NCBI GenBank assembly: GCA_014377675.1
Contig: JACMPD010000145.1
Span: 1-50,341 of the forward strand
Direction of reading: 5' to 3'
From: Taibaiella sp.
GTDB taxonomy: Bacteria; Bacteroidota; Bacteroidia; Chitinophagales; Chitinophagaceae
Length of the DNA stretch: 50,341 bases
Shown: piece by piece, positions 1 through 50,341 of the stretch
How positions within the stretch are numbered: position 1 is the stretch's first letter
Layout of the letters: every line of letters begins with the position of its first letter
The notes under the pieces: model-generated
Database searches by the model: none
What the model was told of the DNA's origin: nothing
What the model saw: only the letters and a program-made list of their open reading frames with translations
Position numbers and translations under genes: made by a program

Positions 1-600
1 GAATCAGAATTTTCAGGATTTAAGAATGGGCAGAATCGTTTTTAAAATCGTCTATTAAAGGGGGGTAATGAGTTTCGGCGGGTTGAAAACCCGCTTATTT
101 GTGCAGGCACGAGAGCGCTGCGCTAACTCTCGCGCCAGTAGTTATTGGGTAGTCCCTACGGGACATGAGGGCATTATTTGTACATTTTGCTACAAACCTG
201 TAGTCCCAAGGCGAACTGCATTCTTCGCGGGAGAAGGGCCTCACCCCTGGCCCCTCTCCACTAGTGGAGAGGGGAGATTTATGTCTTCGCTGTCGCTCAG
301 TAGGTTGTGGGGTATTGCGCCCTTACAGGGCTTTTGGATGCTTTGTTTCGTTCTATGGCGTTGCCCCTCGTTGGGGTATTACGGGGCGTTGCCCCTGTGC
401 ATTGGGTTCATTGCCACGGGTTTTAACCCGTGGATAAGGAAAAAAGTATGAGCGGGTTTAGCCACAGATTTTACTATGTGGCTAAAGCCGTGTTGTTGGT
501 TAGCAGATCCATAGGTTAAAGCCCGTGGCAACTTTAAGGGGTATTACTCCTCAAAAATTCGGGTGGCATGACGCCCTAATTGGGCATCGGGGCATTTCAA
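1..600. repeat. cluster of short palindromes, no credible gene
   Basis: This stretch has no convincing coding sequence. It is packed with short inverted repeats: arms 78-84/88-94; 110-115/127-132; 152-156/160-164; 190-194/199-203; a perfect 24-base palindrome at 251-274; 414-422/425-433 (ccacgggtt with its complement); 457-466/477-486; and gccc/gggc at 572-584. The element ggcgttgcccc occurs twice, near 358 and 386. The first 60 bases are AT-rich and of simple composition, resembling a repeat often seen between genes in this phylum (from memory, not searched). I infer a patch of interspersed repeats, not a regulatory region for one gene. An open frame at 68-451 crosses the palindromes and is not believable as a protein. 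Confidence 0.6.
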
Positions 601-609
601 ACATTTGAT

Positions 610-645
610 AAAAAAAATGCGCCACACTTTGGGAGTGTGGCGCAT
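610..645 (-). terminator. intrinsic terminator of the glutathione peroxidase gene
   Basis: A perfect 12-bp stem (617-628 with 634-645, loop 629-633) is followed on the minus strand by a run of eight T (complement of the A run at 610-617). It lies about 30 bases past the stop codon of the minus-strand gene at 677-1219. Confidence 0.85.
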
Positions 646-676
646 GGGTTATGGGGTTATTATCTTTTGGGGAAGC

Positions 677-1219
677 TTACTTTTTTTCTATGGCTTCTAT
701 TATTTTGCTGTCGTTAGGTTTTACATCAGAGGTGTACATGGCTACGAGTTCGCCTTTTTCATTGATGAGGTATTTCTGGAAGTTCCATTTTACGTCAGAG
801 TCCATTACTCCATTGTACTTCTTTTTGGTGAGCCACAGGTAGAGGTTATCAATTTTATCGCCTTTTACTGATATTTTAGCGGCCATAGGGAAGGTAACTC
901 CGTAGTTTTTGGTGCAAAATTCTTTTATCTCTCCGTTGCTGCCCGGCTCCTGTGCGCCGAAGTTGTTGGCCGGGAAACCGATGATCACCAGTTTGCCTTT
1001 GTATTTTTCGTAAAGTTTCTCAAGGGCTTCATACTGGGGCGTATAGCCGCACTTTGATGCGGTATTAACTATCAGTATTTTTTTGCCCTTGTATTGGGCA
1101 AGGTCAATAGTGCCGCCATCGAGCGACTCCATTTTAAAGCCGTAAATGCTCTTTGGCACCTCAGCGCCGGGAGCTGGTGTAAACAGGAAACTAAACAAGA
1201 TAAAAATATTTAAAAACAT
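677..1219 (-). CDS. glutathione peroxidase-family thiol peroxidase
   Basis: A 180-residue peroxidase of the GPx family that reduces hydrogen peroxide and organic hydroperoxides. Residues 1-18 are hydrophobic and look like a signal peptide, so the enzyme is probably exported. The catalytic set is complete: peroxidatic Cys57 in NTASKCGYTPQ, Gln90 in FPANNFGAQEPG, and Trp145-Asn146 in KWNF. Cys102 in EFCTKNYG sits where the resolving cysteine of the thioredoxin-dependent, non-selenium class lies, so thioredoxin rather than glutathione is the likely reductant (family knowledge). Length is normal. The gene stands alone, with a strong terminator downstream and a divergent or unrelated neighbour upstream. 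Upstream of the ATG there is only an imperfect -7 element, TAAATTGC. Confidence 0.9.
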   Translation of the reverse strand: MFLNIFILFSFLFTPAPGAEVPKSIYGFKMESLDGGTIDLAQYKGKKILIVNTASKCGYTPQYEALEKLYEKYKGKLVIIGFPANNFGAQEPGSNGEIKEFCTKNYGVTFPMAAKISVKGDKIDNLYLWLTKKKYNGVMDSDVKWNFQKYLINEKGELVAMYTSDVKPNDSKIIEAIEKK

Positions 1220-1287
1220 AGGTCTGAATTTTGGTGCAATTTAGGGTATTTATAAAACTGACAGTCATAACATGTTGTGAAAATGGG

Positions 1288-3033
1288 CTATTTGCGCTTC
1301 TTACCAAATAAGCGGGTGAGGAAACCCTTTTTGTGGGGCTTTTCGCCGGGCTTGTCTTCCTTGCCGGCAGTTGCGGTGATGATAAAATTTTCTCTCACAG
1401 CCGCTTTCTTCACCCCCCTGAATACATGTTTCCATATCATGCCTATGAAACCTTTTTCAGGCTCCCGCGCAAGGGAGCTGCTGGTTTTTCTTACTTCTTT
1501 GCCAGGCATGGGGTTTGAAGGGTACAGCACCAAGGAGCTGCCAAGAAAAGAAAACAATCCGTCTTTTTCCTTGCGCTGCTCTGACTTGAATTTGAACAGG
1601 GAAATTTTCAGGTCTTTGTAGTATGGCGTAAAGGAACCTGTGCCAAAATGTTCATCCCCCTCTACATGTATATCCAGTTTACTGAGGTAAAAGGAAGTTA
1701 CCTGAACAATAGAGAACGCCTGCACCTGCTTTACCACATCATCGCCGGTAAGGTTTTTAATGTAGCCATCGAGGCTGAAGCGGCCCGTTGTATCTACCAG
1801 ATTCAAAGCAACGTCGGCCGCTATCTCGCTCTTCCCTCCGTAGGTGCCTGTAAGGTGTATGCCGCAGGTTTTATGCAGAGCAATTACACTGTCCAGATTG
1901 GTTATATTGCTGAAGTTAGCTTGTATGTTCGTTATAGCTATTATCCCCTCTTTCCCCTTATCAGTGATCTCTGTATATTTAAATTTCCCCTTACTTATAT
2001 CCAGTTTATTCACGTTTGTTTTTATACCTACCTTCAGTAGTAACTGGTGTGGATATGCGCCCATTCTGTTCTTGCCGCCCGTTTTATACTGCTGTATACT
2101 ACGTATGTCAATATCGGGCTGGGTGGCTACAATGCGCTTTAACTCCAGTTTATTGTGTTTCACAAGGTTATTCCAGTTAAAGCCCCTGAGTTCAATTGAA
2201 GGGAAGTGAAGGGAGTATATTTCTTTTGTTGCTCCAGTTTTCGGGTCGTGATTTGCCATTTTTTTAAGCACTATCTCTTTGAGCGTAACGCTGGTATCGG
2301 TGGTAGAAAAATCGATTGTTGGTTTTTGCGCCGTATAGGTACCAGCCGGCTTCAGGAACAACAAATCATTGAATCGTAAGTTGCCATTCCTGGCGTAAAG
2401 AAAAATGCTGGTGTCTTTCTTTTCATCAAAATTATACCTCCAGTCATCAAGCCTTGCACTGCCGCCATTAAGCTTTAGGGAGAAGCTGCTTTTTTTGCCT
2501 TCAAACTTATAAGTTATTTGCGGGTCAGTAATTGTAATATGATCAGCTACAACTAAGTTAAGGAACGGCTTTTTACTTTTCCGCCTGGTGAACGCGGAAT
2601 CTTCGGGATGTGGCGTGCACGCGAGCAACCATTTCATTTCCCCAACGTCCACATTTGTGCAGTGCACGGTATGGGAGCGAACAATTTCATTCCATGCAAT
2701 ACCTGAAATATGTATGCCGGCAATATTCATAGTCGTGATAGTGGATGGCACCCGTTGTTTCTGTTGTCTTAAGGCGGCGACCCGGCCGGTATCGCCCCAT
2801 ATTTTCAGGCCTGTTACGGTGGCTTCGTGTTTGAAGAAATGAATGTCAATAGCTGTGTAAGTAATATGGTACATACTGTCAGAAGACCTGGCCACAATGG
2901 CAGGGAGTTCGCTGGCAATAATTTGCCGGTAATTAAAGCTGAGCCAGGCAATGCCAGCGGCGGCTATGATAATAACAGATAAAACAACCAAAAGTAGGAT
3001 GCGAAGTATCTTGTATATTCTCTTTTTAGCCAT
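1288..3033 (-). CDS. AsmA-like single-pass membrane protein
   Basis: A 581-residue protein with a basic N-terminus and one membrane segment at about residues 8-31, followed by a long domain rich in beta-strand-like alternation that would lie in the periplasm. This layout (N-terminal anchor, then a long extended beta domain) is that of the AsmA/YhdP-like superfamily, whose members are implicated in lipid movement between membranes. No catalytic motif was seen. The C-terminal 15 or so residues are strongly basic (KKGFLTRLFGKKRK), which is odd for a periplasmic end and may bind lipid headgroups or nucleic acid; that is inference. It does not share a strand with the hydrolase gene upstream (divergent). 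The assignment is by architecture, not by close recognition, and it could equally be called an uncharacterised exported protein. Confidence 0.6.
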   Translation of the reverse strand: MAKKRIYKILRILLLVVLSVIIIAAAGIAWLSFNYRQIIASELPAIVARSSDSMYHITYTAIDIHFFKHEATVTGLKIWGDTGRVAALRQQKQRVPSTITTMNIAGIHISGIAWNEIVRSHTVHCTNVDVGEMKWLLACTPHPEDSAFTRRKSKKPFLNLVVADHITITDPQITYKFEGKKSSFSLKLNGGSARLDDWRYNFDEKKDTSIFLYARNGNLRFNDLLFLKPAGTYTAQKPTIDFSTTDTSVTLKEIVLKKMANHDPKTGATKEIYSLHFPSIELRGFNWNNLVKHNKLELKRIVATQPDIDIRSIQQYKTGGKNRMGAYPHQLLLKVGIKTNVNKLDISKGKFKYTEITDKGKEGIIAITNIQANFSNITNLDSVIALHKTCGIHLTGTYGGKSEIAADVALNLVDTTGRFSLDGYIKNLTGDDVVKQVQAFSIVQVTSFYLSKLDIHVEGDEHFGTGSFTPYYKDLKISLFKFKSEQRKEKDGLFSFLGSSLVLYPSNPMPGKEVRKTSSSLAREPEKGFIGMIWKHVFRGVKKAAVRENFIITATAGKEDKPGEKPHKKGFLTRLFGKKRK

Positions 3034-3130
3034 GCAGGCGTATGTTTAAAATCCATGCCAATCACGGAAATGCATGTTACCTGGCACATTTTAGGTAGTC
3101 ACCACGCTGTGTTTTGGCTTAGAATTAATA

Positions 3131-3158
3131 TTGCATTGGTTGATAAATCGTACTTTTG
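3131..3158 (+). promoter_or_regulatory. Bacteroidota-type promoter, likely leaderless
   Basis: The -7 element TACTTTTG at 3151-3158 fits TAnnTTTG; a TTG at 3131-3133, 17 bases upstream, could be the -33 element. The last G lies six bases before the ATG at 3164, so transcription should begin at or next to the start codon. This also argues against the TTG at 3131 as a translation start. Confidence 0.6.
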
Positions 3159-3163
3159 CGCTG

Positions 3164-3973
3164 ATGAAAGGCAGTTCAGGGTACATTGGGCTTGGCCAAA
3201 AAGAGTTGCACTATACCCGCTCCGGTTATGGGCAAAGAGTGCTTCTTGTCTTCCATGGCTACGGGCATGAAGGCGAACGGATGAGGATTTTCGAGAACTA
3301 CTTAGGAGAGGAATTTACGTCTTATTTCATTGATCTTCCGCATCACGGCAAATCATTATGGAACACGGACGACATATTGACCGTCAATGATGTCAACTCG
3401 CTGGTTAAAGAGCTGATGAAAACGCATAATGTGCCGAAAGTATCTTTACTGGGTTATAGCATGGGCGGCAGGGTGTGCCTATCAATAATAGATCAACTGC
3501 CGGAGTACATTGATAAGGTGACACTACTCGCCCCAGATGGGCTAAGGATTGATCCTTATTATTTATTTTTCACCGGGAATTTTCTTGGCAAAAAAATCTT
3601 CAGGCATGTGGTAGCCAAGCCCGGGTTTTATAAGCGGGTAATAAAGGTAATGAAGGACAGCAACCTGATAGATGAGTCCAGGTATAAATTCGTACAATAT
3701 TACCTTAACAGTGAGTATCACAGGCTGCAGTTAGGCAGTGTGTGGCCTGCGATGGCCGCACTGACCACTACAGTAGCTGGGGTTAAGGAAAAAATAAAGA
3801 AGCATAATGTCAATATTACTATATTTACGGGCAAGTATGACAAGGTAATTCCGCCTTCGCTGGCTGAAAAGTTTGTTTCAGGGCTTAATTCCGTTGATTT
3901 AAATATTATTGAAAAAGGGCACCGGGTTTTTGACTCCGGCAATGCCGCTTTTATTGCCAGGACATTATTATGA
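3164..3973 (+). CDS. alpha/beta-fold hydrolase
   Basis: A 269-residue single-domain alpha/beta hydrolase without signal peptide or membrane segment. The nucleophile elbow GYSMGG carries Ser99, and the likely partners are Asp226 in GKYDKVIP and His253 in EKGHRVF; an HGYG oxyanion-type motif precedes them near residue 34. The substrate cannot be read from the sequence. I chose the ATG at 3164 over an upstream TTG at 3131 because a good -7 promoter element lies between the two. The stop codon overlaps the start of the next gene (ATGA at 3970-3973), so the two are translationally coupled and the hydrolase may act on the product or precursor of that membrane glycosyltransferase (inference). Confidence 0.8.
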   Translation: MKGSSGYIGLGQKELHYTRSGYGQRVLLVFHGYGHEGERMRIFENYLGEEFTSYFIDLPHHGKSLWNTDDILTVNDVNSLVKELMKTHNVPKVSLLGYSMGGRVCLSIIDQLPEYIDKVTLLAPDGLRIDPYYLFFTGNFLGKKIFRHVVAKPGFYKRVIKVMKDSNLIDESRYKFVQYYLNSEYHRLQLGSVWPAMAALTTTVAGVKEKIKKHNVNITIFTGKYDKVIPPSLAEKFVSGLNSVDLNIIEKGHRVFDSGNAAFIARTLL

Positions 3974-5112
3974 TCATTTTTACTCTTTTCATTACCCTGC
4001 TCACGGCTGCCTATGTAGCGTTGTTTATAGCTTATGGCAAAGGATGGGCAAAACAGCAGGAGTTTCGGCTTCCGGTTAGTTTTGAGCCTATCACTTTTAT
4101 ATCCGTAATAATACCCGCCCGGAATGAAAGCGGTAATATAGGTGCTTGTATTGATGCGTTGCTTGTACAGAAGTATCACCACCAGCTATATGAGATAATA
4201 GTTGTTGATGACCACTCCACCGATGGAACGGCTGATATTGTGCGGGGGTATGCTGACAGCCGGGTTCAATGTATAGCGCTCGCTGATTTTATAATGCCGG
4301 GAGAAAAAATGAACTCTTATAAGAAGGCCGCGATAGCGGCGGGTATTTCAAAAAGCGGCGGCGAGCTGATAGTGACCACTGATGCTGACTGTGTGGCGCC
4401 GAATGCGTGGCTGAGAAACCTGGCCTGTGTGTTTGAGCAACAGGCTCCTTCTATGATAGTGGGTCCGGTAATCTATAACTCTACGGGCGGTTTGCTGCCG
4501 GTATTTCAGCTGATTGACTTTATGGGTATGCAGGGCGTAACGGCTGCATCGCACAGTCTTAAGCTGGGCAATATGTGCAACGGGGCCAACCTGGCATTCA
4601 CCAGGGAGGCTTTTAATAAGGTAAATGGTTATGAAGGCATTGACAAACTGGCCTCCGGCGATGACTACCTGCTGATGACCAAAATAGCTAAAATGCCCGG
4701 CGCGTCGATAGCCTATGTTAAAACGAGGCACGCTATTGTTTCTACAAGCCCGCAGCCTACCTGGGGGAGTTTTTTGCAGCAACGAATAAGGTGGGCGTCA
4801 AAATCAGGCAAGTATAATGACCGGAAACTGACCCTGGCACTGTTGCTGGTTTATTTTTTTAATATATCGTTTCCGGTTTTAGCAGTGACGGGTTTTGCGT
4901 GGCCCCGGTACTGGATTTACGCATTCATCATGTTGCTGATAAAAACGATAGCTGAATACTGGTTTATGCTGCCGGTAACGGCTTTTTTTCATAAGCGCTG
5001 GTCAAGGGTTTATTTTCCTTTTCTGCAGCCGCTTCATATTTTATATATTGTAACAGCGGGGTTTCTTGGGTTAGTAGGCCATTATCAATGGAAGGATAGG
5101 AAAGTTAAATAA
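3970..5112 (+). CDS. membrane glycosyltransferase, family 2
   Basis: A 380-residue GT2 enzyme that transfers a sugar from a nucleotide donor at the inner membrane. It has an N-terminal membrane segment (residues 1-20), a GT-A catalytic domain beginning FISVIIPARNESGNI, the DAD metal-binding triad in VTTDADC, an acidic GDDYLL motif, and QQRIRW, the QxxRW signature of processive synthases such as cellulose and hyaluronan synthase. Three or four hydrophobic helices fill the last 110 residues. QxxRW together with C-terminal membrane helices suggests that it may extrude a chain or make a membrane-bound product, but single-addition enzymes of this family also exist. Its start codon overlaps the stop of the hydrolase gene. 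Confidence 0.82.
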   Translation: MIIFTLFITLLTAAYVALFIAYGKGWAKQQEFRLPVSFEPITFISVIIPARNESGNIGACIDALLVQKYHHQLYEIIVVDDHSTDGTADIVRGYADSRVQCIALADFIMPGEKMNSYKKAAIAAGISKSGGELIVTTDADCVAPNAWLRNLACVFEQQAPSMIVGPVIYNSTGGLLPVFQLIDFMGMQGVTAASHSLKLGNMCNGANLAFTREAFNKVNGYEGIDKLASGDDYLLMTKIAKMPGASIAYVKTRHAIVSTSPQPTWGSFLQQRIRWASKSGKYNDRKLTLALLLVYFFNISFPVLAVTGFAWPRYWIYAFIMLLIKTIAEYWFMLPVTAFFHKRWSRVYFPFLQPLHILYIVTAGFLGLVGHYQWKDRKVK

Positions 5113-5153
5113 AGTTTAGCGTTCCAATTTCAGGTTTAAATAAATATTGTGTA

Positions 5154-5161
5154 TACTTTTG
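5154..5161 (+). promoter_or_regulatory. -7 promoter element of ahcY
   Basis: TACTTTTG at 5154-5161 matches TAnnTTTG and lies 20 bases before the ATG of ahcY. This leaves a leader of about 15 bases, too short for a SAH or SAM riboswitch, and no folded leader is visible. Confidence 0.65.
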
Positions 5162-5181
5162 CCTAAAATTTCAAACAAATT

Positions 5182-6510
5182 ATGAGTACGATGACACATT
5201 CCAAGATAGATTTCAAGGTACCTTACAAGGTAGCAGACATTAGCCTTGCAGACTGGGGCCGTAAAGAAATAAGATTAGCGGAAGCGGAGATGCCGGGTTT
5301 GATGGCTTTACGCGCTGAATATGGTGCTACGCAGCCATTGAAAGGTGCCCGCATAGCCGGTTGTCTTCACATGACCATCCAGACCGCAGTACTCATTGAA
5401 ACTCTGATAGCATTAGGCGCAGGAGTGAAGTGGAGTTCATGTAATATATTTTCTACACAGGACCATGCAGCAGCTGCTATTGCCGCTGCCGGTATAGGTG
5501 TATTTGCATGGAAAGGCCAGAGTCTTCAGGACGCTGACTGGTGCATTGAGCAGACATTATTTTTCGGCAGCGAAGACCGCCCGCTGAATATGATACTTGA
5601 TGATGGTGGTGACCTTACCAATATAGTACTTGATCAGTACACTGAACTGGTGCAGCACATAAAAGGCCTGAGCGAAGAAACAACAACCGGAGTACACCGC
5701 CTGTATGAGAGAATGGCAAAGGGTACATTACCAATGCCCGCCATTAATGTGAATGACTCAGTAACAAAATCGAAATTTGATAATAAATACGGTTGCCAGG
5801 AAAGTCTTGTTGACGCTATCCGCCGTGCCACGGATGTAATGATGGCTGGTAAAGTAGCAGTTGTAGGCGGTTATGGCGATGTGGGTAAAGGTTCAGCCCT
5901 TTCCCTCCGTGGTGCCGGTGCAAGGGTAATGGTTACCGAAATAGACCCTATCTGCGCACTACAGGCAGCTATGGACGGTTTTGAAGTGAAGAGGATGGAA
6001 GACGGGGTGAAAGAAGCTGACATTATTGTTACCGCTTCAGGTTGCCGTGACCTCATAACTGAAAAGCACTTCAGGCTGATGAAGGATAAGGCTATCGTTT
6101 GCAATATAGGTCACTTTGATATTGAAATAGATATGGAATGGCTGAATAACAGTTACGGACATACCAAGGATACTATAAAGCCACAGGTTGACTTATACAA
6201 CATTGAAGGTAATGATGTAATTATACTTGCTGAAGGCCGCTTGGTAAATCTGGGTTGTGCTACAGGGCACCCAAGTTTTGTAATGAGTAATTCGTTCACT
6301 AACCAGACATTAGCGCAGATAGAGTTGTGGAACAACCACACCAACTACGAGAATAAAGTGTATGTGTTACCAAAACACCTTGATGAAAAAGTGGCACGCT
6401 TACACCTGTCAAAGGTTGGCGCACAGCTCGACGAACTGACAAATGAACAAGCAGAATACTTAGGTATCCCGAAAGCGGGACCATACAAAACCGATATGTA
6501 CAGGTATTAA
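5182..6510 (+). CDS. ahcY: S-adenosylhomocysteinase
   Basis: A 442-residue cytosolic enzyme that splits S-adenosylhomocysteine into adenosine and homocysteine with bound NAD, removing the inhibitor left by SAM-dependent methylation. Hallmarks seen: the N-terminal substrate domain with [13 protein letters not shown] and [17 protein letters not shown], the NAD-binding [11 protein letters not shown] glycine loop near residue 230, [31 protein letters not shown], and the C-terminal [10 protein letters not shown] end that closes the NAD site of the neighbouring subunit. Length is that of the bacterial family. The start at 5182 keeps the usual short N-terminus. It is a single-gene transcription unit, with its own -7 element upstream and a strong terminator downstream. 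Confidence 0.97.
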
Positions 6511-6540
6511 TAGCATTAGCTATAATACTACTCTAAAATT

Positions 6541-6573
6541 AATGGCAGCGGTTTATACCCGCTGCCATTTTTT
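6541..6573 (+). terminator. intrinsic terminator of ahcY
   Basis: An 11-bp GC-rich stem (6541-6551 with 6559-6569, loop 6552-6558) runs into six T (6568-6573), 30 bases past the ahcY stop codon. Confidence 0.88.
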
Positions 6574-6630
6574 ATTTAATTTATTTTTCAATATTTTTTG
6601 GCAGTAATAAGCACTAAGGGAATTAATGCT

Positions 6631-6996
6631 TTATTCAGCGTCCGGAATAAATTTCATTGAGATGGAATTGACACAATGCCTTGTGTTTTTCTGTGTGAAA
6701 CGTTCCCCTTTAAATACGTGGCCGAGGTGGCCATCGCAGGTGGCGCAAACGATTTCGATTCTCCTGCCATCGGCGTCAGGCAGGTGCTTTACAGCGCCGG
6801 GCAATTCATCATCAAAACTGGGCCAGCCGCAGTGCGAATCAAATTTATCTTTAGAATGGTAGAGCGGCGCATTGCACCTGCGGCAAACGTAGGTGCCCGT
6901 TTTCTTATTATCAGTATACTCTCCAATAAACGCTCTCTCGGTGCCTTTGTGCACTATTACCCGTGCTTCTTCAGGCGTTAATTCGTTCCATGCCAT
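6631..6996 (-). CDS. msrB: peptide-methionine (R)-S-oxide reductase
   Basis: A 121-residue MsrB that reduces methionine-R-sulfoxide in damaged proteins, using thioredoxin. The four structural zinc cysteines are present as two CxxC pairs (Cys38/Cys41 and Cys84/Cys87), with HCGWPSF, HLGHVF and the catalytic Cys108 in RHCVNSISM. There is no signal peptide, so it should be cytosolic. It is convergent with ahcY and is preceded by a consensus-like promoter at 7029-7058, giving a leader of about 26 bases. The MsrA domain often fused to it is absent from this window. Confidence 0.95.
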
Positions 6997-7028
6997 AGCT
7001 TTATTTTTTTAATTCGCTCAAATTTATT

Positions 7029-7058
7029 CAAAGATACACATCTGCAAGCAAGCACAAA
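7029..7058 (-). promoter_or_regulatory. promoter of msrB
   Basis: On the minus strand a TTTG (7055-7058) is followed after 18 bases by TATCTTTG (7029-7036), matching the TTTG-N19-TAnnTTTG pattern of the Bacteroidota primary sigma factor. Confidence 0.7.
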
Positions 7059-7078
7059 TGTTATAAATACCCGCTAAA

Positions 7079-7118
7079 CAAAAATGGCTTTTCATCGTGA
7101 GTATGATGAAAAGCCATT
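7079..7118 (-). terminator. terminator of the T9SS cargo gene
   Basis: A perfect 14-bp stem (7083-7096 with 7105-7118, loop 7097-7104) lies 20 bases past the stop of the minus-strand gene at 7139-8890. It is followed by only a short, interrupted T run. Confidence 0.7.
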
Positions 7119-7138
7119 GAGAAAAACAAGGTGTTATT

Positions 7139-8890
7139 CTATCTTATGAGTGTAACATTGCCTTTCAGGTCAACAAGTTTACCATCTGGCTTTTCAAATA
7201 ATATATGATAATAATATACGGCGGTTTCCTGCATTGCGCCGCTATAAGTTCCGTCCCAGCCTTTGTTCTTATCAGCTGTCTGGAAGACCATTTTGCCCCA
7301 TCGGTTATATACGGTAAAGTCAATGAGTTTGTCAAACTTCAGGTTCACGACTCTGAACACGTCATTGAGGCCGTCGTTATTAGGCGTGAATGAGGTAGGG
7401 ACAATATCATGTGCGGTTGGGTCAACATATACCAGGGCGGTATCCTGTGCCTTACAGCCCCATTGATTTTTTACATATACGGTGTACTTAGTGCTTACCG
7501 TGGGGTGCACAACGGGATTGCTGATATTGGGGTTGTCCACTGCGCCTTCAAATGGCTCCCAGCGATAAATTAAGCGGTATGGTGTAGTATTAGGCGCATC
7601 GAGTTGGGCTTCACCGCCATATTTAATAACGCTCAGGTGTGGCGTGGCCGTAATGGATAACGGCGGCAAAATCTTAATTACATAAGTGATAGTCTGAGTA
7701 CCGGGCAGCGGGCAGCCATTGTCAGTGAAGGTAACATTAAACGGATAGTCACCTGGTGGCAGGCCGCGGGTGTTCCAGGAGAAAACAGCTTTAGCCTGCG
7801 GCGTACTGTTATCGGTTATATTGAGAAAACTGTTTACTGGTATACCTGCGGCCTTTATGGTTACAGAGTTTGTTTTTATTTCCTGCACCGGTATTATCTC
7901 CAGCCCGAAGCTGTCTGTTTCGGCGCATATCTCAAAGTGAGTAGGGTCGCTGACCTGGCCCATTGTTGAGCTGCCGAAACCACCTGAGGGAGGTGTTCGG
8001 GTGCATGTAACGACGAGGAAGCTCATTTCGCGCTGGCAGGAACCAATGAAAACTCCGCCCCGGTATTCCCGCACATTATATACAACCAATGAGCGTTGAA
8101 TAACGTTAGGAAAAAATACTATTTGCCCTGTTGAAGCATCAAGCGAAAATGAGCCAGGCGTATAAGACAGAGGATCAGCGCCCGTATGAGGGGGCGTGTA
8201 AGTAACGGGGCCTCCTAAATTGCAGTTTACACCGTTGCCGTTTATGGCATCAACTAATGTAAACACAAGACTGTCACCATCGGCGTCAATTGCACCCGGC
8301 GAGTACCCGTTACTGTTATTGAGGCAGAAGAATGGTGTTGGAACCACAGTAAGAATGGGGCTAGAATTATTACCAACGATATTGTTAAGCGTATCTTCCA
8401 ATTGCGACGATGAAGCACCTATTACGTTGGTGATAGCCGCAGCGCGGCCAGACGCAGATACACTGCCACCGCCGTTATTGCCTGTGTAAACAAACCGCCA
8501 AAATTGAGATGGAGATGGCACCGTATAAATGCCGGAATAGACGAATTTCTTTATGCCGGGGGTAGCAGATGCCGTGTTGTTGCATTGAGTATACCCTACA
8601 GAGTCCGGGCAAACCGGGGTTATTTCCACTCCGTTAGCCGGGCCCTGGATAGCGAGCGATACGCTGGCGACATAAGTATTGCCATCATAAACACATATTT
8701 CGGGGGTAGCGAGGGGAAGTGAGTTAAATGCACTGATGGATGAAATGCCACAGTCACCATAAAGGTTTACTGTTATCTGGTAATCATTGCCGGATATCCA
8801 AGTATAATATAGGTCAACACCAACAATATGAGATGCCATTGCTGAGCAATAAAAGCACACAAGAAAAGCGGTTGATAATAAATACTTCAT
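7139..8890 (-). CDS. secreted protein with gliding-motility-type T9SS C-terminal domain
   Basis: A 583-residue extracellular or cell-surface protein. The start at 8890 (MKYLLSTAFLV) gives a clean signal peptide ending near AMAS; a longer frame upstream would bury it. The N-terminus SHIVGVDLYYTW is typical of a large Bacteroidota family of surface proteins. A repeated beta-sandwich region follows, and near residue 400 an Ig/PKD-like stretch. The last 85 or so residues are the gliding motility-associated (CHU-type, type B) sorting domain, with FTPNNDGLNDVF, YNRWGKMVF, KGWDGTYSG and VYYYHILF. The protein should cross the outer membrane by the type IX system. Its function beyond that (adhesion, matrix, enzyme) cannot be read. 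It has a -7 element upstream and a terminator downstream, so it is monocistronic. Confidence 0.85.
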   Translation of the reverse strand: MKYLLSTAFLVCFYCSAMASHIVGVDLYYTWISGNDYQITVNLYGDCGISSISAFNSLPLATPEICVYDGNTYVASVSLAIQGPANGVEITPVCPDSVGYTQCNNTASATPGIKKFVYSGIYTVPSPSQFWRFVYTGNNGGGSVSASGRAAAITNVIGASSSQLEDTLNNIVGNNSSPILTVVPTPFFCLNNSNGYSPGAIDADGDSLVFTLVDAINGNGVNCNLGGPVTYTPPHTGADPLSYTPGSFSLDASTGQIVFFPNVIQRSLVVYNVREYRGGVFIGSCQREMSFLVVTCTRTPPSGGFGSSTMGQVSDPTHFEICAETDSFGLEIIPVQEIKTNSVTIKAAGIPVNSFLNITDNSTPQAKAVFSWNTRGLPPGDYPFNVTFTDNGCPLPGTQTITYVIKILPPLSITATPHLSVIKYGGEAQLDAPNTTPYRLIYRWEPFEGAVDNPNISNPVVHPTVSTKYTVYVKNQWGCKAQDTALVYVDPTAHDIVPTSFTPNNDGLNDVFRVVNLKFDKLIDFTVYNRWGKMVFQTADKNKGWDGTYSGAMQETAVYYYHILFEKPDGKLVDLKGNVTLIR

Positions 8891-8911
8891 GATATGGTAA
8901 CAATGTTTTAG

Positions 8912-8919
8912 CAAATATA
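8912..8919 (-). promoter_or_regulatory. -7 element of the T9SS cargo gene
   Basis: TATATTTG on the minus strand (8912-8919) fits TAnnTTTG and lies 21 bases before the ATG at 8890. It supports that start over the upstream one at 8959. No clear -33 element was seen. Confidence 0.55.
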
Positions 8920-9015
8920 GTTTTATTATCGCAATAATGAATGCCGCAAAGGCTATCAACCTGATTTTTTACTAATCACCACTTCATCAAAACAATTCAC
9001 CCATCAGAATTGACA

Positions 9016-9954
9016 TCAAAGTAAGTCTTTCAATGCATTTTGCATATCGGGATATTGAAATTTGTATCCTTCATTAAGCAGCCTGGCCGGCAATACCCAT
9101 CGGCTTTTGAGCAACAGCTCGGTTTCTGTGCCCTGAATAAATGCCGCTACCTTCAGCAACCATTCCGGAGCGGGAATACCAACGGGCATGTTGTAGATCT
9201 GGCGGAGCGTTTTCATAAATATACTGTTTGTTACCGGGCGGGGGGAACTTACATTGTACACCCCGCCTGCCCGCTTATTATCAGCCAGCCACTCCATAAC
9301 GCCTTGCACATCGGCCATGTGCACCCAGCTGAACATTTGCCGGCCATCGCCATGCCTGCCGCCCACGCCCAACCGAGCCAGCCAGCCATACGGAACCAGT
9401 ACCCCACCCTTACCCAAAACAATGGCCATTCTTAAAACTGCTTTGCGGGTATGCGGCATGTGGGCCGCATCAATTGCCTGCTCCCATACCTTGCATACCT
9501 GCACGGAAAAATCATTTTCTATTTCACCGGTTGCCTCGTCCTGAGGTCGGTCTTCCGCATGGCGGTATATAGTTGCAGAGGTCACCTGTATAAACAGTTC
9601 AGGCGGGCGGGTCATCTGCTTTACGGCCTGCCCCAAAACATGTGTTGCGTCAATACGGCTGTTGATAATTTCGGTTTTGTTCGCCTCATTGTAACGGCAG
9701 TTAACGCTGCGGCCGGCGAGATTAACCAACAAATCGCAACCATCAATCTGAGCCGCCCAGGGGCCAATGGTTTTACCGTCCCATTGCAGGTATTGCACAT
9801 TGGCTGGCATTGTGGCTTTGCCGAAGGTATTGTTGGCGGCGCCTTTTATATTGCGGGTTAGTACGGTCACTTTGTTATGTTTGCTCCATTCGGTGGCAAG
9901 TTGCTGACCAACAAACCCAGTGCCACCCGCAAGAATTATATTTTTATTTTTCAT
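9016..9954 (-). CDS. TIGR01777-family NAD(P)-dependent epimerase-like protein
   Basis: A 312-residue extended short-chain dehydrogenase/reductase of the SDR39U1/YfcH group. Visible are the Rossmann loop GGTGFVGQQLA near residues 10-20, LLVNLAGRSVNCRY, the conserved SRIDAT segment, SATIYRHAEDRP in the active-site region, and LGKGGVLVPYGWL. The C-terminal part (PAPEWLLK and LLKSRWVLPARLL) is the DUF1731 cap. In this group the classical YxxxK pair is often altered; here the tyrosine of ATIYRH is kept but the lysine is not obvious. The physiological substrate of the family is unknown. The gene starts only 18 bases after the last of three tandem small-membrane-protein genes and probably shares their transcript. 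Confidence 0.85.
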   Translation of the reverse strand: MKNKNIILAGGTGFVGQQLATEWSKHNKVTVLTRNIKGAANNTFGKATMPANVQYLQWDGKTIGPWAAQIDGCDLLVNLAGRSVNCRYNEANKTEIINSRIDATHVLGQAVKQMTRPPELFIQVTSATIYRHAEDRPQDEATGEIENDFSVQVCKVWEQAIDAAHMPHTRKAVLRMAIVLGKGGVLVPYGWLARLGVGGRHGDGRQMFSWVHMADVQGVMEWLADNKRAGGVYNVSSPRPVTNSIFMKTLRQIYNMPVGIPAPEWLLKVAAFIQGTETELLLKSRWVLPARLLNEGYKFQYPDMQNALKDLL

Positions 9955-9972
9955 AAAACGATGCTTTAACTG

Positions 9973-10392
9973 CTAAAGATTGGTTTCTTGTTCAATAAGT
10001 GCATCGGCTGCCTTCCTGCGTAACACTTCTTTGATCAGTTGGAATTCAGTATGTGTATCAATAAAGTACCACGCCGCCATTATAACACCTATAAAAAGCA
10101 TGGCTATCGCGATGAGGCCAAAAACGGTTATACTTACAATAAGCGTTACCAGTGCTAAAGATACAATAGTGGCTGTCGCAATTTCGAGGATGATGCGGGT
10201 ACTGGTTCGAATAAGTTTTGGCAGAAAGAGCCGGTTGAGGATGATACTCAGTAGTTGCACCCCGCCAACCGTAAAATAGGCGAGCGCGAGAAACCCGATG
10301 TCACCTGTAACCAAAAATGTAACCAGCGGGATAGCGAAAGCCATAATTTGTGCCCAAAAGTCTATTCGCTTGTAAAAGAATATCTTTTTCAT
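9973..10392 (-). CDS. small four-helix membrane protein, paralogue C of a tandem trio
   Basis: A 139-residue protein with about four hydrophobic helices and no recognised domain. It opens with MKKIFFYKRIDFWAQ, has VGGVQLLSIILN after helix 2 and AAWYFIDTHTE after helix 4, and ends in a polar tail. The same three landmarks occur at the same positions in the two genes immediately upstream, so the three clearly arose by tandem duplication. Helix content and lack of polar catalytic residues fit a small integral membrane protein of unknown role. The gap to the preceding paralogue is 30 bases and to the epimerase gene 18 bases, which suggests one transcript. No known family name is claimed. Confidence 0.75.
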   Translation of the reverse strand: MKKIFFYKRIDFWAQIMAFAIPLVTFLVTGDIGFLALAYFTVGGVQLLSIILNRLFLPKLIRTSTRIILEIATATIVSLALVTLIVSITVFGLIAIAMLFIGVIMAAWYFIDTHTEFQLIKEVLRRKAADALIEQETNL

Positions 10393-10422
10393 ACAAGGGT
10401 TTTAAAATGATAAGTGCTGGTA

Positions 10423-10845
10423 TCAACAACCTGATTTTACCTGTTCCCCGATATATTGTGTTTCGGTAATGGTAATAACAAAGTACCAAAACGCCAAAAC
10501 AAACCCAATGACGACCATGGCGAAACATGTAAATATAATGAGCCCGCCTACAAAATGGGTGTATGTGTAGTCATTACCGAGTAAGACGGCAAGCCATAAA
10601 GCAATAACTATAATAGTAATAATGATAAGGCATAAATTATACCTATGTCTTTGCTGATGCCGGAACTGAGCAGGGAGGTAAAGGTGGTTTACAACACAAC
10701 TAATGATTTGCACCAAACCCAGTGAACCATAAATGGAAAAGAAAACAGACGCCTGATTAACTAGGCACCCCGTTACTATTGGGATGGATACGGCCAGCAA
10801 CTGCAATGCAATGTCGGCTCTTTTGTAAAGTAATATCTTTTTCAT
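10423..10845 (-). CDS. small four-helix membrane protein, paralogue B of a tandem trio
   Basis: A 140-residue protein with about four hydrophobic helices. It shares with its neighbours the opening MKKILLYKRADIALQ, the middle motif LGLVQIISCVVNH and the late motif LAFWYFVITITE. The segment between helices 2 and 3 is His/Arg-rich (FRHQQRHRYN) and would face the cytoplasm or periplasm, depending on topology. There is no signal peptide beyond helix 1. Its function is unknown. It lies 40 bases after paralogue A and 30 bases before paralogue C on the minus strand. Confidence 0.75.
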   Translation of the reverse strand: MKKILLYKRADIALQLLAVSIPIVTGCLVNQASVFFSIYGSLGLVQIISCVVNHLYLPAQFRHQQRHRYNLCLIIITIIVIALWLAVLLGNDYTYTHFVGGLIIFTCFAMVVIGFVLAFWYFVITITETQYIGEQVKSGC

Positions 10846-10885
10846 AATAAAGTGTCAGCGGATTAATTAAAGGGGAGCATTAGTT

Positions 10886-11266
10886 CTATACAAATTCTTT
10901 CCTGGCAACAAAGCTGCTCATGCGGCGCATTTCAAACAAGGAAATTGAAGCATACCATACCGCAAGAACCGGACCACCCAACAAAAGAACAATCCGGACC
11001 AAAATGGAAATAGATGATATAAGCAAAGATAAGGCTGAAAAATAAATGAATAGTAGTAATATATGTTCATATCGTGATCTTGACTCTGCCTGTAAAAACT
11101 GATCGAAAGAGGAATGATTGACTATACAGCTGATAACCTGAACTGCGCCGACCGTATAGTAAAGCGACATAGGAGTATGACCGTTTGCTACAAAATAAAG
11201 ACTGATGAGCAAAATGAAGACCTGGCCGAAAAAGTCAACTCTCTTGAAAAACAGTGTCGTTTTCAT
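10886..11266 (-). CDS. small four-helix membrane protein, paralogue A of a tandem trio
   Basis: A 126-residue hydrophobic protein, first of the three tandem paralogues in the direction of transcription. It starts MKTTLFFKRVDFFGQ, carries VGAVQVISCIVNH in the middle and LAVWYASISLFE near the end. The middle motif is nearly identical to that of paralogue B (ISCxVNH), less so to C, so A and B look like the closer pair. Function is unknown. It follows another small membrane protein gene (11341-11745) by 74 bases, so a longer transcript starting further upstream is possible; I saw no good promoter in the gap. Confidence 0.72.
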   Translation of the reverse strand: MKTTLFFKRVDFFGQVFILLISLYFVANGHTPMSLYYTVGAVQVISCIVNHSSFDQFLQAESRSRYEHILLLFIYFSALSLLISSISILVRIVLLLGGPVLAVWYASISLFEMRRMSSFVARKEFV

Positions 11267-11340
11267 ATATTATTGTTTTGGTTAATTGTGTACCGCCAGG
11301 CCGGTAGCCTGGGCTAAATGCCCGGCGGAAACATTGTATA

Positions 11341-11745
11341 TTATCTGCCGGCGATATTGTCGGGGTCTATTCTATAGTCATAGGCTTTGTTTTGTTTTTC
11401 TGCGAGTGCACGTTTGCGGAGCCTGAAGAAAACAAACATATTAAAGAAGTGCATGCCGCCCAGTATTAATATGATAGCCCCCAATTTGTAACTTAATACC
11501 TCAACTACCTGTTGCGCATCTATAACATATTCGCGGGTTTTAAGGGTATAGATGGCATAGCCGATATTAATGAGGTAAAAGCCGACCCATAAAAGATTGT
11601 TGACCGCCTGCGCGAGCTCTTCATTGCCATGGAAAATATCAATAAGAAATACCTGGCCATTCCGGAAGAGTGTATGGGCTACCCAAATAGTAAGAGCAAT
11701 GGTAAAAGTGAGGTAGAACGCGTATAAAATGAGGATGTTGTTCAT
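11341..11745 (-). CDS. uncharacterised membrane protein with three or four helices
   Basis: A 134-residue membrane protein. Helix 1 (about residues 3-25), a helix near 50-68 and one near 88-110 are clear, and the C-terminal 22 residues are charged and should be cytosolic. It resembles no paralogue in the neighbouring trio: the KRxDF and VQxIS motifs are missing. It lies between that trio and a GbsR/MarR-type regulator gene on the same strand. I recall similar proteins in other Bacteroidota but cannot name a function. The ATG at 11745 is the first in the frame and is followed directly by a strong hydrophobic segment. Confidence 0.7.
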   Translation of the reverse strand: MNNILILYAFYLTFTIALTIWVAHTLFRNGQVFLIDIFHGNEELAQAVNNLLWVGFYLINIGYAIYTLKTREYVIDAQQVVEVLSYKLGAIILILGGMHFFNMFVFFRLRKRALAEKQNKAYDYRIDPDNIAGR

Positions 11746-11898
11746 AAAAAAAATGTGAAAATGTGTGAGAAAAGAGATATTGTTCAGGGTACAGCTTCAT
11801 TGCGGCAATACTATAATGGCGGGGCATGTATATTTCTGTTCATAGCAAATGTTTTGTACTGACGGAATTTTCAGAAAATTATGAAAGATATTGTGTTT

Positions 11899-11918
11899 TA
11901 AAAAAACCGTTTCCGGTT
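11899..11918 (-). terminator. terminator of the GbsR-type regulator gene
   Basis: On the minus strand a 5-bp stem capped by a GAAA tetraloop (11905-11909 with 11914-11918) is followed by six or more T (complement of 11899-11904). It lies about 40 bases after the regulator's stop codon. Confidence 0.6.
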
Positions 11919-11958
11919 ATTGTAATCTGAAATACTTATGCTGATAGTTATGTGTACA

Positions 11959-12474
11959 CTACTTAAACAATTTTAAAAGTGTACCTGTAAACCAATGTTC
12001 GTCCATTTTCACCAGTCCATCAATGCCCTTACTCGCCTGCCCTGCAAATTTCTGAATGTCGTTAATTATCCCCACAAATTGTTTGGCGTCCGCTGCATTT
12101 TTGTCGCCTTGTTCCGCTTCTACGTTTTTAAGCTGGTTAAGGGCATTCAAAATCGGCTCTACTTCCCTGCGCTTGCGCTCTTTTACTATGCGCATAGATA
12201 CCGTCCATATATCTTTTTCGGCAGAGAAAAACTCTTTGCGCTCACCTGGTTTTAGTACCTTTTCCACTATGCCCCAGTTTATCAGTTCGCGCACATTCAT
12301 ATTAGTGTTCCCCCTGCTTATCTTCAGCTCAGTCATAATATCATCGGCACTCATTGGCTCCGGGGAAACAAGCAACAGCGCATGAATCTGCGCCATGGTC
12401 CGGTTTATCCCCCATTGGGACCCTAAGACTCCCCAGTTCTGAATAAATTGCTGTTTAGCATCTGCCAGTTTCAT
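11959..12474 (-). CDS. GbsR/MarR-family winged-helix regulator
   Basis: A 171-residue DNA-binding protein. Residues 20-95 form the winged helix-turn-helix: WGINRTMAQIHALLLVSPEPMSADDIMTELKIS, then RGNTNMNVRELINWGIV as recognition region and a basic wing (KPGERKEFF). The remaining 75 residues are helical and probably dimerise. GbsR of Bacillus senses choline and controls glycine betaine synthesis; members elsewhere have varied, mostly unknown ligands, and no betaine genes are present here. The regulator is followed on the same strand by small membrane proteins that could be its targets (inference). A strong promoter ends five bases before the ATG, so its transcript is predicted to be leaderless. 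Confidence 0.85.
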   Translation of the reverse strand: MKLADAKQQFIQNWGVLGSQWGINRTMAQIHALLLVSPEPMSADDIMTELKISRGNTNMNVRELINWGIVEKVLKPGERKEFFSAEKDIWTVSMRIVKERKRREVEPILNALNQLKNVEAEQGDKNAADAKQFVGIINDIQKFAGQASKGIDGLVKMDEHWFTGTLLKLFK

Positions 12475-12478
12475 AACA

Positions 12479-12510
12479 CAAAGCTATCAATTATATTCCG
12501 AACTTTCAAA
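12479..12510 (-). promoter_or_regulatory. strong promoter of the GbsR-type regulator, predicted leaderless
   Basis: On the minus strand TTTG (12507-12510), then 20 bases, then TAGCTTTG (12479-12486) matches the consensus closely. The last G is five bases upstream of the ATG at 12474, so the transcription start should coincide with the start codon. Confidence 0.7.
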
Positions 12511-12553
12511 ATTTACTGAAAATAAAATCTCGTGTTATTTGCGGCAATGTTTA

Positions 12554-13417
12554 TTACTTGCTGAGTACCCTAATTTCAACCCGCCTGTTTTTTGCCTGCT
12601 CATCGGGCATGGCGGTAATGGGGACTAAGGGTTTGGTGCTGCCTAAGCCTATATATTTAATCCTTTCTTTAGCAATGCCTTTGCGGACCAGGAAATCATA
12701 AACCATTTTCGCCCTGGTTACTGACAGCATCCCGCCTCCTTCCGCATCTTCTTTATCTGAGCCCAGAGAAGGATCAAGACAGCAGATATGGCCTTCTACC
12801 TGAATTTTGAGTGTGGGATTGTCGTTCATAATAGCAAGCAGGGTATCTAATGTGGGCCTTGACACCGCTAAAAGGTGATGCCTGTCGCCTTCGAACTGCA
12901 AATTTTTCAGCGCTACCGCCTGGTTAACTTTTACCGCCGCTATTTTGCTTTCCAGCCTGGCTGCCGCAGGTGCTACCATTTCTTTCCTGGCGCCGGGGCT
13001 TCCGTCTATTATAATGAGCACTTTCCGGTCTGAAGAAAGCCCCTTAACGGGTGCTGCGTGTTCAATACGCCCCTTACCTATCACCAGCTTCATGTCAGCG
13101 TCGGCTAGGCCCAGCGACAGCAGATATTTTTTCACATTGTGCGCGCGCTTTTCAGAGAGCGACAAGTTGTATTCCGCACCGCCAATAGAATCAGCAAATC
13201 CCAGAATTGTGAGTTTTTGGCCATGCACCAGCACTTCGCTGAATAAGAGTGTATCAATAAAATTTTTGGCAGACCTGCTGAGGGCTTTCTCTTTGTATTT
13301 AAAATATACTGATGCAGTATCTGTTTTCTGAGCGGTGGCAGCGGCGGGCGAACCAAGAAAAGCAACCAAAACGGAGGAGAAAAGAAGACCTTTTTTTGCA
13401 ATAACAGATAAGCTCAT
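12554..13417 (-). CDS. exported protein with two tandem OmpA-like domains
   Basis: A 287-residue exported protein starting at the ATG at 13417 (an upstream TTG at 13423 is in frame but unlikely). A signal peptide of about 30 residues is followed by two OmpA-like peptidoglycan-binding domains: the first at about 33-140 (GFADSIGGAEYNLSLSEKRA, then DRKVLIII), the second at about 170-287 (VEGHICCLDPS, LSVTRAKMVYDFLVRKGI, NRRVEIRVL). There is no beta-barrel and no TPR or lipobox, so it should be a soluble periplasmic protein tying into the cell wall. The second domain has a Cys-Cys pair and an acidic insertion not present in the first. The divergent esterase gene lies 190 bases away. A near-consensus -7 element, TACTTTTA, lies just upstream. 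Confidence 0.8.
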   Translation of the reverse strand: MSLSVIAKKGLLFSSVLVAFLGSPAAATAQKTDTASVYFKYKEKALSRSAKNFIDTLLFSEVLVHGQKLTILGFADSIGGAEYNLSLSEKRAHNVKKYLLSLGLADADMKLVIGKGRIEHAAPVKGLSSDRKVLIIIDGSPGARKEMVAPAAARLESKIAAVKVNQAVALKNLQFEGDRHHLLAVSRPTLDTLLAIMNDNPTLKIQVEGHICCLDPSLGSDKEDAEGGGMLSVTRAKMVYDFLVRKGIAKERIKYIGLGSTKPLVPITAMPDEQAKNRRVEIRVLSK

Positions 13418-13607
13418 AAACAAAATTTCGATTTAAAAGTAGCGGATTTTATAGAAAATTAGTATGCTGCCGCTATTATATTTTCTGGTCGCCTGCATTC
13501 AGTGGTTCTGATACCAAATGAATACCGGGCAAAGCGGGAGCAGCATGATTGTGCCCAAACCTAATAAATACCCTACCTTCATTGATGAATAGACAAGTTT
13601 ATTAGTT

Positions 13608-14735
13608 ATGGTGCGCCTGGTTATATCCATTCTGCTTTTATTATGGTCATTGTTGTGCGTGTTCCCCGCACCGGTTTTTTTCATGTGGTATATGGCTATT
13701 ATGGTGACCGAGTTCCCGGTTATTTTTATATCAGCCACGGTACTGGTGCTGCTCTGGGGCATAAAAGTAAACCACTGGCAACTGGCAGGAACCCTAACCG
13801 GAGCAGTAGCGTTACTGCTCTTCCTGACTCCGGTGGTAAGGTCTTACCTGCTTTCCCGAACGTTGAAAAAAAATCTGGAACAGGCTTTTAACGGCATGTA
13901 CGTTACCAAACAAAATAAGCCATTTAAGATAGGAAAACTGTTTAGCACTGGCGATAAAGTGTACGCGCCATTTACCACGGTGGTGTATAACGCGCCAGCC
14001 GCTGAACCACTAACCATGGATGTGTACCAGGCCGGCGCAAAAGGCAACAGGCCGTGCATAATAGTTGTACATGGAGGGTCATGGGCGGGCGGCGACAGCC
14101 GCCAGCTGCCGGAACTGAATGAACGGCTGACGACAGAAGGATATGTGATAGTCAGTATCAATTACAGGCTGGCACCGGAGTTCCACAGTCCTGCGCCTGT
14201 GGAAGACCTGGTAACGGCTATGAAATATCTTAAAGCCAACGCTTCGCAATACCACATTGATACCACCCGATTCGTTTTGCTAGGGCGGTCAGCCGGTGCA
14301 CAGATAGCGATGGCAGCGGCTTACAATGAACTGAAGTATGATGTGGCGGGCGTTATTTCGTTTTATGGTCCCTCAGATATGATATGGGGTTACCTGCACC
14401 CTAACAGTCCGCTGGTAATGAACTCCTGCAAAGTAATGGACGACTACCTGGGCGGCACCCTTGCGCAGCTACCGGAGCGCTACAAAGCGAGTTCGCCGGC
14501 TGAATATGTAACGGGGAAAATGGTGCCTACATTGCTGCTGCACGGCACCAATGACGCACTTGTAGCGTATGAACACAGCCCGAGGCTGGTGGCAAAACTT
14601 AAAAACACCCCTACCCAATACTACCTGCTCACCATGCCCTGGGCCACCCACGGGTGCGACTACACTCTAAATGGGCCTTCAGGCCAGTTAACCACCTATG
14701 CCGTTGAGGCGTTTTTAAAGCATGTATGCCGTTAA
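13608..14735 (+). CDS. membrane-anchored alpha/beta-hydrolase esterase
   Basis: A 375-residue protein. About 80 N-terminal residues form three hydrophobic helices; the rest is an esterase/lipase of the hormone-sensitive-lipase-like (Abhydrolase_3) group. The oxyanion motif HGGSWAGGD begins at His155, the nucleophile is Ser228 in GRSAGAQ, and Asp316 (HGTNDALV) and His348 (ATHGCDY) complete the triad. The catalytic domain probably faces the periplasm, but this depends on the topology of the three helices. The physiological ester is unknown. The ATG at 13608 is kept because the first helix starts right after it. It ends 51 bases before the thiolase gene, which has its own promoter element. Confidence 0.83.
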   Translation: MVRLVISILLLLWSLLCVFPAPVFFMWYMAIMVTEFPVIFISATVLVLLWGIKVNHWQLAGTLTGAVALLLFLTPVVRSYLLSRTLKKNLEQAFNGMYVTKQNKPFKIGKLFSTGDKVYAPFTTVVYNAPAAEPLTMDVYQAGAKGNRPCIIVVHGGSWAGGDSRQLPELNERLTTEGYVIVSINYRLAPEFHSPAPVEDLVTAMKYLKANASQYHIDTTRFVLLGRSAGAQIAMAAAYNELKYDVAGVISFYGPSDMIWGYLHPNSPLVMNSCKVMDDYLGGTLAQLPERYKASSPAEYVTGKMVPTLLLHGTNDALVAYEHSPRLVAKLKNTPTQYYLLTMPWATHGCDYTLNGPSGQLTTYAVEAFLKHVCR

Positions 14736-14752
14736 AATCTGTGGCTAATTGT

Positions 14753-14760
14753 TACCTTTG
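14753..14760 (+). promoter_or_regulatory. -7 promoter element of the thiolase gene
   Basis: TACCTTTG at 14753-14760 matches TAnnTTTG and is followed by GC, as often seen in this phylum. The ATG is 27 bases further on. Confidence 0.6.
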
Positions 14761-14786
14761 CAGCCAGTTTTTAAAACAAACGGCAG

Positions 14787-15992
14787 ATGAAAGACGCATT
14801 TATAGTAGATGGAATCCGGACCCCGATAGGTAATTTCAGGGGAGCCCTGTCGGGCATACGCGCTGATGATATGGCCGCGATGATATTAAAGGCGCTGGTG
14901 GAAAGAAACCCGGCGATACCTGCTGAAGCTATTGCTGACGTGATATTGGGCTGCGCCAACCAAGCTGGTGAGGATAACCGGAATATAGCGCGCATGGCTC
15001 TTTTGCTGGCAGGCATCCCCTACACTGTACCGGGCGAGACGGTCAACCGTCTGTGCGCATCGGGCATGTCAGCGGTTATTAACGCGGCGCGCGCCATACG
15101 CTCAGGCGATGGAGATGTGTATGTAGCGGGTGGTGTGGAGCAGATGACGCGCGGCCCGTGGGTAATATCAAAAACATCACAACCCTTTGGGCAAGACGCT
15201 AAAATGTATGATTCCAGCTTCGGGTGGCGGTTTATAAACCCGGCAATGCATGAAATGTACGGTACTGACGCCATGGGTGTGACCGCTGAAAATGTTGCTG
15301 AATTATACAATATAAACCGGGAAGACCAGGACCTTTTCGCCTACCGCTCGCAGATAAAAGCGGCCGCGGCCCAGCAAGCCGGCCGGTTTGCGGAAGAAAT
15401 ACACACTATAGAAATACCTAATAAAAAAGGCGCCCCGACTGTTATCAGTAATGATGAATTTATAAAACCAACCACTACTACTGATATATTAGGGAAGCTG
15501 AAACCAGCTTTCAAAAAAGATGGAACAGTTACCGCCGGTAACGCTTCAGGGCTTAATGACGGTGCCGCTGCGGTTTATGTAGTATCAGGTGAGGCTGTGC
15601 AACAATACGGCCTTACCCCAAAGGCGCGGATAGTAAGCAGCGCGGTAGTAGGCGTGGAGCCACGCATAATGGGCATAGGCCCTGTTGGCGCCACAATTAA
15701 GGCACTTGCGAAAGCCGGACTTACACTTGATGAAATAGATATAATAGAACTAAATGAAGCCTTCGCGGCACAAAGCCTTGCGGTAACTCGGCAGCTTGGC
15801 CTGGCTGATGATGACGACAGGGTGAATGTAAACGGAGGCGCCATAGCTATAGGGCACCCGCTGGGCATGTCAGGTACGCGCATTATACACTCTGCCGTGC
15901 TGGAACTGCACCGGCGCAATAAGCGATACGCGCTAGCCACCATGTGCATAGGGCTTGGCCAAGGGTACGCCGTAATACTGGAAAGAGTATAA
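14787..15992 (+). CDS. pcaF: acetyl-CoA C-acyltransferase, 3-oxoadipyl-CoA thiolase-like
   Basis: A 401-residue thiolase with the full catalytic set: Cys90 (NRLCASGM), His357 ([12 protein letters not shown]) and Cys387 (TMCIGLGQG). Among thiolases it reads most like PcaF/PaaJ, which cleaves 3-oxoadipyl-CoA to succinyl-CoA and acetyl-CoA: [42 protein letters not shown] and [13 protein letters not shown] all follow that subgroup. The pathway (phenylacetate or protocatechuate breakdown) is inferred from this likeness alone, since no other pathway gene lies nearby; a general beta-oxidation role is the alternative. It is convergent with gldA, and a hairpin separates them. Confidence 0.85.
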
Positions 15993-16020
15993 GGTATAAA
16001 TGCTGATTTATTTACAGAAG

Positions 16021-16058
16021 GTGCCGGCAAGCTTACCCGAGGGTAACGCAGCCGGCAC
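16021..16058. terminator. hairpin between convergent thiolase and gldA genes
   Basis: An 8-bp GC-rich stem (16021-16028 with 16051-16058) encloses a second short inverted repeat (16033-16037 with 16042-16046). It lies between two convergent stop codons and probably serves both strands, though neither side has a long T run. Confidence 0.6.
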
Positions 16059-16063
16059 TTTCC

Positions 16064-16972
16064 TTATTTGGTGAGTTTCCGGAACACATCTTCAAGACTG
16101 TTGGTCTGGGCCTGCATACCGGCTATATTCACATTATTGTTCAGCGCCCACTGCATCAGCTCTCTGCGGAGGGCTTCAATGTTGGCGCTCAGCAACTGGA
16201 ACGTTTTATCATTTATCACTTCAATGGAAGTTACATTACTGAGCACCTGCAACTGGCTCTGGCTAATATTACTCTCAAATGTAACCACCAGCACATCCTG
16301 ACTTGTGTTTATTTCGTTGAGGTGGGTAAGTGTGTCATCGGTGACTATTTTGCCATTGTTGATGATAATAACCCTGTTGCACATAGCCTGCACTTCCTGC
16401 ATAATGTGGGTGGACAGCAACACGGTTTTCTCCCTGCCAATAGCCTTTATAAGATCCCTGATTTCAATAATCTGGTTAGGGTCAAGCCCGGTTGTGGGCT
16501 CGTCTAAAATAAGTACCTCCGGGTTGTGGAGCATGGCCTGCGCCAGGCCTACCCTCTGCTTGTATCCTTTTGAAAGCGCGCCTATTTTTTTATGCGCTTC
16601 TTTGCTAAGCCCGGTCATGTCTATCATTTCCTCTATGCGCTTCTTCGCGCCCTTGCCTAACTGGTGTATGCCAGCGGTGAAGTCAAGATACTCCCGCACG
16701 TACATTTCATAATACAGCGGGTTGGCTTCCGCCAGGTAGCCAATCTTCCGGCGTATCTCCATTGGTTTTTCCGCTACATTATACCCGCAAACTTCCACCT
16801 GGCCTGTAGTGGGTGGCAGGTAGCCGGTTATCATTTTCATCGTGGTAGATTTGCCGGCGCCGTTGGGCCCCAGGAAACCAACAATCTCCCCTTTTGTCAG
16901 CTCAAAAGAAATATTATCAACCGCTTTCTGGGTATTGTATATTTTACTGAGGGAGGAAACTTTTATGGACAC
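16064..16972 (-). CDS. gldA: gliding-motility-type ABC transporter ATP-binding protein GldA
   Basis: A 302-residue ABC ATPase: Walker A GPNGAGKST at about residue 35, signature LSKGYKQRVGLAQA (the first G of LSGGQ replaced, as usual in this group), Walker B VLILDEPTTGLDPNQ and H-loop LLSTHIMQ. The start MSIKVSSLSKIYN, the YLAEANPLYYEMYVREYL segment and a C-terminal helical extension to 302 residues match GldA of Flavobacterium, which with the membrane partners GldF and GldG forms an ABC transporter needed for gliding and linked to the T9SS machinery. No permease gene adjoins it here, so the partners must be elsewhere if the assignment is right. A generic multidrug ABC ATPase is the alternative. 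Confidence 0.8.
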   Translation of the reverse strand: MSIKVSSLSKIYNTQKAVDNISFELTKGEIVGFLGPNGAGKSTTMKMITGYLPPTTGQVEVCGYNVAEKPMEIRRKIGYLAEANPLYYEMYVREYLDFTAGIHQLGKGAKKRIEEMIDMTGLSKEAHKKIGALSKGYKQRVGLAQAMLHNPEVLILDEPTTGLDPNQIIEIRDLIKAIGREKTVLLSTHIMQEVQAMCNRVIIINNGKIVTDDTLTHLNEINTSQDVLVVTFESNISQSQLQVLSNVTSIEVINDKTFQLLSANIEALRRELMQWALNNNVNIAGMQAQTNSLEDVFRKLTK

Positions 16973-17016
16973 TTTGAAAAGTTGAAGTTAACAATAATGC
17001 GGGCAGGGATATGGGT

Positions 17017-17475
17017 TTAGTCGAGATACAGCTTTACATCAAACAAGCCATTTTTCACAAAGGCGTTATTGGTCAAAAAGGAAAATGTTCCTTTTATTTC
17101 CGTCTCAGAGTTGCTGAGTACAATATTATCTGTTATTATTATTTCGCCGGTTGAAGCCGGATGCACATTGCCATTTACCAGGTAGGCGGCGGCATTAGTA
17201 GAAATGCTGAAGTTATAGATACCCGGCCCTGTATACTTACCAATTTCCAGCCTTATCTGGCTGGCTGAAGAGTCACCGGTAACCACAAGCTGCATCGCTT
17301 TGGACTTGTCAATAAACACGCGGGTGCTTTGTGGCCGCCAGGGTATATTGTTAATGTCCGCGGTCATAACCATACCCGCAGATACTACATCCGTTTTTTT
17401 ACAGCCACAGAAAATGGCTGCAACAGTCACTGTCAAAAAAAGAATAAACGCACATTTTTTCATCATAATCTTCAT
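17017..17475 (-). CDS. probable lipoprotein of unknown function
   Basis: A 152-residue exported protein with a hydrophobic leader and a lipobox-like end, AIFCGCKK, placing the lipidated cysteine near residue 25 (the Cys at -2 is unusual). The mature part, about 125 residues, is beta-rich and contains GKYTGPGIYNF and a late segment IKGTFSFLTNNAF, reminiscent of DUF6252-type Bacteroidota lipoproteins. Three ATG codons (17475, 17466, 17463) could serve as start; the first is given. It begins two bases after the stop of the gene for the outer-membrane protein, so the two form an operon and may act together at the outer membrane (inference). Confidence 0.7.
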   Translation of the reverse strand: MKIMMKKCAFILFLTVTVAAIFCGCKKTDVVSAGMVMTADINNIPWRPQSTRVFIDKSKAMQLVVTGDSSASQIRLEIGKYTGPGIYNFSISTNAAAYLVNGNVHPASTGEIIITDNIVLSNSETEIKGTFSFLTNNAFVKNGLFDVKLYLD

Positions 17476-17477
17476 TA

Positions 17478-18896
17478 TTACATCATCATCATGTCTTTAA
17501 CTTTCTGCTTTTTAGGCCGCAGGCGCATTTGTGCACCCATAAAAAAGTTAATATTATTAATGCTGTTAGAGGCCGCAATCTGGAAAAGGGAACCCGACCC
17601 GATAAACACGGGGCCATAACATACTATGGCGCCCAGGTAGCCCTGCATCTGATCATTAAATGAGAAAGGCATGGAAACACTGAAATTTTTGATAGCATAG
17701 CGCGGTGTAACCGTAAGTGTTGATACGTAGTGGTTTGAATAGTAATCAGCCGAAGCCTTCCTCAGGTTGAGCAACAGATTAGCGTTCAAAAAGAAACGCG
17801 ACTCAATTTTAAAATCAGCGTTAAGGTGCAGGGCGGTTGGCAAATACACTTTTATTTTCTTTATGCTACCGCTAGGTGAAGCGAGTGAGTCGCCTACAAA
17901 ATCATTAAAAATCCGGGTGCCGAAAGTCTGCTTTTCTATATTTCTGAGTCCACGGTAGTTGATATTGGTATCATTAACACTATAGCTGCCAGATGTGGCA
18001 GAAGATGAATAAGAGATACTGCCAATATCAGTAACCGAAGCCGAAAAGCGGCTTACATAACCACCCTTGGGTACGATAGTTTCATTGGGATTCATATAAT
18101 AAATAAGGCCTACATCAGCGCCAACACCAATATTGTTAGTTGCGGCGGTAAGTGCACGCAGGGGGCTGTTGGTGAGTGCCCACTTCTGGGCATTCGGCGT
18201 GAAAGCTACGTTGGCCGTACCCTGAACATCATAGGCGATCCCGTCATTATTATAGGTTTTGAAGGAAGCCGAAGGTATACCAATGCCCGCGGCAGCTATA
18301 CCGTTCAGCAGCTTAACAGTTGCGCCGCCTATCAGCTTGTACTCATCATTTGTGCTTTCATATAAAAATCCCGCATAGCTGAGGTTCAGCTCGCTGAATA
18401 CCTGGCCGGTAAGCGCATAATTTTTAATGTTATGGTTGCCTTGTGAATCTCCGTTGTTCAATGCGTGCACACCCAGCAGATCAGCTACGCCCCTGTCCAG
18501 GTTATCACTGTTGACCAGATAGCGCATACCGGAATTAATGGCGAAAAAATATCTTTTTTTCACCCTGAATGAAACGCCAGGACCGCAATACTCCATGTTA
18601 GCCCAAAAAAACCTTGATGGTTTGTCATTCTGGTTACGGAAATAGTCTTTATCCATTTCCGCCTTTCCGGTAAACAAGAAACTGAATATACTTTTTTTGA
18701 ATAATATAGTATTGCCACCCACCTCGGCGCCAAAGGAAGAAAAAGTGATCTGAGTTCTGTCTTCATGTACAGCAAAGGCGGGATTTTCCCGCACCAGTGT
18801 AGCGTTGTTGTCAGTACCATATAACCCCATAAATGCCTGTGCCGGAGCGTTAGTAACAGCCAGGGCAAAAATTAAGGAGAGTAACAAAGGTTTCAT
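17478..18896 (-). CDS. DUF5723-type outer-membrane protein
   Basis: A 472-residue exported protein with a signal peptide (residues 1-19, ending APAQA) and a long run of alternating beta-strand segments ending in aromatic residues, as in outer-membrane barrels. NNATLVRENPAFAVHEDRTQITF resembles the start of the DUF5723 and PorV-like families of the Bacteroidota, where the conserved N-P-A segment follows the signal peptide. The function is unknown. Oddly, the last four residues are four methionines, after a basic KKQKVKD stretch, which is not the aromatic C-terminus expected for a BAM substrate. A -7-like element, TATATTTA, lies just upstream, one base off consensus. It is followed by the lipoprotein gene after two bases. 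Confidence 0.7.
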   Translation of the reverse strand: MKPLLLSLIFALAVTNAPAQAFMGLYGTDNNATLVRENPAFAVHEDRTQITFSSFGAEVGGNTILFKKSIFSFLFTGKAEMDKDYFRNQNDKPSRFFWANMEYCGPGVSFRVKKRYFFAINSGMRYLVNSDNLDRGVADLLGVHALNNGDSQGNHNIKNYALTGQVFSELNLSYAGFLYESTNDEYKLIGGATVKLLNGIAAAGIGIPSASFKTYNNDGIAYDVQGTANVAFTPNAQKWALTNSPLRALTAATNNIGVGADVGLIYYMNPNETIVPKGGYVSRFSASVTDIGSISYSSSATSGSYSVNDTNINYRGLRNIEKQTFGTRIFNDFVGDSLASPSGSIKKIKVYLPTALHLNADFKIESRFFLNANLLLNLRKASADYYSNHYVSTLTVTPRYAIKNFSVSMPFSFNDQMQGYLGAIVCYGPVFIGSGSLFQIAASNSINNINFFMGAQMRLRPKKQKVKDMMMM

Positions 18897-19023
18897 AATG
18901 CGGTAAATATAGTAAATAAAGCGGCTAACTCATTGCAGCGGCAGGGCGCCGGGTAAATTTAGGAGTTTTTTAAGTCGTCATGAAGCCGTGCCGGAGCATA
19001 ACGAAAAGGCTGATATAACTATA

Positions 19024-20529
19024 TTACTCTGTAAGCTGATGGAAAACTTTACCGAGATGCTCTATAATATCTCCGGCTATCATAGACTCCTCTGACTGCA
19101 CTTTTACTGCCAGGTCACCGGCGGCGCCATGCAGGTATACACCAAACATAGCTGCGTCAGCAGGTCCATAGCCCTGCGCAATAAGACCGGTAATAATACC
19201 TGTGAGCACATCGCCGCTGCCTGCGGTAGCCATGCCTGAATTACCGGTCATGTTATAGCTACATTCACCTTCTGTGTTTATAACGGCAGTATGGTGCCCC
19301 TTCAGTACTATATTTATATTGTATCGCATGGCCTGTATGCGGGCATTATCCACCTGTATCATACTATTGGTGTTGTCACCAAACAGCCTTGAAAATTCTT
19401 TTGGGTGGGGGGTTATTACCGAGCCCGGGGGCAATTTATTGAGCAGCTCTTTGTGCTCTGCTATAATATTAAGTGCGTCGGCATCAAGCACCACGGGTAC
19501 TTTTACCTCATCTAAAAAAGTGGTGAGCGCGGCTATTGTGGCATCATGAGTGCCCAGCCCGGGACCTACGCCAATAGCATTATACTTATCTTCATACGAT
19601 ATGCTATCTATCTCATTAACGCCACTCACGGTGCACATGGCTTCCGGCAGGGCGGTTTGCATAATAACATAGCCACACTCCGGCACCACAGCGGTCACCA
19701 GGCCTGCGCCGGAGCGCAGTGCAGCTTTGGCGGTGAGCACCATAGCGCCTGTTTTACCATAGCTGCCACCTGCCATCAGCGCGCTGCCAAAGGTGCCTTT
19801 GTGGCCAAACTCTCCCCTTGGCTTGTATACTGCAAGTATATCTTTCTTTTCCACAAGCCTGTATTGGCTGTGTGTGTTTATAATATATGTTTCGTTAAGG
19901 CCAATATCCAATACATGCAGCTTACCTGCAAAGGGTGCTGACTCAGGGTGCAGAAAAGTGCGTTTATAGAACTGAAAAGTGAGTGTGTGATCAGCCTTCA
20001 TCACAGGCCACTCTTTGTCAGGTATAATATCGGCAGCCAGTCCGCTTGGCATGTCAATAGATATTTTGGTATTGGGCATATTGTTAATGCGGGTAATAAA
20101 CTCACCGGCCCACCCGGCCGCTGGCCTGTCAAGCCCGGTGCCAAACATTGCATCTATTATAACGAGATTGCCCGGCAGATCAGCTATGAAAGTTTCCGGT
20201 GCCACATCGGTAACCAGGCTTTCATTTATCGCCCGCAACCGGTGGTAGTTAGCGCTGCAATCATCAGACAATGACGCGCCAAAGTGAAGCAGGAATGCCT
20301 TAACACCAAAATTGCGCTGGCTGAGCAGGCGGGTAATGGCGAGGCCATCGCCGCCATTATTGCCGGTGCCGCAAAGCACAACAAACAGGGTCTCTTTTGG
20401 GTAGTTATCCCGGAGCCAGTCCACACACTTAAGGGCTGCCCGCTCCATAAGGTCACCTGAAAAAATAGCGGAAGCCTTTATAGTAGCGGCGTCACATTCT
20501 TTTATCTGTACTGCCGTGAAAATTTTCAT
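19024..20529 (-). CDS. nnr: bifunctional NAD(P)H-hydrate epimerase / dehydratase
   Basis: A 501-residue cytosolic repair enzyme. The N-terminal YjeF-N half (about 1-215) epimerises the R and S forms of hydrated NAD(P)H: GTGNNGGDGLAI binds the cofactor and IDMPSGL closes the site. The C-terminal half (about 225-501) is the ADP-dependent dehydratase of the ribokinase-like fold: GSYGKTGAMVLTAKAALRSGAGL, GVGPGLG, TPHPKEFSRLF, and the ADP-binding NSGMATAGSGDVLTGII. Both halves look intact. The gene stands alone, divergent from the LptF/G-type permease gene. Confidence 0.95.
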   Translation of the reverse strand: MKIFTAVQIKECDAATIKASAIFSGDLMERAALKCVDWLRDNYPKETLFVVLCGTGNNGGDGLAITRLLSQRNFGVKAFLLHFGASLSDDCSANYHRLRAINESLVTDVAPETFIADLPGNLVIIDAMFGTGLDRPAAGWAGEFITRINNMPNTKISIDMPSGLAADIIPDKEWPVMKADHTLTFQFYKRTFLHPESAPFAGKLHVLDIGLNETYIINTHSQYRLVEKKDILAVYKPRGEFGHKGTFGSALMAGGSYGKTGAMVLTAKAALRSGAGLVTAVVPECGYVIMQTALPEAMCTVSGVNEIDSISYEDKYNAIGVGPGLGTHDATIAALTTFLDEVKVPVVLDADALNIIAEHKELLNKLPPGSVITPHPKEFSRLFGDNTNSMIQVDNARIQAMRYNINIVLKGHHTAVINTEGECSYNMTGNSGMATAGSGDVLTGIITGLIAQGYGPADAAMFGVYLHGAAGDLAVKVQSEESMIAGDIIEHLGKVFHQLTE

Positions 20530-20639
20530 GGCACTAATTTAGGAATAACATTTGAAGAGTGTTCAAATACAAACCAACAATCCATTAACAGTATGTGCAT
20601 AACTACAAGCATTAACAGTATTTTGAGGTATTTAATTTG

Positions 20640-20647
20640 TAGGTTTG
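20640..20647 (+). promoter_or_regulatory. -7 promoter element of the LptF/LptG-type gene
   Basis: TAGGTTTG at 20640-20647 matches TAnnTTTG and is followed by CAGG. It lies 20 bases before the TTG start at 20667 and supports a start there. Confidence 0.55.
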
Positions 20648-20666
20648 CAGGTAAATCAACGTCAAA

Positions 20667-22133
20667 TTGCTCAAAAAACTTGACATATTAATTATCCGCA
20701 GTTTTGTAGGGCCGTTCGTTGTCACATTTTTTGTATCGTTATTTGTGTTGGTTATGCAGTTTTTCTGGCTGTATATGGATGAGCTGATAGGCAAGGGACT
20801 GAGCATCTGGATGATATTGCAGCTGCTGGTATATATGTCTACTACGCTGGTGCCCCTCGCATTGCCGCTGAGCATACTACTGGCCAGCATCATGACCTTT
20901 GGTGATATGGGTGAAAATTTTGAGCTGGTGGCCATAAAGTCTTCCGGCATTTCCCTGTTGCGTTTTATGCGGCCCCTGGCTATATTTATACTTGGCGTAT
21001 GCGGGCTGGCATTCATCTTCAACAATAACATTATTCCCGTAGCCAACCTAAAGGCACTTTCCCTGCTTTATGACGTGCGCAACTCCAAACCAACATTGAA
21101 CATAAAGCCTGACCAGTTTAACAATGACATACAGGGTTTTTCTATAAGGGTGGGGAGTAAGGATAAAGATGGCTATACTATACATGACATACTCATATAT
21201 GACCACACCGACCTTGTTGGGAATAATAAAGTAATATTGGCTAAGGAGGGCGTGATGATGCCTACAGCCGATAAACAGGCGCTTATCTTCAGGCTGAAAG
21301 ATGGCTGGCGGTATGAGGAGACTTATGAGCACAACACGCACGCCGCCGACTATCCCCAAACCCGGATGCACTTTGCCCGCTGGGATAAAGTATTTGATCT
21401 TTCAGCATTCAACTTTACCCGCACTAACCAGGATCTGTTCAAGAACGCCTACCAGATGATGGATGCAAGCCAGCTTTCTGACGCCATAGACAGTATAAAG
21501 CATACCCGCAGCGGTACAACCGGAGCCGCCGGTGCGCTGCTGGCACCGTACATAAGCCTTACCAACAGCACAAAAGACGCTGAGAAAATAAGCGCGGCAC
21601 TCTCTAAGGACACTATAGCTCCGAAAAAATACAGCGGCACGTTTTTAAACTACCTGCCGGCCGGCAAACGACTAGCAACGCTGCAGACCACCAACAATAA
21701 TATCCGCAACCTAAAGTCTACCCTGGACAATAACAACCTAATGGATAAACTACAGCGGGAGAACCTGCTGAAATTTTCAGTAGAATATCACCGGAAGTTT
21801 ACACTGACATTCGCCTGTATGTTGTTGTTCCTGATAGGCGCACCATTGGGGGCTATCATCCGTAAGGGCGGGCTGGGTATGCCGCTGGTGTTCGCGGTAG
21901 CGTTTTTCATCACTTTCCATATCCTGAATATTACCGGTGAAAAACTTGCGAAGTCTGCTACGTTGCCGCCATGGGGAGGCATGTGGATGTCAACGGCTAT
22001 TTTATTCCCCATAGCGATATGGCTGATCGTCACCGCGCGGAATGATTCCCGTATATTTACCAAAGAAATGTATATGAAGGTATGGAGAGCCATAACCAAC
22101 AGGCTGCCGCAAAAAACGAAAACAATTGCGTAA
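20667..22133 (+). CDS. LptF/LptG family permease
   Basis: A 488-residue inner-membrane protein of the YjgP/YjgQ type, half of the LptB2FG ABC transporter that pulls lipopolysaccharide out of the inner membrane. It has three helices in residues 10-115, a large periplasmic domain (about 120-365) and three helices at the end (about 370-470), the usual layout. The only start that keeps the conserved N-terminal LDILIIRSFVGPF is a TTG at 20667; the next ATG lies inside helix 1. A promoter element sits 20 bases upstream. The periplasmic domain is longer than in the proteobacterial proteins, as is common in this phylum. Its stop overlaps the next gene's start by eight bases. LptF and LptG are not told apart here. 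Confidence 0.87.
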   Translation: MLKKLDILIIRSFVGPFVVTFFVSLFVLVMQFFWLYMDELIGKGLSIWMILQLLVYMSTTLVPLALPLSILLASIMTFGDMGENFELVAIKSSGISLLRFMRPLAIFILGVCGLAFIFNNNIIPVANLKALSLLYDVRNSKPTLNIKPDQFNNDIQGFSIRVGSKDKDGYTIHDILIYDHTDLVGNNKVILAKEGVMMPTADKQALIFRLKDGWRYEETYEHNTHAADYPQTRMHFARWDKVFDLSAFNFTRTNQDLFKNAYQMMDASQLSDAIDSIKHTRSGTTGAAGALLAPYISLTNSTKDAEKISAALSKDTIAPKKYSGTFLNYLPAGKRLATLQTTNNNIRNLKSTLDNNNLMDKLQRENLLKFSVEYHRKFTLTFACMLLFLIGAPLGAIIRKGGLGMPLVFAVAFFITFHILNITGEKLAKSATLPPWGGMWMSTAILFPIAIWLIVTARNDSRIFTKEMYMKVWRAITNRLPQKTKTIA

Positions 22134-22788
22134 AGAATTTAAAATAATATTGAATCCTTTTTTTCACAGCCTGTTCCTTGCATGGTGCATAGTAGGCGGT
22201 ATATTACTATTGCTGTTTAGTAAAGAACAGTTATTCGCAGTTGTTAATACACACTACACTGTTTATGGAGATGTAGTGATGTACTACACTACATGGCTGG
22301 GGCAGCCCGAAGTAATCGCACCTACGCTTTTGCTGCTGATGATATCGCTTCCTTCGCTGCGCACCAAATGGTTTTTCTTTACTGCTATAGTTTGTAACGT
22401 TATTCCCCTCTTTATTCAGCAATTGCTCAAAAGGATTTTTCATCACCCGCGACCGCTCAACTATTTCGACTGGGCCGGGCACAAAGCTGACTGGATACAC
22501 TACCTGCCTACATGGCCGGAGCTGCTGCGTAATAGCTTCCCCTCCGGGCACAGCCAGGGCGCATTCAGCTTTTTCTGCCTGCTCACCTTTCTTCTCCCGA
22601 AAAAATACAAGCATATAGGTATCGTATTTTTCTTTGCCGCACTTTCGGTATGCTACAGCAGGCTATACCTCGCCGCTCATTTTTTTGCCGATATATATAC
22701 TGGTAGCATTATTGGCGGTGTAAGCACTACTCTAATTTACAGTGTTATGGTATGGTTGAAACACAATAAGCAACTGCCCATTGAATAA
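22126..22788 (+). CDS. PAP2-family membrane phosphatase
   Basis: A 220-residue integral membrane phosphatase with about five helices. The three active-site motifs are present: KRIFHHPRPLN (KxxxxxxRP form), SFPSGHSQGA (PSGH) and YSRLYLAAHFFADIY (SRxxxxxHxxxD). Such enzymes remove phosphate from lipid substrates such as lipid A, undecaprenyl pyrophosphate or phosphatidylglycerol phosphate on the outer face of the inner membrane. No in-frame ATG lies near the N-terminus; the TTG at 22126 (overlapping the preceding stop) or the TTG at 22150 must be used. The overlap indicates translational coupling to the LPS-export permease, which favours lipid A or undecaprenyl pyrophosphate as substrate (inference). 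Confidence 0.85.
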   Translation: MRKEFKIILNPFFHSLFLAWCIVGGILLLLFSKEQLFAVVNTHYTVYGDVVMYYTTWLGQPEVIAPTLLLLMISLPSLRTKWFFFTAIVCNVIPLFIQQLLKRIFHHPRPLNYFDWAGHKADWIHYLPTWPELLRNSFPSGHSQGAFSFFCLLTFLLPKKYKHIGIVFFFAALSVCYSRLYLAAHFFADIYTGSIIGGVSTTLIYSVMVWLKHNKQLPIE

Positions 22789-22817
22789 CAGGCAATTTCC
22801 GCAACACTAATTAATGT

Positions 22818-22825
22818 TATTTTTG
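22818..22825 (+). promoter_or_regulatory. -7 promoter element of the ArnT-like gene
   Basis: TATTTTTG at 22818-22825 matches TAnnTTTG. It lies inside the reading frame that would begin at the ATG at 22814, and therefore argues for a start further downstream. Confidence 0.5.
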
Positions 22826-22891
22826 CTCCTGCTATTTCTGATAAATATAGGGGAGCATACCAAAGACCAAAATGCATTAAAATTTTTCTTA

Positions 22892-24532
22892 TTGAATTAC
22901 ATAAAATATTTTTTGATTGCAATTGCCGGGTGCATTCTGTTCCTGCCGTTCCTGGGGCAGGCACACCTTTTTGACTGGGATGAGATCAACTTTGCGGAGT
23001 GCGCCCGCGAGATGATTGTAACCAAGGACTATGTGCGGGCCCAAATCGACTTTATGCCTTTTTGGGAGAAACCACCTGTGTTTATTTGGATGCAGGTAGT
23101 GGCCATGAAAATGTTTGGCATTGGCGACTATGCGGCCCGCTTCCCGAATGCGGTAATGGGAATAGCTACTCTTCTCACGCTTTTCTATTGTGGTAAAAAG
23201 ATAATTAATGAAAAAATGGGACTGTGGTGGGCAGGGCTATACGCTGCCACATGGCTCCCCCACTTCTACTTTAAATCAGGAATTATAGACCCGACGTTTA
23301 ATTTTTTTATATTTCTTTCTTTTTTTCAGTTTCACCTTATTGTTTTCACCGGCAATAAGTTACGCCACGCTATATTGTCCGGCTTGTTTTTGGGTATAGC
23401 GGTGCTGACCAAGGGGCCGGTAGCGGTGCTGGTGGCCGGGCTGTCGCTTATCGTTTATATGCTCGCCAACCGGGGCATAAAGGGGTTCACCGTAAAACAT
23501 CTGCTCACGGTCTCCCTGTTCGCTTTGGTGCCATTTTTTATGTGGATTGGTTTTGCAGTTGCCGTTTACGGGCTGCACTACGGCCAATGGTTTCTGACCG
23601 AGTTCCTCACCTACCAGGTAAGGCTGTTTACTACCGAAGACGCAGACCACGGCGGGCCGTTTATTTATCATTTCATTGTGTTGCTCATTGGTTGTTTTCC
23701 GGCTTCGGCATTCCTTTTTCAGTTTGGCCGTAAAGATGCGGGCAGCAGCAACGCGCCGGCACGTGATTTTACAAAGCTGATGTGGATTATGTTCTGGGTG
23801 GTGCTGATCCTGTTCTCAATAGTGAAAACCAAGATAGTCCACTATTCATCACTTTGTTACTTCCCACTTACATTTCTGGGTGCTTTACAAGTATACAGAT
23901 TGTCAGAAGAGGGCCTTATCATCAAAAAACTGGTAAAGGGGGTGCTTCTCTTTATAGCCGCGCTGTGGGCAATAATACTTATTGCGTTGCCATTAGTGGG
24001 TTTGAACAAAGAAAAGATTATCCCTTACATTGATGACAAATTCGCTGTGGGAAACCTGGAGGCCGACGTGCCGTGGCACTATGCAGAAAGCCTGTGGGGT
24101 GTACTATATATAACAGGAATTGTAGCGGGAATAATACTTATTAAAAAGAACTTCAGGCAGGGAATACTTTTGATGTTCGCAGTGCAGCTGGTCATCATAC
24201 AGGTAACTATCTACCACTTTACACCAAAAATAGAAGCGTATTCCCAACGGGCAGCAATTGAATATTACGAGTCTTTTAACGGGCAGGACGTGTATGTGAC
24301 ACCATTAGGATATAAAAGTTACGCAAATCTCTTTTACACCAAAAAACGCAACTTCGCCGCGCCAAAATACTACCTGAACGGCAAGGTAAATGAACAATGG
24401 CTATTGACCGGCGCCACAGATAAACCCGCTTTCTTCATAGGTAAAATTCAAAACGAAGCCGATTACGATGCGATACCACAGCTTGAAAAAACAGGTAAAA
24501 AGAATGGGTTTGTTTTCTACAGGCGAAAATAA
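22892..24532 (+). CDS. ArnT-like membrane glycosyltransferase (GT39/GT83 type)
   Basis: A 546-residue polytopic enzyme that transfers a sugar from a polyprenyl-phosphate donor on the periplasmic side, as ArnT does to lipid A. Visible: FDWDEINFAECAREM (the DxE motif of the first periplasmic loop), FWEKPPVFIWMQ, YAARFPNAVMG, TKGPVAVLVAG, about eleven helices, and a C-terminal soluble part. The frame is open back to an ATG at 22814, but a promoter element lies at 22818-22825, and the TTG at 22892 gives the usual N-terminus, with helix 1 directly before FDWDE; hence this start, at moderate confidence. It follows an LptF/G permease and a PAP2 phosphatase on the same strand, which suits a lipid A or surface-lipid modification role (inference). 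Confidence 0.8.
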   Translation: MNYIKYFLIAIAGCILFLPFLGQAHLFDWDEINFAECAREMIVTKDYVRAQIDFMPFWEKPPVFIWMQVVAMKMFGIGDYAARFPNAVMGIATLLTLFYCGKKIINEKMGLWWAGLYAATWLPHFYFKSGIIDPTFNFFIFLSFFQFHLIVFTGNKLRHAILSGLFLGIAVLTKGPVAVLVAGLSLIVYMLANRGIKGFTVKHLLTVSLFALVPFFMWIGFAVAVYGLHYGQWFLTEFLTYQVRLFTTEDADHGGPFIYHFIVLLIGCFPASAFLFQFGRKDAGSSNAPARDFTKLMWIMFWVVLILFSIVKTKIVHYSSLCYFPLTFLGALQVYRLSEEGLIIKKLVKGVLLFIAALWAIILIALPLVGLNKEKIIPYIDDKFAVGNLEADVPWHYAESLWGVLYITGIVAGIILIKKNFRQGILLMFAVQLVIIQVTIYHFTPKIEAYSQRAAIEYYESFNGQDVYVTPLGYKSYANLFYTKKRNFAAPKYYLNGKVNEQWLLTGATDKPAFFIGKIQNEADYDAIPQLEKTGKKNGFVFYRRK

Positions 24533-24647
24533 CCACGCCAAAATTGATAATACAAATACACCTGATTCAATGTAAACAAAGAAGAGCTAATCATACTTTT
24601 ATCAGGCTGAGATAAGGCTTCCAGTTGTGTGCATTACCAGCTCCTGT

Positions 24648-26456
24648 TTATTGTATACCCATAGCATTCAGCTGCTGCACCATTGCCTGGGGCACAGGCA
24701 AACCGAGTACCTGCATTTTTGAAACCTGCATTTTAGCTTCCTTAAACTGCCTGCGGCTGAAGTACATCAACAATAAATTCTTATTAGCCTGTGGGTTACC
24801 CGCATCTTTTTTAAGATAGGTTTCCATATAACCGATTGCGCCTGCGGTATCATTTTTTGTCATGGCTACACGGGCCAGGTAAAAATCGCATTCGTAGTAG
24901 CCTGATGTCTTTTTCTCTTTGAGAAAGTAGGGTTCAGAAGCGAGTATGGAATCTTTTTTCTGCAACATACAGCCATAGTAGAAATTAAGATATTTCTCAT
25001 TAGGGTTCAGACCATAGGCTTTATGGAAAAGATCAAAAGACAGCTGCGCATTCTCGCCTGCGTTCTTAACCCATGATTGGCGCTCTTCAGTTGAACGCAT
25101 TTCATAGGCCAATTCCTGGGCGTTTCTATCTTCCCTGGCAGCGAGCATCATATTTGCATAAGCCGAATTGGGGGAGCCGTTGGCTGCTTTGTGCCAGAAT
25201 GCGAAGGGATCACTGAAATTATACTGGTGGTTGAAGTTGACTGCGGCGAAGATGACGCATATACCTGATATAGCTACAAGCAAATTTTTATCAGTAAGTC
25301 GCTTGAACAGAGCGGTTTCAGGCAGCAACAATAAAATACCGATAACAGGAAGGTAGAGGCGATGCTCGAAGGTTTGTTCATTCAGGTTACCAGGAACTAA
25401 AAGGGCCGGCAATAAGAAAAGCAGGAATACTGCAAAACCCGCGGCCAGCCGACGCCAGTTTACATTTTCTGAAAAATAAATTAAAGCGGCCAGTAACGCC
25501 ACCGCTATAAAACCGAAGTAATAGACTGTATCCTTCTGAATTGGGAAAACGGTAAGATTAAATGGCAGGAATATTTTACCCATATATTGAATCATAACCG
25601 GCAGCCGGTGTATAAAATCCGTTACCTGCCGCGCCGTAGATAAGTCGGTTTTAATATGAACTGTGGCCATTGACCTTGCTGCAAACCATATTATGAAGCA
25701 ACCTGCCCAGGTGCCGTACAATGTAAGGTTACGTTTTTCAAAAGGCTTTAGCCCCAATGCCAGAACTAATATAACGAAGGCAGCAGGGGCAGCAAAAACG
25801 GCTGTCTCTTTAGTAAAAAAAGCGAACAGCAGAAAAAAGGATGCGAGTACAATATTTTTTATATTGCCTTTCTCGGCATAGTCAATAGCTTTATTAAAAA
25901 ATGCGAGTATGAAAACGGCCAGGATAGTATCGTTACGGCCTGGTATCCATGCAACTGCCTGGCACAGAACCGGATGAACCGCAAAAACAGCGCATAATAA
26001 AAAAGCGTGAAGTTGTTTTAGCTTAAGCCTGATAAACAGCTTGTATAGTAAAACAATGGTTGTGATGTGCAGTAAAATATTGACTACGTGATAACTGCCT
26101 ATTTCCAGCCCGGAGATGCGATAGTTAAGAATCATACTGTCAGAAAATATGGGCCGGTAATAAGGATCCTGCGTGGGATTGAACAGCCCCCTGCCAAATG
26201 CGCCGAAAAGATTGGATATCTGCTCATTATACTCCTGAAAATCCCTGATGAAGATAGAATCGTCAAGCTCAGTGAACCCAAATGAAAACGAGGGAAAATA
26301 TACTACCAGAACCGCAATGGCCAGCCAAAGGAGCGGATAGCTTATTTTTATTTCACCCGGCACCGCAGTACCGGCCTGCGGTTGCGACGGTGCTTTGGCT
26401 GCGGTCATTGTCGGAGCCGCTTTTGCGGGCTGTTGCTTTGATATTTCTTTTGCCAC
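24648..26456 (-). CDS. TMTC-like membrane glycosyltransferase with C-terminal TPRs
   Basis: A 602-residue membrane protein. After a Lys/Ala/Pro-rich cytosolic N-terminus (about 45 residues) come roughly ten helices with the pattern of the TMTC/GT105 O-mannosyltransferases: TELDDSIFI (acidic pair in loop 1), PYYRPIFSDSM, SYHVVNILLH, AVHPVLCQAVAWIPGRNDT and FFTKETAVFA. From about residue 445 the chain is soluble and helical, with tetratricopeptide-like repeats (FHKAYGLNPNEKYLNFYYG, AIGYMETYLKKDAGNPQANKNLL). It probably glycosylates exported proteins or lipids, with the TPRs binding the acceptor. A TTG at 26477 is excluded as start because the promoter element overlaps it; a GTG at 26456 or the ATG at 26408 remain. 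Convergent with the ArnT-like gene. Confidence 0.72.
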   Translation of the reverse strand: MAKEISKQQPAKAAPTMTAAKAPSQPQAGTAVPGEIKISYPLLWLAIAVLVVYFPSFSFGFTELDDSIFIRDFQEYNEQISNLFGAFGRGLFNPTQDPYYRPIFSDSMILNYRISGLEIGSYHVVNILLHITTIVLLYKLFIRLKLKQLHAFLLCAVFAVHPVLCQAVAWIPGRNDTILAVFILAFFNKAIDYAEKGNIKNIVLASFFLLFAFFTKETAVFAAPAAFVILVLALGLKPFEKRNLTLYGTWAGCFIIWFAARSMATVHIKTDLSTARQVTDFIHRLPVMIQYMGKIFLPFNLTVFPIQKDTVYYFGFIAVALLAALIYFSENVNWRRLAAGFAVFLLFLLPALLVPGNLNEQTFEHRLYLPVIGILLLLPETALFKRLTDKNLLVAISGICVIFAAVNFNHQYNFSDPFAFWHKAANGSPNSAYANMMLAAREDRNAQELAYEMRSTEERQSWVKNAGENAQLSFDLFHKAYGLNPNEKYLNFYYGCMLQKKDSILASEPYFLKEKKTSGYYECDFYLARVAMTKNDTAGAIGYMETYLKKDAGNPQANKNLLLMYFSRRQFKEAKMQVSKMQVLGLPVPQAMVQQLNAMGIQ

Positions 26457-26474
26457 TATGGTTGATTGCAGTAC

Positions 26475-26482
26475 CAAAAATA
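26475..26482 (-). promoter_or_regulatory. -7 promoter element of the TMTC-like gene
   Basis: TATTTTTG on the minus strand (26475-26482) matches TAnnTTTG. Transcription would begin near 26470, just upstream of the GTG at 26456. Confidence 0.5.
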
Positions 26483-26562
26483 TAAAAATAGGCTGACTGA
26501 AACGAATTAATTGAAATTTTGGTTAGTTTTCAATCTTTGCAAGGTAGCCCGACCTTTAAGAT

Positions 26563-27136
26563 ATGGACATTACAGCGCACCGTTTGCACAACCTCCTTAT
26601 TACCAATATGCCTTTTGACTCACCCGGTGGAGTTGTGCGGCACCTGGGCGCCGTACAGTCGCAGGAATACGCCTCTGCCAAATGGGCGATAGGGCTGAGG
26701 CTCCCTGCCACTTCAAACGCCGCAATAGAAGATGTATTTAATAAAGCGGCCTGCTTCGTACTCATGTGCTGCGCCCCACCTGGCACTTCGTGCATTCGGC
26801 TGACATAAGGACGATCTGCCTTCTCCGAAACATTCGGGAAATGTATATTTCCTACCCGCTTTTGATGAGTATACAGTTGCATATAAAGACAAGAGCATTC
26901 TGAGCCCGTCATTCGGTAAAGATGAAAAATCATCTAAAGTGCTTAACCCGGTAGTTGTACACAAGGGAGCAGTAGCAGGTAGCTGGAAACGCACTGCCGG
27001 CAAGAAAAAAACGACAATAGACGTCACATTACTTTCACCGCCCGACCCCAAATTAAGAGTTGCACTTGAAAATGCTGCAAAAAGCTATTGCAGGTTTGCG
27101 GGCTATGAAGAGCACACACTCACGTTACTAACCTGA
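26563..27136 (+). pseudogene. decayed winged-helix DNA-binding protein (AlkZ/HTH_42-like)
   Basis: Three reading frames together spell pieces of one protein of the HTH_42 (AlkZ-like) family, normally 350-400 residues. Frame one from the ATG at 26563 gives RLHNLLITN, VVRHLGAVQSQEYASAKWAIGLRL and IEDVFNKA. Near 26750 the family sequence shifts frame and continues LLRTHVLRPTWHFVHSADIR (26751-26810). In a third frame from about 26813 to the stop at 27136 it resumes at VYFLPAFDEYTVAYKDKS, followed by LNPVVVHKGAVAGSWKRT and the end. So there is one frameshift and one internal deletion of about 200 residues, also out of frame. Family members excise DNA crosslinks or are uncharacterised. A weak -7 element, AATCTTTG, remains at 26532-26539. 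The product cannot be functional. Confidence 0.85.
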
Positions 27137-27150
27137 TGCCCTTTTCCTGG

Positions 27151-28131
27151 TTAGTACAGAAAGGGGTTAGCCGTTGCGAGCTTAAACTCCGCCCAAATCT
27201 CCGCTACTATATCTGCCGCTGGTTTTATATTATTAATTATACTGCTCACCTGCCCTATCTCCAATTCACCCTCGGTCATATCTCCTTCAAACATGCCCTG
27301 TTTGGCCCTGCCTCTGCCCAATAACGCCTTCATGCCCTCCACATCAGTGCACTGCGCAACAGCTGTTTCTACCTTTTTATAAAACTCATTTTTAATTAAC
27401 CTTACAGGCGTCAGTTCCTTTAGCGCCAGAACTGTATCCCCCTCCCCGGCGGCAACAATGGCGTCTTTAAATAGCTGGTGGCTTGATGCCTCGGGGCTGC
27501 ACACAAACCTGCTTCCCACCTGAACGCCTTCAGCACCGAGCGCCATCATAGCAAGCATGGCCCTGCCTGTAGCAATACCGCCGGCTGCTATCAGCGGTAT
27601 ATCAATTGCCTGCCTCACAGCGGGTATCAGGCAAAGAGAGGTCGTCTCTTCCCTGCCGTTATGCCCGCCGGCCTCAAAGCCCTCGGCCACAACCGCATCC
27701 ACACCGGCATCCTGACATTTTTTGGCGAATTTAGCACTTGACACTACGTGAACTACCGTTATGCCATTGTCTTTAAGCTTCGCGGTCCAGGTTTTAGGGT
27801 TACCCGCAGATGTAAATACAACAGGCACTTTTTCTTCTATGATAATAGCTACATGCTGTTCAATATCAGGATATAGTAACGGCAGGTTGACGGCAAAAGG
27901 CTTATCGCCCGCCTGCTTATATTTATGTATATGCTCCCGCAAAATATGCGGATACATACTGCCCGCCCCAATAATGCCCAGTCCGCCGGCATTACTTACC
28001 GCCGAAGCCAGGCGCCATCCGCTCGCCCATATCATCCCGGCCTGTATTATGGGGTAGGGTATGCCGAACAGCCGTGTTATGCGGTTATTGAATCCATTTT
28101 GATCGTCTGTAAATTTACCTTCAAAAAGCAT
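27151..28131 (-). CDS. nitronate monooxygenase / FabK-type flavoprotein
   Basis: A 326-residue FMN-binding TIM-barrel protein of the 2-nitropropane dioxygenase family. Seen are IPYPIIQAGMIWASG at the N-terminus, NAGGLGIIGAG, FAVNLPLLYP, VVFTSAGNPKTW, the catalytic-histidine segment AEGFEAGGHNGRE, IPLIAAGGIATGRAMLAMMALGAEGVQVGSRF (phosphate binding), and the C-terminal region of the enoyl-ACP reductase II side of the family. It could oxidise nitronates or act as a FabK-like reductase; the sequence does not decide. It lies 43 bases downstream of the M16 peptidase gene on the same strand and has no clear promoter of its own, so co-transcription is likely. Confidence 0.83.
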   Translation of the reverse strand: MLFEGKFTDDQNGFNNRITRLFGIPYPIIQAGMIWASGWRLASAVSNAGGLGIIGAGSMYPHILREHIHKYKQAGDKPFAVNLPLLYPDIEQHVAIIIEEKVPVVFTSAGNPKTWTAKLKDNGITVVHVVSSAKFAKKCQDAGVDAVVAEGFEAGGHNGREETTSLCLIPAVRQAIDIPLIAAGGIATGRAMLAMMALGAEGVQVGSRFVCSPEASSHQLFKDAIVAAGEGDTVLALKELTPVRLIKNEFYKKVETAVAQCTDVEGMKALLGRGRAKQGMFEGDMTEGELEIGQVSSIINNIKPAADIVAEIWAEFKLATANPFLY

Positions 28132-28174
28132 GGGGCAGTGATTAGATCATTTTTTAGCTAATAAACTCGAATGA

Positions 28175-29416
28175 TTACTCAACTTTCTTCTTATAGAACA
28201 AAGTATTGCAATTACCCTCTGTAAAAACGTCTTTGGCTACCTGCAGCAGGTAGTCAGCAGTTACGGTCTGGTACAGGCTCCACTCCTGGTTTATCATTGC
28301 TGCATCGCCCAGTGTTTCATAAAAAGCGAGGTTGTTGGCCCGGTTCAGCAGCGTCATGTCTTCGAATGCTATCATCGCCTCAATTTTGTTTTTTGACTTT
28401 TGCAGCTCGCTTTCCGTAACGCCTCCCGCAAGTAATTTTGCTAATTCGGCTTCTATTGCTTCATTAGCGGCTTCGGCTGTTTTGCCTTCTCTTATCTTTC
28501 CTTCTATCACCAGCAGGCCGGCGTCAAGGCTGCCCGTGTGGTAGCAGTTTATATTACTAAAGAGCTGTTCTTCCTTTACCAAGCGCTGGTATAAACGGGA
28601 CGCGTACCCACTGCCTAATATTTCGGTAAGCAGGTCGCAGGCATAGTAAGGGGCGGTAAGCCTGGCCGGCATGTGCCACGCTTTATAAAGCGAGTCAAGA
28701 GGCACATCAGCAAAAACCGTTTGGGTCCGGCTATTTTCCTGCTTGGGTTCAGCTGCTATATTCCGCACATATCTGTCACCGGCTGGTATGGCTCCAAACC
28801 ATTTTTCCGCAAGTTCCTTCACCTGCGCTAGTGTTACGTTGCCTGCCACACACATTACTGCATTTACAGGGCGGTAATGCTTGAAAAAGAATGCTTTTAC
28901 ATCTTCAAGCTGCGCTGTTTCAATCTGCTCCAGGTTCTTGCCTATTGTTGGCCACTGGTACGGATGGGTTTTGTAAGATAGTGTCCTGAGCAAATGCCAG
29001 GCATCGCCATAGGGCTTATTAAGATAATGTTCCTTAAACTCTTCACATACCACTTTGCGCTGCACATCAAGGCTCTTTTCACTGAATGCAAGGGAAAGCA
29101 TGCGGTCGCTTTCAAGCCAGAAAGCCGTTTCAATATTTTTGAGCGGCAATTGTATGTAGTAGTTAGTTATGTCATTTGTCGTATATGCGTTGTTCTCGCC
29201 TCCGGCCATCTGCAATGGCTCATCATACTCCGGAATATTGACACTGCCGCCAAACATAAGATGCTCAAACAAATGCGCAAAGCCTGTGCGGTCCGCCTCT
29301 TCATCGCGGGCGCCCACATCATAAAGTATATTCATGGCTACCATGGGTGTGGCGGTATCTTCATGAACAATAACCCGTAGTCCGTTACCTAATGTAAATT
29401 TTTGAAATTGCAGCAT
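28175..29416 (-). CDS. M16-family zinc peptidase
   Basis: A 413-residue insulinase-type peptidase with one active N-terminal domain and one C-terminal domain of the half-clam kind. The inverted zinc motif HLFEH is at residues 48-52, and the third ligand lies in the VVCEEFKE segment about 75-80 residues later. YKAWHMPA and EILGSGYASRLYQRLVKEEQL are typical of the second domain. No signal peptide is visible, so the enzyme should be cytosolic, unlike the exported PqqL-type members. In this phylum M16 genes often occur in adjacent active/inactive pairs; here there is only one. A -7 element lies 31 bases upstream. The downstream flavoprotein gene probably shares its transcript. Confidence 0.88.
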   Translation of the reverse strand: MLQFQKFTLGNGLRVIVHEDTATPMVAMNILYDVGARDEEADRTGFAHLFEHLMFGGSVNIPEYDEPLQMAGGENNAYTTNDITNYYIQLPLKNIETAFWLESDRMLSLAFSEKSLDVQRKVVCEEFKEHYLNKPYGDAWHLLRTLSYKTHPYQWPTIGKNLEQIETAQLEDVKAFFFKHYRPVNAVMCVAGNVTLAQVKELAEKWFGAIPAGDRYVRNIAAEPKQENSRTQTVFADVPLDSLYKAWHMPARLTAPYYACDLLTEILGSGYASRLYQRLVKEEQLFSNINCYHTGSLDAGLLVIEGKIREGKTAEAANEAIEAELAKLLAGGVTESELQKSKNKIEAMIAFEDMTLLNRANNLAFYETLGDAAMINQEWSLYQTVTADYLLQVAKDVFTEGNCNTLFYKKKVE

Positions 29417-29446
29417 AGTACTCTTTTAATACTCTTTTAACTGCGC

Positions 29447-29454
29447 CAAAGTTA
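29447..29454 (-). promoter_or_regulatory. -7 promoter element of the M16 peptidase gene
   Basis: TAACTTTG on the minus strand (29447-29454) fits TAnnTTTG. Between it and the ATG there is a short direct repeat, tactcttttaa, twice in tandem on the plus strand (near 29418-29440). Confidence 0.55.
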
Positions 29455-29512
29455 ACAGAAATAATGTTGGTTTACAGCACCGGGAGACACTAATTACCAA
29501 TGCCCCAATATA

Positions 29513-29547
29513 TAAAAAAGCGCGCGGCTGGAAACCGGCCGCGCGCT
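29513..29547 (-). terminator. intrinsic terminator of the T9SS metalloprotease gene
   Basis: A very GC-rich stem of up to 13 bp (29519-29531 with 29535-29547) is followed on the minus strand by six T (complement of 29513-29518), 18 bases past the stop at 29565. Confidence 0.88.
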
Positions 29548-29564
29548 CAAAAAAATATATCCTG

Positions 29565-31871
29565 TTATTCTACAACAAACGTTTTCACGATTACAGCATT
29601 GTTATCAGTATCAATCAGACGCAGATGATAAACGCCTTTCGCCCACTGGGCAACAGAGATATCTGCTTGGCCGTCAATTGTACCTTGCCAAACCGACTGG
29701 CCCATGGTATTAATGACAATTGCCTGCACGTTGCTGTGACTACCAACATTAACATGTACCATATCAGACGCCGGAACGGGGAAAACCTTAACATCCCCTG
29801 AAAAAGCCGACACCGCGCTTACACCAGTTGATACCGGGAAGGCTGAATTATAAGTAACCGTAAAATTATTACTGTTCACATTAAAAAATACATTACCACT
29901 GCCTTTTACTTTAAAACGCACGCTTGTAGCGGTAGTACCCGGGTTAGGCACTGTGATGTTCGCACTACCTGTATTAGGAAAGGTACCAACATTGTATTTC
30001 CATGTATTGCCGCCGTCGACTGACATATAAATTTGCACATTGGCTGAGCTGATCGGCGCCACGTTCGTGTTCACCACATTCCAGGTAACTGTCTGCGTAC
30101 TGTGCCCGGTATAAGAAATACCGGTTGCAGCCTGGCTTGTAACTTTAAAGCCCCCACCGGTGTTTACAGCCGTTAGCGTTGTAAGATCATCAGGGAAGGT
30201 AAAGCACCCCTTATTATTACGGATATTCCTGAAAGTGCATTTAAATTTCAATGTTCTGGCCACATCAGGCACTTTTTCGCCCTGAGCGCCATTAGTGCCC
30301 GCATTGCTTAATACACCCGCTAATACCATTGAGTTTTTAGGGAATATGCGCACATTACTTGTTGAAGGAGAATAAGACCTGAAAAGGGGCCCGTTGTTCA
30401 ATGTAGCAGAAAAACTGGAACCAAAATCGCCAAGGTCATACTGCTCCCAGCAATAGAGAACAACCGAGTCAGCTACCGAATCATATGCCACAGGCGCTAT
30501 AAGTTCAAAAGGAGTTTTATAAGGTATGGAATAATTGCCTGTAAAAGATGCATACCTTACAAATTTGTTATTTGTTGGCGTTTTTACCGGACATGCATCG
30601 CCTGATGTAGTGATGCATGAGTGAATCTGTAATAAACTGGATGCACAAAAGTAAGCGTCGCTTCCGAACTGCAGGTCATCGGGGCTACAGATACCGGCAT
30701 AAGCCATAATTGTTGAGCCGCTACCTGGCTCATAGGCGTATGACGATACCGCATTGCCGCCACAGGCGCCATCATTATCGTTATTAAAAGTGTGTTCTGA
30801 ACCGAACTGATGTCCCATTTCATGCGCTACATAGTCAACGTCAAATCCGTCACCAGTTGGCGTAGAGCTCCCTGTTACGCCTTGCGCCTTAATGCCGGAA
30901 ATGCATACCCCCCCCAACAGCGCGATACCACCACCGCCGGTGCTGAACACATGGCCTATATCATAATTGGCATTGCCGATAGCCGCATCGCATTTGGCCT
31001 GATTGTCACTTAGCAGCGCACCCGGATTGGAGTCGTCAGGGCCATAAGGATCGCCTGAAGCAGTGGTAAATATTAACGAACTTTCGTTCGCTACAAATTT
31101 CATAGTTACAGAAAACTCACGCTCATATATACCGTTCACTCGGTTCATAGTGGTTGTCATCTTACTTAGTGTCTGGGCAGTAGTTGGCGACGCCATACCT
31201 GTAGCCGCCTGCGCATACTGATGACTGCAACCAAGGGCAAGCCTGTAAGTGCGCAACTGATACCCGTTACTTGTTCTAAAAGCAAGCTTTGGCAAGGCTT
31301 TCTGCATTATATCCATACTTGCGCCTGCGGGGCCATTTTCATCTCCGCTGGCCTGCTGGCAATGCATCCTGCTTTCTATATTCCGAACTTCATCTTTCTT
31401 ATAGTGTACAAGGTAGTAGCCATCATTGTAATTATCATAAGGATCTATAAAAGAAGTGTTTACACCATCATATATCATGGCGTGGAAACCATACATGGTG
31501 AAATCGAGTTTGGCGGTTACCAGGTGGTTATCAACCGCCTCAGCAGTGAAGGTACTTATGTCAGGGTTTTGCTGCGCCAGCTCCGCCGGCAACATAGGTG
31601 TCTGCCATACTTTAAACATCCGCATGGTGCCATCTCCTGCAGGCAACTCAATCAGCTCCGCTTCATCAGGGTTACCAGACAATGAAATAAGCAGTAATCT
31701 CAGCATTCTTTCCTGCATCGCAAAAACCTGGTAGCGTACAGGCTTTACTAACTGAACCTCTTTAGATGGCGCATTCTGAAGGTCAATACGGCTCCAAATA
31801 GTGCTGGCACCAGAAGCGGAATAATTAAGAACGCCCGCTATGAGTGCAAGGCCTGCAACTAACTTTCTCAT
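29565..31871 (-). CDS. T9SS-secreted reprolysin-like zinc metalloprotease
   Basis: A 768-residue secreted protease. A signal peptide (1-22) is followed by a propeptide of about 190 residues, then a metzincin domain (about 205-425) with the zinc motif HEMGHQFGSEH at residues 350-360 (His350, His354, His360; Glu351 catalytic) and a likely Met-turn in SGSTIMAYAGIC. Two beta-sandwich modules follow; the second contains QTVTWNVVNTN and SVDGGNTW. The last 75 residues are a type A T9SS sorting domain (VKVFPVPASDMVHV, KGVYHLRLI, VKTFVVE). It should be released outside or fixed to the surface through this domain. Its target proteins are unknown. It is monocistronic, with a strong terminator. Confidence 0.92.
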   Translation of the reverse strand: MRKLVAGLALIAGVLNYSASGASTIWSRIDLQNAPSKEVQLVKPVRYQVFAMQERMLRLLLISLSGNPDEAELIELPAGDGTMRMFKVWQTPMLPAELAQQNPDISTFTAEAVDNHLVTAKLDFTMYGFHAMIYDGVNTSFIDPYDNYNDGYYLVHYKKDEVRNIESRMHCQQASGDENGPAGASMDIMQKALPKLAFRTSNGYQLRTYRLALGCSHQYAQAATGMASPTTAQTLSKMTTTMNRVNGIYEREFSVTMKFVANESSLIFTTASGDPYGPDDSNPGALLSDNQAKCDAAIGNANYDIGHVFSTGGGGIALLGGVCISGIKAQGVTGSSTPTGDGFDVDYVAHEMGHQFGSEHTFNNDNDGACGGNAVSSYAYEPGSGSTIMAYAGICSPDDLQFGSDAYFCASSLLQIHSCITTSGDACPVKTPTNNKFVRYASFTGNYSIPYKTPFELIAPVAYDSVADSVVLYCWEQYDLGDFGSSFSATLNNGPLFRSYSPSTSNVRIFPKNSMVLAGVLSNAGTNGAQGEKVPDVARTLKFKCTFRNIRNNKGCFTFPDDLTTLTAVNTGGGFKVTSQAATGISYTGHSTQTVTWNVVNTNVAPISSANVQIYMSVDGGNTWKYNVGTFPNTGSANITVPNPGTTATSVRFKVKGSGNVFFNVNSNNFTVTYNSAFPVSTGVSAVSAFSGDVKVFPVPASDMVHVNVGSHSNVQAIVINTMGQSVWQGTIDGQADISVAQWAKGVYHLRLIDTDNNAVIVKTFVVE

Positions 31872-32024
31872 TTAATTCTTTTTTGTTGATGAACAGATAG
31901 TGGTTTGTTTGTAGCCGACTCTATATTGCAAATTAACGAGTAATTATTGTCTGTAAAAAATAATACGCCCAATGATCTGAATTTGACGCTTCTTTGATTA
32001 AGGCAGGATGCAGCATTGCCAACG

Positions 32025-33260
32025 CTATTGCTTCTTCGCAATGGTCATTTTGGCAGTCCTCAGCATTGAAGTAAAGCGTGACTTTACCAGATCGGTAACA
32101 GGCAACTCATTTGAGACAGATGAGTACTTTCTGCCTGGTATAGTAGCAATGGCATTGTTGTAATTAGCCAGGCATGTGGCCATGCTGAATTGTTCTTCCG
32201 CCAGTTTGCGAGCCGCGACTCTGCGAATACCCGGCGCTATTGCTGCTACCTTTTGAATTTTATCAACTGCTCCCCCTATATCGCCTACCGCAAAGACAGC
32301 AAAACAGTCTTTAGCCAAAGGATGATATTCATAATCTTCAATGCCGCTTACCCTTGTGCCCACAAACCCACAACCTGAAGCCAGGCCCTCCATCATAGCT
32401 ATCGGCATACCCTCAAAGTCTGACATCAATATCATTACATCAGCCGCACAAAGATACTCATGTACTTTAGCCTGAGAAAGCCAGCCGGTGAAAGTAATTT
32501 GCCCCTGTAGCCCTTCGGCAATTACTGTTTTTTCCAACTCAACTTTTGTTTCCAGCCCGTCGCCTATAATATTTAAGTAAAAAGGAATATTTTTATTTTT
32601 CAGCGCAACAGCTACCTTGGCCAAATCGCTTGTCCGCTTCTGATAATCGGTTATCCTGCCCACATAGACCAATTGTAAAATTCCCGTTTGCGTATTTGTT
32701 TTGTGCACAGGTGGCAACTGGATGCCGCAGGGCACCACGAAAACACGCCCGGAATTTATCTGCGGAGATCGCTCCTTAACCGTAATGCTGACCCTGTCTG
32801 ATACGCAAACGAAAATATCTACTATATCCTTGTACTGCTTGGCGAGGTGATAATAATGCGGTTCATCAGCATGCAGAACGCCTACAAGCGGATAAGATTG
32901 ATGCAATGCCGCCGCTGCCGCCCAAACAGTGCTATCATCAGAGAGTATAATTGGAGTGCCCAAGGGAATATTAGCCAGCAATAACTTCTTATATACGTAA
33001 GCGACATAGGCAGGTGTACCAAATTCAAATTCCCGCCCAACCTTTACAGAACCGATATTAACTTTATTAGGGGCTTTAGTTAACAATTGCATCATTGTTT
33101 CCCTACCCTGACCGGAAAAAAATTCCTGTTCAGGCTCCACAGTTACAAAATATACTTCATATCCGTTTGCGGCGTATGCCATTGCGGCATCAGCCATCCA
33201 GCGGGTAACTCCTCCCCTGTGGTAAGCGTGGCAAAAAAATGCTATTGCGTTTTTTCTCAT
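32025..33260 (-). CDS. glycosyltransferase, GT4-like (GT-B fold)
   Basis: A 411-residue cytosolic glycosyltransferase, last gene of the polysaccharide operon. The N-terminal domain starts FFCHAYHRGGVTRWM, with the glycine-rich loop that faces the donor. The C-terminal domain has LQLVYVGRITDYQKR, ITFTGWLSQAKVHEYL, and the GT4 donor-binding stretch SDFEGMPIAMMEGLASGCGFVGT with the E-x7-E spacing. It should add one sugar during repeat-unit or chain assembly at the inner membrane face. The linkage cannot be predicted. It begins 17 bases after the Rpn-family nuclease gene. Confidence 0.85.
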   Translation of the reverse strand: MRKNAIAFFCHAYHRGGVTRWMADAAMAYAANGYEVYFVTVEPEQEFFSGQGRETMMQLLTKAPNKVNIGSVKVGREFEFGTPAYVAYVYKKLLLANIPLGTPIILSDDSTVWAAAAALHQSYPLVGVLHADEPHYYHLAKQYKDIVDIFVCVSDRVSITVKERSPQINSGRVFVVPCGIQLPPVHKTNTQTGILQLVYVGRITDYQKRTSDLAKVAVALKNKNIPFYLNIIGDGLETKVELEKTVIAEGLQGQITFTGWLSQAKVHEYLCAADVMILMSDFEGMPIAMMEGLASGCGFVGTRVSGIEDYEYHPLAKDCFAVFAVGDIGGAVDKIQKVAAIAPGIRRVAARKLAEEQFSMATCLANYNNAIATIPGRKYSSVSNELPVTDLVKSRFTSMLRTAKMTIAKKQ

Positions 33261-33277
33261 TATTTGCAGTATAGCCG

Positions 33278-34171
33278 TTATAAGCTTTTTTTATATTCAG
33301 TTATCTTACTTTCTTCTACGTCAGTGGCCTTCGCAATATCAGCAACAGCCATTCCCATTTCCAGCATATTTTTAACCACCTTCCATGTTTTAAGCTCTAC
33401 ACCAACGCCAATACCTTGCGTCAGTCCTTCTTCCTTAGCCGTTTTTAACATGGAGTAGCTATCGCGGTATGTTTTTAAATTAAAATTATATACAATACGT
33501 TCTTCTTCATTCATTTTCGCCAACTCCGCCTTCTCAAAAGCCTCTATAAAAACAGCCTCTCCTTTGAAAATTTCAGGGATGGACTGGAAGTCTTCAAGGT
33601 TCTTGATAAAATATAACCATTTGTCAAGTCTCGTTTCAAGCTCAGTCTCTGCTTTATTAAAATTGGGCATTTCAAGGTAAATATAAGTGAGCTTATCATA
33701 AAAATTACGGCCATCCTGGTCTTTAAGCGTAATTGTATGGGCTACCCGCTTCTTTTCCTGCTCGTCATTGTAATCATTAAATCTGAAATCAAGCAGGCCT
33801 ATACAAAACACCGCTTTCAGATTATAATCCCAGTCACCACCCTTTACCGCCTGCTCACTTAGTGGAAATGTAGAATAATAAATCGTCCGGTCTTTAAAGT
33901 AATTCTGCTTTACTTTCTGCAATTCAACAATAAATTTTTCCCCATTTTCATTTTCACAATAAATATCATATATCGCTTTCCGTTCTTCAGATGTAGTACC
34001 CAGACGCTCACTGTTTTTAAATGTGAGGTCCTTCACATGGTTCCTAACCGGCAATAGGGCATTAAAAAAATCTATGAGAATAGCTTTATTTGCTTCCTCA
34101 CCAAATATTTTCTTAAATCCGAAGTCTGTAAATACATCAAGGTATTTAGCCATGCTTGCCAACTGTTGCAT
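33278..34171 (-). CDS. Rpn-family PD-(D/E)XK nuclease / putative transposase
   Basis: A 297-residue protein of the Rpn (PDDEXK_2) family, proteins that cut DNA and promote recombination independently of RecA. The start KYLDVFTDFGFKKIFG is the family's opening, and the active site reads Asp69 (YDIYC) then Glu83-x-Gln85 (FIVELQ), all intact. The middle is helical and charged. The C-terminal 35 residues (MLEMGMAVADIAKATDVEES) form a small helix-turn-helix-like tail common in the family. An inner ATG at 34153 is also possible as start. It sits in phase with a polysaccharide operon, 18 bases after the amidotransferase gene and 17 before a glycosyltransferase gene. No inverted repeats or target duplications were seen at its edges, so the manner of arrival is unclear. 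Confidence 0.88.
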   Translation of the reverse strand: MQQLASMAKYLDVFTDFGFKKIFGEEANKAILIDFFNALLPVRNHVKDLTFKNSERLGTTSEERKAIYDIYCENENGEKFIVELQKVKQNYFKDRTIYYSTFPLSEQAVKGGDWDYNLKAVFCIGLLDFRFNDYNDEQEKKRVAHTITLKDQDGRNFYDKLTYIYLEMPNFNKAETELETRLDKWLYFIKNLEDFQSIPEIFKGEAVFIEAFEKAELAKMNEEERIVYNFNLKTYRDSYSMLKTAKEEGLTQGIGVGVELKTWKVVKNMLEMGMAVADIAKATDVEESKITEYKKSL

Positions 34172-34189
34172 AAATTTATTTAGGTATTA

Positions 34190-36109
34190 TTACATGTGAT
34201 ACCACTTGTTGAAGCAAATAATTCGCCACGGCACAAAATCAAAATTACGCTTACCTTCCATCATATCATTTACATATTTTTTGGTATGTTCAGTATTGAG
34301 AATTGTGCCCCCAAATTTCTTACAGGCTTTGTCAATCTCTGATAAAAACCATGATTTGCCTTCTGTTTTCATCCATAACTCCTCAGGGGTTACAAAACCC
34401 ATCTTATCCCGCCTGTTTTCAATGGCCAATGGTATTATACCGTGCATAGCATCTCGTAATATATGTTTTCTGAGCCCGTTTTTATAAACATAACGCTCTG
34501 GCAACCCCATTGTAAATTCAACGAACCTATAATCAAGAAATGGAGTTCTTGACTCCACACTCCAAGCCATTGAGTTTCTGTCTTCATAACGAAGTAACGC
34601 TGGCAATGGCTCATGATATAGCTGCCGCATCAAATTTTCATGCAGGCTTTTAGCGTCTGTTTCATAAATTCTGGCCGATTCGGAATTGTGCACAAACTGG
34701 ACAACCGGCGAGTGTATCTTCGATTTGCCTATTGTGAGCTTCATGGCTGACAGCATAAACCCTTTCGGCAATACGCCGTTGGCTTTCTTATAATGCTTCG
34801 ACTCCTCAATCAATGCCATAATCCTGGCCTTTTTCATCAGGCCGGTATAAAACGACACATCGTTGCCACCGTACCCAGCTAGTTGCTCATCAGCACCCTG
34901 GCCATCAATCATCACTTTAAGGCCGGCATGGTGGGTGGCTTTAAAAACTGCCCATTGGCTGAACTGAGAAGTGCTTCCCGTAGGCTCATCCTGGTGCCAG
35001 ATAAATGTGTCGATCTCTTCCTGAAGCTGCTTAAATGAAGGGAAAGTTTTATGGGGTCTGGCATTGGTTTGTTTTATCACTTCTTCAGCGAATTTCCATT
35101 CATCATATTTAGCGGCGTCATAACATGCTGTAACTGTTTCCTGGCCGGCAAAATCGCCTTTTGCCTTTAACAGGTCAGCTGCTATACAAACGATACTTGA
35201 AGAATCGAGACCACCGGAGAGGCATGAACCTACGGTAACATCAGACCTTAACCTTATATCTACTGCAGCAGTCAACAATCTTCTTAGCTCCGCTACTGCC
35301 TGTGCATATGTCCCCTTCCATTCAGTAGCCTTAAGCGTATACCATTGGCTCAGCTGAAAATCATTGGTATCTTTTGATAAATCTATGGTCAGGTAGTGGC
35401 CGCCCGGCAGGCTGTGTATGCCGTTGTAGAAAGTTTCATTGTCTAAATCAACCGCCCCTGTAGCCAGAAATTTCCTCGCTACCGGTTCGTTCAAATTAAA
35501 TTTAAATTCCGGGGAAGTTTTTATTTGCTTTATTTCAGATGACAGATATAAAGATTTAGCGGCTTTAAAATAATAAAGCGGCTTTACACCGAATCTGTCC
35601 CTTACCGCATATAATTTTTTAGCCCTGTAGTCTAAAATAACGAAGGCAAACATGCCATTAAACCTATCCATACACTTTACACCCCACTGTTCCCAAGCGT
35701 GCAATATAACCTCAGTGTCGCAGGTGGTATTGAACTGGTGTCCCAGCTTTTCAAGTTCAGCCTTTATTTCAAGATAGTTATACACCTCTCCGTTGAAACA
35801 AATGGCCAACCCTGCCTTTTCATAAATCATTGGCTGGTGGCCACCGGGGGAAAGGTCAAGTATTGATAACCGCCTGTGGCCAAACCCAACTTTGTAGTTT
35901 TGACCGGCAGAAAGTGTATTGTATTTCCAGTAACTATGTGTAGAAGCGGCCGTATCAGCCCCCGCCCATATTGTGGGGTCAGCGCCAGGCACCCACGTAA
36001 GGAAGCCCTCATCATCTGGCCCACGATGTTTTATGATAGAACAGGCTTTTATCAGGTTTTCAGAGCCCGAATCCGGCCGAGTATTGACAATTGAAAGAAT
36101 TCCGCACAT
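34190..36109 (-). CDS. asnB: asparagine synthase (glutamine-hydrolysing)-type amidotransferase
   Basis: A 639-residue enzyme. The N-terminal glutaminase starts with the required Cys2 (MCGILSIV) and contains RRLSILDLSPGGHQPM, ICFNGEVYNYLE and DTEVILHAWEQWG. The synthetase half has the PP-loop SCLSGGLDSSSIV near residue 295, DGQGADEQLAGYGG, and SVESRTPFLDYRFVEF. All catalytic elements are present. It is longer than housekeeping AsnB (about 555 residues) and matches the length of paralogues in polysaccharide loci, where they turn the carboxyl of a uronic acid into a carboxamide. Together with the TviB-like dehydrogenase nearby, such a role is plausible, but true asparagine synthesis is not excluded. 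It lies 31 bases after a glycosyltransferase gene. Confidence 0.87.
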   Translation of the reverse strand: MCGILSIVNTRPDSGSENLIKACSIIKHRGPDDEGFLTWVPGADPTIWAGADTAASTHSYWKYNTLSAGQNYKVGFGHRRLSILDLSPGGHQPMIYEKAGLAICFNGEVYNYLEIKAELEKLGHQFNTTCDTEVILHAWEQWGVKCMDRFNGMFAFVILDYRAKKLYAVRDRFGVKPLYYFKAAKSLYLSSEIKQIKTSPEFKFNLNEPVARKFLATGAVDLDNETFYNGIHSLPGGHYLTIDLSKDTNDFQLSQWYTLKATEWKGTYAQAVAELRRLLTAAVDIRLRSDVTVGSCLSGGLDSSSIVCIAADLLKAKGDFAGQETVTACYDAAKYDEWKFAEEVIKQTNARPHKTFPSFKQLQEEIDTFIWHQDEPTGSTSQFSQWAVFKATHHAGLKVMIDGQGADEQLAGYGGNDVSFYTGLMKKARIMALIEESKHYKKANGVLPKGFMLSAMKLTIGKSKIHSPVVQFVHNSESARIYETDAKSLHENLMRQLYHEPLPALLRYEDRNSMAWSVESRTPFLDYRFVEFTMGLPERYVYKNGLRKHILRDAMHGIIPLAIENRRDKMGFVTPEELWMKTEGKSWFLSEIDKACKKFGGTILNTEHTKKYVNDMMEGKRNFDFVPWRIICFNKWYHM

Positions 36110-36140
36110 TCCAGTTTAAATTTAATAATCGTTTTCAAAA

Positions 36141-37403
36141 TTAAGCATCATTACCTAAAACTTTGCTATACATTTTTCTGCTTACGTGTATGGCTGTACT
36201 CCACAGGTAATATTGTCTGGCATATTCCTTTACCGCCTGACGCTGGCTTTTCACTTCTGAAATCCATGATTGTATGTCTTCGGCCGCTTTTGACATTTCT
36301 GGCGACAATGAAATTTCAATACTCTTCATTAACGACCGCTCAAACAACTCCTTACTCACGCCACCTACACCTTTCTCAATAATGACAGGTAAGCCTGCGG
36401 CTAGGTATTCTGCTATTTTCACGGGATTCGCCACCCTGTTTACTAAGGTTGGCTTCCTGATTAAGATACCGGCATCACATGCTGTAAGCGCATACCCAAC
36501 TTCTTTTTGCGCATAACTTTTTAAAATAATGTCATCAGTATTCATTCCTGCGTTTTGCAACATCAACTTAATCTTTTCCAGCTCCGAAGAAAAAAATACG
36601 AGTTTAATTTTAGCATTTTTTGCGGCAAGTAATTTCAAAAATGGTATCGTCAGATCTTCAAGATGCTGATAAGAAGCCGTACCGCCGGAATAAACAAGCA
36701 ATATTTCATCATCACTAACACCCCAGCTCTTTCTAAATTCGCCTCTTTGGGTATCAGCTACTATTTCGCTAACACAGCACGGCACAACTGAGGTATCAGC
36801 AGGCGCTGAAACTTCTGCAATAAGGAGACTTTTCAATTCGTTGCTTACTGTGGTGACACTATCCACTTGTTCAATCGTTGATTTTAAAAAAGCCAAGGCT
36901 GCGTTATACTCAACCAGGTTGGCGCCCGAAGCCACGGAAGGGTCGTCAATGCCGTATCTATAAATGCTTTCCGCGGGCCAGTAGCCTCTAACATCAAGAA
37001 CTACCTTATCAAGAGGAAACAACTTTCTTAGCTTTAACGCCCACTGGGCTGCCCACTCACCCCTGCAATGATAGATGACCGGTACATCCTTTCCGAGTTT
37101 TGACCGGTTGGCAGATAAAAGATTCATAATAGGGAAATTCTTCAACCTTCCTATCCCATTAATCATTTTCACAGAAATATGTGGACACCTCTTTCTCAGG
37201 CTTTCTATCTTGCTTTTCGCGCTTTCCTCAAAATATTCCCTAAAAGACCCAACAATCCATACTTCGACTTTTTGAGGAGCAAAGCCGTCTTTAACTACAG
37301 CTTGCCATTCGGCCTGGTCAAAAAGCTGACTGGCAACGAGCGGTGTTTTGTATTCACCTTCTGATGTAAGATGCACCAGTTTGTAAACGCCTGTTTTATT
37401 CAT
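36141..37403 (-). CDS. glycosyltransferase, GT4-like
   Basis: A 420-residue GT-B glycosyltransferase without membrane helices. The N-terminal domain has IYHCRGEWAAQWAL and VVLDVRGYWPAESIY. The C-terminal domain has ILLVYSGGTASYQHLED, AQKEVGYALTACDAGILIRKP and the donor-site stretch NPVKIAEYLAAGLPVIIEKGVGG, in which the first acidic residue of the usual E-x7-E pair is replaced by NPVK, as in the group whose members carry NPVKxxEYLA. It should work in the cytosol on the lipid-linked glycan. It lies 11 bases after the GT2 gene and 31 before the amidotransferase gene, in the same operon. Confidence 0.82.
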   Translation of the reverse strand: MNKTGVYKLVHLTSEGEYKTPLVASQLFDQAEWQAVVKDGFAPQKVEVWIVGSFREYFEESAKSKIESLRKRCPHISVKMINGIGRLKNFPIMNLLSANRSKLGKDVPVIYHCRGEWAAQWALKLRKLFPLDKVVLDVRGYWPAESIYRYGIDDPSVASGANLVEYNAALAFLKSTIEQVDSVTTVSNELKSLLIAEVSAPADTSVVPCCVSEIVADTQRGEFRKSWGVSDDEILLVYSGGTASYQHLEDLTIPFLKLLAAKNAKIKLVFFSSELEKIKLMLQNAGMNTDDIILKSYAQKEVGYALTACDAGILIRKPTLVNRVANPVKIAEYLAAGLPVIIEKGVGGVSKELFERSLMKSIEISLSPEMSKAAEDIQSWISEVKSQRQAVKEYARQYYLWSTAIHVSRKMYSKVLGNDA

Positions 37404-37414
37404 CAGTACGGATT

Positions 37415-38383
37415 CTAGTCATGTTTTAATAAAAAATACTTCAGGTCTACCGCAATTACCGGCCCTGCCACAAGTGCTAAAAGCCTGAATAATATGCTGC
37501 CTTTAATATCAACCGGCCAGAATACTCTTTTGCAGAAAGCGAGGTAATCAGCCGCAATATGTTGTTCAGTATGCCTGAGCACTTTCCATCTGCTAAAAAC
37601 ATAATAACTCAAAGGTTTCAGATACTCGCTGGTATTCAATGATCTTTGCACCAATTCAGCGAATACTATTTTCCTGATTTCAAGTAGTTGAACCCATTTC
37701 TGAGGGTTATTCTCCACACTGCCAACACGGGTATCTAAAGAATGATGGCGAATATACACCTTTGTATTATCATCAATACCTACAAGCGTTAGGTTATTAA
37801 AAATCGCCCTGAAAAACAGATCAACATCCTGATTAATAATAAGTGATTCATCGTGACCGTTTAACTGCAATAGCAACTTCCGGCGCCAGATAATAGCCAG
37901 CGGAGGAATGAATTTCCCGCTTAAATAGTGTATAAGATGATCTTTTATTAAATTTTCACTTGTGTAGATCGGGTACTTATTTTTAGCAATAACCAAATCA
38001 TGACTATAGCTACCAGTGCCTGCGAAAAAATCATAGTTTCCATAACACGCCATTGTGGCGTCATTGCGTTCCAGAAACTGTACTTTTTCCAGAAAATATC
38101 CAAGGCCAATAATGTCATCAGAGTCAAGATAGAGAACATATTTGCCTGTAGCAACATTTAAACCTGTATTTCGTGCTGCCCCGGCACCTTTCCCGCTGTT
38201 GATTAAAAATACAACATCAGGATACTCTTGTGTCACTACATCAACTGTATTATCAGAAGATTTGTCATCTACTACTATAACTTCATACACAACCCCAGGG
38301 TGCTTTTCCTTGCTCAGGGAGTCTAAAGTATATTTCAACAGCCCCGCCCTGTTATATGTAGGAATAATAATACTCAGATCCAC
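37415..38383 (-). CDS. glycosyltransferase family 2
   Basis: A 322-residue GT-A-fold enzyme: LSIIIPTYNRAGLLKYTLDSL at its N-terminus, VIVVDDKSSDNTVDVV, GAGAARNTGLNVATGKYVLYLDSDDII with the DxD metal triad, and NQDVDLFFRAIF as the acidic base region. A weakly hydrophobic stretch near the end (LFRLLALVAGPVIAVDL) may dip into the membrane. It should add one sugar to the growing glycan at the cytoplasmic face. It lies ten bases after the GT4 gene and 11 before the next glycosyltransferase gene. Confidence 0.88.
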   Translation of the reverse strand: MDLSIIIPTYNRAGLLKYTLDSLSKEKHPGVVYEVIVVDDKSSDNTVDVVTQEYPDVVFLINSGKGAGAARNTGLNVATGKYVLYLDSDDIIGLGYFLEKVQFLERNDATMACYGNYDFFAGTGSYSHDLVIAKNKYPIYTSENLIKDHLIHYLSGKFIPPLAIIWRRKLLLQLNGHDESLIINQDVDLFFRAIFNNLTLVGIDDNTKVYIRHHSLDTRVGSVENNPQKWVQLLEIRKIVFAELVQRSLNTSEYLKPLSYYVFSRWKVLRHTEQHIAADYLAFCKRVFWPVDIKGSILFRLLALVAGPVIAVDLKYFLLKHD

Positions 38384-38393
38384 TTATACTGTT

Positions 38394-39623
38394 TTATTGA
38401 CTACAAAGTTTTTGATAAAGCAAGGTAGCATTGTCAGCAAAGTTACCCCATTTGTTCACTATAAATTCCCGTCCGTTTTTACTCAGTTCGTTTCTGAATT
38501 TCTCATCTGTAATTACTGTGTATAATTTTTCAGCAAGGATTTCAGGTTGCTTAGGAGGTAACAATATACCATTAATATTATCTTTCACCAGCTCCGGATG
38601 CCCGCAAACATTGGTAGTAATAACCGGCAGTCCTGATGACATGGCCTCAATATTCGCATTTGCGAGACCTTCCCAATGGGACGGGAGGCAAAAAACATCA
38701 ACAGCATTAAACACCTCGTCAAGCTTCTCCGGCGGCACCTCGCCCATGTTGAAGAACCGACTTTCAAGTCCTCTCTTGCGTGCTTCTTCTGTTAAGTCAA
38801 GTGTTGTTTCACCGGCATGTACGGCAACTAAAACAAAGTTATCCGTACGGCGCTTTACTATTTGTAATGCGTCCATCAGGTCAAGCCAGCCCTTGCGTTC
38901 TATAGCAGATCCTACATTTAGAACTGCTATCTTATCCGCCGGGAAACCAAATTTCATCTTAAGTTCAAACTTACGGGCGGAAGTCGTTGGTTTAAAATGC
39001 TCATAATCGACGCCCCAATTTACAACATCATAGCTTAATTCCTTACCTAATATCTTATTCGCTTCAGCCCCAAGGTAATCAGCACATGCGAACCTCATAT
39101 CAGCTTCGGTCATTAACTGTTCAAATGCCTCAAAGTTTGCTTTACTACTATGCGGCCAAACAACAACGTCATCGCCAATAGAAAGTATAGCCGATTTAAG
39201 GCCGAACTTATGTGCCGCATATTGTACCATAAAAGATTCAGGCAACCATTGTGAATAAAAAATATCAGTTGATGGGTGAAGCTGGATATTTTTACTTTTA
39301 AAAAACTGGACTAAAGAATCAAAATACCTTTCTTTATAATCTTTTTTCTCAAATCTATGCGGCAGAAAATTAGCAATAACCGGATGGTATACATTAATAC
39401 CATCGTAAATCCGTTCATTAGGGTACTGTACACTGCTGAATTTCTTCCATTTTGGAAGCAGTTTTGAAAATGGCGCAACCGGCACCCAAGGGGTTGGTAA
39501 CAAGACTTTCAGATCAGCTCCCTTTTCCACCAAACCCTTATATTGCCTGTGCGCAAATATGCCCCGCCACTTGGTACCTACGGAGTCAAAAGGATAAAAT
39601 GAAGGATACGCCCAAATTCTCAT
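38394..39623 (-). CDS. glycosyltransferase family 4
   Basis: A 409-residue GT4 enzyme. The N-terminal domain runs MRIWAYPSFYPFDSVGTKWRG and on to ILSIGDDVVVWPHSSKANF. The C-terminal domain has VLNVGSAIERKGWLDLMDAL, NMGEVPPEKLDEVFNAVDVF and LPSHWEGLANANIEAMSSGLPVIT, the E-x7-E donor motif. Its chain reads as a complete retaining transferase without membrane helices. It is the first transferase gene after the ABC exporter pair, 56 bases from wzt, the widest gap in the operon. A weak internal promoter there cannot be excluded, but no TAnnTTTG element was recognised. Confidence 0.9.
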   Translation of the reverse strand: MRIWAYPSFYPFDSVGTKWRGIFAHRQYKGLVEKGADLKVLLPTPWVPVAPFSKLLPKWKKFSSVQYPNERIYDGINVYHPVIANFLPHRFEKKDYKERYFDSLVQFFKSKNIQLHPSTDIFYSQWLPESFMVQYAAHKFGLKSAILSIGDDVVVWPHSSKANFEAFEQLMTEADMRFACADYLGAEANKILGKELSYDVVNWGVDYEHFKPTTSARKFELKMKFGFPADKIAVLNVGSAIERKGWLDLMDALQIVKRRTDNFVLVAVHAGETTLDLTEEARKRGLESRFFNMGEVPPEKLDEVFNAVDVFCLPSHWEGLANANIEAMSSGLPVITTNVCGHPELVKDNINGILLPPKQPEILAEKLYTVITDEKFRNELSKNGREFIVNKWGNFADNATLLYQKLCSQ

Positions 39624-39679
39624 ATCAAAAACTTACATTAAAATAGCTATACAAATTCCTGGAAATCTAACACTTAATA

Positions 39680-40933
39680 TTAATTGTTTCGTGAAATCGT
39701 AAACGGAGGTACTGTTATAGCATTTACACCATCAAGGAAGATCGATGAACCAAAATAATTATTAGCGTTAATATTAAAAGCTTCAATATTAGTCACATAA
39801 AGCAGTACATCATTCCCCTGATATATATTCACAGATAAAAAGTATTTTCCCGCTGCTAACTGAGGAGCTATTATTTTATAGGTGAGGTTAATCGGCGTAT
39901 TTGATTTAGTGTCAAACGTAAAGCCGATCCAGTTTGAACGGGAATGAACTACATTCTCATTATTCTCATTAAAAACATTGAAATCAATAAAGACTCCACT
40001 CATGTTCAGGTTTTTCACAAATAAGCTCACATCAATGCTTATTTCATCATTTGGTTTGCAATTGGTAAGATTATCCCTGTTAGGGATACCTATCCAGTCA
40101 ATACCTTTATTCTTAATCAGGTAAATTTCGGAGTGAGAGGTTCCTCCCTTCAGATACTTGTCAATAGTCTGGGCAATAGGTCCGGAGTGACTCACCCTAC
40201 CATTAACCATCAGTAAACCCTTGTTACATATTTCAGAAACAGCAAACAAATTATGACTAACAAACAATACTGTCCTGCCTTCATTGTGTGCAACATCCCC
40301 CATTTTACCCATGCATTTCTTCTGAAATTCAGCATCTCCAACCGCAAGTACTTCATCGAGGATCAGGATTTCTGATTCAAGATAAGCAGCCACTGCAAAA
40401 GCAAGCCTTACATACATGCCTGAAGAATACCTTTTTACAGGTGTTTCTATATATTTAGCTACTCCCGCGAAGTCAACGATTTCATCAAACTTGCGTTTTA
40501 TTTCGTTTTTTGTCATCCCCAGGATAGCGCCATTAAGAAATACATTCTCTTTGCCAGTCAGTTCAGGGTGGAAGCCGGTACCCACTTCAAGTAATGAAGC
40601 GATTCTCCCTTTTACTTTTATATTGCCTTTAGATGGGCTCGTAACCCTTGAAAGTAACTTAAGTAGTGTTGACTTGCCAGCACCGTTGCTACCTATAATA
40701 CCCAATACATCACCCTGCTGTACATTAAAGCAAACATCCTGAAGTGCCCAAACATACTCATCAGATGTTTTTACAGATCTGTCGTTCTCAGTTCCTATTT
40801 TTGCATATGGGTCTTCTTTACCCCTCACTTTGGCAAACCACCTATTAAAATCGTGGGTCAAAGTTTTACTGCTAACCTGGCCTAAGCGGTAAAGCTTTGA
40901 TAAATTTTCGATATCAATTACTGTTGAACTCAT
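39680..40933 (-). CDS. polysaccharide ABC exporter ATPase, Wzt-like with C-terminal domain
   Basis: A 417-residue ATPase that drives export of a finished, lipid-linked polysaccharide. Residues 1-250 are the ABC domain: Walker A IIGSNGAGKSTLLKLLS, signature YSSGMYVRLAFAVAAYL, Walker B ILILDEVLAVGD and the H-loop FVSHN. In an N-terminal extension before Walker A, DEYVWALQDVCFNV marks the family. Residues 280-417 form a beta-sandwich that resembles Wzt-C, the module that in O9a-type systems recognises the chain's capped end. If so, the glycan should carry a terminating residue, and a capping enzyme would be expected, but none is evident here. The permease gene lies ten bases upstream. Confidence 0.92.
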   Translation of the reverse strand: MSSTVIDIENLSKLYRLGQVSSKTLTHDFNRWFAKVRGKEDPYAKIGTENDRSVKTSDEYVWALQDVCFNVQQGDVLGIIGSNGAGKSTLLKLLSRVTSPSKGNIKVKGRIASLLEVGTGFHPELTGKENVFLNGAILGMTKNEIKRKFDEIVDFAGVAKYIETPVKRYSSGMYVRLAFAVAAYLESEILILDEVLAVGDAEFQKKCMGKMGDVAHNEGRTVLFVSHNLFAVSEICNKGLLMVNGRVSHSGPIAQTIDKYLKGGTSHSEIYLIKNKGIDWIGIPNRDNLTNCKPNDEISIDVSLFVKNLNMSGVFIDFNVFNENNENVVHSRSNWIGFTFDTKSNTPINLTYKIIAPQLAAGKYFLSVNIYQGNDVLLYVTNIEAFNINANNYFGSSIFLDGVNAITVPPFTISRNN

Positions 40934-40943
40934 TCTTATACAA

Positions 40944-41807
40944 TTAAACGGTATCTATGAATTTTTTCTCCACATTATTAAACACTACCATTCCCACTAT
41001 CGTTGTTGTTACCGTAAATAAAACTGTATAACCAAGCCAGCCCCAGCTGAAAGATCCCTTTCCGTAAAATCCGTATTTAAATGTCTCAAAAATAGATGTA
41101 AGCGGATTAAGCCATATCAAAGTCTGATACTCCTTAAATTTAGACACCGGATATATAACGGGAGTCGCATACATCAACAACTGTACACCGAAAGTAACAA
41201 GGAAGGTCATATCGCGGTACTTGGTGGTCATAGAAGTAATAATTGTACCTAATGCAAAGCTCAGAGCTGCCATTAATACGAGCAGGAACGGAAATAAAAA
41301 TATGAACTGATTAGGCATTACACTATGCCTTACGAAGATATAATACAGCAATACAAGTACAAAAAGAATTAATTGAATAAACAACTTGATCATGCCTGAA
41401 ATAACTTTTGACAAAGGAAGCAATAATCTTGGAAAATAGACTTTACCAAAAATGCTGGCATTGTCAGCAAACGTTTTAGAAGTTGTATTTAATGTTTCAG
41501 AAAAATACAACCAAAGCGTATTACTGCCCAGATAGAAAAGGATAGCAGGCACATTGTCAGTACCGAGCTTGGCAACACGACCAAAAATGAAATAATATAT
41601 CATAGTGGTCATTATAGGTTGTACTACAAACCATATAGGCCCAAGTATAGTTTGCTTATATACTGTAACTATGTCTTTACGCACAAACATCATTAACAGA
41701 TCTCTGTACTTCCATAATTCTGCAAAGTTGAAATTGATGACTTTTGACTTTGGGCTTATCACCACGTCCCACTTATCTGTTTCAACTGAAGCTGCACTTG
41801 TATTCAT
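40944..41807 (-). CDS. polysaccharide ABC exporter permease, Wzm-like
   Basis: A 287-residue ABC-2 type permease. After a cytosolic N-terminus (about 45 residues) come LLMMFVRKDIVTVYKQTILGP, the amphipathic entry segment, and six helices, with WLNPLTSIFETFKYGFYG before the last one. It forms a dimer with the Wzt-like ATPase encoded ten bases downstream and exports the glycan through the inner membrane. Length and layout are standard. It lies 31 bases after the autokinase gene. Confidence 0.92.
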   Translation of the reverse strand: MNTSAASVETDKWDVVISPKSKVINFNFAELWKYRDLLMMFVRKDIVTVYKQTILGPIWFVVQPIMTTMIYYFIFGRVAKLGTDNVPAILFYLGSNTLWLYFSETLNTTSKTFADNASIFGKVYFPRLLLPLSKVISGMIKLFIQLILFVLVLLYYIFVRHSVMPNQFIFLFPFLLVLMAALSFALGTIITSMTTKYRDMTFLVTFGVQLLMYATPVIYPVSKFKEYQTLIWLNPLTSIFETFKYGFYGKGSFSWGWLGYTVLFTVTTTIVGMVVFNNVEKKFIDTV

Positions 41808-41838
41808 ATTCTGTCTTAGTGTTACTGCTTAATTTATG

Positions 41839-44280
41839 TTAGCTGTTATCTCTATTTTTTCTTTTAAACAAACCTTTGGTAGCCTGCTTATTGTTTTCTA
41901 CATAATAACCGCTTCCATAAGAGCCATATCCATATCCATAACCATATCCGTAACCGTATCCGTAACCGCTGCCGTAGCCATAGTTTTCTTCATAGCCATA
42001 ACCATAAGCAAAACCTCTGTTAGCAAGTACATCATTGACAATAAATCCAATTTTAGGCATTTTGCCCGTCTCATATAACTCATTGGCAATGTTCAATTGT
42101 TGCTTGTTGGTGTGCCCCTGCCTAACTATATACAGCGTAATATCTGCATATTTATATAACAACTGCGCATCGGTTACAAGCCCGATAGGCGATGTGTCAA
42201 TAACTACATAATCAAAGTCGCTTCTTAACCGCTGATAAAAATCTTCGGTTTCTTTTAACAAGATCAACTCCGCCGGATTTGGTGGTATAGGCCCTGAAGG
42301 AACAATATATAAATTATCTTCAAAACCAGAGGGTACGATAATGTCATGATAGTTAGCTTTACCTATAATGAAATTAGAATATCCATTCGAGTTGTCTAAA
42401 CCCAACATTTTAGATACCCTTGGCTTGCGAAGGTCAAACTCAAGCAGTACAACTTTCTTACCTGACATGGCCAGAGTAATAGCAAGGTTCACCGCAATAA
42501 ACGATTTACCCTCATTACTCATGCTCGAAGTTACCATCAACACCTTCTTATCCTTATCGGTAAGCATATACTGCAGGTTAGTACGCAGTGCTCTGAATTG
42601 CTCAGAAATGAGGGTGCGACTATTTTTTTCTACCGCTATTGGGTCACCGCTTACGTTGTTGCCAATTTCACCAATAATTGGTATTGCCGAATTTTTAACA
42701 ATATCACTTTTGCTGATAATTTTAATATTAAGGCCGCGCCTGGCAAGTATAAAAATAAACGGTACAAGTGCACCGGCTATCAATGACATCATTAATATGC
42801 GCGAGTGGTTCGGCGAAATTGGCCTGGCATCAGAAAACGCAGGGTCAATAATAACGGCATCTGCAACAGTAGACTCCTTCTCAATCGCTGTTTCTTCTCT
42901 CTTTTTAAGGAGGAAAACATACAGATCCTGTTTGGTAGCCTGCCGCCTTGAAAAATCGAGATATAACCTTTCAACACTGGGAACATCTTTAACTAGACCC
43001 TGAATATTATTTAACTGAGACCTTATCTGACTTACCTGAAGTTGGGTTTCTCTTTTTGTAGATTCAAGCGATGATAATATATTATTTTTAATTTGATCCT
43101 TTTGCTTAATTAGCATTTTGGTCACCGGATTATCCTTTGTATATACGAGCTCACTTTTTTGTATTTCAACTACTACTGAATTAAACGTAGTCATTAACTG
43201 AGCAAGCCCGGGGTTCTGGAGCAATGAAGCAGGTAATATAAGTGCTTTGTCATTAATCGTATTCTGCAGATAGTTGCTCACGTTCTTCACCATCTCCAGC
43301 TGCACTTCCATATCAGAGAGCTTCTCCTGCGTAGTTGACTTAGCAGAAACCAGGGCGGTTGACTGTGCGCCCATATCCGCAATATTATTTTTCTGCTTAA
43401 ATATTTCAATTTCGCCTTCTACTCCAGACAATTCCTTACCAACAAAGTTTAAACGCTGATCAATGAAATCCATTGTCTTCTGAGCAATCATATTACGTGT
43501 TGTAACATTACTCTTTTTGTACAATTTCATTAATGTATTCAACACTTCAACCGCTCTGTCGGCTATTTCATCGGAGAGTCCTATATTCAGGCAACTTGCC
43601 CCTTTACTTGGAGCAGAAATTGTCATTCTGCGCATATACTGCTTTGCAGTGGGTATTAGTGGTGCTACCTTGACGGTAATCTGTGAACTGATCGGCGAAA
43701 AATACTTTGTCTTTAACAGTACGACTCTGCCAATATTTGTATTTATAGTATCACCCCACTTACCTCTGATTACTTTTGATGGCGATTCTAATATGGCGAA
43801 ATTATTCTCACCAATAACACTAACATTACATGTATAAAATTTCTCTGAAGTATCAATAAGCAAGAAATCAAATGGTTTATAGGTAAACAAATTAGCTTTC
43901 TTGAGCTTACCTATAATTGAGTAACTGACCTGTAGGTTAAGCTCTTTGGCAACCTCCAGCATCAATGTTCGGCTTTTTAAAATTTCTATTTCATTCTCGA
44001 CATTAATCCTGTTGGTATTCATTTTCAATGTTTGCAGCAGGTCATCCTGATTAGAGGAACCTCCCTTTTTTGAGTCATTTATTAATAACTCAGCTGCAGC
44101 ACTATAGATTGGCGTAGTATACCTTAAATATATATTGCCCAAGATTAACCCAATAACAATGCTGGCAAGCAGCCACGGCCAGATTGCCAGTATTGTAGTA
44201 AGAAACCATTTTAAATTAAATATACTTTCGTCAGGTCTCTTTTTATTTTCAACAACTATTTCAGATCTGTTATCTTCCAT
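41839..44280 (-). CDS. Wzc-like polysaccharide co-polymerase / tyrosine autokinase
   Basis: An 813-residue BY-kinase. Helix 1 (about residues 30-52) is followed by the Wzz domain and a long periplasmic coiled-coil region (about 270-450) with GNVYL-type and PSVERLYLDFSRRQ segments, then helix 2 (about 505-525). The cytosolic kinase has Walker A SSMSNEGKSFIAVNLA near 585, Walker A' VVLLEFDLRKPR near 612 and Walker B VVIDTSPIGLVTDA near 695. The C-terminal tyrosine cluster, normally a handful of tyrosines, is here about 15 in roughly 38 residues, seven of them in an uninterrupted Gly-Tyr repeat. Autophosphorylation of this tail controls chain length and export; the PHP-type phosphatase encoded upstream should reverse it. 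Confidence 0.93.
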   Translation of the reverse strand: MEDNRSEIVVENKKRPDESIFNLKWFLTTILAIWPWLLASIVIGLILGNIYLRYTTPIYSAAAELLINDSKKGGSSNQDDLLQTLKMNTNRINVENEIEILKSRTLMLEVAKELNLQVSYSIIGKLKKANLFTYKPFDFLLIDTSEKFYTCNVSVIGENNFAILESPSKVIRGKWGDTINTNIGRVVLLKTKYFSPISSQITVKVAPLIPTAKQYMRRMTISAPSKGASCLNIGLSDEIADRAVEVLNTLMKLYKKSNVTTRNMIAQKTMDFIDQRLNFVGKELSGVEGEIEIFKQKNNIADMGAQSTALVSAKSTTQEKLSDMEVQLEMVKNVSNYLQNTINDKALILPASLLQNPGLAQLMTTFNSVVVEIQKSELVYTKDNPVTKMLIKQKDQIKNNILSSLESTKRETQLQVSQIRSQLNNIQGLVKDVPSVERLYLDFSRRQATKQDLYVFLLKKREETAIEKESTVADAVIIDPAFSDARPISPNHSRILMMSLIAGALVPFIFILARRGLNIKIISKSDIVKNSAIPIIGEIGNNVSGDPIAVEKNSRTLISEQFRALRTNLQYMLTDKDKKVLMVTSSMSNEGKSFIAVNLAITLAMSGKKVVLLEFDLRKPRVSKMLGLDNSNGYSNFIIGKANYHDIIVPSGFEDNLYIVPSGPIPPNPAELILLKETEDFYQRLRSDFDYVVIDTSPIGLVTDAQLLYKYADITLYIVRQGHTNKQQLNIANELYETGKMPKIGFIVNDVLANRGFAYGYGYEENYGYGSGYGYGYGYGYGYGYGSYGSGYYVENNKQATKGLFKRKNRDNS
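41924..41965. repeat. seven tandem hexanucleotide units in the kinase tail
   Basis: Seven consecutive units of the form cc(a/g)ta(t/a) encode seven Gly-Tyr dipeptides on the minus strand. Units differ only at third-base positions. The length is a multiple of six, so gain or loss of units keeps the frame and changes only the number of tyrosines. Confidence 0.85.
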
Positions 44281-44301
44281 CTACTATACTATATTGTTAT
44301 A

Positions 44302-45096
44302 TTATTTTGTTCTAAATGATAGAAAAAGTGCCGCCAACGAAATTAGACCTCCGACTATCGTAACTGTTCTTGAAAGACGGTTGTCGCTGTTTTGAACTTT
44401 ATAAGGAGAAGGCTCGGCATACAGCACATCTCTCTGCCTCAAATAGAAATAGGGTGAACGGAACATATCCGTTGAGTTCATGGAAAAACGGAAAAACTTT
44501 CGGGTATCACCTTCAGCCCTTATCATTAATATATTATTTCTTTTACCAGTGATAAGCAGGTCGCCTCCTGCAGAAACAGCATCAAGGATCGTTGCTTTTT
44601 CCGCAGGAAATGAAACCGGACCAGGCCGGGCAAATTCACCCAGCAACTGAACATCAAAATTGGCGATTCTTACGTTTACAACAGGCTCTTTATAATATTC
44701 ACGGGCCTTTTGTTTGATGAACTCCCTCGCTTCTGCTGTACTTAAGCCCCCAACCTTTACAAAACCAATTAATGATAATTCGATATTACCGTTTTTGTCA
44801 ACAAGGAAACCTACAAGTGGATTAAAAACAGATGTACTGGAAGTGGAAATAGGAAGGCTACTTTCATTCTGTGCTATCGTTTGCACCGTTACTACCAAGA
44901 TGTCATTGGGCTGAATAAGCGGATCAGTATATTTTACTGTGTTAATTACCACGGGCTGGGCAGCGGTAGCGGAATCCGGTATATCAGTAAAATATAATAC
45001 TTTTTTAGTGGATATGCAGGATGAAAAAAATCCAGACAAAAACAAAAAAAGCAAAAGAGTGAAGCCCGCAAAGCTCCGCCCGGTTAATCTATGCAT
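44302..45096 (-). CDS. Wza-like polysaccharide export lipoprotein
   Basis: A 264-residue outer-membrane export protein. With the ATG at 45096 (MHRLTGRSFAGFTLLLFLFL) it has a signal peptide with lipobox FFSSC; the upstream start at 45141 is excluded because a consensus promoter lies between. The poly-export domain (PLIQPNDILVVTVQT, IGFVKVGGLSTAEAREFIKQKAREYYKEPVVNVRI) is followed by one SLBB-type domain (VQLLGEFARPGPVSFPAEK) and near the end by a hydrophobic helix (TIVGGLISLAALFLSF). In E. coli Wza such a C-terminal helix forms the outer-membrane pore. It is shorter than Wza (379 residues). It lies 21 bases before the autokinase gene in the same operon. Confidence 0.9.
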   Translation of the reverse strand: MHRLTGRSFAGFTLLLFLFLSGFFSSCISTKKVLYFTDIPDSATAAQPVVINTVKYTDPLIQPNDILVVTVQTIAQNESSLPISTSSTSVFNPLVGFLVDKNGNIELSLIGFVKVGGLSTAEAREFIKQKAREYYKEPVVNVRIANFDVQLLGEFARPGPVSFPAEKATILDAVSAGGDLLITGKRNNILMIRAEGDTRKFFRFSMNSTDMFRSPYFYLRQRDVLYAEPSPYKVQNSDNRLSRTVTIVGGLISLAALFLSFRTK

Positions 45097-45111
45097 TGAA
45101 GTAAATTTGGA

Positions 45112-45142
45112 CAAAATTAGCATAAATAAAAGTAAAATCAAA
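45112..45142 (-). promoter_or_regulatory. consensus promoter of the polysaccharide operon
   Basis: On the minus strand TTTG (45139-45142), exactly 19 bases, then TAATTTTG (45112-45119): a full match to the Bacteroidota consensus. Transcription would start near 45106, ten bases before the wza ATG, and run through ten closely spaced genes to 32025. Confidence 0.8.
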
Positions 45143-45196
45143 CATAATAAATAAACAGGATAAAACTAAGACACTATAACACCCGGATGGCAGGCA

Positions 45197-46495
45197 TTAT
45201 AACCGTGCGGTAGCCACTCCGCTTTCCATGCACCCTTTTACATCGTATATCACACCACCCTCTTTAGTCCATTTTCTCCAGTCTGTATCCAAAAAGTTTC
45301 TATGGGCAACTGCAAGTATTACAGTATCATATTGTTGATCATCAGGCAATTCAGTAACAATTTCAATGCCATATTCATGGGCTACTTCTTCAGCTTTAGC
45401 CCATGGGTCATAAACAGTTACATTAATGCCATAAGATTTAAGTTCCATAATAATATCCACAACTTTTGTATTGCGGACGTCAGTGCAGTTTTCCTTAAAA
45501 GTTATGCCCAATACAAGCGCATTCGCTGACTTTACAGGAATATCCCGCTTTATCATCAGTTTTACCACTTCGTTAGCTATGTAAGAGCCCATGCCGTCAT
45601 TAAGCCTGCGGCCGGCAAGTATTATTTCAGGGTGATAGCCTACTTCTTGCGCTTTTTGGGCAAGATAGTAGGGATCTACGCCTATACAATGACCGCCAAC
45701 AAGACCTGGTTTAAATGCGAGGAAGTTCCATTTAGTAGCCGCGGCCTCCAATACATCATGGGTATCAATACCTAACTTATTAAATATTTTTGCCAGTTCA
45801 TTCACGAACGCAATGTTAATATCCCTTTGTGAATTTTCTATCACCTTCGCGGCTTCCGCCACCCTGATACTGGCTGCTTTAAAAGTACCGGCGGTAATAA
45901 TAGAGCCATAAAGCGCATCTACTACATCTGCAGTTTCAGGTGTAGAGCCTGATGTAATCTTCCTGATTTTAGAAACCGTATGCAACTTGTCTCCGGGATT
46001 AATGCGTTCCGGCGAATAGCCGCAGAAAAAATCAACATTAAATTTCAACCCCGAGATTTTCTCAAGTACCGGTACACACTCATCTTCAGTAACACCTGGG
46101 TAAACAGTTGATTCATAGATAACGTAATCGCCTTTTTTCAACACTTTACCTACTGTTTCGCTTGCCTTATAAAGTGGGGTAAGGTCAGGGCGGTTATTGC
46201 GGTCAACCGGTGTGGGAACAGTAATGATATACACATTACAACCTGCAATGTCAGCTGTATCATAGGAACAGTAAAGCCCATTTTCATTATTTTGAGCTAC
46301 ATTTGCAAGGGTCACTTGTTTCAGCAATCCCTCTTCTACTTCAAGTGTAAAATCATTACCCTGCCTGAGCTCCCCAACACGCTTGCGGTTGATATCAAAA
46401 CCTACCACCGGATAAAATTTACTGAACTCAACCGCCAGTGGCAAACCAACATAACCAAGCCCCAGAACGGCGATACTATAAGTGGAATTTCCCAT
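45197..46495 (-). CDS. tviB: UDP-N-acetylhexosamine 6-dehydrogenase, TviB-like
   Basis: A 432-residue cytosolic NAD-dependent enzyme that oxidises C6 of a UDP-N-acetylhexosamine to the uronic acid. The NAD loop is [51 protein letters not shown], the [23 protein letters not shown] helix, and the catalytic-cysteine segment [14 protein letters not shown] follow, with [13 protein letters not shown] in the C-terminal domain. The details follow TviB of the Vi capsule and WbpA-type enzymes (UDP-GlcNAc or UDP-GalNAc as substrate) rather than UDP-glucose dehydrogenases. The TviC-type epimerase is not in this window. It has its own consensus-like promoter and lies upstream of the wza promoter, so it is a separate unit. 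Confidence 0.92.
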
Positions 46496-46562
46496 TAAAA
46501 TTAATCTTTATTGAATGATACAATTTCAGCAGATTTGCGTAAATCTGAAATCTATGTCTGCG

Positions 46563-46594
46563 CAAAAATATACTTTCCCTTCTTTATAAGCAAA
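46563..46594 (-). promoter_or_regulatory. promoter of the TviB-like gene
   Basis: On the minus strand TTTG (46591-46594), 20 bases, then TATTTTTG (46563-46570). It begins just past the stop codon of the phosphatase gene and leaves a leader of about 60 bases. Confidence 0.7.
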
Positions 46595-46599
46595 CGCTA

Positions 46600-47373
46600 T
46601 CATAAACATAACTTAGAATTGAGAAAAGGATATTGGGCAAGTGCATTATAGATATTTGTTCTGAGCATCCCTTTCAAAGCAGCCGAGTGTTTTTCATGGT
46701 GCATATCAGATCCGCAATAGTCATACATACCTTTGGCCAGCAGCTTGTGTGCGGCATCCATTACATTACGACCGTAGTAGCCGCTGAGTGAGAGCAGATT
46801 AAGCTGCAGGTAGCAGCCCCGGTCTCTGAACTCCTGAAACCTATCAAAATTATTATGGAAAAATACATATCGCTCGGGGTGAGCTATGATGGGCTTGTAA
46901 CCCGAAGATTGCATCCTGAATAACGCATTATTAAGCATAGGCGGCTCATAAAGCATTGAGAACTCCACCAGCACTTCATTTTTATGAACGGGCAGCAACG
47001 GCTCCCGCTCTACTAGCTCAATGAATGATTCATCAATATAATATTCAGCTGCTGCGCTTATATCAAGTTCGATATTATTTTTTACCGCCGCCTCCCTTAC
47101 CTGGTCAAGCCCACTGAGTATGGTATGCCTGGTATTAGGATAAAAATCAATCATAATATGCGGTGTAGTAACTATTTTTTTGAAACCCATATCCCGCATA
47201 TTCCTTAGCAGGGTCAGTGAGTCCTCAATTGTTTTTGCCCCGTCATCAATACCCGGTATAAAATGCGAATGTATATCAGCACCAATGAAAGCATAATCAA
47301 CTCCTTCAGGTATTAATATTTCTTCGTTTCTCCCCTTGCCGCCACCAGCCCACTTTAAAAATCTCGAAAACAT
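46600..47373 (-). CDS. CpsB/CapC-type PHP-domain tyrosine phosphatase
   Basis: A 257-residue metal-dependent phosphatase of the PHP fold that removes phosphate from tyrosines of BY-kinases. The metal ligands appear in DIHSHFIPGIDDG (motif 1), TTPHIM, SAAAEYYIDE, IIAHPERY and YCGSDMHHE. There is no membrane segment; it should act in the cytosol on the Wzc-like kinase encoded 2.3 kb further along the locus. Length is standard. In the transcribed direction it is the first gene of the locus. Only an imperfect -7 element (TATCTTGC, near 47379-47386) lies upstream. Confidence 0.9.
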   Translation of the reverse strand: MFSRFLKWAGGGKGRNEEILIPEGVDYAFIGADIHSHFIPGIDDGAKTIEDSLTLLRNMRDMGFKKIVTTPHIMIDFYPNTRHTILSGLDQVREAAVKNNIELDISAAAEYYIDESFIELVEREPLLPVHKNEVLVEFSMLYEPPMLNNALFRMQSSGYKPIIAHPERYVFFHNNFDRFQEFRDRGCYLQLNLLSLSGYYGRNVMDAAHKLLAKGMYDYCGSDMHHEKHSAALKGMLRTNIYNALAQYPFLNSKLCL

Positions 47374-47608
47374 AAGGCAAGATAATATTTTTTTTAAGTA
47401 TCACCAGCTTTTCAACTAAAATAATAATCTGTTACAATTAATGGCATGCAAAATTTATTTTGATTTAATGTGTACGCCCGGCCAACGCATAAAGACAGAC
47501 TGTATTTAAAACAACCTGCAGCTATGCACCGGCGGCCACCGCAATAAAAACGCATCTTTGGGCTTTTGGGTTCTTTTGCCTAATTTCCGCACTTCAAATT
47601 TACTTGTC

Positions 47609-49192
47609 ATGAAATTATTTTCTTCTGTTTTAATGCTTGGCCTCACAGGCACGCTCCTTTCTTTCAGGGGTGACCATAACGACAGGGTAAACCTCAGCAC
47701 TGTCGTTAAAATAAAAAATGAAGGATTCAATAATTCAAAAGTAATGGAAACGCTTTTCGAGCTTACGGATGTGAACGGCCCCCGCCTTACAGGCTCAAAC
47801 GGTATGAGAAACGCTGAAAAATGGGCTAAAGAAAAAATGGAAAGCTGGGGACTTTCAAACGTAAAAATAGAGCCATGGGGTAGTTTCGGAAAAGGATGGG
47901 AAATAAATAAATGTTATGTAGCCATGACCGTACCGTATTATCAGCAGCTAATAGCCAGCCCTAGAGCGTGGACACCCGGCACAAACGGCCCGGTAAATGC
48001 CACTGCAACACTGGTAAGGGTTGACAGCACGCAGGATATGGCAAAGTACACTGGCACGCTGAGAGGGAAAATAGTGGTGCTTTCTTCCATGAATAATGAA
48101 ACTAAACCCAACTTTACCGCTGATGCCAAAAGATATACCGCCGAAGAGTTGGTGAACATATCAGGCGACCCCCATAATGATGAAGGGGTAACCTACCTGA
48201 GCCAGAAGCCAAAGGCCGCTGCCAAACCCCCGGTCAATTTGCGGAGGGCTATCGACTCTTTCCTGCTACAGGAGGGCGCTACGGCGGTGCTGAGTGGAGG
48301 CAGAGGCACAATGGGTACATTGTTTACAAGTAACGGCGCGCCGAGGGCTTGGGACGCCAAACCTGTGTTACCGGAACTGGAACTGGGCAGCGAACACCTG
48401 GGGCGCCTTGTAAGATTATTAGAGGCTGGAAAAGAAGTAAGACTGGAAATGGACACCCGGACCACCTTCCTGACAGAAGACTCAACAGAAAATAATGTAA
48501 TGGCTGAAATACCTGGCACTGACCCCGACCTTAAAGCCGAACTGGTAATGCTGGGGGCACACATGGATAGCTGGCATGCCTCAACCGGCGCTACCGATAA
48601 CGGCACCGGCACAGTGGTGATGATGGAAGCAGTGAGAATACTTAAAGCGATAAAAGTAAAGCCACTCCGCACCATAAGAGTTGTATTGTGGAGCGGTGAA
48701 GAGCAGGGCCTGCTGGGCTCCCGCGGCTATGTAAAAAAACATTTCGCTAACCGGCTGACCATGGAGCTGAAGCCCGCCCAGGAGCGAGTATCAGCTTATT
48801 ACAACCTTGATAATGGGGGCGGCAAGATAAGAGGCATCTTTCTGCAAGGCAATGACGAACTCAGGGACGTGTTTGAAACCTGGCTGAAACCGTTTCATGA
48901 TCTTGGTGCAACTACTGTTACCATAAAAAATACCGGGTCAACCGATCATATTGCTTTTGATGAAGTAGGGATACCCGGCTTCCAGTTTATACAGGATCCG
49001 CTTGAATATGGCAGCAGAACGCACCACACCAACATGGACTCTTATGAACGGGTAAGCAGCAACGACCTGATGCAGGCTTCAATAATAGTGGCTTCATTTG
49101 TATATAACACCGCCATGCGTGATGAAAAGCTGCCCCGCAAGCCGCTACCGGTAGTAAAGGATAAAGTAAACGGCACCAGCTGGAACAGGTAA
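47609..49192 (+). CDS. M28-family zinc aminopeptidase with PA domain
   Basis: A 527-residue exported peptidase. The ATG at 47609 gives a signal peptide (MKLFSSVLMLGLTGTLLSF); an earlier in-frame codon at 47558 would precede a -7-like promoter element near 47570. A protease-associated domain (about 115-285) is inserted before the catalytic part. Zinc ligands and base are visible: His318 (GAHMDSW), Asp330 (TDNGTG), Glu364-Glu365 (SGEEQGL), Asp401 (NLDNGGG) and His472/473 (THHTNMDS). It probably acts in the periplasm or outside as a di-zinc aminopeptidase or carboxypeptidase; the substrate is unknown. It is divergent from the polysaccharide locus, and the oxyR gene follows after 61 bases. Confidence 0.9.
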   Translation: MKLFSSVLMLGLTGTLLSFRGDHNDRVNLSTVVKIKNEGFNNSKVMETLFELTDVNGPRLTGSNGMRNAEKWAKEKMESWGLSNVKIEPWGSFGKGWEINKCYVAMTVPYYQQLIASPRAWTPGTNGPVNATATLVRVDSTQDMAKYTGTLRGKIVVLSSMNNETKPNFTADAKRYTAEELVNISGDPHNDEGVTYLSQKPKAAAKPPVNLRRAIDSFLLQEGATAVLSGGRGTMGTLFTSNGAPRAWDAKPVLPELELGSEHLGRLVRLLEAGKEVRLEMDTRTTFLTEDSTENNVMAEIPGTDPDLKAELVMLGAHMDSWHASTGATDNGTGTVVMMEAVRILKAIKVKPLRTIRVVLWSGEEQGLLGSRGYVKKHFANRLTMELKPAQERVSAYYNLDNGGGKIRGIFLQGNDELRDVFETWLKPFHDLGATTVTIKNTGSTDHIAFDEVGIPGFQFIQDPLEYGSRTHHTNMDSYERVSSNDLMQASIIVASFVYNTAMRDEKLPRKPLPVVKDKVNGTSWNR

Positions 49193-49253
49193 AACGCACT
49201 CCGCCAGCGACCCACAACACAAACATTAAAAAAATAAAAATTAAAAGCTCGAT

Positions 49254-50210
49254 ATGACTATTATACAATTAGAATACGCTATTTCGCTTGCGACCTATAA
49301 AAGTTTTGTATCCGCCGCTGAAAAATCATTTGTTACCCAGCCGACACTCAGCCTTCAGATACAGAAACTGGAAGAGGAACTGGGTGTGAAAATATTTGAC
49401 CGCAGCAGGCACCCGATAGAAATAACACCTATGGGTAAGGTAATTATAGACCAGGTACGTAAAACACTGGAAGAATTTGAGCGCATACAGGAGCTGATAC
49501 AGCAACAGCAGAATGTGCTTTCAGGCACCTTCAGGCTGGCAGTGATACCTACAGTTGCACCCAATATATTGCCATCGCTGCTTGAAAACTATTCCAAAAG
49601 CTACCCGGATATAAGGCTTGACGTAAATGAGATGGAAACACACCGTATAATAACGGCACTGAGAAATAACGAAATAGACGCAGGACTGCTAAGTACCCCG
49701 CTGGAAGAAAAAGACATAAAAGAATATCCGCTATTTTATGAGCCGTTTGTAGCCTACTTCAGGCAGGATGATAAAAAACTGGAAAAACGCCTGATAGAGG
49801 CCGAAGATGTGGAACTGGACCGGATATGGCTGCTGAACGAAGGCCACTGTATGCGAAACCAGATAATAGACCTGTGCAGTGAACAGGTGGAGCGCCTGCA
49901 GGCAAAGCGGCCTTACAGGTATGAATCGAGCAACGTGGAAACGCTGCGCCGGATGGTTGATAAAAACGGAGGCATGACCATATTGCCGGAACTATCAATA
50001 ACAGAATTTGATGAAGACCGTATAGCCAACGTGCGATATTTCATAGAACCCGAACCGGTAAGAGAAATAAGCCTGGTTACCAACCAGCATTTTGTACATT
50101 TTAGTATTCTACAATCGCTGATGGACGAAATTCTAAAATTACTCCCTGAAAAAATGAGGGTTCAAAAGAAAAACAGGAAGGTGCTGAGGATACAAAGCGC
50201 CCGGCTGTAA
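49254..50210 (+). CDS. oxyR: hydrogen peroxide-sensing LysR-type regulator OxyR
   Basis: A 318-residue LysR-family activator. Residues 1-60 are the winged helix (FVSAAEKSFVTQPTLSLQIQKLEEELGVKIFDRS), followed by a linker helix with a Gln run and the two-lobed sensor domain. Two cysteines, in EGHCMRNQIIDLCSEQ, fall at residues 199 and 208, the same numbers and spacing as the redox pair of E. coli OxyR that forms a disulfide with peroxide. This, more than overall likeness, supports the name. Targets would be peroxide-defence genes; in this window the peroxidase and msrB genes are candidates but lie far away. It may be read through from the M28 gene, since no promoter was seen in the 61-base gap. 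Confidence 0.93.
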   Translation: MTIIQLEYAISLATYKSFVSAAEKSFVTQPTLSLQIQKLEEELGVKIFDRSRHPIEITPMGKVIIDQVRKTLEEFERIQELIQQQQNVLSGTFRLAVIPTVAPNILPSLLENYSKSYPDIRLDVNEMETHRIITALRNNEIDAGLLSTPLEEKDIKEYPLFYEPFVAYFRQDDKKLEKRLIEAEDVELDRIWLLNEGHCMRNQIIDLCSEQVERLQAKRPYRYESSNVETLRRMVDKNGGMTILPELSITEFDEDRIANVRYFIEPEPVREISLVTNQHFVHFSILQSLMDEILKLLPEKMRVQKKNRKVLRIQSARL

Positions 50211-50229
50211 ACCTTAAAAAAATATTTTA

Positions 50230-50256
50230 TATCCCATGCTGTTGCAGCATGGGATA
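50230..50256. terminator. strong hairpin downstream of oxyR
   Basis: A perfect 12-bp stem (50230-50241 with 50245-50256, loop 50242-50244) 20 bases past the oxyR stop. The plus-strand side lacks a T run; the A/T-rich side faces oxyR. It may end transcription from either side or belong to the repeat family that follows. Confidence 0.6.
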
Positions 50257-50283
50257 CTTGTTTACATAGCACAAGCTATTGTA

Positions 50284-50341
50284 CTACAAAACAACCCTGT
50301 AGCACGCTGTTGGATGCTTTAGAATACCACTAAAATCCGAA
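50284..50341. repeat. repeat-like end of window resembling the left-end palindromes
   Basis: ctaca/tgtag inverted repeat (50284-50288 with 50298-50302) with an acc-containing loop, followed by ttggatgcttt at 50310-50320. The same two elements occur in the same order near 190-203 and 334-344. No coding sequence is visible before the window ends. Confidence 0.4.

Follow-up and report, generated by a model that had tools for sequence, protein, structure and literature searches.

The GbsR family of MarR-type repressors includes GbsR, OpuAR and CydE, and its osmostress subgroup has an aromatic cage for choline or glycine betaine; for the Bacteroidetes members of the family, the excerpted text of the 2018 survey gives no consistent picture of the neighbourhood and derives no process for them from it (PMC6207618). 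The locus described here is headed by a regulator (R) that is homologous to the MJ223 template and weakly to CudC, and is likewise probably a local repressor of the operon next to it. Unlike the members treated in that excerpted text, R adjoins small membrane proteins (M and K) and a TIGR01777 protein (E), not genes for osmolyte uptake or cydAB. E resembles the YfcH/ThyD group of SDR-like proteins in scoring above the TIGR01777 cut-off, but it falls below the ThyD cut-off (200.2 against 400 bits) and is tied here to a GbsR-type operator. Some leader peptides with proline motifs make the ribosome pause, and the locus contains a micro-ORF that is like them by description: it is short, lies just after an operator and has adjacent prolines. 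It differs from them in that no structured attenuator was found in its region, judged on 16 rows against mononucleotide shuffles. We found no description of the R-M-K-E unit in paper titles and abstract openings, a scope outside which most of the subscription literature lies.

The window, that is, the whole stretch of 50,341 nucleotides that was analysed, comes from an assembly broken into 306 contigs, with a completeness of 84.55%. The original prediction singled out a tandem trio of paralogous small membrane proteins with an epimerase-like gene. All four ORFs are indeed present on the minus strand, separated by gaps of 40, 30 and 18 bp, and the three small ones are paralogs: querying their genome with the 139-aa protein retrieves both others, with E-values of 2e-14 and 8e-10 (40% and 29% identity). 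Among the motifs proposed for them, KRxD[F/I] near the start holds, the middle one reads VQxxSxxxN, and the last has six residues between WY and E instead of five (WY-x6-E). The epimerase-like gene was rightly assigned to TIGR01777 (258.6 bits for a cut-off of 207.35), which it matches over positions 1-292 of 292. The trio does not stand as a unit, however: K belongs to a larger operon led by a regulator, and is mostly found there in one copy where it is present at all. M, R, two operators, a terminator-like hairpin and the micro-ORF had been passed over (Table 1).

Table 1. Features of the R-M-K-K-K-E locus, in positions of the window
Feature	Position	Strand	Basis or remark
Operator 1, TTTCA-N8-TGAAA, upstream of R	12504-12521	minus	conserved, shuffle-tested; candidate site
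TTTG of likely R promoter (-33), inside operator 1	12507-12510	minus	
TAnnTTTG box	12479-12486	minus	in 8/11 loci listed, window included
R, GbsR/MarR-type regulator	11959-12474	minus	171 aa; MarR_2 over Pfam cut-off, 1ku9 match
Terminator-like hairpin and T run, between R and operator 2	11905-11918	minus	
Operator 2, same palindrome, before M-K-K-K-E	11869-11886	minus	conserved, shuffle-tested; candidate site
Micro-ORF, 10-residue peptide with His-Ala-Pro-Pro	11811-11843	minus	first ATG after operator 2
M, conserved small membrane protein	11341-11745	minus	134 aa; no family over cut-off
K paralog 1	10886-11266	minus	126 aa; homology searches
K paralog 2	10423-10845	minus	140 aa; homology searches
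K paralog 3	9973-10392	minus	139 aa; four helices, mean pLDDT 92
E, TIGR01777/DUF1731 SDR-like protein	9016-9954	minus	312 aa; Pfam and NCBIfam scans

The locus is most likely an inner-membrane operon repressed by R. In the reading that we favour, to which we give a probability of about 45%, it is a two-promoter operon under this one dedicated GbsR/MarR-type regulator, its products act on lipids or the envelope, and its array amplifies a single K. R, probably as a dimer, would bind two copies of TTTCA-N8-TGAAA, one covering the -33 region of the R promoter and one where the M-K-K-K-E transcript starts, and would repress both transcripts until released by a ligand, as operator position, conservation and the precedent of MarR suggest. 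The second transcript would carry the micro-ORF first, followed by M, three K and the TIGR01777 enzyme. K and E, joined in relatives by DCC1, DUF2071, SRPBCC-like proteins and a desaturase, would modify or protect membrane lipids or a hydrophobic envelope compound. This lipid or envelope role, proposed from gene company only, is perhaps correct, and is the weakest step. The array itself would be the amplified form of a K that is normally single.

R passes the MarR_2 cut-off of Pfam (29.0 against 27 bits), matches the MJ223 structure 1ku9 (E-value 4.9e-22) and remains under the equivalog cut-off for the choline regulator CudC (55.9 against 218 bits). Of 18 genomes, 17 carry R once and one has none. 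The named relatives of R put the genome near Chitinophagaceae. Among the R matches listed, the closest named genus is Flavipsychrobacter, whose R is 84% identical. Counts over the 80 named loci given below refer to the best 80 of at least 587 R matches; elsewhere in our set, L249 and L103 are one locus under two names, as are L059 and L316.

Upstream of R, the exact palindrome TTTCA-N8-TGAAA is found in 79 of the 80 named loci, for a shuffle mean of 0.12, and the single exception has one mismatch. A palindromic site at regulated promoters is a feature of MarR proteins. Of 71 gaps separating R from the gene that follows, 62 hold a second palindrome (shuffle mean 0.1); these gaps, of 40-420 nt, come from 87 loci, including the window and six others, and related loci were counted separately. 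Operator 2 precedes M in 18 of 18 cases, K in 21 of 22 and E in 18 of 19 (57/59 jointly), against 1 of 6 for the CoA-binding gene (C), a difference that suggests which genes form the regulated set. It is also found before DCC1 (2/3) and before other genes (2/3). When K starts 25 nt or less after R, there is no room for a second palindrome. We infer from this co-conservation that R binds the operator.

Could the palindrome be a general promoter element rather than the operator of R? The right half of operator 1 does contain the -33 TTTG of the likely R promoter, which is completed by a TAnnTTTG box ending 4 bases before the R start codon; we take this pair to be a Bacteroidota-type promoter (-33/-7). 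However, the strict operator pattern has four sites in the window's own genome, two of which are at the R-M-K-K-K-E locus, and its dyad is invariant around a variable, AT-rich spacer, which makes a general promoter element very improbable. Over 10 genomes, the strict pattern gave 34 rows, some palindromic sites being counted on both strands, against 7 for the reversed control, and 15 of the 34 were at R loci. As the -7 box is only 4 bases from the start codon, the R mRNA may be leaderless. The 12 gaps read showed no TAnnTTTG box downstream of operator 2.

A search of the phylum retrieved R in 123 of 395 genomes, and we read 40 stretches from these, 4 of them from the window's family. The exact palindrome was present upstream of R in 29 of the 40 (25 of 36 outside the family), although in one of the 29, L297, it is far upstream and probably there by chance. 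E lies downstream of R in 19 of the 29 palindrome-bearing stretches (16/25 outside the family), against none of the 11 without palindrome, in the sequence read; most of these 11 R are distant proteins beside unrelated genes, but two genomes of the same order, L319 and L318 (R scores of 217 and 230 bits), also have no palindrome there. It is missing upstream of R as well in G009, a genome of the window's genus whose R is 52% identical. Outside the family, the first gene after the second palindrome is often DCC1-like or DUF2071. Other Bacteroidota families keep R, the putative operator and E. The operator and the recurring M/K/E set constitute a candidate regulon, with a definable DNA site, for members of the Bacteroidetes subgroup of GbsR proteins.

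The interval between R and M holds two further elements. Before operator 2, a hairpin with a T run occurs in 41 of 49 gaps (mean of 1.7 in mononucleotide shuffles). After operator 2, a micro-ORF with His-x-Pro-Pro or His-Pro-Pro is present at all 17 distinct long-spacer loci of the window lineage. Our initial set, with operator-M spacers of at least 92 nt, had 16 rows representing 15 distinct loci or DNAs and 13 peptides; the motif was in the ORF opened by the first ATG in 15 of 16 rows (0.025 in shuffles), while that of L055 opens at the second ATG. The peptide has a His, replaced once by Arg, and then Pro-Pro, either directly or after one residue; the first Pro is at residue 7-11. Codon use is mixed at the first Pro (CCG 5, CCA 5, CCT 5), the second Pro (CCA 6, CCT 4, CCG 2, CCC 3) and the His (CAC 9, CAT 5), and this free variation of the third base is a coding signature. 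The first ORF has the same motif in L344 and L347, two genomes from outside the initial set with spacers of 128 and 123 nt. No micro-ORF is present at six distinct M loci whose spacers measure 28-46 nt.

The micro-ORF is thus a compact candidate leader peptide, which we suppose to be translated and regulatory. A hairpin attenuator was considered and dropped, since the RNA from the micro-ORF to the M start formed no fold clearly below mononucleotide shuffles in the 16 rows; Rfam gave nothing credible (one match, E-value 0.81). When scanned over 8 genomes, the micro-ORF pattern had 13 matches, 5 of them at the locus described here, for 5 in the reversed control. Six of the 8 off-locus matches are inside or antisense to genes, one is intergenic without a next gene on the same strand, and the last (G007:C62) precedes a 274-aa gene and has no operator. 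The micro-ORF thus does not have the appearance of a general leader. A bolder version of our reading, for the window's lineage, has repression by a GbsR-type protein common to many Bacteroidota families and ribosome pausing on the His-x-Pro-Pro leader tune M-K-E together, in a new envelope system built of expandable four-helix subunits and a TIGR01777 enzyme; we regard it as doubtful, if conceivable.

The proposal that K is an undescribed family agrees with our searches, as the three window copies are under every Pfam and NCBIfam cut-off. Their relatives, scanned in Pfam only with matches listed without cut-offs, showed no family matching more than 3 of 22 or 2 of 40 members, the best single match being EI24 (E-value 3.6e-5, one member only). 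Sequence and fold searches of the PDB returned no significant match for K; the best VIA-align Z-score was 8.4, a level that the tool calls common for helical bundles. Profile comparison found M and K unrelated. The four helices anticipated for K are predicted in the one copy modelled with AlphaFold, at residues 2-29, 33-56, 64-86 and 88-137. In an alignment of 40 of the 57 K then collected, K8, D11, R66, Y109 and E116 are invariant (40/40), followed by Q46 and S49 (39/40), Y69 (37/40) and Q15 (36/40). Lys and Arg average 2.45 at the N-terminus, 3.5 in the loop between helices 2 and 3 and 3.45 at the C-terminus, while the remaining loops average 0.72 and 0.35. This suggests that the family has a single orientation, N-in/C-in, in the inner membrane; from charge bias and helix positions, the conserved residues would be towards the cytoplasmic side. 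The heteromeric complex first suggested for the trio is neither favoured nor disfavoured by this one orientation and one set of conserved residues.

This topology bears on two other explanations of the locus. Tandem four-helix proteins of 126-140 aa next to a MarR-type repressor recall an efflux cassette, with K as SMR-like exporters and E as an unrelated passenger, and MarR regulators often control efflux. However, SMR pairs have dual topology, whereas the charge bias of K gives one orientation; moreover, the 40 K members have no SMR match at E-values up to 0.05, and the operator is kept before E even where no K is detected. Efflux thus seems quite unlikely. Alternatively, K and M could be membrane anchors or sensors relaying the state of the envelope to R or E, with the array providing input variants. 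Conserved K residues would then face the cytoplasm, where R and E would sit, and the varying copy number of K and the divergence of its copies, far faster than that of R and M, would find an explanation. Since no soluble sensor domain was seen and many R-headed loci have no detected K, we consider this unlikely, though not far-fetched.

Identity within the genus is 79-85% for R, 66-75% for M and mostly 25-38% for K. A comparison of two close relatives gives dN/dS values of 0.03 for R and 0.01 for M, and the K pairs give 0.08-0.32 (one pair in the table is saturated, and two rows are one gene pair under two locus names), values that indicate constrained K proteins. By these estimates, K is constrained yet evolves far faster than R and M. 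Fast-diverging, tandem small membrane proteins might also evoke an immunity-type or defence array under diversification, but dN/dS is far below 1, synteny is broadly conserved, and the only PADLOC match among the six window proteins is that of R, with 18 bits to Csa3; such an array is barely credible. Plasmid records and viral contigs contained no relative of the 139-aa K, leaving a mobile or phage origin without support.

K is present in 81 of 294 genomes and 36 of 101 genera of the family, and in 9 of the 395 genomes of the phylum sample, counting the window's own and two weak cases. Among the 80 named loci, 39 have no detected K, 32 have one, 7 have two and 2 have four. As K is usually single where present, the window array is a lineage expansion. 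The duplications are old and strongly diverged, as first proposed. The idea of one old duplication kept as an array held only in part: the duplications are real, but the K tree, with its few columns, points to arrays arising more than once, and K is mostly single. In this tree of 103 rows (leaving out L017, L021 and L022, duplicates of L097, L098 and L095, and rows with E-values of 1e-9 or above), the three window copies are not joined and several arrays elsewhere cluster by genome, so that duplication probably happened more than once.

In Chitinophagaceae, the operon takes the form R-(K)n-(M)-(DCC1)-E-C, in varying subsets, C being a CoA_binding_2 gene. Collinear runs after R in the 80 named loci include C in 57 cases, E in 45 and K in 41; M (14 cases), the DCC1-like gene (11) and DUF2071 (4) are less frequent there. 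The window order is nearly repeated in L109 (R-M-K-K-E). The link of K to the TIGR01777 gene is real and extends beyond one strain: among the 72 named loci whose sequence continues for 3 kb or more past R, 18 have both after R. K and E are not obligate partners, since the five other genomes of the window genus with full downstream sequence have no E after the array, which fits loss, and K goes undetected in most Chitinophaga loci. L122 has a 79-residue piece of E at the E position. M, whose model is weaker than that of K (pLDDT 73), has no fold match in the PDB. The accessory genes of relatives, DCC1-like, DUF2071 and FA_desaturase, all over Pfam cut-offs, and SRPBCC-like proteins, named by eye with no Pfam match, point to redox or lipid chemistry and no further. 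The locus also places a TIGR01777 protein in a putatively regulated membrane operon.

In many Chitinophagaceae loci (L102-L169), CoA_binding_2 is followed by genes for a small exported protein, a metalloprotease-like protein (both named by eye) and a 157-aa protein; in Chitinophaga loci, the 157-aa protein follows alone. The window's own genome also has a tandem pair of full-length TIGR01777 genes (C43:3362-5380, L201), with no operator in the stretch, and G009 has such a pair as well (L202). Elsewhere in the same genome, we found a diverged K-like protein of 150 aa (G000 C122:10485-10886; L093:6474-6923, minus strand; E-value 4.6e-7). Its gene adjoins VTT-domain (DedA-type) and MFS genes, opposite a nucleotidyltransferase-like gene (named by eye), and this gene set recurs in L207, L336 and L353. 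A VTT-domain gene lies beside the diverged K-like protein in 4 of 9 such loci read, a neighbour that weakly fits the membrane-lipid theme.
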